Below are positions 1 to 62,273 of a DNA stretch of 62,273 bases, one piece after another. The notes beneath the pieces were generated by a model. It had not been told where the DNA came from, made no database searches, and saw only the letters and a program-made list of their open reading frames with translations. This stretch comes from Saccoglossus kowalevskii. Taxonomy: Eukaryota; Hemichordata; Enteropneusta; Harrimaniidae. Numbering within the stretch: the first letter of the stretch is position 1; each line of letters starts with the position of its first letter. The stretch covers positions 278,305 to 340,577 of the forward strand of contig NW_003152255.1 in NCBI RefSeq assembly GCF_000003605.2, in the 5' to 3' direction. A program made the translations under genes and the position numbers.

Positions 1-920
1 TTATATTTATAACACATAATGCTATATTTATAACTCGCATATAGTTATCGATCGCTTCTGATTATCATTATATAGTTGAGTATTAATCAAACGACTATGA
101 TGACTGCTTCATATTGAACATTAAAACATTACTTGTAAAGGCATTTAGTGAGGTATGTTAAAAACTGTAGCCCTGGGAGAACGGACTATACCCATATTTT
201 CATGTGGAATATGCTATAAAACCCTAGCAATTTTAATTGTGGATATTTTGGTCATGTTCATATACGTGGTTTGTAGACGCTACACTCAAGAGTTGCATAA
301 TATCTCATGAATATTCATAAGTTAATCTTTAACATGATACAGAGTTCATTGTTCACTGTCGTTCTCCGAGGCCTGAGTTCGAACCTACAGAACCCACTCG
401 CTGACGAGTTTCTTCGTAGAACTGAAAACGTTATCAGGGTCAATGTGAACGCCATATTGTTGATCTGAATATAAGATAGTCATGTGATTTGAGTTGACCC
501 TAGTTTTGGGTATAATAGTGAAACACGTCGGACTCGGAAACAGGGCATGTAATTACACGAAGGCCATCTTGGTCGAAAAGTTATGGACAGATTTTAAAAT
601 ACATCTCATCTTGCAAACATATTATATATGACATGGGAGGGGAATTAACAATCTCAGACTGTGAAATTAGGACTATATTGAGTGCGCGGTGCTACTGCAC
701 AAGAATATTCCAAAGGTCAACGTTTTGTCTGTTATCGTGTTGAGAAAAATGGTCACAAGTAACTAGTAATGTTTTTGTAACAAGCTAAGTGAAATAGCAA
801 AGTGATAACCATTTGCAAATGATTCGGTCATATGCAGTTTGCAATCAGTGGCGTCGCTTAACGAGGAAACAAATAGATGCCACTATCGTCGATATCTAAT
901 AGTTCGGTATGACATTCCTG
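1..920. other. intergenic / 3' flank, no gene seen
   Basis: AT-rich DNA with no open frame that looks coding on either strand. The last part (about 840-920) is the likely 3' untranslated flank of the minus-strand Tctex1-domain gene. A short stretch near 376-392 resembles a tRNA B-box, but I could not find a matching A-box or tRNA fold. Confidence 0.5.
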
Positions 921-1739
921 TCACTCGTAGTAGATACCGTAGACTGTAGCAACCACAAAAACAGACTTGTTTTGGTAACTGACAGACGCGCAATTATCGG
1001 TGTCTGTGTTCCAAACACAACGGCTCACGCAACGCACGTCTTGACCATTTCGCGATCCTATGAGTACTTGTACCACTAGCTTGTAACGCTCATACTCCAG
1101 ACTTTTCAAAAGGTCTTTGATCTTGTTGCTCAGTGTTCCTGTTACCATGGAAGCAGACGATGCATTATACTCATAGCTGTCAAGTTCCGTCTCCAGGAAT
1201 CTGTCTAACATTTTTGTGATTCGCAAAGAATTGAATTTATACCGTTCATCAGGTTTTGTTGGGTTGTTTTTCTTTCTACTTAGTGCTGGCACATCGTCCT
1301 GTATATGTGTACGTTTCCATATTGAAGATATTGGAATTCGTGATTTTTTCGCGGTTGTTGTTGCCCAGGATTGGGGTTTTGAGTCGATGTGGGTTTTACT
1401 TCTTGTCGATAGCTTCACACCATCATTAGTATTGCTACCGCCGCCTGTAGCCGATGCGTGGTCAAAGTTTCGCCCGAATTCCATCAATATTTGCTTCGTC
1501 ACTCTATTATTTTCATCTAAATCCAATCGTCGTAGCCCATCAATTGGTACTTCGTGATGACTTCTTGACATCCCCGGCCTAACGCCACCATTTTGTAAAA
1601 CTCGCCCATGGTTACGAACAGCTTGCTTGTACCCTGGTACAGATCCCGGCAATAATTCCTTTTCGTTCAAATGATCCCGAGTAAGACACGACAATCGTGC
1701 ATCGCCATTACTGGTCGATTGCCAGAACGCTGCCGACAT
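921..1739 (-). CDS. Tctex1/DYNLT-type dynein light chain domain protein
   Basis: Predicted protein of 272 aa. The C-terminal ~106 residues (about 167-272) match the Tctex1 (dynein light chain Tctex-type) fold: an N-terminal helix pair, then ERYKLVVQVLIG, a CVSRCVWNTDTDN segment and the typical ending VATVYGIYYE. This is the pattern of the TCTEX1D/DYNLT family, which act as dynein light chains or ciliary-transport adaptors. The first ~165 residues are polar, with a Gly/Asn-rich patch and a basic SRKKNN stretch, and look disordered. That makes the protein longer than minimal DYNLT proteins (about 115 aa) and more like members with N-terminal extensions. I chose the ATG at 1739; an in-frame extension to 1766 begins with TTG. 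A good acceptor (CCTCTCAG) lies just upstream, so a non-coding 5' exon is possible. The whole domain is in one exon. Orthology within the family is not resolved. Confidence 0.85.
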   Translation of the reverse strand: MSAAFWQSTSNGDARLSCLTRDHLNEKELLPGSVPGYKQAVRNHGRVLQNGGVRPGMSRSHHEVPIDGLRRLDLDENNRVTKQILMEFGRNFDHASATGGGSNTNDGVKLSTRSKTHIDSKPQSWATTTAKKSRIPISSIWKRTHIQDDVPALSRKKNNPTKPDERYKFNSLRITKMLDRFLETELDSYEYNASSASMVTGTLSNKIKDLLKSLEYERYKLVVQVLIGSRNGQDVRCVSRCVWNTDTDNCASVSYQNKSVFVVATVYGIYYE

Positions 1740-2032
1740 GGTCGTCTGAGAGGTTTCCAATTGCAACGTTCAACATTCAACGCAGACCCATAAACTGATG
1801 AACGATGCACTTCAATCCGATGATGACAAGTTTGATCTAAATTAGTTTGACACTGAAGTGCCCCTAGGACGTAAATACTTGTGCTAATACACATCGCTCG
1901 GTAACGTCAAAGTGTCGCGATATTTGCGTCGAACCCCATGTACAAATAACGCTTGAAGTTTATCTCACAGAACGGCTTCAACGATAATCGTATCTCATTT
2001 GAAGGGATCTCCTATCAGAACTGACTCATTAA

Positions 2033-2209
2033 TCATTGGACATAAGTGACAGATGTAAGGTTGTCCCACAATTCGTACTCTCCTACTTCTAGAATGACAT
2101 CGCTAATATTTAAAATTCGCATGCGACCAATAAAATAATTGGTTTCTGAGGGTTCAGCGTAAACTTCAGGTCGTCGAAAGGAGCGCTCATTACTCATTTT
2201 TCTCGGTTC
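2033..2209 (-). CDS. possible terminal coding exon, unrecognised
   Basis: A strong acceptor (long T-rich tract then TTTTGGCAG) ends at 2210 on the minus strand. It is followed by an open frame of about 57 codons to a TGA at 2033, containing MSNERSFRRPEVYAEP and ending NLTSVTYVQ. The acceptor is phase 1 if this frame is used. I see no domain and found no convincing upstream donor. It sits on the 5' side of the Tctex1 gene and could belong to an upstream exon of it or to another transcript. It may also be chance. Confidence 0.25.
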   Translation of the reverse strand, partial: EPRKMSNERSFRRPEVYAEPSETNYFIGRMRILNISDVILEVGEYELWDNLTSVTYVQ

Positions 2210-2645
2210 TGCCAAAATATTGAAAAAAATAGAAAATTGAAGAAAACTATTATCCTCGAATTGATTCATGACACAATAGTATGATATGTTTTCTGGACAG
2301 TTCATACGCCATATATTATCTTTTTCATAAGAGGACACTTGATCATAATCATTTCCGACTCTTTACTCGTTCCATTCCGGCGTCGTCTCGAAATCGATTC
2401 TATTGATAGATGACAAAAGAATTAAACTGCTTTTTATATAATATATATAATTTCAATCAAAAAAATTAGCGTGAAAATCGAATGACTATTTTAGTATATA
2501 TGTATAATGATGCAGAATTCCGACAAGCATCGGAAGCTGAGTATGCTCCGATGGGCCAATATGTGCCATCACGATGGCCGTCTATGGTTCATTCAGATTA
2601 ACTCGATATATATGCATTTCAGTGTTGTCAGAACAAACGCGTCTC

Positions 2646-2671
2646 CTACCTACCTACCTACCTACCTACCC
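2646..2671. repeat. short CCTA/CTAC microsatellite
   Basis: About six tandem copies of the tetranucleotide CTAC. No gene context. Confidence 0.8.
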
Positions 2672-3439
2672 ATGCGGGACAGTGATTAGATTGGCACGGT
2701 TCTCCGAGTCCCTGTGATAACCGAACATTCAACGGCTGTAGCAAGTGTAACAAACTCTTGCGTTGTTGAAATTAGAAAGCTTAATTCAGGTTAAAGAATA
2801 CATTTGTAAATATTTAGAATTGTGTGAACATTTTAAATACGTCTACATCGTACATCGTACATTGTCGATCACGGCCAACTTGAACGTTGAAACTTGTTAA
2901 GCTTTATATGAATAAGTTTGTTAGAAAAAATCTTGGACGATAAAATAGACAGTCTTAATTTGACATGTACTCAAGTTAGAGTCCCTGTGCCGCCCCTCAA
3001 GAATTGCTTTTCCACTAAATTCAGTACTGAAGTGTCGGAAAATGTAAATTATACGGTTATAAATAAAATTAATATATGGTGGATAGGAATGAATTCATTA
3101 TGAATACAGGGCCCACAAATGCCTTTAACAACACACCTTATAATACGAAAGATACTAAAATAATTATTGCACGAAGCTATGGTCTACACAATATAGACGT
3201 CAGTTAGTTGCTATAGTGACAAACGGTTAGGTTAATTGTCGAATATACCTATAATCCCGTTAATAATTTACATGTTCACGGTAAGGATTCCATAGAGGGC
3301 GCGCTTCATTACTATAAATAAAACTATCTGCAACATACTTAGTATTTAGTAGATCCATTGGAGATAGATAGATAGATCTCAAGCTGATTATCAAATACTT
3401 CACGATGACCAGTGGTTTCAATTTACGGAACGGATTAAG

Positions 3440-3567
3440 ATGCGAAGACGACTTTGGTGCGAAATGCAGTGGTTAGAATACATACTGAGCTTGGAGCAAG
3501 GCGATTCGGTCTTGTTCTTTCTACGTTGCTTGGCCTCGCTGAAAGATCAACGACGAAGCGACGTCAG
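3440..3567 (+). CDS. possible first coding exon, unrecognised
   Basis: An ATG at 3440 opens 42 codons (MRRRLWCEMQWLEYILSLEQ and onward to LKDQRRSDV) ending exactly at a strong donor, GTCAG|GTAAGT. The peptide looks helical and amphipathic. A TATAAATA sequence lies near 3314, about 125 bp upstream. I could not find a matching second exon downstream, so the gene is unidentified and the call rests on the donor and the open frame only. Confidence 0.28.
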
Positions 3568-4004
3568 GTAAGTTTTTCGTTTTGCTGGTTTAGGCTTACA
3601 ACTTGAAGAAGGTTGGGAAAACATATGTATGTAGAAAATGACATACAAAAACGTGTTGTATGCTATCCGAGATACCTACGTATAGTAGAGACAAGCGCCC
3701 TCTAGGAAAACTCTCTTACACAAATATATATTATCGGTTTAAGAATTATGGGTATATTTGTTAGTTACACGACCGTTTGAACTGACGATAAGCATTACTG
3801 GCCTACAATTAAAGTGGTACCACGCAACTCATTAATGTAACTTTGAATGTAAGGCAGACAATATTGTATATTTATTGCGATGTTTACGTAGCATGAGACA
3901 TACACTGAACCGATACGATGTGACGGCTGCGAATTTATAATTGAAATTAAATGGCGTTAGTTGTCGCGCCACGCATGCGCGAGATATATGAGTCTCATAT
4001 AAAT
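3568..4004. other. non-coding stretch
   Basis: No coding signal seen. If the exon at 3440-3567 is real, this is the start of its intron. An NRF1-like site is listed separately. Confidence 0.4.
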
Positions 4005-4016
4005 AAAGATGGCGAC
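3971..4016 (+). promoter_or_regulatory. candidate TATA-less promoter: NRF1-like site plus ATG-spanning YY1/TISU-like element
   Basis: ACGCATGCGC at 3971-3980 matches the NRF1 palindrome closely. About 35 bp downstream, AAAGATGGCGAC spans an ATG at 4009, resembling the YY1/TISU element that marks very short 5' UTRs. The ATG opens only 23 codons (MATLIVAQTNEYKLGRYQAL, stop at 4080) with no obvious donor before the stop. A promoter is plausible; the product is unknown. Confidence 0.3.
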
Positions 4017-4207
4017 TTTGATTGTTGCACAGACCAACGAGTATAAACTGGGACGTTACCAAGCTTTAATTAATAATTAACTTCAGGTGATTGGAAGGTA
4101 TCGAAGAAGTCACCGGGACTAGGTCAAATCTCACACTTGTGATTGCCATTAGAAGAGTGCATTGGATTGTGGGAAAATCAATGTTTATCAACACAAATAT
4201 CGCACAT

Positions 4208-4236
4208 GCGCAGCGCGGCGACTGCCGCTCTTTAAC
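4208..4236. mobile_element. possible remnant end of the TTAA MITE-like family
   Basis: The stretch CAGCGCGGCGACTGCCGCTC followed by TTTAA resembles one terminus of the 120-135 bp repeat seen complete at 33202-33334. The rest of the element is not visible. Confidence 0.4.
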
Positions 4237-4819
4237 TCTAAAAACAGGCCTGACCAAAGCAATCACTCGAAATGTTTGTTGTCGCTACTAAGACCTAATA
4301 CTACATTTTTAAACAGTTTAGAAGCTTAAGATGGTCATGAACAATTTCTCAAAATCGTGTTTTACTGAACTTCAGAAACTAGGGATTCTAGTTTGAAACA
4401 CAAAATGAATATCAGTAGAGAAATATTGGAATGTGAGTTGTCAATTGTTCATGTTTTCAAAAATACTTTTATACAAATATGACTAGCACCATACAAGTAA
4501 TTTATTCCTGGTGTACTATTATTGGGGCAAATATATTTAGAGAAAATTGTATTCTCTTTAAGATTATTCAATGAATGTTTTATTCCAGGCTTTTCTATTA
4601 TATTTTTGCTCATGCTATATTATATATATATTTTTAAAGGAATTTGGCACATTATACGAGTTGATATTATTTTTATTTAGTGTTGCGTGCTTGATCGTAC
4701 GTGCTGCCACGTGTATTTGCAAAGTAAATCTACACTTGTCTCTACGAAGAAAACAAAATATTTGACAAGAAAACTGTTTGCGATACATTTATGAGGGGCT
4801 TATTAGAGGTCATGTTGTG

Positions 4820-5086
4820 TCAGTGGGATGTGTGTCGTGATTTGCTCATATTTTTTTTCGATACGTGGGCTTTCCGTTGGAAAAGTTCGATGACAGCCAA
4901 CTGATACATCAGACCTTGTAGTTGCGCAGTGGTACGACGGTTCAACGCTTTGTGGGAGATTTGTGGTTTCTGCCCAGGCGTATTAGATTTATGAGTGATA
5001 TCTGTGTGACACGTTTGTTGAACAAAAGCCGCGTTGTGAAAAATATTTGCTTCATTATGGTTAGTACGTGTTGACCCTTGTATCAT
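4820..5086 (-). CDS. small hypothetical protein, 88 aa
   Basis: A complete open frame from ATG (5086) to TGA, with an in-frame stop just upstream. The N-terminal half is rich in Asn, His and Thr. The second half (ALNRRTTAQLQGLMYQLAVI, then ELFQRKAHVSKK) looks like one amphipathic helix followed by a basic tail. A perfect CRE (TGACGTCA) lies about 75 bp upstream at 5161. I do not recognise the protein. It could be a small gene, a terminal exon or a chance frame. Confidence 0.3.
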   Translation of the reverse strand: MIQGSTRTNHNEANIFHNAAFVQQTCHTDITHKSNTPGQKPQISHKALNRRTTAQLQGLMYQLAVIELFQRKAHVSKKNMSKSRHTSH

Positions 5087-5160
5087 ACAAGCCTAGACCG
5101 TTCCCAACGTTCGGCTACACATTTAACGTGTAGTACGTCTTACGACATACGTTTCTGTGG

Positions 5161-5168
5161 TGACGTCA
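5161..5168. promoter_or_regulatory. consensus CRE (CREB/ATF site)
   Basis: Perfect palindromic TGACGTCA. It is upstream of the minus-strand 88-aa frame that starts at 5086, so it could be a promoter element for it. A single 8-bp match can also occur by chance. Confidence 0.35.
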
Positions 5169-5546
5169 TCGTAACCTGGGATCGTCTTGGCGTGCGCGTA
5201 AACAGATTCGCGGATTTTACGTTTAGACAGCTGATCGAACGTGTGCACTTATTTACCTTCCGGGACAGAAAAGTGTATACACATAGAGTGATTTGTGTAT
5301 GTCAACTGTATGTAGGATTGCATCGTTACATACTCAGACATTGGCCGCCAAGGACCGGACGGCTGTCCTAACTTGGTTGTAGGTTTCCCGGGGTAGATTC
5401 CTGTCTCATGTAGCAGATTCACTCATTTTATGCAGCAACAACAGTCACGGTTTCTACACACATGTTCATTATGAATTTGAACGATTTTGTTTATGTTTGT
5501 TTAATCTACTGTACCTGCGAGAAGTCAATGGGCACCTCACCAAAAC

Positions 5547-5955
5547 CATGGACGTACTAGTACGTCCCACTCTCCACGCAAGATGGCGCTTCTTCAAATC
5601 ACCTCTGCCACAGCTTGAGAATGCATTTATGCAAATCAAGAGTCATTGGTAGGGTCAAACCCGAACTACATGTATATTTAAATATGGTGGAGTTCGCGGG
5701 AACTTTAAAACGTATTCTGAATGAATACAATTCTGACGTGGAATTGAAACCAAAGTAGATGGAAGTTATGGAAATATGGAAAGAGAAAGATTTAATAGTT
5801 TCCTTGTCAACTGGGTATGGGCCGCCGTCTTCAATAACAGAACAACACCTGCGTATTGATATGTGGCAAATCATAGCGTGAAAAGTCATGTGTGGCAGAG
5901 GTGTTAGCCTGCCTGCGCTAAGAACTCTCTGGGATGTAGAGTGAGTACGTCCATG
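5547..5955. mobile_element. foldback / MITE-like element with inverted termini
   Basis: CATGGACGTACT at 5547 is mirrored by AGTACGTCCATG ending at 5955. Inside, CACCTCTGCCACA (5600-5612) is mirrored by TGTGGCAGAGGTG (5891-5903). The two pairs are nested at similar spacing, giving imperfect terminal inverted repeats of about 65 bp around a ~280-bp centre. No transposase is seen. I do not recognise the family. Confidence 0.6.
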
Positions 5956-6096
5956 CCAAAACCGATCAACACAAACAGAACTGTATTTCTAAAGTGGCTA
6001 AAACGAGACAGCCAATGTTTGTTTGTTTGATAAATATGAATATTGGCTTTGCCGAGTGCATATGCTTTGTTTCAAGTGACGTTATTAAGCATTACC

Positions 6097-6216
6097 TTAA
6101 GCATGCCGCGTCCTGTTCGATATGGGACTCATAGCGACGTATACAACGCGTGTAAAATACGTTGTTTATTTACATGAAATTCGAACACGCGCTGCGCGAC
6201 GACCACTTCGCTTTAA
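6097..6216 (-). mobile_element. TTAA MITE-like element, copy 1
   Basis: Bounded by TTAA on both sides. The body matches the copy at 33202-33334 in the opposite orientation: TCCTGTTCGATATGGGACTC, then a GCGACGTATACAACGCGTG core, a TTTACATGAAATTCGAACAC segment and a CGACGACC terminus. The left terminus is shortened relative to the full copy. Non-autonomous; no ORF. Confidence 0.75.
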
Positions 6217-6603
6217 TTACACATGAAGACATTCTACAGCAACAGACGTATTTTCGTTGCGTTGGAATAATTTACCAATGGCTTTGATAAGACAGTTCAC
6301 TTTCCTGTGATTCACAACTCACCGAAAAGTCACAACAATGTAAAGTAGTTTGGTTTGACGTTACCATTATCATCTGCACACGTTGTCCACTCACTTTTGA
6401 TCAGCTTCACCACAGACCCCTCAACATTGAAGACGAAAACGTCAGATTATTTTCAGTAAGATTTCGTAATCATGACACATGCTATTGTGTCTTTTACGTC
6501 TTGTTGTGTGTTTTGTGACGTCACTTTCCAATTCTCTTTCCCACCGGAGGCTAAATTTAATTTTAACTTTTGCATTTTGGATCATAGTATCACCTTACTC
6601 TAT

Positions 6604-7360
6604 GCCCCGTTTTTAGTCCCCGTTCGGACGCAGTCCGAAAACGGGGACTTATGTTTTGACCTCCGTGTGTCCGTGCGTCCGGACCTGTATCTTAGAAATG
6701 CCTGGATTAATCACAATCAAACTTCACACATACATCATACATGATATTATACATATGAACGTCATTTTGTTTTACGAGCTGATTCAAGATGGCCGAATGA
6801 CGGCCATTTTTGTGCTAAAAAATCCTAAAAATCAACCATTTCTCGGCTGTTTACAGATGGATTTTGTTCAAACTTGCTATATACATTAGACATTATGGGA
6901 CCTTGATGCAAATAATTTTGTTTTTCAGATAAGATTCAAAATGGCCGACTGGCGGCCATTTTATTTTAATGAATGGGCTTCTAGACCCATATCTCAGACT
7001 TGTTTTGACTGATAATATTTTCAAATTTTAAATATTCATTATACATCATGTCATAGATAAACAGATATATTGGTTTGACTATCCTATTCAAAATGGCCGA
7101 ATGGTGGTCATTTTTGTGCTAACAAATCATCAAATATCAAGCATTTATGGGTGATTTCGTTCAAACTTGGTACATACATTAGACATTATGGGTTCCTGAT
7201 GCTCGTCATTTTATTTTTCAGATTGGATTCAAAATGGCTGACTGGCGGCCATTTTGTTTTAATGATTGGGCTTCTAGAGCCATATCTCCTAAATGCTTTG
7301 ACTTATTATATTTAAATTTTATATATTCGTTATACATCATGTTATAAATATACATGTATT
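6604..7360. repeat. compound tandem repeat headed by an AGTCCCCG hairpin
   Basis: Starts with a hairpin at 6615-6649 (AGTCCCCGTTCGGA facing TCCGAAAACGGGGACT). Two ~300-bp diverged copies of one unit follow. Each contains ATGGCCGAATG with GGTCAT/GGCCAT, the phrase TTTGTGCTAA, an ACATTAGACATTATGGG segment, ATGGCCGACTGGCGGCCAT and GGGCTTCTAGA. The ATGGCCG...CGGCCAT pairs are themselves palindromic. Probably a transposon-derived repeat; no coding frame. Confidence 0.7.
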
Positions 7361-8433
7361 CAAAAAGGAATGCTGTTCTAGAGCAATATCTCTCAATATG
7401 GACAAGTACTTGTTATTTTTTGTTATTGACATTTGCCCCAACCGATATAAAAAAGTTCGTCAAAGCACAATATTGTAGTATGTTGAATTTTCTAACAGTA
7501 TCCATGTTCCATAGTTGGGGATAGTGACAGCGCTGTGTGATCATTTCACAACACTGGACATGTTCTAACTCGTTGTTTTCTCGGAACATTCTTGCCTCCA
7601 ATTATGTAAATATTGTCGGTCTGGCATCAACGTCACTAGCTGAGCCTGACACTTGTCAAAGCACAATATTGTAGTATATACAGATGTGATCGAAAGCATT
7701 GACTGACACTGTCATGTCAAGTAAAGTATCACCTATGCTGTAAGCCAGATAACGCACTTGTCCGTTACATCGATATTTGACTTCCATTTTGTGTTAGCGC
7801 CCTCCTGTCGGTTAATAACTTAACGAGGGGACTATTACCTTCAAGTTTTCCTGTACATAATGACATTATGGCAATTGAATGCGCTATCCCAGCTCCAACA
7901 AGTTTGAGCACAGGTACTGTACTGATCAACGTACCTACAATCTCAGTAAGTGGTTATTTCTCATAACCACACAGAATACACGTTGGCGGTCAGCTACACC
8001 TCCGAGATCTACAAGCATTCGCTACCAATAATGGAATTGCTTCATAACTTAAGCACAGACCACTTTCCCGGAAGTCAACGATACCGGACCTGGGGGGGGG
8101 GGGCGGCGTAAACATGCACACGTGATATTGTGCTTGTTAGTGTAATATCTTGGTGTAAAATTCAAGTTTAACCTCTATTTTTGAAGACAGAAATTCTGGT
8201 ATGCTATCATATCATTTTCTAACATTCGTATAATGTACCGAAACATAAAACTTACAAAGATGACATTCTTAACATACCCAGTGTTACAGTATGATAACAC
8301 ACATCAATAATCACCTCTATAAAAACCGACATTCACAATTATTAAACCAATGAGATGAATATGATATTTTATCTTAACCATATCAAAAGATACACAACAA
8401 TCATTCAAGTTTTTTCCGGGACGAATGGATCAA
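7361..8433. other. non-coding stretch
   Basis: No supported gene. It contains a 23-bp perfect direct repeat (GTCAAAGCACAATATTGTAG plus TAT) at about 7459 and 7657, and a G-run at about 8093-8102. Confidence 0.5.
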
Positions 8434-8620
8434 TCATGGACGGGATTGTGAATTTGTGAACTGAATCGATATACCCCACTCCTTGGTAACAATAATAAAC
8501 AGCCGCAACGCTGCAGTGTTTTCTTCATCAGTCACGGTGTTGCGTGCCATAAGCACCATTGACATGATCTCGCGTGAACAAGGCTTATTACACCACTAAA
8601 ATCCAGCATTTCATCAATGA
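8434..8620 (-). pseudogene. frameshifted fragment of the helical-domain family, after the Death-domain exon
   Basis: The block 8576-8620, read on the minus strand, encodes ELVIDEMLDFSGVISL, which aligns with KLAIGDMLDFSGVISL of exon 1 of the neighbouring gene (DNA at 11947-11989). The two are nearly identical over about 40 bp. After a small deletion the reading frame shifts and continues as PCSREIMSMVLMARNTV, resembling the next block of exon 1 (IHETIRVILKILRQY), before a stop near 8434. It lies directly after the Death-domain stop at 8626 and has no obvious acceptor. I read it as a degenerate piece of a paralogous exon now in the 3' flank. Confidence 0.6.
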
Positions 8621-8625
8621 CCAGC

Positions 8626-8948
8626 TCAGTGCCGGTTGTTTGTATCGTTCAATCTATATACAAGCAATCGCAAGTCGTCTAGACATGCGCTAGCCACGTC
8701 TCTTTCTCCGATCTGGATCAGCGACTCGATGAATTTCTCCAACGTTGCGCCGTGTTTACCCTGTTGCCGTTGCCATAGTGATAGCATCTGTGAAGCCATT
8801 TCTTTAATATTCTGGTGGTGTGTTTCTCTTAGTGTTGCTATGTCTGCTATGTTTAGACCAATGGCCAGACCGAAAACCATCAGCATATCCGTTGCGATGT
8901 GGTCCTTTGTAATTCGAATGACCTCTGGCGAAACAGTAGGAGACAAAC
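8626..8948 (-). CDS. Death-domain exon (C-terminal exon of the helical/Death-domain gene)
   Basis: Encodes about 106 aa ending at TGA (8626). Residues ~420-496 of the joined protein match the Death domain pattern: DMLMVFGLAIGLNIADIATL (helices 1-2), then QMLSLWQRQQGKHGAT (helix 4 with the conserved Trp) and LIQIGERDVA (helices 5-6). Death domains are six-helix modules for homotypic signalling in immunity and cell death. The exon has an acceptor TTATATACTAG just before 8948 and starts with the two bases needed to complete a Gly codon. Exon 1 (11299-12517) ends with the matching single G, so the join reads ASVIQ-GLSPTVSPEV in frame. The intron is about 2.35 kb. The Death domain is clear; the join is inference from phase, orientation and splice sites. 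Confidence 0.85.
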
Positions 8949-9567
8949 CTAGTATATAACAACGTAAGCACATATTTCAGTTGAGTGAAAAAAAACATGT
9001 CAACAAATTGCTCTCTGATTGGTTCGACTGTTAAGTGGTAGGTTTGGTTAGCCAATCAGAGATTAATAAGTAGATTCGTATTGACTCCCATATTGTAGCA
9101 AGTTATCTAACAAATATTAGTTTGTATGAATATATAGTAAAATTATTTGGACATGTATATTGAATTTGGTCGAAACGTTATTGATAGTAATCCAATCAAC
9201 CATTTATTTATGAAACAACTATCATACGCGTGTATGATGACCAAATACACCGCAAGGTAAATACTACGTCCAATCAAAGTAAACACACCGTGTACCGGAA
9301 GCAAATCGACTAGCTTCGCGTCACGCCCATTAGCCCCCAGCAAAAAGGCTTATTACGTGTTGGAATCGTGTAACCCGTTCACCCCGATCTACGCTACACA
9401 ACGTAGCCAGATATTAGTGCTGCCGCTTCCAAAAGATCTGTTATAAAACTATATTAGATTCGGTTACGTATCAACTGTCGAATTAGCGAAATGTAACGCG
9501 TTGTGTATACGCAGCTACATTGCAAACACGTGCTATATTGAATGAAACGAGACACAGAAGAACTTGC

Positions 9568-9730
9568 CTTGTGTTAGCAGTATGTGTAGTTTTTGTCGTA
9601 TTTTCATATCCGCACTACTGTCTTCGAGACTTTTCACTCTTCTTTGTAAATCTGTAAAACAATCCGCAAAATGCGTCAATGTGCTTGTTTCTTTTTTTTT
9701 TCTTTTTTTGGACATTTTTTTATTACTCAT
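9568..9730 (-). CDS. candidate alternative first exon (basic cluster + coiled coil) with GC donor
   Basis: ATG at 9730 opens 54 codons, starting MSNKKMSKKRKKK (an NLS-like basic cluster) and followed by a heptad-like segment (FTDLQRRVKSLEDSSADMKI). The frame reaches CAAG|GCAAGT, a close match to the GC-AG donor consensus. The codon phase (CAA G|) is the same as the exon-1 donor at 11299, so splicing to 8948 would give a 161-aa basic-coil-Death protein. It lies inside the intron of the two-exon gene. No good acceptor precedes it, so it would be a first exon from an internal promoter. It could also be a chance A-rich frame. Confidence 0.35.
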
Positions 9731-11298
9731 AAAAAAAATACAGAACTTAAGGAAATAAATACAAAAATAAATAGTAATTTACGCTGTGAAATAGAATCGA
9801 CAATTCCCTTCAATAATATGATATAAGGAAAATTGAAGCGAAGATTTAGACAACATTTGTTCTTTTTTGATTTGCGGGTCGCGGTGTTTTGATTGTTTTT
9901 CAGATGATATACTTGGTATCGTAAATAGATAGCGGGGATAACTTTAAGATTTTTGGAGCATGTTTAAATATTGTTTAAAAAAATAACATCTTCATAAAAA
10001 TCAAATATGGTATAATTTACCGTAAATTAAAAATATGTTTTTACACTAACTATTAGCAATAGTCAGCGCGTTTTACATTCATTCGTCAAACAAAATAAGA
10101 TGAAATGCGCGCAGTTTTTATTGTAAAATAATATTGTTCCTCAAAATATAAATATGAATTATTAATGATGCAATATAGAGGGTAACATATATTTTTAAAT
10201 ATTCCTTTTTGATATTCTGTAGACCAATTCGAAATATGATTTATCATTAACCAGAAATGTTGCGTTTGCAAGACACACAGTATTCGTCAGATGAACATTC
10301 TTAAATATTCTTAAATATACATGTGCCGTTGCACAATGGTATTAGAGAATTGCACTGTTTCATCGAACGAATACACAGATGTGTTCTATAAGAGCAGCGT
10401 TTCATGACAATGTGAATTATAATCCAATGTATTCATCAACGTACAGTATAGAGCAACGATATTAACAATTGTCCTCGTCTACGTTGCATCCTTAAAACAC
10501 AACAAGTAAGTGAGCATTTTTGCTAATATGTAAACAATGAAATTACATTCTGTAATCTATGCAAAACAAGAACAATACTGTCGTCAACAAAGCTAATGAA
10601 TATGTAATAATGTGAGGTAAAGCATATATGACAATTTAAAAAAAAAACTGCTGGTCACTGACCTTTTCCCGATAAAAAATGCACGTCTGGCGCCCATAAT
10701 GGAAATACCAAACTCAATTTAGAGAATATTATTTTGAGCGTGTCTGCCAACAAGTAATTTATTCCGTGTTTATAACGAAATGTTAACTTTTATCGATCGC
10801 ATTCAAGACAATAATAATGTCTATAGTTTTAATTACAAAGCGTTGAGTCCTGTAACCGGGCGTTTTACTGCGGGGTGTTGATTGAAAAACAACTCGGTTA
10901 CGCAATATGGCTTTGTTACTCGTACTACTAAGTTTGATCGTGAGTTTTAGGAGAATTTGTTTAAATTTTAGGGCCATAAATGAAACAATATAATATCGGA
11001 GGGAATTGTAAAGTATTTGTAAACATGAATGAAAGTTACCATTGAGAAGATAATCACAGTGTATTGAAATAAATATAAATCGAACACTGTAACAATGACG
11101 TATACAATGGTGTGTCAACGCAGAACGTTGATTAGATTCGCGTCTTGTCAAATATTAACCACTGAGCCGAACCATTCTGGAACATACGATTCGTGTTTGG
11201 CTTCAAGCATTTCATTATTATCCATACTATTAAGAATTAAGTTATAATTTAATACAAATCTACATATATAAAATAAATTGAAAAAAAAATGTCATTAC
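9731..11298. other. intron of the helical/Death-domain gene (upstream part)
   Basis: AT-rich, no coding signal. The donor is CAAG|GTAATG at 11299/11298 on the minus strand. A tRNA-like A-box (CGGCTCAGTGG, minus strand, 11159-11169) suggests a SINE fragment. Confidence 0.55.
11110..11175 (-). mobile_element. possible tRNA-derived SINE fragment
   Basis: On the minus strand CGGCTCAGTGG matches a Pol III A-box and GACGCGAATCT weakly matches a B-box about 20 nt further on. That spacing is too short for an intact tRNA, so at most it is a decayed SINE head. Confidence 0.25.
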
Positions 11299-12517
11299 CT
11301 TGTATTACACTTGCTTGTATTGATTTTGCCGGAGCAGACTTCATGGATGAGATGCTATTGCCAATATCCGAGCTTTGATCTGTCATAACAAGAGATTCCC
11401 CTTTCTTTACGGCTGGTTTCACGTCAGATCGTCTGCTACCCGCCGAATGGGAATCTTGCGAGTTCCCCAGAACGCCGTTTTCGTGTATGGGCGGAAGAGA
11501 AACCTCGTGGGTTTTCGCCACTTTATTTTTATTTCTTCCCGATGTACCCCTTCTTATTGTCGTAGCCATTTTCATTGTTTGCGTTTCGATGTTTGGAATC
11601 TTCCTTTCTGTGCCATTAACCGCCATGTTGCTATGATAACCGTTTTGGTTGTCAAGATCTTCCGAATGATCCGCTTTTTTCTTGAACTTTTTGAGAGTTG
11701 CATTGTCAAGTTCGTTGTCAGATTCGGCATCTTTGTACTGGTGGACCTGGTCGTGATGATCATCGACCGAGGCAGGTGGGCAATGAACCAACGGTGGCAG
11801 TGATACAGTTTTCTTTCTATCTGAAAGCTTCGAGGGGTTACTCATACTTGGAGCAATACTCCCATCTCCCTCACTCTCATGACCCAAAGATCGGGTGTAC
11901 TGTCGAAGTATTTTTAGAATGACTCGTATGGTTTCGTGTATCGTAGGAGCAAGGCTTATCACCCCACTAAAATCCAGCATGTCACCAATGGCAAGTTTAT
12001 GTCTTTCTCTGTTCAGCGAACTGAAATCATTGTCGTCCTTTAGGAGGGTTTCAAGTCGTAACAATTTAATGTTCAGCGCATGCGCTAAATTCACTCTCTC
12101 CTGGCAGTTGTCCGAGACATCGACCCGCTTTAGTATTTCACTTACAGTCTCATTGAGTTCGTCGCGGTATTCTCGCAAACGATCGATAATAACGAAAAAT
12201 CGGGCGAGAATCTCGGCTTTCACGGTGGTCAGCGGATTCTTGATGTAGTCGATGTACACCACTCTGACGTCAGACAGGCTTTTAACATCGTGTCGTCCGA
12301 CTCGGAGTTTTCGTACCAGTGCGGAGTTTGCTGTCGAATGAATGTAGGTGTCCTTCGACAACCTTGAGGGGCTTTTTAGAGTACTGACGAAGAAATTCTG
12401 CTGCCTGCAAAATGTTTCCCATTGCGTCACACACGCGTTAAGTCCCTCTACCAGTCTGCTGTATTTTTTGTGTATTTCCGCCTTGTACATTATTAGTACT
12501 TTGTCATCCGTTGTCAT
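11299..12517 (-). CDS. helical-domain exon 1 of the helical/Death-domain gene
   Basis: Encodes 406 residues plus one base from ATG 12517 (MTTDDKVLIM). The frame could extend to 12529, but only with TTG. Residues ~1-212 look wholly alpha-helical with several amphipathic segments (IIDRLREYRDELNETVSEIL; NLAHALNIKLLRLETLL; DFSSL; DMLDFSGVISL; IRVILKILRQY). Residues ~213-406 are a polar linker with SLPPL (239-243) and SLPPI (340-344), acidic and Lys-rich patches and Ser-rich stretches. The exon ends at donor CAAG|GTAATG, in phase with the Death-domain exon at 8948. The helical domain is shared with the plus-strand gene at 15421-16497. I do not recognise it. The Death domain suggests an adaptor in an immune or cell-death pathway, which is inference. 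Confidence 0.75.
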
Positions 12518-14441
12518 GTCAGCGTACAAGACATGGTGTTGTAAGATGTAACAGCGTTTAATATTGTGCTAGGCATGACAACGCGTTCAATCCCTGCCAT
12601 CGATCATTATAAATATGTATACGTATTTGTAGTCCGTCCTATAGCAACTGCAAATATCAGAATATGTACAAAAAATAATGAACCATATGAACTATCTGTC
12701 ATAAACATCGACATCGTGTTTCTGTTCAGGTGCGCTCAGCATATTACGACGGACAGGGTATGGGGCAATGCATGACGTTATGTAAAACAGTGTTTAAATG
12801 CGTTCGATGATACTAAATCCTTTCCGGACTGATTTCACAGAAATTCAAATCTAGTTCATCATATAAACAACAATCTATTCACCTGCATCACGATGCCGTT
12901 TCTGTTGCGAATGAAAGGTTGTGAAGAATTCCCCAAATGAGTTACTGAACGAAGTCGTGTAAATAGCGATACCTTTGATTACGATGGTACAATAAGTATA
13001 AGTATGAGTTGTCTTTTTTAGATCATCGTATTGACATCTTGCTGTGTAACTATTCCTCGATCGAATAATCGTTTCGATATTTCATTAAGATTTACCAAAT
13101 TCACTAATTGAAAATAATTTTTGCTTACGTAATATGGATCGTGCTAGTCCAATTCATCAGCACCCTATTTAAAAAAAAAAACGAATGGAAATGCTACAGA
13201 AAGTAAAAGTAAAAATAATCTCACCGATGGTGGGTTATTTTTATCGAGGAAAAAATGACCATTGAATGAACAAAAATAAATAAATCATTCCGACTTCCTG
13301 TGACGGATATTAAAGTAACGAGCCCCTATGGCCACATGCATGGGAAGAAGTTCAGATCTGCGGAGGGATCGAACCTGAGCTTTGCTGACACACGGCGAGA
13401 TACGATGTGCCCCATGATTTGTAAGATAAATGGGAGCTTAGTACGAGTATATCAGGCTACACCTTTGAAGTGGTGCTTAAAGTTAGCAAATTTAAAACGT
13501 ACAATGTTCCTACCTAAATTCATCGCTCGTCCACCGAGCGCAGTCCTTGCGCAATTCACGTCAAATTAATCTACGAAGCGCATAACAAGCAGGACGCATA
13601 GACGTTGTCGACCTCCTGTGTTTTGCGACTTAGTGAACTTTGACCTGACGCGACTCCAGTGCTATTAGAAACTACTTAACATGGCTGGTCGTCATGGTTA
13701 CGTTGTCGAGCACCTGTTCCACATGTTTCATTTCAAATTGCGTTTGTCATGGGCTGGATTTTTTTCTATACAGAGTTTCTATCGATACCAATTGTTTATT
13801 ATGAATTATAAAATGCCTAACCAGCAGCGTGTCGTTTTTACTTCTTGTTTGCGCTACACTAGCCAGCATTCTATAAGCTCTTGCGTATTGGTGCCGAAAC
13901 TGTTAAAATAAAAGTGAACGCAGCGGTGTGTGGCGTTTTTATATGTTGTTGAATTGGTAACCCACCTAATCAAAACACCCGGGGAATGTGTCTGTCGTTG
14001 GTTTTCCATTTAAATTAACCTCCCATCATTGTAATCATTTTTAAAGTTGGAATTGTCAGAACACCATGACCTCTATATTATTAATTTTAAATTTCATTTT
14101 GGCGATTTTACTCGAAAAATACATTACAAAATATGACAGACAAGATACTCCGCGGAAAATTCTACTGACCAATTATGCTGTGGCTGACATGGCAACGCTC
14201 AAGTGGTAGTCAATTGTCTCATCCAGGTTCCATTGATGTCGACGATTACCCTACATAAACATTAATATTGTCATACCAGCTAGTCACTGTTGGTTACAAT
14301 CACATGTTTGCTGTTACTTGGCATCGAGTATTGTTGTCGTACATCAGTTCAGTGTGCACAGACTATGACACAACTGCTTGATTTCACGTTTGTACGTTGT
14401 TTAATTAATGCGGTGAAATTCACGTGGCATTGATTTTAGTG
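12518..14441. other. intergenic region between divergent paralogues
   Basis: Separates the minus-strand helical/Death-domain gene from its plus-strand paralogue and must hold at least the minus-strand promoter. I see no TATA box at a convincing distance and no supported coding sequence. The longest frames start with near-cognate codons or have no domain. Confidence 0.4.
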
Positions 14442-14524
14442 CCGCCGCCATCACCTCCGCCGTCGCACGGTGAAGGGGACCACCACCACAACAACAACGA
14501 CGACACGCGCTCACCTAATACAGG
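14442..14524 (+). other. candidate 5' exon of the helical-domain paralogue
   Basis: Flanked by a plausible acceptor (TTGATTTTAG) and donor (ATACAG|GTAAAA). In one frame it reads PPPSPPPSHGEGDHHHNNND, then DTRSPNT, and if joined to the acceptor at 15418 (CGACACAG|AAATGG) continues in frame as TEMEGGN. No ATG precedes it in that frame, so it is either 5' UTR or the continuation of a further upstream coding exon. Trinucleotide-rich sequence can give this by chance. Confidence 0.3.
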
Positions 14525-15420
14525 TAAAAATCAACAGGTTGTTATTCTATATATGGGGTGTATACGCACAAATCTACTGCATCTAGATGGATTTTTGCAG
14601 AGTTTCGCAAGTTTTGCAAGTTCTGTTTTTATGATTTTAATCGAATGTATTTTTTTTTGGTAGCGAGGGTGTCTATAGCGTATTTTGGACCGAGGTTGTA
14701 ATGTGATGACAACTTGAAATCGAGGCATGGCCGACTGAAGTATGTTGCTGTGAAAACGATATTTGTCGAAGTAACCGATTGCTATCAGCGTGGAATAAGA
14801 AATATATCAGTTTGCCGTGCTTTCAGCATAAGCTGAGGTAGATCATTTAGTGCACATGAACGGTGTAAGTGACACATATGCACACTCTAATGACGGACAT
14901 GTTGCGTAGTTGCTCCCGTTAGGAAAACCTTACCATCATGACGGGTATGGACGAATAATAGATCATCACCGTAACGTACGTGCCTTGCCGACCGGGGATC
15001 GCCACAAAGTACACTTCAATGGAACAATATTTAGTCACCTAGAGTCTCACTTGCTAGTGAAACTACCCACCAAGTCATAAATGAAACTACATCACAGAAT
15101 CTTCTACGAGTAAATCAAATATCTTGGATGCTAACTTCAAGATTTTTTCTCCTTATTTTGACGTATTGACATAAAACAAGTTGGAAAAATACCCCCAAAT
15201 ACCTACAGGTCGAGCATAGTTCTTGTATCCCCCGACGGTTTACATTGCTGCCGAGAAACGGAATCACCGTAGTTACGCTACACTGTAATACGTCGTTGAG
15301 AACGAAGCCAATGGTGTAATAAAAATACGATCGTAAAATAAGGGAACTCTTGTAGGTCGCTTGTTTGGGTTAATTGTTCCCCGCCTTTGTGAATACAATC
15401 GTTAACCTTTCGACACAGAA

Positions 15421-16497
15421 ATGGAGGGAGGAAACTTACATACTGACGTTTTACAGGAACAGAACCGAATATTTTACGGTATGATTACGAAGTTGGTGTT
15501 ACAATATGAAAGATTTCTAGACAGGCGAGATTCTTTTGTGAAGGCATTGCGAATGGCAAGCGCAATTAAGAGAGCAGTGCACGTGAGTTATGTACTGGAT
15601 GAAGTTAACGTCGGAGGTACTGGTTTTCCCGCCGAATTCAACGCCAGCTACGGCAACAGCAGGTGCTTTGGCGTGCGAAATATAAACCAAATCAAAGCTT
15701 ACTGTACGCTTCTGAGAGAAAATATTTCAACGGATGAAGGTAACTATATCAAGTGCTTGCAAGACTTTATCAGTACATGGAATTCTTTTAAGGAACTGTT
15801 GAAATACGTTAAAAACAAAGTCTGGCCTGCGAGGTATTCTTGCGAAGCAGAAGTTGGACAGCGCGATATACGCAAAACGTTGGTACATGATATTAATCGA
15901 GCCCTAGAGAGTTGGCACAAACTTCAGCAAGACTATTACGATTTTTCGCAGCTGTATAAAGACCCAACAACCACGCAACTCAGATTCGGGAACGGCTTGC
16001 ATTACAGTTTAAGACGAGAGGATTTCCCATTGTATGGGGGCGCTATGTTGGTTCTCCCAAAATTGGTGAATCTGTCTTTCTTGGTACACGATCTTATTAA
16101 GGACTACTGCTCGATAAACCAGAGACGAACTCACGCGTACAGCTTTCGGAGGTCCGAGACTTACCGGGGAAAGAATCAACCGGATGCAAACACAGTTTTT
16201 GCGAAGCGTGCAAAAGCCGTCGAGCAATCGGAGTCCGAAGGCAACACGTTAGCCACACAGTCTCAGTTCTCGAGAACGTCAAACAAATTGCCACCATTGT
16301 TAGTGACGTCGTCGTTGAAGCTACCCAAAATCTTGTCACCAGGAAATCCCAAACAGTATCACTCCAATGCATACCGCACTATGTACGGCACTACAGCCAA
16401 AAACAGTTACACAGTGGGGGATCCAATGGACAGACTTCGACGCATGGGGGCATCCTTCGACAGGAGTGCCAGATGTTTCTACGCATCCAAGAGATAA
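15421..16497 (+). CDS. helical-domain paralogue without Death domain, 358 aa
   Basis: Uninterrupted frame from ATG 15421 to TAA. Residues ~10-232 are predicted helical and align block by block with exon 1 of the minus-strand gene: RRDSFVKAL with QQNFFVSTL; NINQIKAYC with SLSDVRVVY; TLVHDINRALESW with NLAHALNIKLLRL; YDFSQL (173-178) with NDFSSL; and the last helix before KDY with that before RQY. Overall identity is low, but the order, spacing and the DFS motif agree. Residues ~235-358 form a polar basic tail with NKLPPLL (288-294) and KLPKI (300-304), recalling the SLPPL motifs of the paralogue. No Death domain or intron follows. An acceptor (CGACACAG) ends 2 nt before the ATG, so a 5' exon upstream is likely. 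Function unknown. Confidence 0.75.
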   Translation: MEGGNLHTDVLQEQNRIFYGMITKLVLQYERFLDRRDSFVKALRMASAIKRAVHVSYVLDEVNVGGTGFPAEFNASYGNSRCFGVRNINQIKAYCTLLRENISTDEGNYIKCLQDFISTWNSFKELLKYVKNKVWPARYSCEAEVGQRDIRKTLVHDINRALESWHKLQQDYYDFSQLYKDPTTTQLRFGNGLHYSLRREDFPLYGGAMLVLPKLVNLSFLVHDLIKDYCSINQRRTHAYSFRRSETYRGKNQPDANTVFAKRAKAVEQSESEGNTLATQSQFSRTSNKLPPLLVTSSLKLPKILSPGNPKQYHSNAYRTMYGTTAKNSYTVGDPMDRLRRMGASFDRSARCFYASKR

Positions 16498-16647
16498 AAA
16501 AATGGGGTTTGTATAAAAAACAAAAACAAAGAGAAACACTGAATATGCCATTTTCTAAATATATGTTAGTATATTGCTTGTTGTTATATACATTGAACTA
16601 ATTTTTTTAAAAACGTTACTAATATAGTATCAGTTCTACGATATGTG
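16498..16647. other. 3' flank of the helical-domain paralogue
   Basis: AT-rich, likely 3' UTR. No canonical AATAAA is evident close to the stop. Confidence 0.4.
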
Positions 16648-16959
16648 ATTTTCCGTTCAACTGCGAGATCTCGCGAGTTGCGTGAAATACGAGCACCGAA
16701 CGTCTGCCGCAAAAAGCGAACGATTTGATTTTGAACCCGAATTTCTGTATTTCGTAGCTCACATCGAAAGACCGATTTTTGACAGGGGAATATTGCGTTT
16801 GAATACCCTTACTTCATAGAAATTGACCATCATCAAATGTGTACAGCACCTTATTTAAGCATGGAAATATCCCCCCAAATACTTTCGCGTGAACTTTGTT
16901 TCTCCTGTTTTTACGTTTGATTTCACGCATAGCGCGGGATCTCGCAGTGAACGGAAAAT
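16648..16959 (+). mobile_element. MITE-like element with ATTTTCCGTTC termini, copy A
   Basis: 312 bp with terminal inverted repeats: ATTTTCCGTTCAACTGCGAG at the left, and the reverse complement (CTCGCAGTGAACGGAAAAT) at the right. A second copy at 55493-55769 is in the opposite orientation and shares internal blocks such as CATCAAATGTGTACAGCAC. No transposase frame. The family is not recognised. Confidence 0.75.
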
Positions 16960-17915
16960 GGTTTATTACATTATGCTCATGCACTTTGGATTAGTACTAC
17001 GTACAGGTAATAGAAAACGCATTCGAAGTCGCGAAGCTCAATGTTTTATCAAATCGACATTATTTAGTAAGTGACAAAAACAACGTTCGAGTTTACGGTA
17101 CAACATTCTTTAGTGTACGATGCCGGATGAAACACTCTATATGAGACGTACACCCACAGTTGTATACTGTATACACACTCAAAGGCTACACTAGTTGACT
17201 ATATTAGAACAATCGTGTTGTTTATATACATTGTTAAATAAATATATGACCAGTTGCAGTAAAAAATAGCGTTATCGACATTAAAGGGGAACCGCTCAAT
17301 CCCAGGGATTGCACCAAAGAATCATGGGACACTATTGTTTATGTTGTTTACAATGTTAATCTATCTTTTGTTATCCATTGTTATTTTAATCCAGAAAGTA
17401 AATATGTTGTGAGATTAGGCTTAACTAGAAGGTGCCCCTTTAAGTAAAAAGTTACATAATACAGACACGGAGATGGTCTGTCTAACCTCGAGTAACCACA
17501 GTGTTTTCAAGACAAAATCATACTGTCGCAAATACATACAGACAGTGATTCAGAAAACACGAAAATGAACATTTATTTATCGTATATATATACATAAGTC
17601 AACATTGGTTTCGCTCGTAATCTTTGATGTTTCGCCTCAAAACATGGTTATTGCCGTTGAGGGCGTACATCACAATCAGACGATTCGACTTCGTCCGAGG
17701 TATGTTTATTAGCTGTGCATGAAGTATTATAGTTTCACGGTTTGCATATATGTGACGTCATGGATTTAGCAGAGTACTTTGCAGAACATATACCATTGCG
17801 CAACTGCATTTTGGGATATGACCGTGACCTTCATCAACACCCTCAGTTACACTCACAATTTGACTTGATAAATGTTATCGACTCTTCTGCGATCTCATCG
17901 CTGTTATCCTCGGGG
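16960..17915. other. intergenic, no gene seen
   Basis: AT-rich DNA without a supported coding frame or repeat. Confidence 0.45.
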
Positions 17916-18768
17916 GCGTAGCTACGTCACAGACGTTCCACGTTGCTAAGACGCGCACCACTGTACTNNNNNNNNNNNNNNNNNNNNNNNNNNNNNNNNN
18001 NNNNNNNNNNNNNNNNNNNNNNNNNNNNNNNNNNNNNNNNNNNNNNNNNNNNNNNNNNNNNNNNNNNNNNNNNNNNNNNNNNNNNNNNNNNNNNNNNNNN
18101 NNNNNNNNNNNNNNNNNNNNNNNNNNNNNNNNNNNNNNNNNNNNNNNNNNNNNNNNNNNNNNNNNNNNNNNNNNNNNNNNNNNNNNNNNNNNNNNNNNNN
18201 NNNNNNNNNNNNNNNNNNNNNNNNNNNNNNNNNNNNNNNNNNNNNNNNNNNNNNNNNNNNNNNNNNNNNNNNNNNNNNNNNNNNNNNNNNNNNNNNNNNN
18301 NNNNNNNNNNNNNNNNNNNNNNNNNNNNNNNNNNNNNNNNNNNNNNNNNNNNNNNNNNNNNNNNNNNNNNNNNNNNNNNNNNNNNNNNNNNNNNNNNNNN
18401 NNNNNNNNNNNNNNNNNNNNNNNNNNNNNNNNNNNNNNNNNNNNNNNNNNNNNNNNNNNNNNNNNNNNNNNNNNNNNNNNNNNNNNNNNNNNNNNNNNNN
18501 NNNNNNNNNNNNNNNCCATCACGGTGAAAACAAAGGTCGAAAACGCTCAGAAAACTATACTTTTGGAATGTTGTTGTGAATCCCCTGAACTGTGTAAACA
18601 GATCACCCCTGCATGTCCAGTATATATAATTATGGTTTTGTGCTGTTTTCTCAAATTTAGCTATTTTCACCGGCGTTCTGCAGCAGCTCGCGCAGAGCCC
18701 GTAGAAATACGTGGTACAGTTGTGCGCGTCTTAGCAATGTGGAAAGTCTTGTGACGACGTAGCTCCGC
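17916..18768. mobile_element. inverted-repeat element enclosing an assembly gap
   Basis: The left arm (17916-17967: GCGTAGCTACGTC...TTGCTAAGACGCGCAC) is mirrored by the right arm (about 18717-18768: GTGCGCGTCTTAGCAATGTG...GACGTAGCT). The arms are about 52 bp and differ by a few substitutions and small indels. The 548-base N run lies inside, next to the left arm. This is a transposable element or large foldback; the unresolved centre is unknown. Confidence 0.65.
17968..18515. other. assembly gap (N run)
   Basis: 548 undetermined bases. Open frames crossing it are artefacts. Confidence 0.99.
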
Positions 18769-20635
18769 TCTTTTTTGTACTAAAACCAAGATGGTCGTCA
18801 ATCACCGATGGTTGTACTCAATCATTTGAGTAAATACACCATTTATAAAAATCGGAGAGCTTCTGTGACGTCAACATTGATCGTTGATGGACGACTTCAG
18901 ATCAAAACGACGTTTTGAACAATCTTGTAACTAGAGAGGGCGCTGTTAATAGAAAGGGTGGAAGTCGTTACGTATTACTTACGGAAAAAACACTTGGAAA
19001 TAATAGTGTCAATTACTTCTCATTTGAAAATCATTTTAATTTCCGTCCAGTCCACGTTATTAAAGTTTGGAACGTTTTCCATGAATGATTATATGCAACA
19101 CTTTTTTCCTAAAATTGTTATCAAAAATAGTTCAAAACTGCACCATTAGTTTTATTTCCAATAAATGGGGCGCCGTGTGATTGAATATACAAATGTATAT
19201 AACTGTATTGTTAAGTATTAAAATATACAATCATGACTCAATAATGACGTGTTTGTCTTTTTTAATAAGTATATATAGCCATCTATATATGATTACTGCT
19301 GAATATATGTTTGGACTTCCAATTGTGTGCACCCGGCTTCATGATTGAACATATCTTACAACGATCTGATACCGACTGTAGTCCTGGAAACCAGAATGAG
19401 TTATCATCTGAACCGCTGGTTACTCGTTGGTTATTTAGAAGGTTTGTTTCTCCAATTGGCCTTAGGCGCAAGCGATTGCTGATATCTCGATGAGAGAGTG
19501 TGAACCCGCATGGCATGCGACCTATTTCGTCACTCAAATAGTGTTCTCTTTTTTTCTCCCATCATCTTGCCCAATATTTCGAATACTATACCTCGGTGAT
19601 TCAGATCAGTGGAACAATAGACGCTACCAACGACGGAAAATGAAACTCTATTTGAGGAACATAAACAAGTAGCATGGTTCTCTCTAAGCCTAACTGAAAT
19701 ATCACGATGAACATATACAGATAAAAAAATAATGGGGGGGGGGCAGTATCGCCTAAATTCAAAACAAGGTCCCACTACGTGTTCATGAAACGTGGTGAAT
19801 TCTGGTCTTAAAAATGGCCCGAAAACACGGCGAATGTTCGTAGGAAAGGTATATGTTGGGTAGGTATAGTTTTACATTCATTTAATGCAATGTCGTATTG
19901 CATCTATTTCTATTGCGCGCGGGAAACGAAACCTTAGTTAATTTTAACCATTACATAAGTGACATACGGCGTTCCCAATGTATACACAATTATGTATGTA
20001 CATATAAGACTGTCAGTGCAGTGTCGAGATCATGTTGCATGCGGGTCTTCGGAGGTTAATGCTTTGAAGTCCGCTCCAGGAATTAAGGTGGATTATCGAG
20101 CACGGCATGTTCCCCTAATCCCGTCCTAATTCGATTAATACGACGGACCAAGTTGCCTTGCCTATATTGAAACTCGATAAATTATTTTGCTCTATCGCCT
20201 TCATGTCAAATATGTGTTTTTTCTCTAATACGAGATAAACTAACATGCCGTAACGCTTCACGATATGTTAGTTTTTTTCTATTGCGATTAGGAAATTATT
20301 TTAAGGAAGTTATTATTTTTAACCTCAACTATATGTACTGTTTGAAGTCAATTTATACAGTGCCCGTTTCTGAATCTATGACGAATCGCCACTAGACATG
20401 GGTTAAACAAATATATGTGTGCGGAGAATTAGTAGTTGGGAGACTTTTTAATGTCGTCTCACATATCACGTCTCACGGCTTTATATCACACACATGTTGT
20501 AACCGACATCTGAAACCACCAGATATATTTTAAATAATATAATTTTTAATACTAATAATAAATAAATCAAGAAATACTATGTAAAACGACCAATATCTTA
20601 AAATATTGGCTTATTTTGCGATAGTCAGCCACGGT
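18769..20635. other. intergenic, no gene seen
   Basis: AT-rich. It contains a G-run at about 19733-19743. No supported coding frame. Confidence 0.45.
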
Positions 20636-20772
20636 AGTAAAGGGTTGTAGTCGTCGCGCCGCGTCCTGTTCGATATGGGACTCATAGCGACGTGTATAAC
20701 GCGTGTAAAATACATTGTTTTTTTTTTACATGAAATTCGAACACGCGCTGCACTACGACCGCCACCCTTTAA
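20636..20772 (-). mobile_element. TTAA MITE-like element, copy 2
   Basis: Contains GTCGTCGCGCCGCGTCCTG, TCGATATGGGACTCATAGCG, an ACGCGTGTAAAATACATTG core, a TTTACATGAAATTCGAACAC segment, then CGACCGCCACCCTTTAA. It matches the copy at 6097-6216 in the same orientation, and the right end is TTAA. Confidence 0.75.
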
Positions 20773-20828
20773 TAAGTCAATTTGTTTGCACGGACCAACC
20801 AGGTTGCCTATTACATAGTACGAAGATT

Positions 20829-20906
20829 TGTCGTCACGCCGCGTTCCGTGGGACTCATAGCGACGTGTACAACGCGTGTAAAATACATTGTTTGTATACA
20901 TGAAAT
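20829..20906 (-). mobile_element. TTAA MITE-like element, truncated copy 3
   Basis: GTCGTCACGCCGCGTTCC, GGGACTCATAGCGACGTG and GTGTAAAATACATTG repeat the first half of copy 2, about 190 bp downstream. The second half is missing after the ATACATGAAAT segment. Confidence 0.65.
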
Positions 20907-22150
20907 AATACATTATATGAAAATGAGATAAATCTTACGTTTGATAAAAGAACGTCTTTCTGAAACTATATAAATAGCTAATACTAATAGTAATGTTAAC
21001 ATAAGTTGGTTACTGTAAACATCTTTCCACAAGTTAGATTCGTTTGATGTATTTGTTAGGTATTTAACAGAGAACACCAAGTATTCACACTTTCAACACA
21101 ACTATACTGTCACATATGTGCAATCGTCCAAGTTTGGCCGCTAAATACTACCTTAGTACTTTTTTTGAGCTGTGTAATCCAGGGCAAATGCAGTATTCGT
21201 GTCTAGTTGACCGAGACATTAGATAACATACAGTCGTGCCCGGTTCGTCACGTGCATTTGTGCGTTTTTTAACATAATGCCTGTTTATATTTCCCTTTAA
21301 AATTTCCTTTAAAAAAGTTTCTCGTTTGTCACGTGATTAGTAATTTATATTTTCACCAACGGTTCGAATGATTGTGATTCACTCTTCCTACATATTATAT
21401 ACATGTATAATGGAGCATCAGATAATGCAATAGCGCCCTCAGGACGGGCTAAGTGATTAGTTAATATACGAGAATGTTTATCACTTCGATGGAGTAATCG
21501 TACACTCAACTGTGAGCTGATTATAGAATTGGGTGGGAGAGGTGTAAACATCACGAATTCATTTTTGTTGAAGAAGAGTACAGAATTGATTGATAAGTTT
21601 GCTTCATAAGTTATACGACGAGAAATATATCACCTATGTGACCATGTGATATAAATTCTGCCCTGGCTTGTTTAATGATTATCTAGCACATTGTAACACT
21701 CCAGCAAGCATAATTGACACCAAAGTTCAAGCACCATAATATATTGTAATAATGCATTGCGTGTTCGAACAGTGGATTGGGACTCGATTTTTAAGTTTGA
21801 CAGTCTCTTACCTTTCATGTTTCTTGATTTGATGTATCTTCATCAATTGATGAAATAGTCGTGCTGAGATTATACGAAGAAAATTATATGCTTTATATTT
21901 CATAAGAGTGCAGCCATACTTTTTTTCTAATGTTGTCTCTCGCAACTGTTTTTTTGTGCTAATTTGCAAAGGCTGACATATAGTGCATTTTGCCACAGAA
22001 ATCATATCCCATGTTTGAGACGACGTGACACGGCTGTGTGACCATCTTCTTATCATAACGGCATTATGACTGTGCGCTATCTCAGTGTCAACCAGGCCAG
22101 GTCGAACATAATCACATTTTGACCTCTTAATGAAGGATCTCTCCGAAGTT
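20907..22150. other. intergenic, no gene seen
   Basis: No supported coding frame. The minus-strand frame crossing 21808-22209 overlaps the SINE-like sequence that follows and has no domain. Confidence 0.4.
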
Positions 22151-22232
22151 GCATTCGTTAGTGAATGAATCTCGACCAGTGAATTTAGCCTTTCCAATGA
22201 GCACCGCACACTAGCTACTGAACCAAAGATTC
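22151..22232 (-). mobile_element. tRNA-derived SINE-like head
   Basis: On the minus strand TGGTTCAGTAGCTAG (22211-22225) resembles a Pol III A-box, and GGTCGAGATTC (22168-22178) resembles a B-box at near-tRNA spacing. The sequence cannot form a clean tRNA acceptor stem, so a SINE head is more likely than a tRNA gene. Confidence 0.4.
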
Positions 22233-24552
22233 AGGAGTTGGGGGCCGGCACCCATTATGGTTTTCAACTCTGTTAAGATTTAAATTCAGGTTTACCGATC
22301 ATGAACTCGATGCAGCATTCACCACACAAACAGTGACCGGTGCATTCTACTGTTCATGTTCGGACTAAGATTTAATTACAGGTAATACAATACTCTGGAT
22401 TATTACTTAAGAGTATCTGCCGCGGGGCGAATACATCACAGCATCCGGTGTTGTACAAAATATGCTTATACATGTAGTATTATGAATAATTAAGTGGATA
22501 CAACTTAGCTAGTATCGAGGTTTATGGAATTTGTCAACAGTCTTTGGAGGCGTGAGCACAAATCACGACAAGGCGTGATACGTGATAATGTACGTATATC
22601 ATGTGTACTCAGTTCGAAGCACTTCGAATTGATTTATTGTCAAAATGATAATATGTATTGGATGTAGTAATAGGTTCACATGTGTGTTTGTATACTGAAT
22701 CCGTATATATGTACACAAGAGCCGATCAAATTACATGATTTCCCGTCGTTTAAATGAATCCCGATCACTTGCGCCGACCTGCACCGTGGCACGTAATACT
22801 AACCGTCTTTCCGAATTCACAGATCGACCATGCATTGCTGTAGAATAAATGCACAGACTCAAATTGTGTGATCGGCCGACTCGTGAAGGTACATATATAT
22901 TGCAGGTCTCGTTGACTGTCACTATGTTGATTTGACCTTAATAATAAATGTGCCAGTAATGTTTGCTTCAGCAATTTCAGATGAAGGTATTTACACAATA
23001 TGACTCACACGTCATTGTGTGGTTATACAATATTATGTTAGGTGAATGCGTCAGTGTACCGCGCGGTATGACACATTATACGTGTAGTCAGATTTCGGTG
23101 AAAACGGGAAGGGGCGGACGCTACGTTCTACTTATTTTTTTAAAACATCGGTGGTTTGATTGTACAGTAATAGATTCTATTTGTTTAATTGACACGACTC
23201 TGGCGCAGCTGTCATAAATCAGAAGACAATTTTATTAGTGAGTGTATCGGGGTTACGGTTGTTTTTTTAAAGTGATATGCGCTCAATTACAGAAGAGGAT
23301 GTATATAAAGTGCGGTTCGTAGAACATATCTATGTTGCGGATATTACACGCCATGGTTGACAGTTACAGTCATTCGTTAAATTATTGGGGTATTTATCAA
23401 AATGAGGTTCTGTGTTTGCAGATGTAGAGCAATAAGCAGTATAAACTACCCTGACAACGTTTCGAATTTTAGTTTGTAACTTCTTCATAGCCAGCCACAC
23501 TCATTCAACCATTCGTTATTTTAACCTTGCTAGGTATTCATTTATTTAAGAAAAAAATTATAATATTGACGTACACGTTCGATTTCTTAAGTATTTTAAA
23601 AATATTGAAATAATTAAATAAACCAAAACAACATGTTTAAACCGCGTACAGTAAATCCAATGTGGCAGAATAATTTTTTTTTGAAGTTGCATGTGTGTTT
23701 ATTTTGATCATGGAGTAAAGTCGTGTGGCCATTACGTTTACGTCGTTTATGAGAAAAAAAAAAACATGTACTGATTAGTATGTGCGTGTGATGTGATATT
23801 TCAAGGGTATATTCGGTCATTAGCATCATACTCATTCGGCCTCGGGACTCGCTTTCAATTCCTCGGAGGGATAGAAAATACACGTATTAAGACATTGTCC
23901 GTCTTGCTAGTCAATATTCATTCACTAATTCCGCTATGGATTACGTTCATTGAAAATTGAAAAAAAAACAAAACTTAATTTGCATTCCGCATATCCACCA
24001 TTAGAATTTTGTCACACGTTTGACGTATTTTATGACCGTTCAATCTAATTAACTCGTTGTAAGCAATTCGAATAAAAAGTTGTGATTGGTCAGGTGTTTT
24101 GCAATCAGACATATAGAGGAGTATGTTTTACAAATATAAATATATTGGTGTATCTGTGTTTCTGTCATTAAACTGAAGTAAATTGTGTGATAAGAAATAT
24201 AACGATTGTCAACGGCTGTTAAAAGAAACAACTAAAACACGAGTATTTCAATTTAGGTCTTGCCCTGAACGCAATTACACTGTTTACAATGGATACATAT
24301 TAATTCAATGAGTCGTGCATTGTACGTCCATTAATTGAAAGGTTTTCGGTTAAATTTCAATATATGCGTCCTAATTTGCCCTTTATCAGCGAAATTAAAG
24401 TAGATTGGAAGGAATGGCTGTCTTGACAGTAATAGTCAAAGTCAAGTAACAGTAAATTATGTATTGCTATTTCGTGCTCTTTTTAAAGCAACACGAACTT
24501 ATCCTTAAACACTGTGACTGCTAGCAACCATCCACTTTATAGACTAAATTCA
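22233..24552. other. intergenic, no gene seen
   Basis: AT-rich with homopolymer runs. No supported coding frame, RNA gene or repeat. Confidence 0.45.
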
Positions 24553-24879
<327 letters not shown>

Positions 24880-24997
24880 GGAAGTTGTATACTTCATTAT
24901 TGTCATGATCTGTAAATAGCCTTTCTATGCCCAGCACATTAAACTGTCAGTACATTGAATTAGTATGGCATGCGTGGTTATGTCACCCGTCCGTTAC

Positions 24998-25220
24998 ATT
25001 GGCTCCGCCCACTGGACTATTTTTTGCTGTTCTAATGCATCAGTCCACGAAGTGCAGTGATCACAGAGCACAACACCAAAGCGATGTCACGTCCTAGCGC
25101 AGCGTATTTTCAGCAAGTCACTACTTCGTACGTTGCCATTAGACTGTGATCAACGACCAAATGACACGTGATTCTCGTCATAGCACCACGCGGGACCATT
25201 GAGACCGCTATAATATACAG
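24998..25220 (+). promoter_or_regulatory. candidate promoter and non-coding 5' exon
   Basis: An inverted CCAAT box (ATTGG, 24998-25002) abuts a GC-box-like GGCTCCGCCC (25001-25010). About 200 bp downstream is a strong donor, ATACAG|GTAAGA, at 25220/25221. The intervening sequence has only a 22-codon ATG frame. The next good plus-strand acceptor that I linked to a gene is the one at 33476 before receptor 1, so this could be its 5' exon with an ~8.3 kb intron. That link is inference. Confidence 0.3.
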
Positions 25221-25881
25221 GTAAGAACACGATTGCTTGTTTCTACTCGATCTTTCATATCGATATTTGTATCTCAATAAAAACAAGAAGGAAATCCTCC
25301 GGGGAGTAGTGTATTCGTATCGGTCCAAAGATTACTAGTACTGTGGCTCTTATCTCGTTGTATAATCCAGAGTTGGAACACATCACCTCTTATCTTAGAC
25401 TAATGGGACGGCAATCAGCGCGATATTTCAGTGTTCTGTTGGTGTGCGTTGAAACTACGTAAAATGCCACTATAGTGTATACTATAGAGGTATATTTTAT
25501 AATAACAGACAGTGTGAATATACGCCGAATTATACCCAATACCGTTTTTTACACCCAATTTTATTTTTATTCTCTGATATTTACTAAATATCTAATTACA
25601 AATTGTTAATATTAATAGACAAGTTCAAAACAGCGTTACAACTAATTTAATGATTCTCCGTTATTTTTGCCACCTTTCATTTACCAGAATAACAACGACA
25701 TACAACTCTGAAAGTACTATTCAGTCGAGTATATCACCCTACTCTCTATTGGGTCAATAGAACTGAGAGCGTCCGTAGGAGTGCCTACTTCATATGGCGT
25801 CATTGAAGCCGTAATATACTTGTACACAGTCCCTTGTTTGCTTTTTGTTCAATAAAATAAATTATTATATATGAGTGTCTG
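25221..25881. other. non-coding stretch
   Basis: No supported feature. It would be intron if the candidate 5' exon belongs to receptor 1. Confidence 0.4.
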
Positions 25882-25982
25882 AATGGCAAAAGCCGGGTAG
25901 ACCGCGAAACAAACAAGAGACTTGTGTCCTTTGTAGACGCTTGTACCGTGTTTGTTACGTGGTATACCCGGCTTTTGTCATT
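25882..25982. other. 101-bp near-perfect hairpin
   Basis: Arms 25882-25914 and 25950-25982 pair over 33 positions (GGCAAAAGCCGGGTAGACC against GGTATACCCGGCTTTTGTC) with two mismatches and two G-U-compatible pairs. The loop of about 35 nt has its own small stem (ACAAG/CTTGT). The size and shape fit a pre-miRNA-like RNA or a tiny foldback element. No coding frame. Confidence 0.6.
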
Positions 25983-28900
25983 TATTGAAAAACACAAGTC
26001 TATCGTAATGTTGGCGATGTCCGCCGCTCTGTGCCAAGCCTGTCACCTCTTAAGCTGTATTTTTTCGCGATAACGTTTTATGTGTGATGGGTGGTACTCC
26101 CAACATGATAGGTTCTGCCGCCAGAATATCGAGTCCAATTCTATCTACCCCATTTGTGCCCGAATGGATGCTCCTTCCATAAAATGTTGCGAATATGTAT
26201 ACCTCCTTACAGAGTATATTTCTTTGTTGTCATTTGCTTTGTAGAGAAGAACACGACCCTTATTACTTTCCGATGTTGTTACTTGCCCGAGCTTCAGCAC
26301 GCAGCAATATAAAAAACGCAGAAAAACGAGCAATGTTGATTTAAATGATTTGTTGAGATGGTAATTTAAGTACAAGGGGAAATTAATAATATTCCCCCAT
26401 GTAGCGTTTAATTGAACATGTAATCCAATGCACTCTCCCATGGTTCACTTCATTTTGAAAGTAGGCAGAATGTATACCACGGAGATCCCCGGAAAGGTAT
26501 CGTGAAAGAAACTGAGTAAACCATTCGCCCCTCGATAAAATGACCCGATACCAGCACATTCAACACATACCATTAATATATTATTTATAAATAATTTCAC
26601 TGTCCCAAAAATGATCTAAATACGCAGCCTCACATTGAAAAAGTTCTCCTCTTTAAGAAATGTCCATTTCCACAAACAGCTCCGTTAATGACTGCACCTC
26701 TCCTACCATATCCTGCCAATCACAAGCCGCAATTACCGATAAATCGGGACGACACGAAGTCTGCAATTTTGTATGCTTCATGAAATATACCTGATTTCAA
26801 TGGTGCCTTTGTGACGGGAATGAATGTACATACCATTGTGGTAACGTGGTTTCATGGTGCCAACTTTATACACAAAGTTTCACTTGTCGAATACCACTTT
26901 TTAGTTGTGACGAACTGAACGTATCCCGTAAAATTGTTGCATGCCATCAGCGCAGTGGTGCTATTGCATTGCACTCTACCGGATCCAGGCAAGTGTGTTT
27001 GTCGAATGCGTGACAGTAATTTCAATTTAAGTATGACGGAAACTGAAATAAACTAAAGTTTAAAATTTTAGTATGCATTAACAGCTGCAAAAAAAAAATA
27101 AAAAAAAAAATATCAGAGCAATTAAATATATAGTTACTGACATGATATAGGTCACGTGACCACACCTCATTGATAACAAACGTGTCCAGTGTCCAGATTT
27201 AATGAAGGTGGTAACGTAATTGATAACACTGGCCAGGACGTGTTTTTTCCCGAATCATCATCCACCATCTTGCTTTTTAAGCAGAAGTGAAAACTACGCA
27301 TGCGTAACGACAAAGGCTGATTTACCGGATATTACTTCTACCAATTAGAGCGTAACTTGAACCTGTCGACCAATAGCGAATAGAACCTGTCGAGCGATTA
27401 GAAAGGGTCACTTTATTTACAATACTTCGTCTCAATATGCAGAGGTTGTTTGTCACTTGTGACATCTATTATTTCGCAAATGATCTAGCGGTAAATATGT
27501 AGTTTTGCCGAAAAGCTCGCTTAAAACGGGCGCGCCATACTAACGCAATGCGTGAAAAATAACACTGTGTTTACGACACGTTTTTGGGGAATTCACATTG
27601 ATAACATCATCGATAAAAGCATAATAAAGCATAATATTTGCTAATTCATTAGTTGCATGGGTAGTAATACACATTACCGTGGGCCATTTACTTAAAGATT
27701 CAATATGGACGGAAACACGTACTTAGTTCAATTGACATTTGATATTCAATGTTGATGAATACATTGGACTATGATTTATCATGACATGATAACAATGTTC
27801 TTGTAGCGCACGTCTGAAATTTTGTTTGATGAAACAATGACATTCTCGAGTGCGCATGCTCTATGATTGTTTAAGTACGTATAACAAACAGTGCATGTGG
27901 GTAGTAGTGACGAATATTCCGTTAACGCAACGTTTTTAGTTTGATCTATAGAATGGAGTATCGAACGACGTATGTTATGTCCATATTGAAGTTGTAAGTT
28001 AATACAGGTGAAAACTAAGCTAACCCCATATACTCCATGGTATTTGTTGCCGACCGAATGATTTTCAGGTTGCAAACATTGAAGTTGACCAGCAAGTCCA
28101 TGCTAAACTAATCGATACTGAATATAATGACTTAAAGTCGGTGGAACAATAAGCCATTGAAAACGGATTAGAAACCATGACAAAACACTTTGAAAAACTA
28201 TTAACGAAAAAATAAAATAAGTTTATAAATCATTCATTGGAAAAAATGTATTGTAACTGAGACAAACAACACTACTAGTAGTCGGTATATGTAAATCCAA
28301 ACATAGTCGATGAAACAAAAAAAAAGCACACAAAAAATCAATAATAACCTAAAAAAAATAAAAGTGAGATTTATATTTTTTGTATTAATTCATAATAAAT
28401 TTGAGCTATCATAGTGGTTTGACAAAATAAGATAGAAACCTCGAAACGGAGCATTCTTGTCCATTTCATTAGTCCTAGTGTGGATTCGTATGCTCATACC
28501 ACTGTAAGGTAATATACATTTTGCAACTACTACTCTTATTATATATGAACAAACAATTCACTCGAAACAGCTGTTTTACAGAACCAAGTAATCCTCATTA
28601 ACAGACTTCTAAATTTTATTGAGAGTTTCTATGAACCCACACGTTTAATCTGTAACAGCCTATTAATCAAGAGTGGCCAAGCATGTCCTATTGGGTAATC
28701 AGTCATTGATTCAATTACAACTGGTTACGATGTGCACGCCGACTCTATGGTTTTACAAATGTATTCGACTGCTCCGTGATTGTCGTCTGCTCCGACGCTT
28801 CCGCCAATACTCACCTCAAGAATATCGAACTCCATGTACTTTATTCCGCAAGTTATATGGGACAATGGAATCTTGTCTGTCTGAATGAATGATATTTATG

Positions 28901-30704
28901 GAAATGCACGTTTCAGAATAACCAATATGAACATAGCAGACTTAATTCGTTGCACATTCCTTATCACAAGAGTGTGTGTCGTAGTATGCAAGGTGAGGAC
29001 CAATGCATTTTGTACTAATGCATGTGTATATGTGTTGATTAATCATTTCTTATGTGTATTACAAGATATTTTAAAGTTGGCAAGGTGCGATTGTACCATT
29101 CGGCGATATTCTGGACGTAATAAAAGTGTCCGATGTAATATTTGAAATTTCCAACCAATAGACAAATACAATGTACATTATTTCACTTGTTTTAACTTAG
29201 ATCAACAAACACACGAATTATAAATGTAAAATTAACAAATACAGGTAATGGTACTACCAGAAAAATCCTAAATTCTGCATATAGACAAAACTAGTATCTG
29301 ATGAGTAGAAATATCATTAAATAACAAAAGTACATGGGAAAAAACATTTCTTGGTATTTTATGTATGCAGCAATAATACACAATCTGGTACAACGAGGCG
29401 CTACATGATTTCAAAGAAATTACAGAAGAGTTCAAGTAAAATTGAAGAGTTTATGTAAACAAATACAACCAAGAGTTTCATACGAGCTTCTAATGAGAGC
29501 AATTCGTGTTGATAACACGATGATAGTCACGTGGCCATTCAATATAACGCATTTCCCCGATTGCGTAAGAATTTATTGATTTATTTTTGGATGCACTCAA
29601 TTGTGTTACATAGCGTTATGGGGCGACCGTACCTGGAAGCACTACTCAGCATTCAATTGTTTTTATAACACTGATGTTGTCAAATTGCTTAGTACATGCG
29701 CGCTTGAGACAGTCTAAAATTTGTTCTTAGCATTACTGCTATCATGATAAATTTGCTTTCAGGTTTTATCTATGGCCGCCGAGATATCGTCGAGAGCGAG
29801 AGATTCACGAGACTCGAATCGCCCCACGAGTAGTCTTATATTCTCTGTACTTGTCACGTGACGACTAACGTACTACGAATTTTGGAACAGTGGACGCGAT
29901 CACGGAAAAAAAATGAAATATTTTCTAAGGCGAAAAAACAAACACGTCTAGTTTTTCCCTGGACGAGACACTGATGACCATTTGCTAATATGGTCTTTTG
30001 AGCGACATGTTTCCTCATCCTCATTCTGTCATCTACGTGTAACTGGGCCGCCAAGTTGAGAGGCTTGACGGTCTCGTTAGTATGTTGCACCAATCCACTC
30101 AAATACGCGGACAAGCCCGATCAAGTCAAATCAAATCATGCAACATTACATTCACAATGACTACGTCGTCCTCCTTTTATCGAATTTGACCATGACCAAT
30201 TGTTGTTATTTAAAACATGTTCAAATGCTCCTCAAGATAACTGGATTATTCCGCTGTTGTGATGCGATATGCTTTTTTACATTTATATTCCGACTTTTAT
30301 TGACGTGTTTCCATGGTATTTTCATCACTTCACCGCGAGAAACATGACAATTCATCGAACACTCGGAAATAATTGAATCGTATTACTTCAAGATCGAAAG
30401 AATGTAGTTATCACAGTTTCCCATCTAACGTATGTCGTTGTCATAGTAACAAAAAAACGATGTTGTCATATTGATGTCATTAACCCGTGTTCCAGACAAG
30501 AGGTCTGATTGTGACTGATTACAAATTATTTGATTAATTGTTTATTGTAAAACCATGGTTCATCATATCTCTGATCGTGCACACCCGTTGAGCGCTTTAG
30601 ATCATTTTAAGACGATGGGGGGGATATTGCACGTTTATTGTTATTTTAAAAGTTAACGACGAAGTTAATTCTTAGTTCATCCCTTATATAAATATAAACT
30701 GTCG
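25983..30704. other. intergenic or intronic DNA, no gene supported
   Basis: AT-rich. Features seen: an NRF1-like palindrome (TACGCATGCGTAA, about 27296); an acceptor (TTTGCTTTCAG, 29761) followed by ATG and 29 codons (MAAEISSRARDSRDSNRPTS); a minus-strand frame at 29854-30114 with no ATG at its start; and an imperfect RFX-type X-box near 30438. None is enough to call a gene. Confidence 0.4.
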
Positions 30705-31243
30705 GGCTCTAATTAATCCACTGAGCTAAGTAGAATTTGTTAAGATCAATATAGTCCTTTAACATTATTATAATCCTAATACAATCCGTGAGATAAACAT
30801 ATTTCTCTTAGCTCAATAGAATTCAATGAGATGAATATAATCCACTCGGCTTAAAATAATTCATGAATTCAAAAGATCTATTGAGATCGATAAAATCCAT
30901 TAGTTCAAACTAATCCTCTGAGCTCATTGCTCGAATAAACATAAGTCATTGAGCTCAATATAATCCCATAGGCTCAACATAAAAAAAATGTACACAAAAC
31001 AATCTTAATATAATCCATGTAGTTCGATGTAATTCCCTAGTTTAAAATAATCTAGCTCAGTTTAGCTCTGCATAAGCCACTTAATTTAGTATAATCCCCC
31101 GACTTCGAAAATTTCATTAGCTCAGTATAAGCCACTTACTACAATTTAATCTCCACTGAGTTCAATATAATCCACCGTTCTCGACAAGCTAGTAAGTCAC
31201 CACGCTCATCATAATCCACTAGCTCAATATAATGCAATGAGGT
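30705..31243. repeat. diverged ~20-bp minisatellite (TAATCCACTGAGCTCAATA)
   Basis: About 540 bp in which TAATCCA/TAAGCCA and GAGCTCA/TAGCTCA alternate with ATA spacers at a period of about 18-22 bp. Copies are heavily diverged and a few are longer. No coding frame. Confidence 0.75.
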
Positions 31244-33201
31244 TTAATGTATGAACCAAATTTTGTGTAAATTGTTGTTTGTTCCAGACACAGAGAGTGC
31301 AGTGGTGTATTAAACCTACTCATAATTTTTGAGAAAGTTGGTCATAAATCGCTTGACAATGTTCAATGGTTCAATTTATTAAAATAGCATTCTTTTGTGT
31401 GTTACAGTAATGAATTTTGAGAAACTTATTTTTAGAACAATTGCATAGAGCATAATGTTAAGCAACACTTGTTTTCGACACTTTTTAAAACCCCGATTTT
31501 TGAAATAATTCAGGAAAACAAAAAGTATCCCGTCATTAACAATATATCATTTTTTAGCCTATGTCACTAGCCTACAATTTCAGATATGGCATAATATTTC
31601 AGCCTTGGGAACCAATGGTAAAAAGACTATTTTACTGCCACAATGGTCAGTATACACAAAAATACCGTCAACCACCATTTTCTCGAAAATTAAGCTGGTG
31701 AACCCCAACTTTTTTTAAAGTAAATATTAAAATTGCCCGCATAAAATTTATTAAAAATGGATAAATTCTGGGTATTTGAACTCATGAGCAGGCTTCTACC
31801 TTAGCAGGTACAGTGTTTATATAACACGAACTGACGCACCCTTTGCCCATATACTATAATGCAATTATTATATAGTTAATGAATAGTGTGGTCGTCGATC
31901 ATCCCGTCGTTAATGTCTCAGTGAACTGATATAAATACAAATACAATTGTATCACAGTGGCCCACAGAATAGGCGATAAAACGATATATATTGGTTCCTG
32001 TTACCCGGCCACAAAAATAAATGACCTCAATGCGAAGGTAGCCGCCCGCGTTAAGTGTACCAGCAAAAAACACACAAACACACACTCTGTGTCGTAACAC
32101 GGTACGACAAGTGGCTAGTAAACACTGCTATGAGCAGTTTATCGAATGGAATATACTCACCGGAAACTGGATAGGTAAAAGATGTGACAAAGTGTGGTCA
32201 GAATGAGACAATTATTTATTTGAAGTCATGTATGTAGATCTCTGGTTATTTTATATAAATATGGTATTACTATCAGTGTATGGTACATTTTACATTTTTT
32301 GGTATAGTGATTAACTTCCAATGTGGAATTACTGGAGAATGTTTCCATAGCCGTGCAATATACTCGTCTACATATCTATTATGGTGTGGTTACCATGGCT
32401 ACGGTATGCATAGGCGTTTTTGTATAAAGTATGCAGTCACCTTAAATAATAGCATGTTTATGGGGGCGGGAAAGGGCCCGTAAACCCGATGCCAATTTCC
32501 AAAGAGACTGAATATTCAGTTGACATCGACAGAAATTACTCCATCAACATTTACTGTTTTCTTGTTTGGAACTATTCAAAACAAATACAAACTATCGTAG
32601 CTGTGATTAAATTATCGTCGTTGGTCACGTTTACTAAACAGCTCTCTAACGATTAGTAACGAGTTCACATTTGAAGCCCGTTTTCCTTAGCCTAGTTTCA
32701 AACAGCCTGAGTCTTGCGGCTTATTTGACATAGTTACCCACACCGCTGTCAAAAACTAGAGTTTCTATTCAAACGATGCCCGAAACGTGGTCTCGACGTA
32801 CCAGGCGCTGTTGTGGATTGAGCACGCACGTGTTCTACGTCTCGCCTTCTTCAATAGCGGTATCAGAAAAAGTTGCCATTCAGCTGACTGATGGCTATTA
32901 TATTTTAAAATTTTCCCATAAAGATTACATTACATCTTTAAAATATGGATGTTTGTTGTTTGATAAGAACGCCGTTATGAACAACGTTTTACTGCATAGG
33001 GTAATAAATACAGACGAGAACGTTCTGTCGTAACTGTGTGGTAATTTTGAAAATGTGTTACAATGCCTCGTAAATAACTTTCAGTTTAAAGGAGAACCCC
33101 ATGTGTCACCTATTTTCACTATATTGTGGTAAATCAATGTATAAAATGAAATAACATATTTTAAACAATTACAGATTTAAGCGTACGAACATAACTAAAA
33201 A
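31244..33201. other. upstream or intronic region of receptor 1, no gene supported
   Basis: AT-rich. An ATG frame of 85 codons at 32776-33033 has no recognisable domain and no supporting signals, so I do not call it. Confidence 0.4.
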
Positions 33202-33334
33202 TTAAAGCGCGGTGGTCGTCGCGCAGCGCGTGTTCGAATTCCATGTAAATAAACAATGTATTTTACACGCGTTGTATACGTCGCTATGAGTCCCACATCG
33301 AACAGGACGCGGCACGACGACTGCCGCCCTTTAA
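33202..33334 (+). mobile_element. TTAA MITE-like element, full reference copy 4
   Basis: 133 bp, TTAA to TTAA. The left end AAAGCGCGGTGGTCGTCGCG and right end CGACGACTGCCGCCCTTTAA are inverted repeats. The centre has TGTATTTTACACGCGTTG and TCGCTATGAGTCCCACATCG. It lies about 140 bp before the putative acceptor of receptor 1, and 250 bp before its ATG. Confidence 0.8.
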
Positions 33335-33476
33335 TTATAACATATTCGGTGTTTGGCGTTCTTCAAGTCGTAGCCTTGTTAGTCAACGTGAGCCGACTAC
33401 GATTAGCGATATGATTGGCCCTTGGCGTTTTGTCTAGATCTGTGAATGCATTAATTTTTCAACCTTTCTTATGCAG

Positions 33477-33582
33477 ATATATTTCAACAACTGTGCTTCA
33501 GTGGATATTATCTCTCTGTCGTTGTTATTCGAGAGATGGGCGCCATCGTGGAAAACTATCGATCATTGTAGATAGCGTGTGG
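33477..33582 (+). other. 5' untranslated part of the receptor-1 coding exon
   Basis: A strong acceptor (TTTTTCAACCTTTCTTATGCAG) ends at 33476. From there to the ATG at 33583 the sequence is likely 5' UTR. The same frame is open upstream of the ATG but has no earlier ATG. Confidence 0.45.
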
Positions 33583-35427
33583 ATGGAACGAGCTTGGCTC
33601 ACACACTTTGGAAATAGTCTAGGTGCTATGCATGAAGCAACTGGGCGCGCTGACGAAGTTCTCTTTACAACCACTAGTAGCGGGTTTTTCTCGTCTCATA
33701 ATGGAGCTTCTAAACAACTTAGCCAGAGTTTCGAAAGCAATCCATACACCGCCAGTTGGACACCTGGTTCTGCGTCGACATGGTTTATTGGTAACAGTAC
33801 GGTACAGCCGACGACGGAATTCCTTTTGCCGGAATCGCCGTACTCGTCTGGACTTATCATCATACTCATGACAGCGGCCGTGACGATTACGGTATTTGCG
33901 ATCGTCGGGAATACTCTCATCATAGCGGCGTTTATAACCACTCGCCGTCTACGGAAACTGACCATCTATTTCTACTTCAGTCTAGCGATATCCGACCTTG
34001 CCGCCGGTCTACTGGTAATGCCGTTCATGATTTCTTTTACACTTAATTCATACTGGAAGTTCGGAAAGACAATTTGTGTGGTATGGCTGTGCATTGACAT
34101 GTTCGTATACTCAACATCGGTGTACCACATGTGTGTCATATGCTTGGACCGTTTTCTGGCTGTCAAATATCCGTTCCGCTATCGCGTCAAAAGAACGAAA
34201 AAACTCATACTGACGTTTATTGGGGTTGCGTGGGGATTGGGCCTTGTAACCGAAGTGCCCATCACGATACTATACGAACACATTGTTGGGGAGAGCGTTA
34301 TTGACTATCGGGTTGAATGTGACGTGGAGTGGGTAGGCAACGCGATCGTCACAATATGTAGCTTTCTAGTTACGGTCGTAATCCCGTTCTTTTTCATGTT
34401 AATTTTGTACGGCCAAATATTCTATATAATTCGTAAACGGGGAGAAGCTTTAAAGGCGAGCACTTTACGCGCATCTTCCGGTGAAACGAACGAAATAAAG
34501 GAGGACGCGCAATCAAAGAAACACTTTTCCGTGGCAGGTCTATTTTCTAAACGACTAAAAGCAGAAAAAGATTGTGGTGATGCGAATGAATCGAAATCAG
34601 TTGGTGATAAAAAGGAGAACAAATCTTCGAATAAAACACCAATTAAGTTACGTTGGACCTTCTGGCCGGGAAAGCAAAAAAGCTACGATTTGTCAGATAT
34701 AGTAGCAGACAATGGCGACCCGGGAACAGGTTGTGTGGCGGCCGCCAAGTACAACAGAAGAAGCGATGAAGTTATACTATCCAGTTACGTAAACATCGGA
34801 TTTAGTTTTGACGAATTCTCGACGGGTTCATCACAGGGTTTAAAAGACAATTGTTCTGAGCAGACCCCCAACGATCTCCATCAAATAACAAGCGACGAAA
34901 ACGTGTCGCCAGCTTTCTATTCGAATCAGTCACTTGAGATCGAGTCTTCTTTAAACAATAACACCGAGCCGTCATCGGCAAATACCGTCGAAGAAAACAC
35001 GCGTAACAGGGACAGAACACACCCCAACACGATTAAAAAGAAAACGGTTAATGAAACACATCACAAGTCATCCGGGAAGTCTCGATCAAGTGAAGTGAGG
35101 GCTGCAACGACACTCGGAATCCTACTCGGCGTATTTCTCATCACTTGGTTGCCATGGAAAATAACGACGATCGTGGACGCGTTCGCAAACACGTACACGT
35201 TTCCCGACGTTTGGTACGACATCGCTATATGGCTACAATATTCTAACTCAATGATAAATCCGTTCTTATACGTGTTCAGAGAGAAAAACTTCAGAATAGC
35301 GATTAAAAGAATCCTGTGCCGGGTATTTTGTTGCCGAAAAAACGCATCGTCATCTCCAGTTTATTCCACGGGGTCGCGTAGCTCGGTGGCAACGGTATCA
35401 CGAAAGACCAGTCCACATCGTAAATAA
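33583..35427 (+). CDS. aminergic-type class A GPCR 1, large third loop
   Basis: 614 aa from ATG 33583 (a second ATG at 33628 would give 599). The N-terminus has an NST sequon. Seven TMs are visible: N1.50 (110), D2.50 in AISDL (138), C3.25 (165), the amine-anchor D3.32 (172), DRF at 3.49-3.51 (189-191), ECL2 Cys in ECDVEW (246), S5.42/T5.46/P5.50 (260/264/268), TWLPW in TM6 (521-525), Y7.43 (553) and NPFLY in TM7. ICL3 is about 220 aa, charged and Ser-rich. YPFRYRVKRTKK after TM3 recalls muscarinic and histamine H3-like receptors. Trp at 6.51 and Lys at 6.52 (525-526) differ from known amine receptors. Likely plasma-membrane and G-protein coupled; ligand unknown. The paralogue lies 14 kb downstream, same strand. 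Coding exon uninterrupted. Confidence 0.9.
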   Translation: MERAWLTHFGNSLGAMHEATGRADEVLFTTTSSGFFSSHNGASKQLSQSFESNPYTASWTPGSASTWFIGNSTVQPTTEFLLPESPYSSGLIIILMTAAVTITVFAIVGNTLIIAAFITTRRLRKLTIYFYFSLAISDLAAGLLVMPFMISFTLNSYWKFGKTICVVWLCIDMFVYSTSVYHMCVICLDRFLAVKYPFRYRVKRTKKLILTFIGVAWGLGLVTEVPITILYEHIVGESVIDYRVECDVEWVGNAIVTICSFLVTVVIPFFFMLILYGQIFYIIRKRGEALKASTLRASSGETNEIKEDAQSKKHFSVAGLFSKRLKAEKDCGDANESKSVGDKKENKSSNKTPIKLRWTFWPGKQKSYDLSDIVADNGDPGTGCVAAAKYNRRSDEVILSSYVNIGFSFDEFSTGSSQGLKDNCSEQTPNDLHQITSDENVSPAFYSNQSLEIESSLNNNTEPSSANTVEENTRNRDRTHPNTIKKKTVNETHHKSSGKSRSSEVRAATTLGILLGVFLITWLPWKITTIVDAFANTYTFPDVWYDIAIWLQYSNSMINPFLYVFREKNFRIAIKRILCRVFCCRKNASSSPVYSTGSRSSVATVSRKTSPHRK

Positions 35428-36604
35428 CATTATTTATTGTTATTTTATATAATATAATTTATGATATAACAGTACATTGTTCATAAATGCTTTTAATAAT
35501 ACATGAAATTCTAGGCGCTCGACTTTATCAGATTAAATCAATTATATTTCATCTCCACATTGGCATTTCCCACCTCCCATATTTGGAGCTCAATGAGAGA
35601 AGCGGAGTAATGAATTATAAATAACATATAAATGAACTAATAGTGCCATTATTGATTGCACAATTCCCAGTGCGGATTCCTCTCTTTATGTACTTGGTAA
35701 CGTTAAACTAGATATTCACTTCAGCCTTGAGAGGTTTTGTCCGTTAAACATTTGTTCCATGACCGAGTACTACTCGTTAGTTGTAATTGTATTATTGGGT
35801 TTGTGAATTGTCGACATTTCTGTTCTTCAATAAAGTTATGAGTACGTACACGAATTGAATTGCGCAGACGCTTACCAAAACAAAAAAATGGGCACAAGTA
35901 GTGATAGTGGAAACGGGGGGGGGGGGTTCCAACCATTTTTTGTTGTGGTAAAACCATGATGCATTTGTGACAATAAGGCAATTTGTCGCCTGTATTGATA
36001 CACTAAGAGGTCGAATTTTTCATTAGGTTATCTGTTTTACAACAACATACGCCATTCCACCTGATATAACAGCCTATATATTTGAGTAAGCTGCATCGAT
36101 GTGTATCTCATTCGTTGCGTGAACAATCTTGGCATCTAATCCACGCACCATATACCCCATTCTGTAATATTCTGAATTTTCTGCATATAATATTTCGCCC
36201 GGCAGTGGCAAAAGATAAGCAAAACTGTAGATAATGAATTTTTAACAAATAAGGAGGACATGTCACAACATAAGCTGGGAAACTACATTTCCAGGCCAAC
36301 ATGTTAATCCATAATTAATGGATATAGAAAAAATCTTGATTAGCTTCTGGCTTATCTATCTTAGAAGCTCACAAGCCATGTAATTCGATGTGCGATTGCC
36401 GCTCAAGGTAATATAGATGGGTGAATCTTCGCTGATATCTACATTCATGGCAACTTGTGGCTATGGAACTATCGAAGACTCGGCAACTGCGCACGGGAAT
36501 ACTCGGATCACTGGTGTCATAGCATTACTCATCTACCTCGGACTTCGTGGGAGTGGGGGTGTAAAGATGATGAGGCACAAAACACGTTTTCTCGATTTAT
36601 ACTC
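35428..36604. other. 3' flank of receptor 1 and intergenic DNA
   Basis: Likely 3' UTR at first. A long G-run lies at about 35917-35928. No supported gene. Confidence 0.45.
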
Positions 36605-36736
36605 GTCATAATCGTCGCGCATCGCGAGTTTCAGTGTCATGTAAATGAACAATGTATTTTACACGCGTTGTATACGGACATGTGTCAGAAGGGACCAACA
36701 TCGAACATGACGCAGTGCGGCGATTGCTCATTTTAA
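36605..36736 (+). mobile_element. TTAA MITE-like element, diverged copy 5
   Basis: Contains AATCGTCGCGCATCGCGAG, ATGTAAATGAACAATGTATT, TTACACGCGTTGTATACG, then ACATCGAACATGACGCAGTG and a TTTTAA end. Same order and orientation as the copy at 33202-33334, with an altered centre. Confidence 0.7.
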
Positions 36737-39700
36737 ATAATGGTCAGGTAACATAATATACAAGATTAATATTCACTAAATAAAAGAGTAAATATGGGCT
36801 CTTCTTTGGAAGGATTACCAGATTTCCAGGGGCTATTTTGATATCGTCAGTGTTTTTATGTATGTGTATACAACATCCAAACTTATTTCACAAAAGGTTG
36901 TTCATTATATTATTGATACATGTGCAGATACTACTTAATTCTCATTGATGTATGAAATGATATGCATTTGGCTGCGAAGGTATCCTTCATTGCAATGTGT
37001 ATATTCCTCCACGAAACTCTGTGGCGGCAAAGTAATACTTGACGCCCCCGAATAGAATTCAATTACAGTACTAGAAAATCCATTTTTAATTATTAATAAC
37101 AGAACTGAAGGACGTTGACGTAATTATTATATGCGATTTAATTGCCAGAACTGTGGTGACCAATCAGACTATAGATGATGATGTCAATCATATTGTAAGT
37201 AACGCGAGATGGCTTTACCATCCCGTGATCATTCCCGCACATTGTTAACGTGTTACGTCATATTCAAAACAGAGATAGATAGGGTGTAAGGGTCTATCGA
37301 CAAACAGACTACTAAACTTCTACCGATTATGCAGGAAAGGGATGAAAAGACTAATATAAATAATTTGACTGTTAATACAACTTGTGACGTAAACACATTT
37401 ACAAAATGTATTTCGGTCTGCAGACTGAGGGATGTCACATGATTAACTGAGTACTCCGCACCCTGCAAAAAAAAAACAACCATCATGATTTGATTAGTAA
37501 TGCTGAAATTATAGACATAACAGTTCACTGTCTGTGAAAGTCTAGGAAACACCAATTTAAATTAGATATTATACGCAAAATTGAAATTTGTGTCATCTCT
37601 TAGGCGTGTAAACTGTGGTAGAACCACAACCGATCGTCCGCATCTGGCCACTGTACTGTGAACAAACTAGATACATATCGTGAGTTAAAAACTACCTTTT
37701 TTAGGGAGAATTATTTCCCGCCAAGTTTGTTAGTTTGATGAAAACTCGTAGAAGGGAAACTCAGTTAATCCGCAGCGTATGTGTTCCATATGCCACGATA
37801 ATTGAGATTTTCAGTAATGTGTATATTTTTTTTACATGTTCTATCTATTGCTATTATGTGTATTTGTGCAGCTTGTATGGGCATCTCGCAGTGGAATAGC
37901 TAATAAATACCCCAAAAACCCAAGACTGCTGCCATGCTGAAAACAAAACAAACCAATGAAAGGTTTGTCAATTTTTTGTGTCACATTTTCAGCCAAATTT
38001 GTATTCAGAACAGAAATATAACATTTATTGGTCAAATTATTTTTATTTAATGTGCTAACTTCCATGTAGTCAGAGCATTGAATTGATATTGTAAGTTTAT
38101 ATAAATATTATAATAAAGATTTTCCTGCATTATTCAGGATATTGTTGTACATACCATATGCTACCGTCCAGTTCTAGATAACCCTCACTTCATAGGAATG
38201 TATACACACTAATAACTGTCTCTTGGTGGCGCGTGTACGAGCTCGTGGTCATAAATTCAGCGGCCTCTGAAATAAGTGAGGGACAATACTCTACGTATTG
38301 TAAGATGAAAATAGGAATATAACAAAGCTTCTTTGTTTAGGTTATGGATAGAATAGAGGTCTGGGGACATTAACAGAGTGCCACAGCTGTTTATCGCGTT
38401 CGCGGTATTTTTTATGCAAACATGACGTCGCGTGTAATCACATTTCTATTGACACGCTGGATCGATACAACGAATAAACTGGTATGTATGTTTATCTTTC
38501 GGTGTGAAGTTGTATGTTATTTCAAGATTCTCAGGACGATGTAGTCTAAAGAAAGCTGGACGAAGTGGTTATTCGATAGATCGACAAGTGGTAAAATCGG
38601 TATTGTTCATGTTCAACCATAGAATCCAAATAATGTACAACAGATTTAATAAATTTCACAACAAAAATCTTAGCAAGTATGTGATATGGGTTTGCATAAG
38701 TGTCATGCGAAGTTTGAATGGAAGACAATTAATTAATGCCAATGACGCATATAAACGGCACAAATCGTTAGTTCTCGTCGTTCCAACGATAGAGGGCAGC
38801 AAACAAAATACTGTAAAATCATTGATTATTCATTTGGTTTTAATTTTGCTCTTACGCTGTTAAGTTAAATTAAAATTAAATTAAATTCACGTGAACATTT
38901 GAAATTACAATAGAACTTATTGTTTCACTGGAAAACCTGTGATTTTGAAAACCCGGTACGAGTGAATATGATTAAATAGTACTAGTAAATACCAGTTACA
39001 AATGAATGTTCTCACGGTACGTAACAGTTAATATTTACATTACCTAAATTCTTTTAGGATAACATGTGTTCGTTCAACATATTAAATTTCACTCTGATAT
39101 TGTATATTATCATAATTAGAAAGCAAGCACATTTTGTCAAAGCGTTCGTCGGTCACGGTACAATGACTAAGTTCAGTTTGCGGGTGATCATGTCGTTTGC
39201 CCCGTTAAGAATTAATCTGACCGTTAAGCAATACATTTTTAAATAATAACACGTGTATAAGAGGTTAATGTCACAATGTTTGTACTAATTTTGATCTATG
39301 GCCTGATAAAGTTTGCAACTTGGAATTTATTTTCCATCCATAGACAACCTGATCAAATTGTGTGGATAACGTCACGGTGTGAGCAGAATTGAGTGCGACG
39401 GAGTCAAACAATTGTACCACACTGTGAACACTGGAAAGTTGCGCTGTACACGACTTAATTATTTGCTCTATGCATGGAGCTAAAAAAAAAGAATCTTTTT
39501 TTAGCTCGACAGCAAATGACGACCATGTGCAGCATCGATACATAGTTCTGAGAGTGACGTCAACCACGTAAACATTCAATTGGTATGAATAAGCCATGAA
39601 ATATACATGTTGATGTCAATGACTTGTCTATGAGCTTCAACCAATCACATCGCGCGTAACAACAGTGAGATGAGATAAATTACATACTATATGAGTATGA

Positions 39701-40400
39701 ATCTTTCTTGTTACGGTAGTGTAAATTATCGCCATTTCATAACAAAATACTACCAGTAGTATCACAAATGTCGACCGATTTAGCCTAAGGTATACAACAA
39801 TTATTTATCACAGAATAGGTATATTATATGTACAGGTGTATACACCGCTCGACGTGCGAATGAGACGTGTTGGGAAATAATATCTGTTTGGGACGGGGTC
39901 CAAAAAAGCGTGGTTTCGAGCAAACTATATAAAGCACCATAATTTCACTTCTTGCGAAATCGTTGGGAGATCAAACAGACCGCACGAATACAACCATACG
40001 GTAAATGAAAGCGGCTTAACATATTTTAGTTGTCAACAAGCACACACCCTTAAAAAATACAGTTACGCCGACGCAAGTTGACAAGTCGGCGCAAGGACTC
40101 GTTCACGGTGTACAATGTTTCGCTTGCTCATATATTTTTTTGGTCTACTTTTACTTTTGTATATCATCGACGCCATCGAAGATCAACAATTGTCAACGCT
40201 TGACCAATAATATAAATTGAAAATCTCAAGCCTAACAACCAACACTGCATGAGAAATCGAAACATATTATGAAATAATTATTGAAATAAAACAATAAATC
40301 AAATAACACGGGAGATGTTCGATCAAAACAACCAAAATACTGTATGCAGGTATTGACCCTTTAAATGTCCGTTGAATTTATACATACTGGAAGTTACATT

Positions 40401-40414
40401 GTTGTCATAGCAAC
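40401..40414. promoter_or_regulatory. RFX X-box-like site
   Basis: GTTGTCATAGCAAC fits the RFX palindrome (GTNRCC-N-RGYAAC) with one weak position. A donor-like CAT|GTAAGT lies about 40 bp downstream on the plus strand (40452). It may mark a short 5' exon of an unseen transcript. Confidence 0.3.
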
Positions 40415-43400
40415 AGTCGGTCAGCAGCTCCCTGTGCGTTGTAATTAAGCATGTAAGTACAATATATCATGTATAATTGCATCATAATATACGGAACCGG
40501 TGGCTGTCGTCAACAAGAACTCTGTCATCAGGCGCTATTACGCAACAACCTAGTTAGATACATCATGCTTTTGGTTTTGGCGTGCGCTTGTAGTCATACC
40601 TACATAGTAATTGAGTTGGTAAATACTGCAATTCGCATATATCACCATTTGACCTTTGTGCGTGCGCAAATTACGTAATTGCCGGTTGTCAATGACACGA
40701 TCGCGAGGTGACACTATCTGAAGGTTTTGTTATTTCATTTTATGCTACAGTAATTAATTATTTCTAAATGTTTCAATCATTATCACAAAAAGTCCCGTGT
40801 CATCCGTGTTTTTTGGGATACAGAAGTATACTAGCAAATTATAGGTAATAACATAAAAATCGCAAGTCATAACCGAAAAACTATCACGTTATAGAAGTGT
40901 ATCGCTGCAGCTATCTTATTAAATAAGAGGTGGGTCACCTAATATGTACAACGTGTATAGGGCATAGTGCATTGTCTGTGTGTTCCTGGGCTGATGGTAG
41001 TTTGTATAACACAGGTCCCAGAGCGGTAATATAAATACCAAAGACTCGCATTAACGTTGTCTCCGATACATCAATATGCGTATGTGCATTGCGTGACTTC
41101 TGTATACAAATATTGCATGGGACTTTTAAAGTTCAGTGTTCCGTGTTTGATGATTATATCTTGCGTTGTTGACAGACGGTATACATTCATAATATGTACG
41201 GGTTGCATTTAAGTGTGTAGCTTACTGGAACCGGCTTCATCAATAAACTTTAGTAGTTCAATTATTTATATTTTACCTGATATTGACACGACTATGAACC
41301 GTTCGTTTAAAAAAAATCGTGTTCGAATTATCTTTAAATTGGATAATTGTATGTTACACTGACTCTAATCTTGTTAACGATGCGATTAAATAAAAAAATA
41401 GGCGCGCGAGGGGTGTTACGGAATCATTGTTCTTTTCACAGGACATACCTCGGGCTGGACTAATTGAATACGTGTAGCGCGATGTGAAGAACGATATAAC
41501 AGTATTTAAATGTTAGTTTGACGCCAATAATACACCAGTGTATCACACCCTGGCACAATTAATTGAACGTTGAATGCATTGACATGAAGCAGTGAGAGTA
41601 AACACAGCAATGCGGAACAATGTGTAACAGACGCAGACCCACGCCGTCGAAAACGTGTGTTGAATTCGTTATTCGCACAAACAATTAATCAAGCAACTTC
41701 TCCTGTGATAACCTTTCGGTAGTTTGACCCATGATCTTTGTCTTGACTGGTCGCTCAGTGCAATAAACACACTCAACTTGACATATACGCAGATTTCGCG
41801 TAGATACCCGTGAGTCACGTGTTCTATCACATTATTCGTTTGTCAATATCAAAACCAATATCATCGCATGTGAATTGAATTTTGCAGCATGAGCGGGTAT
41901 TTATGACAGACTAGGATCCAGTCATACATGGTGCGAGTATCCATGCGGTAAGTAATCGCGTTCTTCGAAATTAGTGGTAAGGAAGAGCTTCATTTAAAGG
42001 GTTATATAGGTCCGTGGCGCGGAACAGATTTAATAACAATCCGCCATTCATCTGGTATTCGGTGAAATCCAACACCGACAGTATTTTCAACGAACATTCT
42101 CGTCCCATCGACATGTTCTTCTGTCAACATCTGTGTTGAGCCAACACACCTGACATTGAACCAATAGATCATTCAGGTCGATGAGGGAGCTCACGTTATC
42201 ATGTACAATACCTTTATTTATTTATAATTCACACAAACTCGCTTCGCCGTCACAGTGGTCTCACATTTGTTGTGAAAACAATTTCCGCATGTTGCATACG
42301 TCACATGGGAACTGGCACGTTGCGACGACTACTAGCGATTTTATAGTTTGCTAATATTTGTTCTGGAATCGGCATGTCGACATTTCACCTGGTTAGCAGT
42401 TTCCTTGTAACCTTTAGTTATTTTCCGTGATCTCCGATGTCCAACATAGAATCGTTGTTGTTTGTCTGTACATGTATGTACGTGGTGTCGTATACAATTC
42501 TACTTCTATATCTCAACTGAAAAAAAAAATATGCGGGTATGTTGTGCACTCCGCCATTTTGCTCATGAACCTTTTATTCAAATAAAACAATAACAAAATA
42601 ATGAACCTTCGACTTTTAGCATAAGTACCCTCTGAAAAATTAGGACATATTATAACTCGGAAACTAGGATATTTGATGAGATACACTCATCATAGAGACT
42701 ACCAGAAAAAAATACAACATGAAACATGACAACTGCTACAATAATTCACGCTCCAGTGTTCCTTTAAATTTTTCTTTTCATATTATATATTTCAGTAGCA
42801 TGAACCCAAAATATCATATTTCGAGGAAATTACATTGAATTTAGTTTAATACAATCAATTCCATGAATATTTTAATTACATGCAACATACTCAAAAGACG
42901 AGTTATCCTGATTGAATCAGGTAAACATCAACACGCACAAGAAAACAACTCTTGTGATGCCAGATCTTGTACTGAATTCATATATGGTTTCCACTCAGTT
43001 ATAACTACTAAATTCTGAACAATCTCACTGCATAACGGACGCTGCCTTGTTTAGCATGTGACTGTGGATCCACTGAATTCTGAGAATATAGTCGAGTACG
43101 GAGTTTAATTATTTATCGCAGCGGCAGCATTATCACGTGACGTCTAGTTTTGTTTGACATTCGATTATATTTTCTGATACACAATTTCAACAATGATTGG
43201 TGCACTGACTACATATTTAACTGCCTCCCCCTTATCCGAGTACACGGTTGTTCACATTATTTCCAGTTTAGTTGACATGACTCGAATCCGACATATTTAG
43301 TGATGAACTTCATTTGGCGTATGTTTCTAACCTCAGACTGTACTACAATGAATGGTAATGCCAGAATGATATGAAATATACCTGGCCAACTACAAGATCC

Positions 43401-44433
43401 TAGTGATTCTCCGTCGTTTCCTTTGTATTGTGTTTTGATGTTTTAGTATATTGGCATTTCCTGTATAACTACTATACAACAATATGTCAACTACCATTAT
43501 ATTTGCATATCGGGACTACTGGGCAAAGTGCAGTACGACTACCCACGTGATCCATGACCCGTTTAAACGTTCTAAGTCGTCGTCATGGTGGTTAGATCAT
43601 CTTGGTGAGCAGTTTCTACGCCTTGGCCAATAACCACCTTATGTCGACACATTGCACTCTATATACAGATTAAAACATTCGCAATAAATGGCGTATGTTT
43701 AATCTACAACTATACGAAGTCTAGTACAATATATTTCCGCCATTCAGAATCTAAACTCTAAACACCACCGTGATTTCATTACATTCTGGTATATTGAAGT
43801 AGCCACAGTCACAATATACCTGTAGTTGCTGAGCAAAAATCATGTGACCCAGTCACGTCACGGGTGGTCACATGACCTTCACATCCCAGAGTTCAATTAA
43901 AGTGGTAGATTTTCAAAGAAATTCCCCAGCTGTCACAACGGATAAATCTGACAGACCAACGCAACACAGCTTGCCTAACCTGTTTAAATTAGTCACCTCA
44001 GTGGATGAGTTGTACGAATATCATATTCTCTGTCAGCCCAGCGTTTGTTTGAAGCTAGTCCTAGAGTAGAATTCCAGAAAAATCAAAGATGCTGTTGTTG
44101 TTTGATACTGCGCGTTGATAGATACATGGGTCTATGCTTTATTATAAAATGAAAATGCTGTTTCTGTAGCGCATATTATTCGTTCGAAATAACGTAAAAC
44201 CTTATGTATTTTCACTGACATTTAATTCACCATTTTGAAGTTTTAAACATATTCACTTTGTTTTAATTTCACAAATTTATCAAGGAAACATTGAGTTTTA
44301 TTGTTATTTTACATATTCACGTAGATTTATTTTAGCGGATGTTACTCATCAGCGAAAATAACAACCCAGTGAATAGTTATGCATTTAAAGCATACACTTT
44401 CACTTGTTGTTCTGGTACGAAAAACGGAAATCA

Positions 44434-44445
44434 CTGCGCATGCGT
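44434..44445. promoter_or_regulatory. NRF1 palindrome
   Basis: CTGCGCATGCGT matches the NRF1 consensus. No adjacent coding exon is visible. Confidence 0.3.
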
Positions 44446-45361
44446 ATTAATATTTTAGATTTTTTTTATGTGCGAATACTGTTGTATGCCCTGCAAACAC
44501 AACAGTTTTAGTGACAATGAACCATAATCCTACTTGGTCAGAAGTATCATGGGGCATAGAAAATATTTCTTTCAAAAATACATGTTTTCGTCCATATTGC
44601 ATACTTAGGTTTTAGGCGAGTGTCTTTATAATAAGCTAAAAATTTAGGAGAATATAACATTCCATCTGTTCTCTCGAAACAACATAGCCGTATGCTATTT
44701 TTTCAACAATCGTAAGCTATATTGAAAGACAGGCATGGCTGTGTTCATTTCAATATTTCAATATTTTAAAAATGTGACGTAAATATTTAATATAGGCTCA
44801 TTTCGTGTTTATCCTGGCTTATTATCACCCCCAGTCAGCCATTCTGATTTCAATCAGTCAGGGATTGTTGTTCATTTCAAATAAATAACAGTGTAAGTAC
44901 TAGTCTGGATTGACACTTTTATGTTCAATTAGGCCACACTGATTTAATTTTATGGATGACATCCTCTGAAGACCCCAAAACTAATGAGAGAGTGCGAAAA
45001 AAAAAATCGGCCGAAAAAAAAAAAAAAAATGCTGCTAAAACCACAGGACTACGGAGCTATTATTACGAATTTAACCACAGTGTATCAAAAAACGAAACAA
45101 GTCTTTATTTGTAGGAGGCACATGCTGATGTACACATTTCGTACTGTATTAATGTCACGGGTATCATCATCTTTGATTTTGAAAAGGCAATAGGGTAAGG
45201 CAGATGTTAGCTTTGCCAAAGGCATATACATCAACTCAATATTAAAGAAAAACTTACTGTGTTGTATTGAAAAAACAATAATTAAAAATGAACAATAAGT
45301 TTGTCAACAGCAACCTGGAAATTAAAAACTTCTTTGACATTCAAACTACAGCTTTTAAAGT

Positions 45362-46076
45362 NNNNNNNNNNNNNNNNNNNNNNNNNNNNNNNNNNNNNNN
45401 NNNNNNNNNNNNNNNNNNNNNNNNNNNNNNNNNNNNNNNNNNNNNNNNNNNNNNNNNNNNNNNNNNNNNNNNNNNNNNNNNNNNNNNNNNNNNNNNNNNN
45501 NNNNNNNNNNNNNNNNNNNNNNNNNNNNNNNNNNNNNNNNNNNNNNNNNNNNNNNNNNNNNNNNNNNNNNNNNNNNNNNNNNNNNNNNNNNNNNNNNNNN
45601 NNNNNNNNNNNNNNNNNNNNNNNNNNNNNNNNNNNNNNNNNNNNNNNNNNNNNNNNNNNNNNNNNNNNNNNNNNNNNNNNNNNNNNNNNNNNNNNNNNNN
45701 NNNNNNNNNNNNNNNNNNNNNNNNNNNNNNNNNNNNNNNNNNNNNNNNNNNNNNNNNNNNNNNNNNNNNNNNNNNNNNNNNNNNNNNNNNNNNNNNNNNN
45801 NNNNNNNNNNNNNNNNNNNNNNNNNNNNNNNNNNNNNNNNNNNNNNNNNNNNNNNNNNNNNNNNNNNNNNNNNNNNNNNNNNNNNNNNNNNNNNNNNNNN
45901 NNNNNNNNNNNNNNNNNNNNNNNNNNNNNNNNNNNNNNNNNNNNNNNNNNNNNNNNNNNNNNNNNNNNNNNNNNNNNNNNNNNNNNNNNNNNNNNNNNNN
46001 NNNNNNNNNNNNNNNNNNNNNNNNNNNNNNNNNNNNNNNNNNNNNNNNNNNNNNNNNNNNNNNNNNNNNNNNNNNN
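45362..46076. other. assembly gap (N run)
   Basis: 715 undetermined bases. Frames across it are artefacts. Confidence 0.99.
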
Positions 46077-49021
46077 TCGCTTGCCGCTACCGACCTCTCG
46101 TATAGCTGTAAAAACGTCTCCCTGGCCAATGTCAATTGCGTACCAGTCTACAACAATCCCTCCGTTTCACCTCTGAACTTTTATGCTCACATATTTTGGT
46201 GGTGTGGTCGCCATGTTGGATCACTTATGGCAAAATTTGCATGTTTTGAGGCAATCTCTTTCCCATAGGTCTTTGCGCTTTACGTAACGCGCATCTAACT
46301 GTGCCGAGTTTGGTTTTGAGGTTGGCTGGTTCCCGCCTCAAGTGTCATAGCGTATCAAACCACAAGAGGCCGGTAACTAGTAATGAATCCGGCATTCTGA
46401 TTGGTCCGTCACTTTCTCGTTGCTTGTTCTATTTCCCTTGGTTACCTGACGGCAGCGCTTACGCTCGTGGCCGTTCAGGGGTTTCCCTTTTACTTTCGAA
46501 AGTTGGGTGAATAACAAACTGTTTCTTTTGTTATAAATTTTCACAAAAACAGCGAGGAATGTCAGAAACATCTTAAATGTGTAAATCTAAGCAGGCAGTA
46601 TGTTTGAGCATGGCTTTATTGTAGTATTATTGACATGTTTACGCAGAACGGAACTTGGAATGTTTTCAAATGACGTCACTCAGTCACGTGCCTTCCGGCC
46701 GGGAATCAGCGAAGTTTTGAGGTAGTCCAAAACGAGTTTTACGACAAGTCGGCGCTTTGCGACAATATGAGTCGGCAAGTTCCGGACAGAAAACCGATCT
46801 GTGGAGACTCGTCGTAGGAGATTTTTTTTTTTTTTTTTTTGAGAACAGGCGACAACTAATGCGCGCGCGGATGTCATCCATAAAATTAAATCGGTGTAGC
46901 CTTACTGAATTCACGGAACTAAATATGTGAATGTATGGCATTGCATCATAAATGAAACGCGCACGTCAAAATCCAGATTTTAAATAAATATATTAATGGC
47001 CCAATACTCTGAATGCATGCACGTCCCATGCAAAACGAATAACACTTTGCGGTGTAACCGAGACAGAACACTGAATACTCTATTCATTATAATATCGCGT
47101 GAAATAACACACAATGATGCAATATCCGGTAGTTTCAGTTCCTAGTAAGAGTAAACCCATATCATGACTGACTGACTCGGACGTGACTATTAGCTCAGTT
47201 GAATGGCTGAGCTTGAGTCATGAGTCACCATTCCCTAAAACGGTTTAATGTATTAGTTTAATCTATTGACGTCTTTACTCAAATCGACACAAACCCGCGT
47301 TGATTGTCCTGCAGAGGTTCCGTGAATTCACCAGGCAATAACAAAAGACAGTCGATTGTGCTAAATTATGCAAATTATTATGCGATTATGTAAAAAGTAA
47401 CTAATAGTCCTTTGCAATAATATATAATGACAGTACACATTTTACTTACGTTAGTTACGTAATTTGAAGGAAGTGTCGTCAATATTGTAAAATATCAGGA
47501 GGACGCATGGGAGTAGCAGGGAACAAATTTGAAGCGGATTTCCTCTTTAGTCGACGTCAGATTACGTCAGTTGAAATGGAAAGACATTGTTACATATAGG
47601 CTTTTCATGGTAGACAAAAGGAATCATAGCGGCGTGGTTGAATTCTCGTTGATTACACAGCGAGATAGCTCTCATAACGTATGATGGGAGGTTCGAAGTA
47701 GCGTACCGTACCTCCATCGACGTCCTAATTTGACAACTATTATTGGCCCAGCCGATTAAAACACAGTGCAACAAAGGTTGATTTTATTACACAGCAATGG
47801 TCGACGTAATTGTTTTTTCACTGAATCGGTCTGTACGGCGCCGGCGTTGTAGCTTTACTGATAGCTTGTAGTCCCAATATTGATTCTCCCCTGAAGTGTT
47901 TTCTGACAAAATATTCACAAATGTTTGTCATCACTTAATTTGCCTAATTTCGAATTAAATCTATTCACATTTCGCGCTTACTATCAACAAATGTTCAGTG
48001 CACCAACACGATCAATTAAGCTTTTCACATTCTCGACGTTTCAAAACCTGCGCGTTTGAACAAATCGCTGTATCGCCATTGTGATAGTACAGATCATGCC
48101 CTGTGTGGTTTATTACGCACTGCGTGTAAACAACCGTGTGTCCACGTGATTTGCGCACACTCGTAATTACATTAATTATAAGGCTCAATTTCAACCGCAA
48201 ATACCCATGGATGCGAAGGTTGCATCAAATACTTATTTTAGTTCCATGGTCAAATTGATCGCAAACGTTTATTTTTAGCCGGCCTTAAATGCCACATCTC
48301 TGTTTGAGTAGAATACATTTGCTGTTTGTCAATAAAACTACGTCTTTCAAGGCTTCTCAAAATGTTGCCACAAAAAAAGGCATGGCAGGCCGGCCATTGC
48401 AAATTTAGGAGTTAATAATTGCTGATTAATTGATTTATATACTATTAATATTCGAAAAATAAATTAATGTAAGCGCGATATAAATACATGTATAAGCAGT
48501 GCCATGTTGAAACACACCGTAACCTAACAATAATTATAACAATTTGTTTTGACTGGCTACCACACTTTTGCAATTACATGTCAGACAGTGCCAGGCTTTT
48601 TCGTTTACTCCAAACCGATCGAGATTGCATTCAACACTGGAGGTAATATAACTATGTAATAACACAGTCCCTATATAGAGGGACTGTGGTAATAACTAGC
48701 GGATAACAACTACCAGGTGGTACTTTATTACGGTACACAATGCCTGTTACAGCTGTCCTGTGTCAATTACACCCCTGCTTTGTTGCTACCAACTACGCAA
48801 ATATGACGGGCGAAAAGTCGCGAGGTAGAAGCGGTCCCGCACGTGTCGCCGCAGTTATAATACACGGAAATGAACAAACATTGATGCTAATATTAATAAT
48901 ATTATTATGTATTAATAAGTAGGGTGCTGCTCTTTATTGACCCCCATTCTGAATAAGGCGGCAAATGATAATCTTGTTGACGTTAAAATTCACAATATGC
49001 TTGGTTAGACTTAGTTCCTGT
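46077..49021. other. intergenic, GC-richer patch then AT-rich DNA
   Basis: The first ~500 bp after the gap is GC-richer than its surroundings and may be the end of a transposable element whose body is in the gap. A T-run lies at about 46821-46838. No supported gene follows. Confidence 0.4.
48663..48688. repeat. perfect 10-bp inverted repeat (hairpin)
   Basis: CACAGTCCCT and AGGGACTGTG flank a 6-nt ATATAG loop, with TAATAAC on both sides as a short direct repeat. No associated gene. Confidence 0.7.
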
Positions 49022-49138
49022 TTCCTGCGCATGTGCATACTGTTAGGTTGTTACCACCACGTCGTTATCAATTAACAACTGTGCGGGGATCACTTGCTCT
49101 ACAAATACAGTAGACTAATTGGGTTGTTCCGTAGTACG
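49022..49138 (+). promoter_or_regulatory. candidate promoter and 5' exon of receptor 2
   Basis: An NRF1-like TGCGCATGTGCA (about 49027-49038) is followed 100 bp later by a strong donor, TACG|GTGAGT (49138/49139). A good acceptor (TTTTTACTATTTCATTCACAG) ends at 49321. The pair would remove a 183-bp intron in the 5' UTR of receptor 2. Inferred from splice signals only. Confidence 0.4.
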
Positions 49139-49321
49139 GTGAGTATGTACAGAGAGATGCTGCGTCTCCAAAGTTGATCCCTATATTTAGTGAGTCGGTC
49201 GGCACAATCGCCGTATCATCAGATAGACACACCTTCCACTTGATACAATCGGCGTCTCAATCTACTTGTATCGACACCAGAAATAATACACTGCTCTCTG
49301 TTTTTACTATTTCATTCACAG

Positions 49322-49715
49322 ATCGTTAAGGTGGTCCAGCCTGGACGCGATAACACTGAGATGGGGGTCACGGTCACCAACGCGGAGGTTGATGTAGCGT
49401 GGGGTTAGTATATACGACCATTATCGAACAGATCTGAGAGTGGTTCACCGTGTGGTCGTTACACGAGTATATACATTTCCGACCTAAGGCCAACAAACAG
49501 TGTTAAATCAGACCGCGACAGCAGTTTACTTAGGAACGCCACTGCAATACGGGCATTAGAATCACCAGTAATAGCGTTAGCGTACCTTAACTTCAGAAAG
49601 TGTTTGTAAGCCTGTCACGTTACGACGCAGGGTAATGTCATCGCAGTTGTGATCACGTCATCTACACTGAGGGGTGTTTGCATCGATACGTGGTATCAGA
49701 CGACAACGTGAATTT
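49322..49715 (+). other. 5' untranslated part of the receptor-2 exon
   Basis: Begins after the acceptor at 49321 and runs to the ATG at 49716. The frame is open a short way upstream, but begins with GTG and has no ATG. Confidence 0.4.
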
Positions 49716-51620
49716 ATGTCATCGACGTCGACGATGTACAATGCCTCCGCTAACTGGTCGAGCGACGAACCACCGACGGAGTACGAGTTACCGGTTTCGC
49801 CGTACAGCTTACCCGTAAAAGTTGTGTTACTCATCTTGTCCATAGCGATAACCGCCGCAGCAATTGTCGGAAATGCCCTGATTATTACGGCTTTCTTTAC
49901 AACGCCTCGACTGCGAAGACTGACAAATTATTTTTACGTAAGTTTGGCTATAACTGACCTAACCGCGGGGATACTTGTCATGCCGTATATGGTCTCGTAC
50001 ACAATTCTTTTTTACTGGAAATTTGGAAAACCGTTTTGCGTCTTCTGGTTGTGTGTCGACATGTTCGTGTATTCGTCATCAGTATACCACATGTGTGTTA
50101 TATGCCTGGATCGTTTTCTTGCCATAAGGTTTCCATTTATGTACCGTATCAGGCGAACACGTAAACTGGTGATCACACTTCTTATTACAGCGTGGGCCTT
50201 GGGGCTGGCTTTCGAAGTTCCTGTCACGATTTTGTACGAACACATTGCCGGGGAAAGTGTGATCGCTTATGAAGAGGAGTGCGACGTAGAATGGGTGGAG
50301 AATGCGCCGGTGACGATCGTCAGTTTTATTGTTACAGTGATTATCCCATTTTTATTCACCCTTATACTTTACGTGCATATTTTCGTGACGATTCGTCGAA
50401 GTCATCGCTATTCAATAACTACAGAAAGCCAAACAAACACAGCGGACAAAAAGGAAGCGGGGCGTTTGAAAAGCTCCACGTTATTTGCCTGTATGAGACT
50501 GAGGCCACGCTTTGATCGTAACAGAACTGAAAGTGATCAGGACAAAAGCGTAGCTGACCAGAACGCCGAGTCCATTCAGGTCACTAAAACCAAGAACGAA
50601 CGTGCACAATATACTGGATTTAATTTCAGCTTGTGCAAGCGATTGCGAAATATCTGTTGTTTTCATTGGAAACATCATAGTTACAACTTAAATGAATCGT
50701 TTACAACGAACCCGCTCAATACACAGAAACACAAGGTGATCATGGTTGGCTTCCAACAGAGAGCGTTAACTGACATTTCCGAGGTGCAATCAGAAGGCCG
50801 ACTGAGAAGTCTCGGAATGAATTCGACTACTGTCGATTTCAGTACTTACAACGAGCACACGACTGACACGGAAAAGGATGTTTCACACGTTTTTCCATCG
50901 CGGTACACGGACCAACACAGTGATATTAATAAGAACACTAATTCAATATTAGAAAACTCCTATTCATATGTAAATAAGGGAATGACAATTGAATTAGAAG
51001 ATGTATCTATCACAAATATACCGTTTATACATAATAAAACAAAAGGCACCAATACTAGACCAATCAATGAAAAGGACGAAACGGTGTCTCACTATGAACA
51101 GGAAGCCAGAAAAAATAAGTCTTTTGAGACTAGACGGACAGAAGAACAAATAATCACCACCACGAGAGTAAATAAAACAATGAAAAAGAAAGAGATCAAC
51201 GGGAATGAAAACTACAATTGCGAAAAAGATGCTAATCGGCGTAGAAGCAAAGAATCCCTGATGGCAAAACAAAAAGCCAAAGAGAGACGGGCAGCCGCCA
51301 CTCTAGGCATTTTACTAGGGGTATTTCTCATCACATGGTTGCCATGGAAAATAACGACAATAGCCGACTCATTTGCGCAAAAGTATCTTTTCCCAGATCT
51401 GTGGTATGAATTCGCCATCTGGTTGCAATATTCTAATTCAATGATTAATCCATTTCTATATATATTCCGGGACAAACACTTTCGAATTGCCGTTAGGGGA
51501 ATAATTTGTCGATTTTTATGTCGGAAACATGTTGGTCAAAACTCTAGCTCTAGTTCAGGGCAAATAAATTCTCGCCGCCCAGCGATAAGCCACGTGTATG
51601 TCACAACCAGCGAATTTTAA
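49716..51620 (+). CDS. aminergic-type class A GPCR 2, large third loop
   Basis: 634 aa from ATG 49716. The short N-terminus has two sequons (NAS, NWS). Key residues: C3.25 (108), D3.32 (115), DRF (132-134), ECL2 Cys in ECDVEW (189), S5.42/T5.46/P5.50 (203/207/211), TWLPW (540-544), K6.52 (545), Y7.43 (572) and NPFLY from 578. ICL3 spans about 230-523, very long and rich in Asn, Thr and Lys. TM6-TM7 is almost the same as in receptor 1 (shared GILLGVFLITWLPWKITTI and AIWLQYSNSMINPFLY), so the two are tandem paralogues. The ICL3s are diverged, but both keep a basic/aromatic island ending SYDL or SYNL. Like receptor 1 it recalls muscarinic and H3-like receptors in ICL2, but Trp6.51-Lys6.52 leaves the ligand open. 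The coding region is one exon. Confidence 0.9.
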   Translation: MSSTSTMYNASANWSSDEPPTEYELPVSPYSLPVKVVLLILSIAITAAAIVGNALIITAFFTTPRLRRLTNYFYVSLAITDLTAGILVMPYMVSYTILFYWKFGKPFCVFWLCVDMFVYSSSVYHMCVICLDRFLAIRFPFMYRIRRTRKLVITLLITAWALGLAFEVPVTILYEHIAGESVIAYEEECDVEWVENAPVTIVSFIVTVIIPFLFTLILYVHIFVTIRRSHRYSITTESQTNTADKKEAGRLKSSTLFACMRLRPRFDRNRTESDQDKSVADQNAESIQVTKTKNERAQYTGFNFSLCKRLRNICCFHWKHHSYNLNESFTTNPLNTQKHKVIMVGFQQRALTDISEVQSEGRLRSLGMNSTTVDFSTYNEHTTDTEKDVSHVFPSRYTDQHSDINKNTNSILENSYSYVNKGMTIELEDVSITNIPFIHNKTKGTNTRPINEKDETVSHYEQEARKNKSFETRRTEEQIITTTRVNKTMKKKEINGNENYNCEKDANRRRSKESLMAKQKAKERRAAATLGILLGVFLITWLPWKITTIADSFAQKYLFPDLWYEFAIWLQYSNSMINPFLYIFRDKHFRIAVRGIICRFLCRKHVGQNSSSSSGQINSRRPAISHVYVTTSEF

Positions 51621-51731
51621 GTCGGGTCTGATTTGTTTTGAAACAGAGTTGAGCATATTGTATAAAATTACATTATTTTCTACCGGTGGATAATATATAC
51701 ACATATTTGCCCGATATTTATTTAAGAAATA

Positions 51732-51855
51732 TTAAAAGGCGATAGTCGTCATCCAGCGCGCGTTGGGATTGTGTGTAAATGTATTTGCACGCATTGTGCT
51801 CGTCAAATGGAATCCATGCGAAGCGCGACGAGGAGCGACGACCACCGCCCTTTAA
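51732..51855 (+). mobile_element. TTAA MITE-like element, diverged copy 6
   Basis: TTAA to TTAA, 124 bp. Left end AAAGGCGATAGTCGTCATCC, right end CGACGACCACCGCCCTTTAA, with a CAGCGCGCGTTGGGATTG block and a TTTGCACGCATTGTGCTCG core matching the family. It lies 112 bp after the receptor-2 stop codon. Confidence 0.75.
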
Positions 51856-54800
51856 TCATGCTTTATTTGATAATGTCATTAAAGTTTCGATAACCAAGGT
51901 AACTTATATGTCGTATGTTTTATATATTAGTATTTATTAATATCATGAATTTGGATTCCCCCCATTATATTCCAGTTTGTAGCTTTATAAATAAATATTA
52001 CATTTAAATGTGCGACATCGCAATCGTGATGAAAAAAATATTAGTCTCTCTTTTTTCCGCCCCTTTCCTTGTTCACACATTGCATTCGCAACTTGAGCAA
52101 TGTCCCAGATATGTCGCCTGCAACGCAACTCAATTCCGAATCTCGCTTCTACAATGATGCACACGACTGAATACACGCCGTTTTGCGTCACGTGTTGCCC
52201 AGTCAGGAAAACACACGATACCTATAGCAACGGGAAATGAAATCATGCAGTGGACGGCTTATCTCACTTGCAAACGAGTGTCACGGTACATTCGAGATAA
52301 TAACTAATATATTAGTTTTCTGTATATTAAAAAAAGATATATTTATGTATGCTTTAAAAATTAATATGATAATAACTAGACCAAAACTAGACCATTTTTC
52401 TTAATATAGAATTACTAAAAATATACTGAAAGCTATTTGTCTGGCAGACACTCTGGCGTGACCAGGTTAAATTTAGATATTAGTACCGCCTTACCGTTGA
52501 GTCAAGGAGCGGCAATTCGAAAGATTAACCACAGACTGGAGACAACTTGATTTAACACAACATAGACATAAACTGACTCTTTGAATAGCGTAACATTGAC
52601 CTACACACTTCACCGTGACATCCAATCATGTGTTTATAATACATAGACAAACTACCTCAACTTAACTAGTGTGTTCTCGTTCGACACAGAGACGCCCACG
52701 GGGGTGCGTGACAGGAATTCCACTTCAATAGGCGTACCGAGTGAAACAAACTGAGACATAAGCGATGTTTGCGATCTACATTGTTGTACGGTCGGTGGTA
52801 CCTACATAGCACCATGTAAATACACAGTAAACTTTTTATAAACACTGTATAATAAAGCGTAAGGATGCTCACTGGGGCGTAGGAATCAACACGTAAACCG
52901 TATAAACTCCCCTGGGTGGTTACAACCCGGTGAGACATCTCAGAGATAATCGTGCACGTAACAGCGACTTTTTTTTTATCACAGGGTCTATCTATTGAAC
53001 ATATGAAGTAAAGAAAAGACTCGCTCTAGTTGGTCTGGAAATTGTACCGCGACACCCCCCACTATCTTAATGACATTCTGGATCGTCACCACACATAAAT
53101 ATTCGGAAATATGTAATTCAACAGACAATTGAACACCTTTAATGACGAATATATTATCTGTATGCATGTTATTAAGAAGTAATTAAGTACGAGTCCGAAT
53201 AACATACAGTGACAATATGAAAAAAATATAAAAGACAAAACTAGTACATAATATTATTCGGCCTAATATCCTGAAGTTCAAAAACAAAACAAAAAAAACG
53301 TGTCATAAACACGCACGTTCTCCTCATTAAAACACTCATGATTTTTAAAATACCTATACTAACTATAAAACTGCGCCAGCAATATAACATAGCTAGAAAT
53401 AATGTAGAACACATATACCATATAAATCACATTCACATGCGTACGACGTCATCACGATTCGGCGAAATAATGTCACGGACCCTTATGTTTGAACCTATTA
53501 TGTTTCCATCAGATTGCAACATATGCGCCCATAATGCCAATTTTAATCAGCCCGCTCTGCTGTGAATAATAACAATAAAGGTCAAACGAGTTAAGTTGAC
53601 ATTTTAAATTATACACACGTCTGTGTTTAACAAACCCAAAGTAAACACCAGAAATATACTGCGTAATAAATGGTAGCAGGATAGTTTTTTTTGCATGGAA
53701 AATGTAAACACCTATTATCAGAATAAATTTTACAAGAAACCATATAATCTATATATGTTTGGAAAGCCCTTGACTTGTACTTTTCTATTATTAATATTTT
53801 GTGAACATTGTGTTTGTTTTAGCGTCACGTGATTCTGAAAATCGGCGCGGCTGATAATTAACTAACGTGAATACATTTTAAAATATCAGCTCTACGGTCA
53901 TGCATAGGTCAAAAACTTTACACTGTTTTGAAGCAAGGGTAATGAAGTTTAAATCCGTATTTCTATTTTTTACATTAAGTTTTTTTTCCTCTCCGAAAAT
54001 CAAAAATTTCAAGCCCGTTTTTTGGTGTTGAAGTTAGTGTATATCGGGGGTTTGCGCGAGGTTTGTGAAAATACGCGATAGAATTTCGCAAAAATGTAAA
54101 TACGGATACGAAGCCAACATATTCGAGAGTACGAAAAGCTAAACGGCGACATCGTAGCGCTACTCACTGAAACGCCATTTAAAATTAGGTCAACGGTAAT
54201 TTCCAGAAACCGAACACCGAGAAATCGGCACTTTTATGATTTTAAACTTCAATCGACGTTAACTCAAGTTTTACCAGCAAAATTTATATGGGCTAATAGT
54301 AAATAAATTACTTTGAAGGTTGTTTTCAAGAAAAATCATGAATCAACATTTATATCTGTAAAAAAACAGTATTTTTTGACGGTTTTCTTTCACGTTATGG
54401 AGTTTTGAGACGGTCTGTGCTGATAACGAACGGTTACGTCATTCATTACAGCTAGGATTATTTATGCAAAGTAGGCGGTTCTGTGCAGCTATTATTATAA
54501 ATTATAAATTACTAAGCTATACCGAGAATATGATATCAAACAACAACTAGAAATCGCCCAGAGAGCGCAGACATCGACCAAGCAGCTCAACTCCTCACAC
54601 AATGTGACTTCAAGTTAAAATCTAAAATAACGCATCTACATTAATTGTATTTACATTATTAGATTCGTTGATCATGAAAACTTATACACTTAGCATTTTT
54701 CAATCAACATACATTTAAACTGTATTTATCACCATTATTATTGATAGTGCCAGTATTTTTTAAAATATTTTTCGCGATGATATCAATGTCATGTAAATTA

Positions 54801-55492
54801 TTCTTGGATGAATAAAACATTTTATTATTACTATTATTATTTAAATATTTATCAGCAAAAAATATTTTTTTTTGCGTGATCTAGCTCTGTAACTATTGAA
54901 GATGCAACGACTCCGGGAGTTGACACATTCAGGCAACTTGGCCACACTTTGGTGTTAGTTACATTTGTCACCTAGCGTTTGTTATATATAGCGTTTGAGA
55001 ATCCATCGACGTGCTTATTTTTTCTGGTCTGGATCATAATATTCATAATTTTGCCAGGATTCTGAGAGAAACCTTGACATTTCCATAGAAATCATGGGAA
55101 TTCTATTTTGCATTTTGTTTTTGCCAAACGCACGCATTTATTATGGAGTTTTATATACATATACCAAATTGGGTCTATCTCTCAATGATAAAAATCATAA
55201 AAAACTTCCTAGATCAAGACGCTTATCCGGAACACTATATCAGAGCAATGCTTTTACAGCGTTTTCCGTAAGGCCGCTATCAGACAAACCAATTCAACGC
55301 TACAAAAAACACAATCTATTGTTGAGGTAAACATACTGACAATTCAGCACTTGTATAGGTGACAAAGGAGGTAAATTCGTGGCAACCAAATAAGCACTAA
55401 GCGAGTAGGAATTTGGAAATGCAGGTCAACATTTTAAACTAGTTCATGGTATTCACACCAACTGCATGCATGCATGTGGATTGCAATAGTCC
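51856..55492. other. intergenic, no gene seen
   Basis: AT-rich. No supported coding frame, RNA gene or repeat family in about 3.6 kb. Confidence 0.45.
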
Positions 55493-55769
55493 ATTTTCCG
55501 TTCACTGCGAGAATCACGAGTTATGCGTGAAATCGAACGTAAAAACAAGACAAACAAAAGTCATAGCGTCGTAGTGGCGTCAAACATCGCATGAGATTCG
55601 ACAAACGCGAATTTCCATGCTTAATAATGTGCTGTACACATTTGATGATAGACAATTTCGATTAAGTCAGACGATAAGAGTTACGAAATAAAGAAATTCG
55701 ATTTTTGTGGCAGACGTTCGACGCGCGTCTTTCATGCATCTCGCGAGATCTCGCAGTTGAACGGAAAAT
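55493..55769 (-). mobile_element. MITE-like element with ATTTTCCGTTC termini, copy B
   Basis: 277 bp. ATTTTCCGTTCACTGCGAGA at the left faces CTCGCAGTTGAACGGAAAAT at the right. The interior matches copy A (16648-16959) in reverse, including GTGCTGTACACATTTGATG. The flanks CAATAGT and ACTATTG extend the inverted symmetry by a further 7 bp. Confidence 0.75.
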
Positions 55770-56852
55770 CAACTATTGACTATGTGATTGACATGACCAT
55801 GCGACTATGCTAATCTACGACGAAACACGACAGTACGTTGCATATTATATCAATTCGTTCTATTTTTAAAGCACATTATTTACCAAACTGTCTGTTTTCA
55901 AACCCAGCATTTGTTGGATTTATCGCTTCGGAACAATACAAAAAATACATTAATATAAATAATTACAAAAATGTTATATATTATAAATTATATATTGTGC
56001 AATGAAACAACATTCATTGTGGTATTATGGTTTTCGATTGACCCCAAGTGATAAATTAGAATAATATAAATATATATTAATATAAATAAAGCGTGTGGGA
56101 AATATATACATTTAAACTATTGGTATTAAACTAGGAGTGTCACAATAGAAGGAGTGTTCGATGCCTTACAAAGCAACACAAGGTTTCTAGGTTCATGAGA
56201 CGTAGATCACTGTTAACAAAATAAAGAAGTGACCACCATGAGCCACTGACGTCTCAGCTGTGGTACCAGGTGTAAGGAGTAAGCATACTTTGCAGACCAG
56301 TCACAACCATCATAATTGGGGGTGGGGGGGGGTGATATTGTAATTCATGTCAAGTAATTCAAATATACACTTAGCAAGTCATAGAGAATTTATATAGAGT
56401 CGTAAATACGAATGCCATCTCGCATAATTTACTTGGCGTACAAGTCATATTTGGTAATTTATACTGTTTATATCTTCCAAAGAACTGTTTGAAGGTCTTA
56501 ACCAGTCTATTTTTCGAATAACCTTGCTCAAATAGCTGTGCAGTGAGCTATGTCTTACTTGAACATTATCTACATACCCTACAGTATCTTAAAAGTTTAG
56601 ACAAGTATTCACCATAAGTAAGAGCTTCAAGGACATTTTCAAAATCACCCGCATATCATTCAGCTGAGTGTGTAAAACCATTACATTTAATTTCAAGAAA
56701 CAGATCAAGGTATGAAGTTTAATGTTACAGATAGTTATTTTTTTTCAGAATAAATCAAGTAAAGATAAGTACTAGTCCTTGTTATTTACACTGTAAATCT
56801 TGTGAGCATTTTAATGTTATTCATTAAATGTTTTAATTGAAATGATATTGTT
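55770..56852. other. intergenic, no gene seen
   Basis: AT-rich. It contains a G-rich run at about 56320-56333. No coding frame supported. Confidence 0.45.
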
Positions 56853-58960
56853 GTATTTAAAAACACGTGTATTATATTATAAAACACCTTTACAAAACAG
56901 TAGTGTTTTAGAATTCTTAGAAAAGTGTTTTATAGAGTCATTACAACACACTTTGATAAAAAATAGGCACTCTGTAAACACACAAAAATACACTATTTTT
57001 CAAAATAAAACACTCAGTGCTTTACAGGGACATTATTGTGTCATTAAAGTGTTTATTGATTGGACATTTATGGAATAATGCATCCAACTTTTTGCAAACG
57101 TTATTGATAAAATTGAGTGAATATCTGGAGACTTGTAATTAAACATTATGATATACATGCGAACTAGACAATTAAATAAACGCATAATCGAGATGGTCAT
57201 GTATGTGGAAGAATTAATTACCAACCTATAAGTACAACCAGATATCGAGCAACGTGATGAATTACGAACCCCGTGTTCTAATGGATTGCTATACTCCGTA
57301 TTTGGTGAACGGTAGTTGTAGTTCCAATCACATCTGAGCATTCTCGACACGTGACTTAAACTTGTTTCTTGAATATTGTTCAGTTGTGTTCATGGGAGTA
57401 ACTAAACCACTTTTCTTCTAAATTGTTTTATTTTGAAGCATATCCTAAAACAAATACACATGCAATATTTCAAGGTAAAACATCGGACTATGCATGTTTT
57501 ATAAGTGTTTATGTATACGACATGTACACAAGTTTATATGAGTAGCTAAAACACTTTTCTTCCAAACTATTTTGAAGCACTTCTTAAAACACGTGCAATT
57601 TTGCAATCTAAAACACTCGACTATGAGTGTTCATATATAGGTCACTTTTGTATGCTGTCTACGGCATGCATCTATAACAGACACAATGCTTATTGTCGAC
57701 TGCCCACACACGTCACCATTGAATGCCAGAAGAATTCTCGTTAGGTAAATATAGTTTTAAAATACCACATTTTCCGTTTTAGGGCGATTGGTGAAAATAA
57801 GCAATCAAACCATTTGATGGACAGAAAAGAGAAAATGAATGAAATAGAGTACTTGCAATAGAGTACTTTTTTTCTAAAGAGCATGTTTAATTAATGATTT
57901 TTTATTTGGTTCACTATTTTTTGTTTTTCCCCAAGAATTTGAAGTACCCGAAGTAAGTGCCTTTAAGACAACAGTACCACATTGGACACCTTCATTTATG
58001 TCAGTGAGGAAAGGGTTTAATGATGTTATTGTTCGTTTCAGTTCATTACTCACCTGTTTTGAAGTGTCAATGTTCTCAATTATTGGACATTGTATCAGTA
58101 AACATACTCATTCAACACCACGTAAGTCAAGGACACTTGTCACATGTTTGATATTAATTTTTACATCAATTATATTTGTCTGTTTTTTTTCAATGTTATA
58201 CTCACAACTTACCTTATTAATGTTTATATTTAGGAATAAATACTTACTTGATTATGTGTTTTGTAAAAGTTTATCAGATGTTATGATTACTGTGCCGTAG
58301 TGCAAAGTGCTTGATCATGAAACGCATATATTGTGCTCATTAACACTTTCCAAAATGATGATATTGATTTTTTCACCATATTATCAGTGAAGAGGCATTT
58401 TGAAATGTGTATCTGTTACAATCGCTTGTTAATATTCAGTTTTGTGTTTTGTGTGAAAGCACTTTTCAAAGTGTTGCGATGGTAAACACTTTTTTCAAGA
58501 CATATTTCTGGTGGAAACACTGTGTATCTAGTGAAATCGCTTTTCAAAGAGTTGTGATAGTAAACACTTCATTAAAACACGTCCTCGGTTAAGACACTTT
58601 TATACGTGTCGTGATCATATACACGTGTGTGTATAGGAAAAACTCATTTGAAAGTGTTGCGATAATAAGCAAATTCAATACATGTGTTTTGTGAAAACAC
58701 TTTACGAAATGTATGTCTAGTAAAATCACTTTTAATAGTGTTGTGATAATAAGCACTTTTCAATACATGTTCCTTGCGGAAACACTTTACAAAATGTGTG
58801 TCTATTAAAATCACTTTTAAAAGTGTTGTGATAATAAGCACTAGTTATACATGTTCGTTTGGAAACACTTGCAAATATTGCAATAAAACACTGACTGCAA
58901 GTGTTTTAATCATATACACTTTTCGTAATTTAAGTGTTTTTAAAGTGGGACAAGCTGAGA
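56853..58960. repeat. AAAACACT/AGTGTTTT repeat domain
   Basis: AAAACACT and its complement occur dozens of times over ~2 kb, often facing each other. Larger units are visible: two ~142-bp copies beginning GTAACTAAACCAC / GTAGCTAAAACAC (about 57400 and 57542), and at about 58440-58860 copies with GTGTTGTGATAATAAGCACT, ATACATGTT and GAAAACACTTTAC at a period of about 55-115 bp. Frames through it have no domain. The origin is unknown; a decayed tandem array is likely. Confidence 0.65.
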
Positions 58961-60230
58961 AGTACTAAACCTAAATAAAACCCAAGTTGTAAATAAATAG
59001 TGCATAGCAAACACTGGGTGATGTCGGGGGTAATGGTAAGTTCCATTGAGCACGTCACTGATCACATTGAATGTTTTTATTGTTAACAGCCGCTTAGTTT
59101 TGTTGTGTTTTAATGTGTCTATATACGTATTATGTGTTCTTGTCAAACTATAAGATCTTCACCACCATTTGTACAACACCAGCTATTGGGAAAACTTACA
59201 CTTACCCAAAACAGCAATTGCATATCTACGAATGAATTATTCCATTGCATTTCAATTCACACCCATTAAAACGACATGTTATACCGACATAGATGGCGAT
59301 CGTCAATTTTTATGGTCGCATTATCAATACACTACAAATTATCGATGTTTTTGCATTAAGCTTATATTTATTGCTTGGTTTCGTACGTTCATTCCTTTCA
59401 ATTTTTTTCGTCGCTGTCACAACTAACGTGAATCATATTATGGATGACGTTTTTACGTCAACGCGACTTGATATACGACTTTTGTACATCCAATTTATCT
59501 CCAATGGCAACGGAAATAGAAAAATACTGTATGATAAAACATAAGTGGGGGATACGATTATAATATCTTCAATCATTTCTTGCTGTCAGACAAATGAATG
59601 CAATTCTGAAAAAATAGAATAATACATCACATTTCGGTTATTATTTGTTAAAACCTGAATTACACCATATTTAGTTATCACAAATAATATAATGACGCAA
59701 TAAACTTCATGATCCATGTACGAGAAATGTTGATTGTTAGATTTCCTGACGCAGTGAGATTTTTGTCCACTATGCACTAATCACAAAACACGTCAACAAA
59801 TATAAGTTTTAATGTCCTTTCAGCGATATACTATAATGAATCATCCGACGTGACTGATCAAATGGGTATTGACAAGTTGACACAAATAATGTGTCATGTC
59901 AGGTATTACCTAACTTCAAATGTTATTGTTAACCCGAATTTTCAGTCCCATGTATGAAAGTAAAATATGGGTATTCGCATATGGATAAGCTGTCTTAACA
60001 AATAAACACACCCAAATATCACTCGTCTTGAAGATTAGCATTTACTAGTAATAGAACACGTCCGCCATTAATGCAGTGTATGTCATATGGTATTAGCGTG
60101 GTGCCCATATGGTGTCATTTAAAAATACATTCTCATTGTTATTACGTAAACTGAATATCACATTATTGATGTGTGTTGTATTCGATACATCATTTCACAC
60201 TCCATGCTAGTCGTGAATAGATTGATACAC
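58961..60230. other. intergenic, no gene supported
   Basis: A GC-richer patch at about 59280-59530 has overlapping open frames, but no domain or splice signals I trust. Confidence 0.4.
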
Positions 60231-61699
<1,469 letters not shown>

Positions 61700-62273
61700 G
61701 CTGAAAACTAATTATAAAAATAAGGTAACTAATATGAACAGATTTAAGTGTAAAACTAAAGGTCTGCACAATGTACCAAGTTTCATTGAAATGTGATTAG
61801 AACCAAACAAATATTAATTATTATGCTAATTAGAGAATTAATATGAACAGATTTTAACCCAAAATTAATCAGGCTGTCTATTGTCCTAGAGCATTTATGT
61901 ACCAAGTTTTATTCAAATGCGATGATCAATACTTGAGATATCAGTATTAATTAATTATGTTAATTAGGTGATTAGGAAGCATAAATATTTACCAAAAACT
62001 AATATGGTGCATAGTCTTAGGTTCATTGAAATGTGATGGGTACTCTTTAAAAGTTTCATTGAAATCCAATGAGTGGTTTTTAGACATCAGTGCAACAGCC
62101 ATAGAACGGCAAAAAATTAACTAATTATGCAAATTAGGTAATTCATAGGCACAATTATTTATCCCAAAATTAATCAGGTCTCTGCATAGTCCTAGAAAAA
62201 ATGTCGCAAGTCTCATTGAAATGTGATGATTAGTACATGATATATCAGGTGAAAAGCTGGAAATTAACTATTT
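61700..62273. repeat. tandem repeat running off the window, unit about 120-180 bp
   Basis: TCATTGAAATGTGAT or a close variant recurs at about 61787, 61907, 62027 and 62208. Each is followed by a GATAT(C) segment, TAATTATG(C/T)(T/A)AATTAG and CCAAAATTAATCAGG or variants. Probably transposon-derived satellite-like sequence; its right boundary is outside the window. Confidence 0.7.

Follow-up and report, generated by a model that had tools for sequence, protein, structure and literature searches.

The window, that is the whole 62,273-nucleotide stretch of Saccoglossus kowalevskii DNA that was analysed, contains on its minus strand an animal gene that on balance probably encodes a cytoplasmic adaptor, 513 or 541 amino acids long, in which an N-terminal helical domain is connected by a linker with SLPP[LI] motifs to a C-terminal Death domain. 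The analysis shows that the frames are open, that a Death domain is encoded, that the helical domain has a paralogue in a neighbouring protein and that the motifs come in pairs; an adaptor role can reasonably be inferred. The features of the locus are as follows.

11299..12517, minus strand: exon 1, encoding the helical domain (residues 1–211) and the hydrophilic linker (residues 212–406); open frame and coding score
11789..11803, minus strand: SLPPL motif, residues 239–243; motif scan
11486..11500, minus strand: SLPPI motif, residues 340–344; motif scan
9568..9651, minus strand: candidate internal exon of 84 nt, phase 1-1, 28 residues (DLQRRV...ILLTQ); acceptor TTGTTTTACAG, GC-type donor CAAG/GCAAGT
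8626..8948, minus strand: last exon, encoding the Death domain and the stop codon; Pfam PF00531 and fold search
8576..8624, minus strand: 49-nt relic of the exon 1 coding sequence, one base past the stop codon; 42/49 identical
15421..16497, plus strand: neighbouring single ORF of 358 amino acids, paralogous to the helical domain; motifs KLPPL and KLPKI; alignment and motif scan

The frames, splice signals and phases given in the initial annotation are real. Exon 1 runs from the ATG at 12517 to 11299 and ends at the boundary CAAG/GTAATG with one spare base (phase 1); the last exon, at 8948, is preceded by ...ATACTAG, and its opening GT completes the split codon GGT (Gly). Joined, 12517–11299 and 8948–8626 are in phase and open over 513 amino acids, with the TGA ending at 8626. 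Exon 1 sits within a stop-free run of 439 amino acids, which is beyond chance, since the longest runs in 60 Markov-1 simulations of the window have a mean of 152 and a maximum of 203 amino acids. A codon-usage measure trained on the window's Tctex ORF and two GPCR ORFs scores both exons as coding in their own frame, exon 1 at +79.3 and the Death exon at +15.3; the latter value calls for caution, as the Death exon read in one of its antisense frames is slightly higher (+17.7). Pattern matching gave 55 possible relatives in IMG/VR and 18 in GTDB contigs, none of them confirmed, a result that says little because neither is an animal collection. The other features of the window are listed below.

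921–1766, minus strand: Tctex-1 family (dynein light chain type) domain; Pfam E 5.7e-28
33415–35424 and 49671–51617, plus strand: two single ORFs encoding rhodopsin-type GPCRs; Pfam
6717–7354: two adjoining units of about 340 nt each, 78% identical
6104–6218, 20658–20773, 20849–20906, 33200–33314 and 36612–36676: interspersed repeat copies, 88–96% identical to 6104–6218
24521–24946, minus strand: long T/A-rich tandem array reading as LFIY repeats, probably not a gene
17968–18515 and 45362–46076: N runs in the assembly

The two GPCRs are mutually paralogous (42% identity over 605 columns), and the nearest PDB sequences to the one at 33415–35424 are aminergic receptors (histamine H4 and muscarinic M3, among the best 60 of 289 matches). 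Scans of the window for tRNAs and, at the gathering threshold, for Rfam families gave no match.

In the adaptor gene model, 11299 would be spliced to 8948. Splice sites were scored with general splice-site frequencies, and GT and GC sites were compared over the region 8300–13000. The donor at 11299 ranks second of 219 GT sites and fifth once GC sites and the whole of 8300–13000 are counted; the acceptor at 8948 is unexceptional, at rank 52 of 189 AG sites. The top donor-like site among all GT and GC sites of the region is CAAG/GCAAGT (8.8, compared with 3.9 for the donor at 11299), which would close the candidate exon 9651–9568. This exon is open, divisible by three in length and in phase 1 on both sides, and its acceptor ranks 12th of the 189 AG sites. 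Its inclusion would lengthen the protein to 541 amino acids, placing 28 residues, perhaps a short helix aiding clustering, between the linker and the Death domain. Against it stand the coding score of just +2.5, the sixth of 10 open phase-matched intron segments (three of the nine others are variants with the same donor), which makes the exon uncertain; the rarity of GC donors, at about 1% of introns; and an unremarkable heptad pattern, with hydrophobic residues at best in 6 of 11–12 a/d places. We regard this three-exon version of the same gene, which is compatible with the adaptor reading, as an evenly balanced call. The join proposed in the initial annotation is allowed, being in phase and open, and remains a putative splice; as to the number of two exons, the 84-nt segment is a fair candidate for a third.

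The two main exons could instead belong to separate genes, one encoding a single-exon helical protein of 422 amino acids (12517–11249) and the other a small stand-alone Death-domain protein, possibly from the ATG at 8973, or the terminal exon of a different gene. Neither frame needs the splice to stay open: unspliced, exon 1 continues on the minus strand as an open ORF of 422 amino acids to 11249, where ATTAAA at 11253 overlaps the stop codon. The neighbouring paralogue, too, is a single ORF, and Pfam finds no Death domain in it. The modest ranks of the acceptor at 8948 and, with GC sites, of the donor at 11299 speak against the adaptor model. However, the ORF crosses that second-ranked GT donor 16 codons before its stop, the stretch past the donor (FFSIYFIYVDLY) looks like T-rich intron sequence, and the acceptor of the Death exon is compatible in phase; two genes are rather unlikely in our view. 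Directly behind the stop codon of the Death exon lies the 49-nt relic of exon 1, with an alignment score of 70 against a shuffle maximum of 33 (200 shuffles), or of 40 when the longer stretch 8100–8625 is used. It does not extend beyond the 49 nt (score 19, equalled or exceeded by 162 of 500 shuffles). This dead trace is evidence of local duplication, and the gene itself might be a decaying product or pseudogene left by that event, but the reading frame is intact in each of the two main exons and has coding bias, making this reading very improbable.

Death domains are assembly modules, and their fusion partners decide what they listen to. The Death exon alone matches PF00531 with 33.3 bits (E 5.5e-8), above the curated cut-off of 22.6; in the 541-residue protein the match has 31.3 bits (E 2.3e-7). 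It covers profile positions 23–83 of 86, the first 22 being unmatched. A predicted model of the exon (pLDDT 62) gives Foldseek matches consistent with the Death fold, none with an E value under 0.04. The Death domain named in the initial annotation is supported by Pfam and, with weak scores, by fold. A phmmer search with the exon against 358 ORF pieces of at least 50 amino acids (5 of 363, from tandem repeats, were left out) found no second Death domain in the window, the exon itself being the only match below E 1 (others 1.5 and 4.2). Nor do the nine window sequences scanned with Pfam include a further gene for a Death domain, a kinase or a caspase, which counts against the adaptor model.

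The closest Death domains by sequence or fold include those of THOC1 and ankyrins, and the domain may serve a structural or nuclear complex, as in those proteins, rather than an immune or cell-death pathway; this is compatible with the gene model and we consider it possible but rather unlikely. THOC1 (p84) is the best Death-domain match by sequence (E 0.012) and shares the layout of a large helical N-terminal part followed by a C-terminal Death domain. It differs in that the N-terminal part studied here finds no THOC1 PDB chain at E values up to 10 (chains of 657 and 711 residues were searched).

Residues 1–211 have no credible match in Pfam, NCBIfam, PADLOC or PDB sequences, as expected from the initial annotation, which placed the helical part in no family. 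The sole Pfam match at a maximum E of 10 is DASH_Dad4 (0.16), a search in which the HMMER filters drop most weak matches. No DED or CARD is matched by Pfam in the 541-residue protein at E values up to 1, a limit that a divergent domain may escape. The structure predicted from a two-sequence alignment is all-helical, with long helices at 3–48, 81–131, 138–160 and 184–210; its mean pLDDT is only 53, so the model supports the term helical and no more. The claim of a new helical domain stands as a local family of at least two members (the second at 15421–16497); the model is too poor to show a new fold.

The start codon of this second member lies 2.9 kb from that of the adaptor gene, and the two genes are arranged head to head. 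Aligned over the length of the helical domain, the two sequences are 25% identical. The global alignment score exceeds those of all 1000 shuffles in each of four controls (two matrices, each with whole-sequence shuffling and with windows of 20), at 52 against a shuffle mean of 11.6 (s.d. 5.7) and 75 against 24.1 (s.d. 8.9) for the two matrices. The local score is reached by 1 of 1000 shuffles in the BLOSUM62 whole-sequence and BLOSUM45 windowed controls and by none in the other two. Pairwise BLASTP of the two gives a best piece of E 0.005 (27% identity over 77 columns). Pfam gives no match to the neighbour at E 0.1, and no Death domain was found in it; none of the eight best GT sites falls between 16066 and its stop codon at 16497 (the best is at 15739). 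The N run 17968–18515 lies behind the gene and could hide an exon.

The SLPPL and SLPPI repeats noted in the initial annotation are present in the linker, starting at residues 239 and 340. Both proteins carry an [SK]LP[PK][LI] pair behind the helical part (SLPPL and SLPPI; KLPPL and KLPKI). Such a pair arose in 0 of 20,000 shuffles of the linker and likewise in 0 of 20,000 for the neighbour, with the pattern chosen post hoc. The ankyrin-repeat docking motif has the consensus PxLPx[IL]; it was considered for SLPP[LI] and set aside because the leading proline is missing. Judged by alignment, the neighbour is paralogous to the helical domain, though divergent, has its own LP[PK][LI] pair and no Death domain found, and the helical part can therefore be treated as a family. 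If the splice is right, the domain occurs both with a Death domain and without one.

FADD, RAIDD/CRADD and further small adaptors of the Death-domain type, whose structures are named in the fold searches, also have a C-terminal Death domain behind another helical domain. Their N-terminal domains are a DED or CARD of about 80–100 residues, whereas here the helical part has about 210 residues, is followed by a long linker and has no Pfam match to DED or CARD. TRADD, as described in PMC8195603, similarly combines an N-terminal interaction domain with a C-terminal Death domain; TRADD-N has an α+β RRM-like fold, in contrast to the predicted all-helical part (pLDDT 53), which no library model matched. 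The same source describes TRADD-N/Death-superfamily proteins of marine invertebrates, which resemble the present case as lineage-specific families with shuffled partner domains. Amphioxus has novel Death-domain combinations such as death-caspase and death-NACHT (PMC2575513), likewise animal lineage-specific architectures from domain shuffling; there both partners are known domains, whereas here one has no family match. The gene fits the pattern of lineage-specific invertebrate Death-domain combinations and differs in its unassigned partner domain. A word-based literature search, in which subscription journals are thinly covered, returned no description of the helical and Death combination, including in the available text of PMC8195603, PMC2575513 and PMC2246300.

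In the proposed protein, a bundle-like N-terminal helical domain would be followed by a long hydrophilic linker that carries both SLPP[LI] motifs, perhaps by a short helical stretch, and lastly by the Death domain. The helical domain, the LPP motifs or both would serve to dock on a partner or to oligomerise with it; the head-to-head paralogue, which has the helical domain and no Death domain, may be among such partners. Such clustering would gather the Death domains, which could then form assemblies with that of a receptor, a kinase or another adaptor. The splice is inferred, as are docking, assembly and any part in immunity or cell death. The Death-less paralogue could act as a partner or a decoy, or could use the same domain independently. 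A wider proposal, which we put forward tentatively, is that the helical domain founds an undescribed family of animal signalling domains whose members can be arranged in head-to-head pairs, in which the Death member would signal and the Death-less member would act as partner, decoy or inhibitor, both with paired LP[PK][LI] docking motifs.

Until more is learnt of its distribution and partners, a single combination is of moderate interest, because many lineage-specific combinations of Death-superfamily and TRADD-N domains are well documented in invertebrates (PMC8195603 and PMC2575513). Adjacent genes that share an unassigned partner domain, one with a Death domain and one lacking it, would point to an input and to a possible built-in antagonist. 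To our knowledge, such an input and antagonist are absent from the catalogue of animal Death-domain pathways. The locus looks like part of a small, unstudied family of signalling adaptors.
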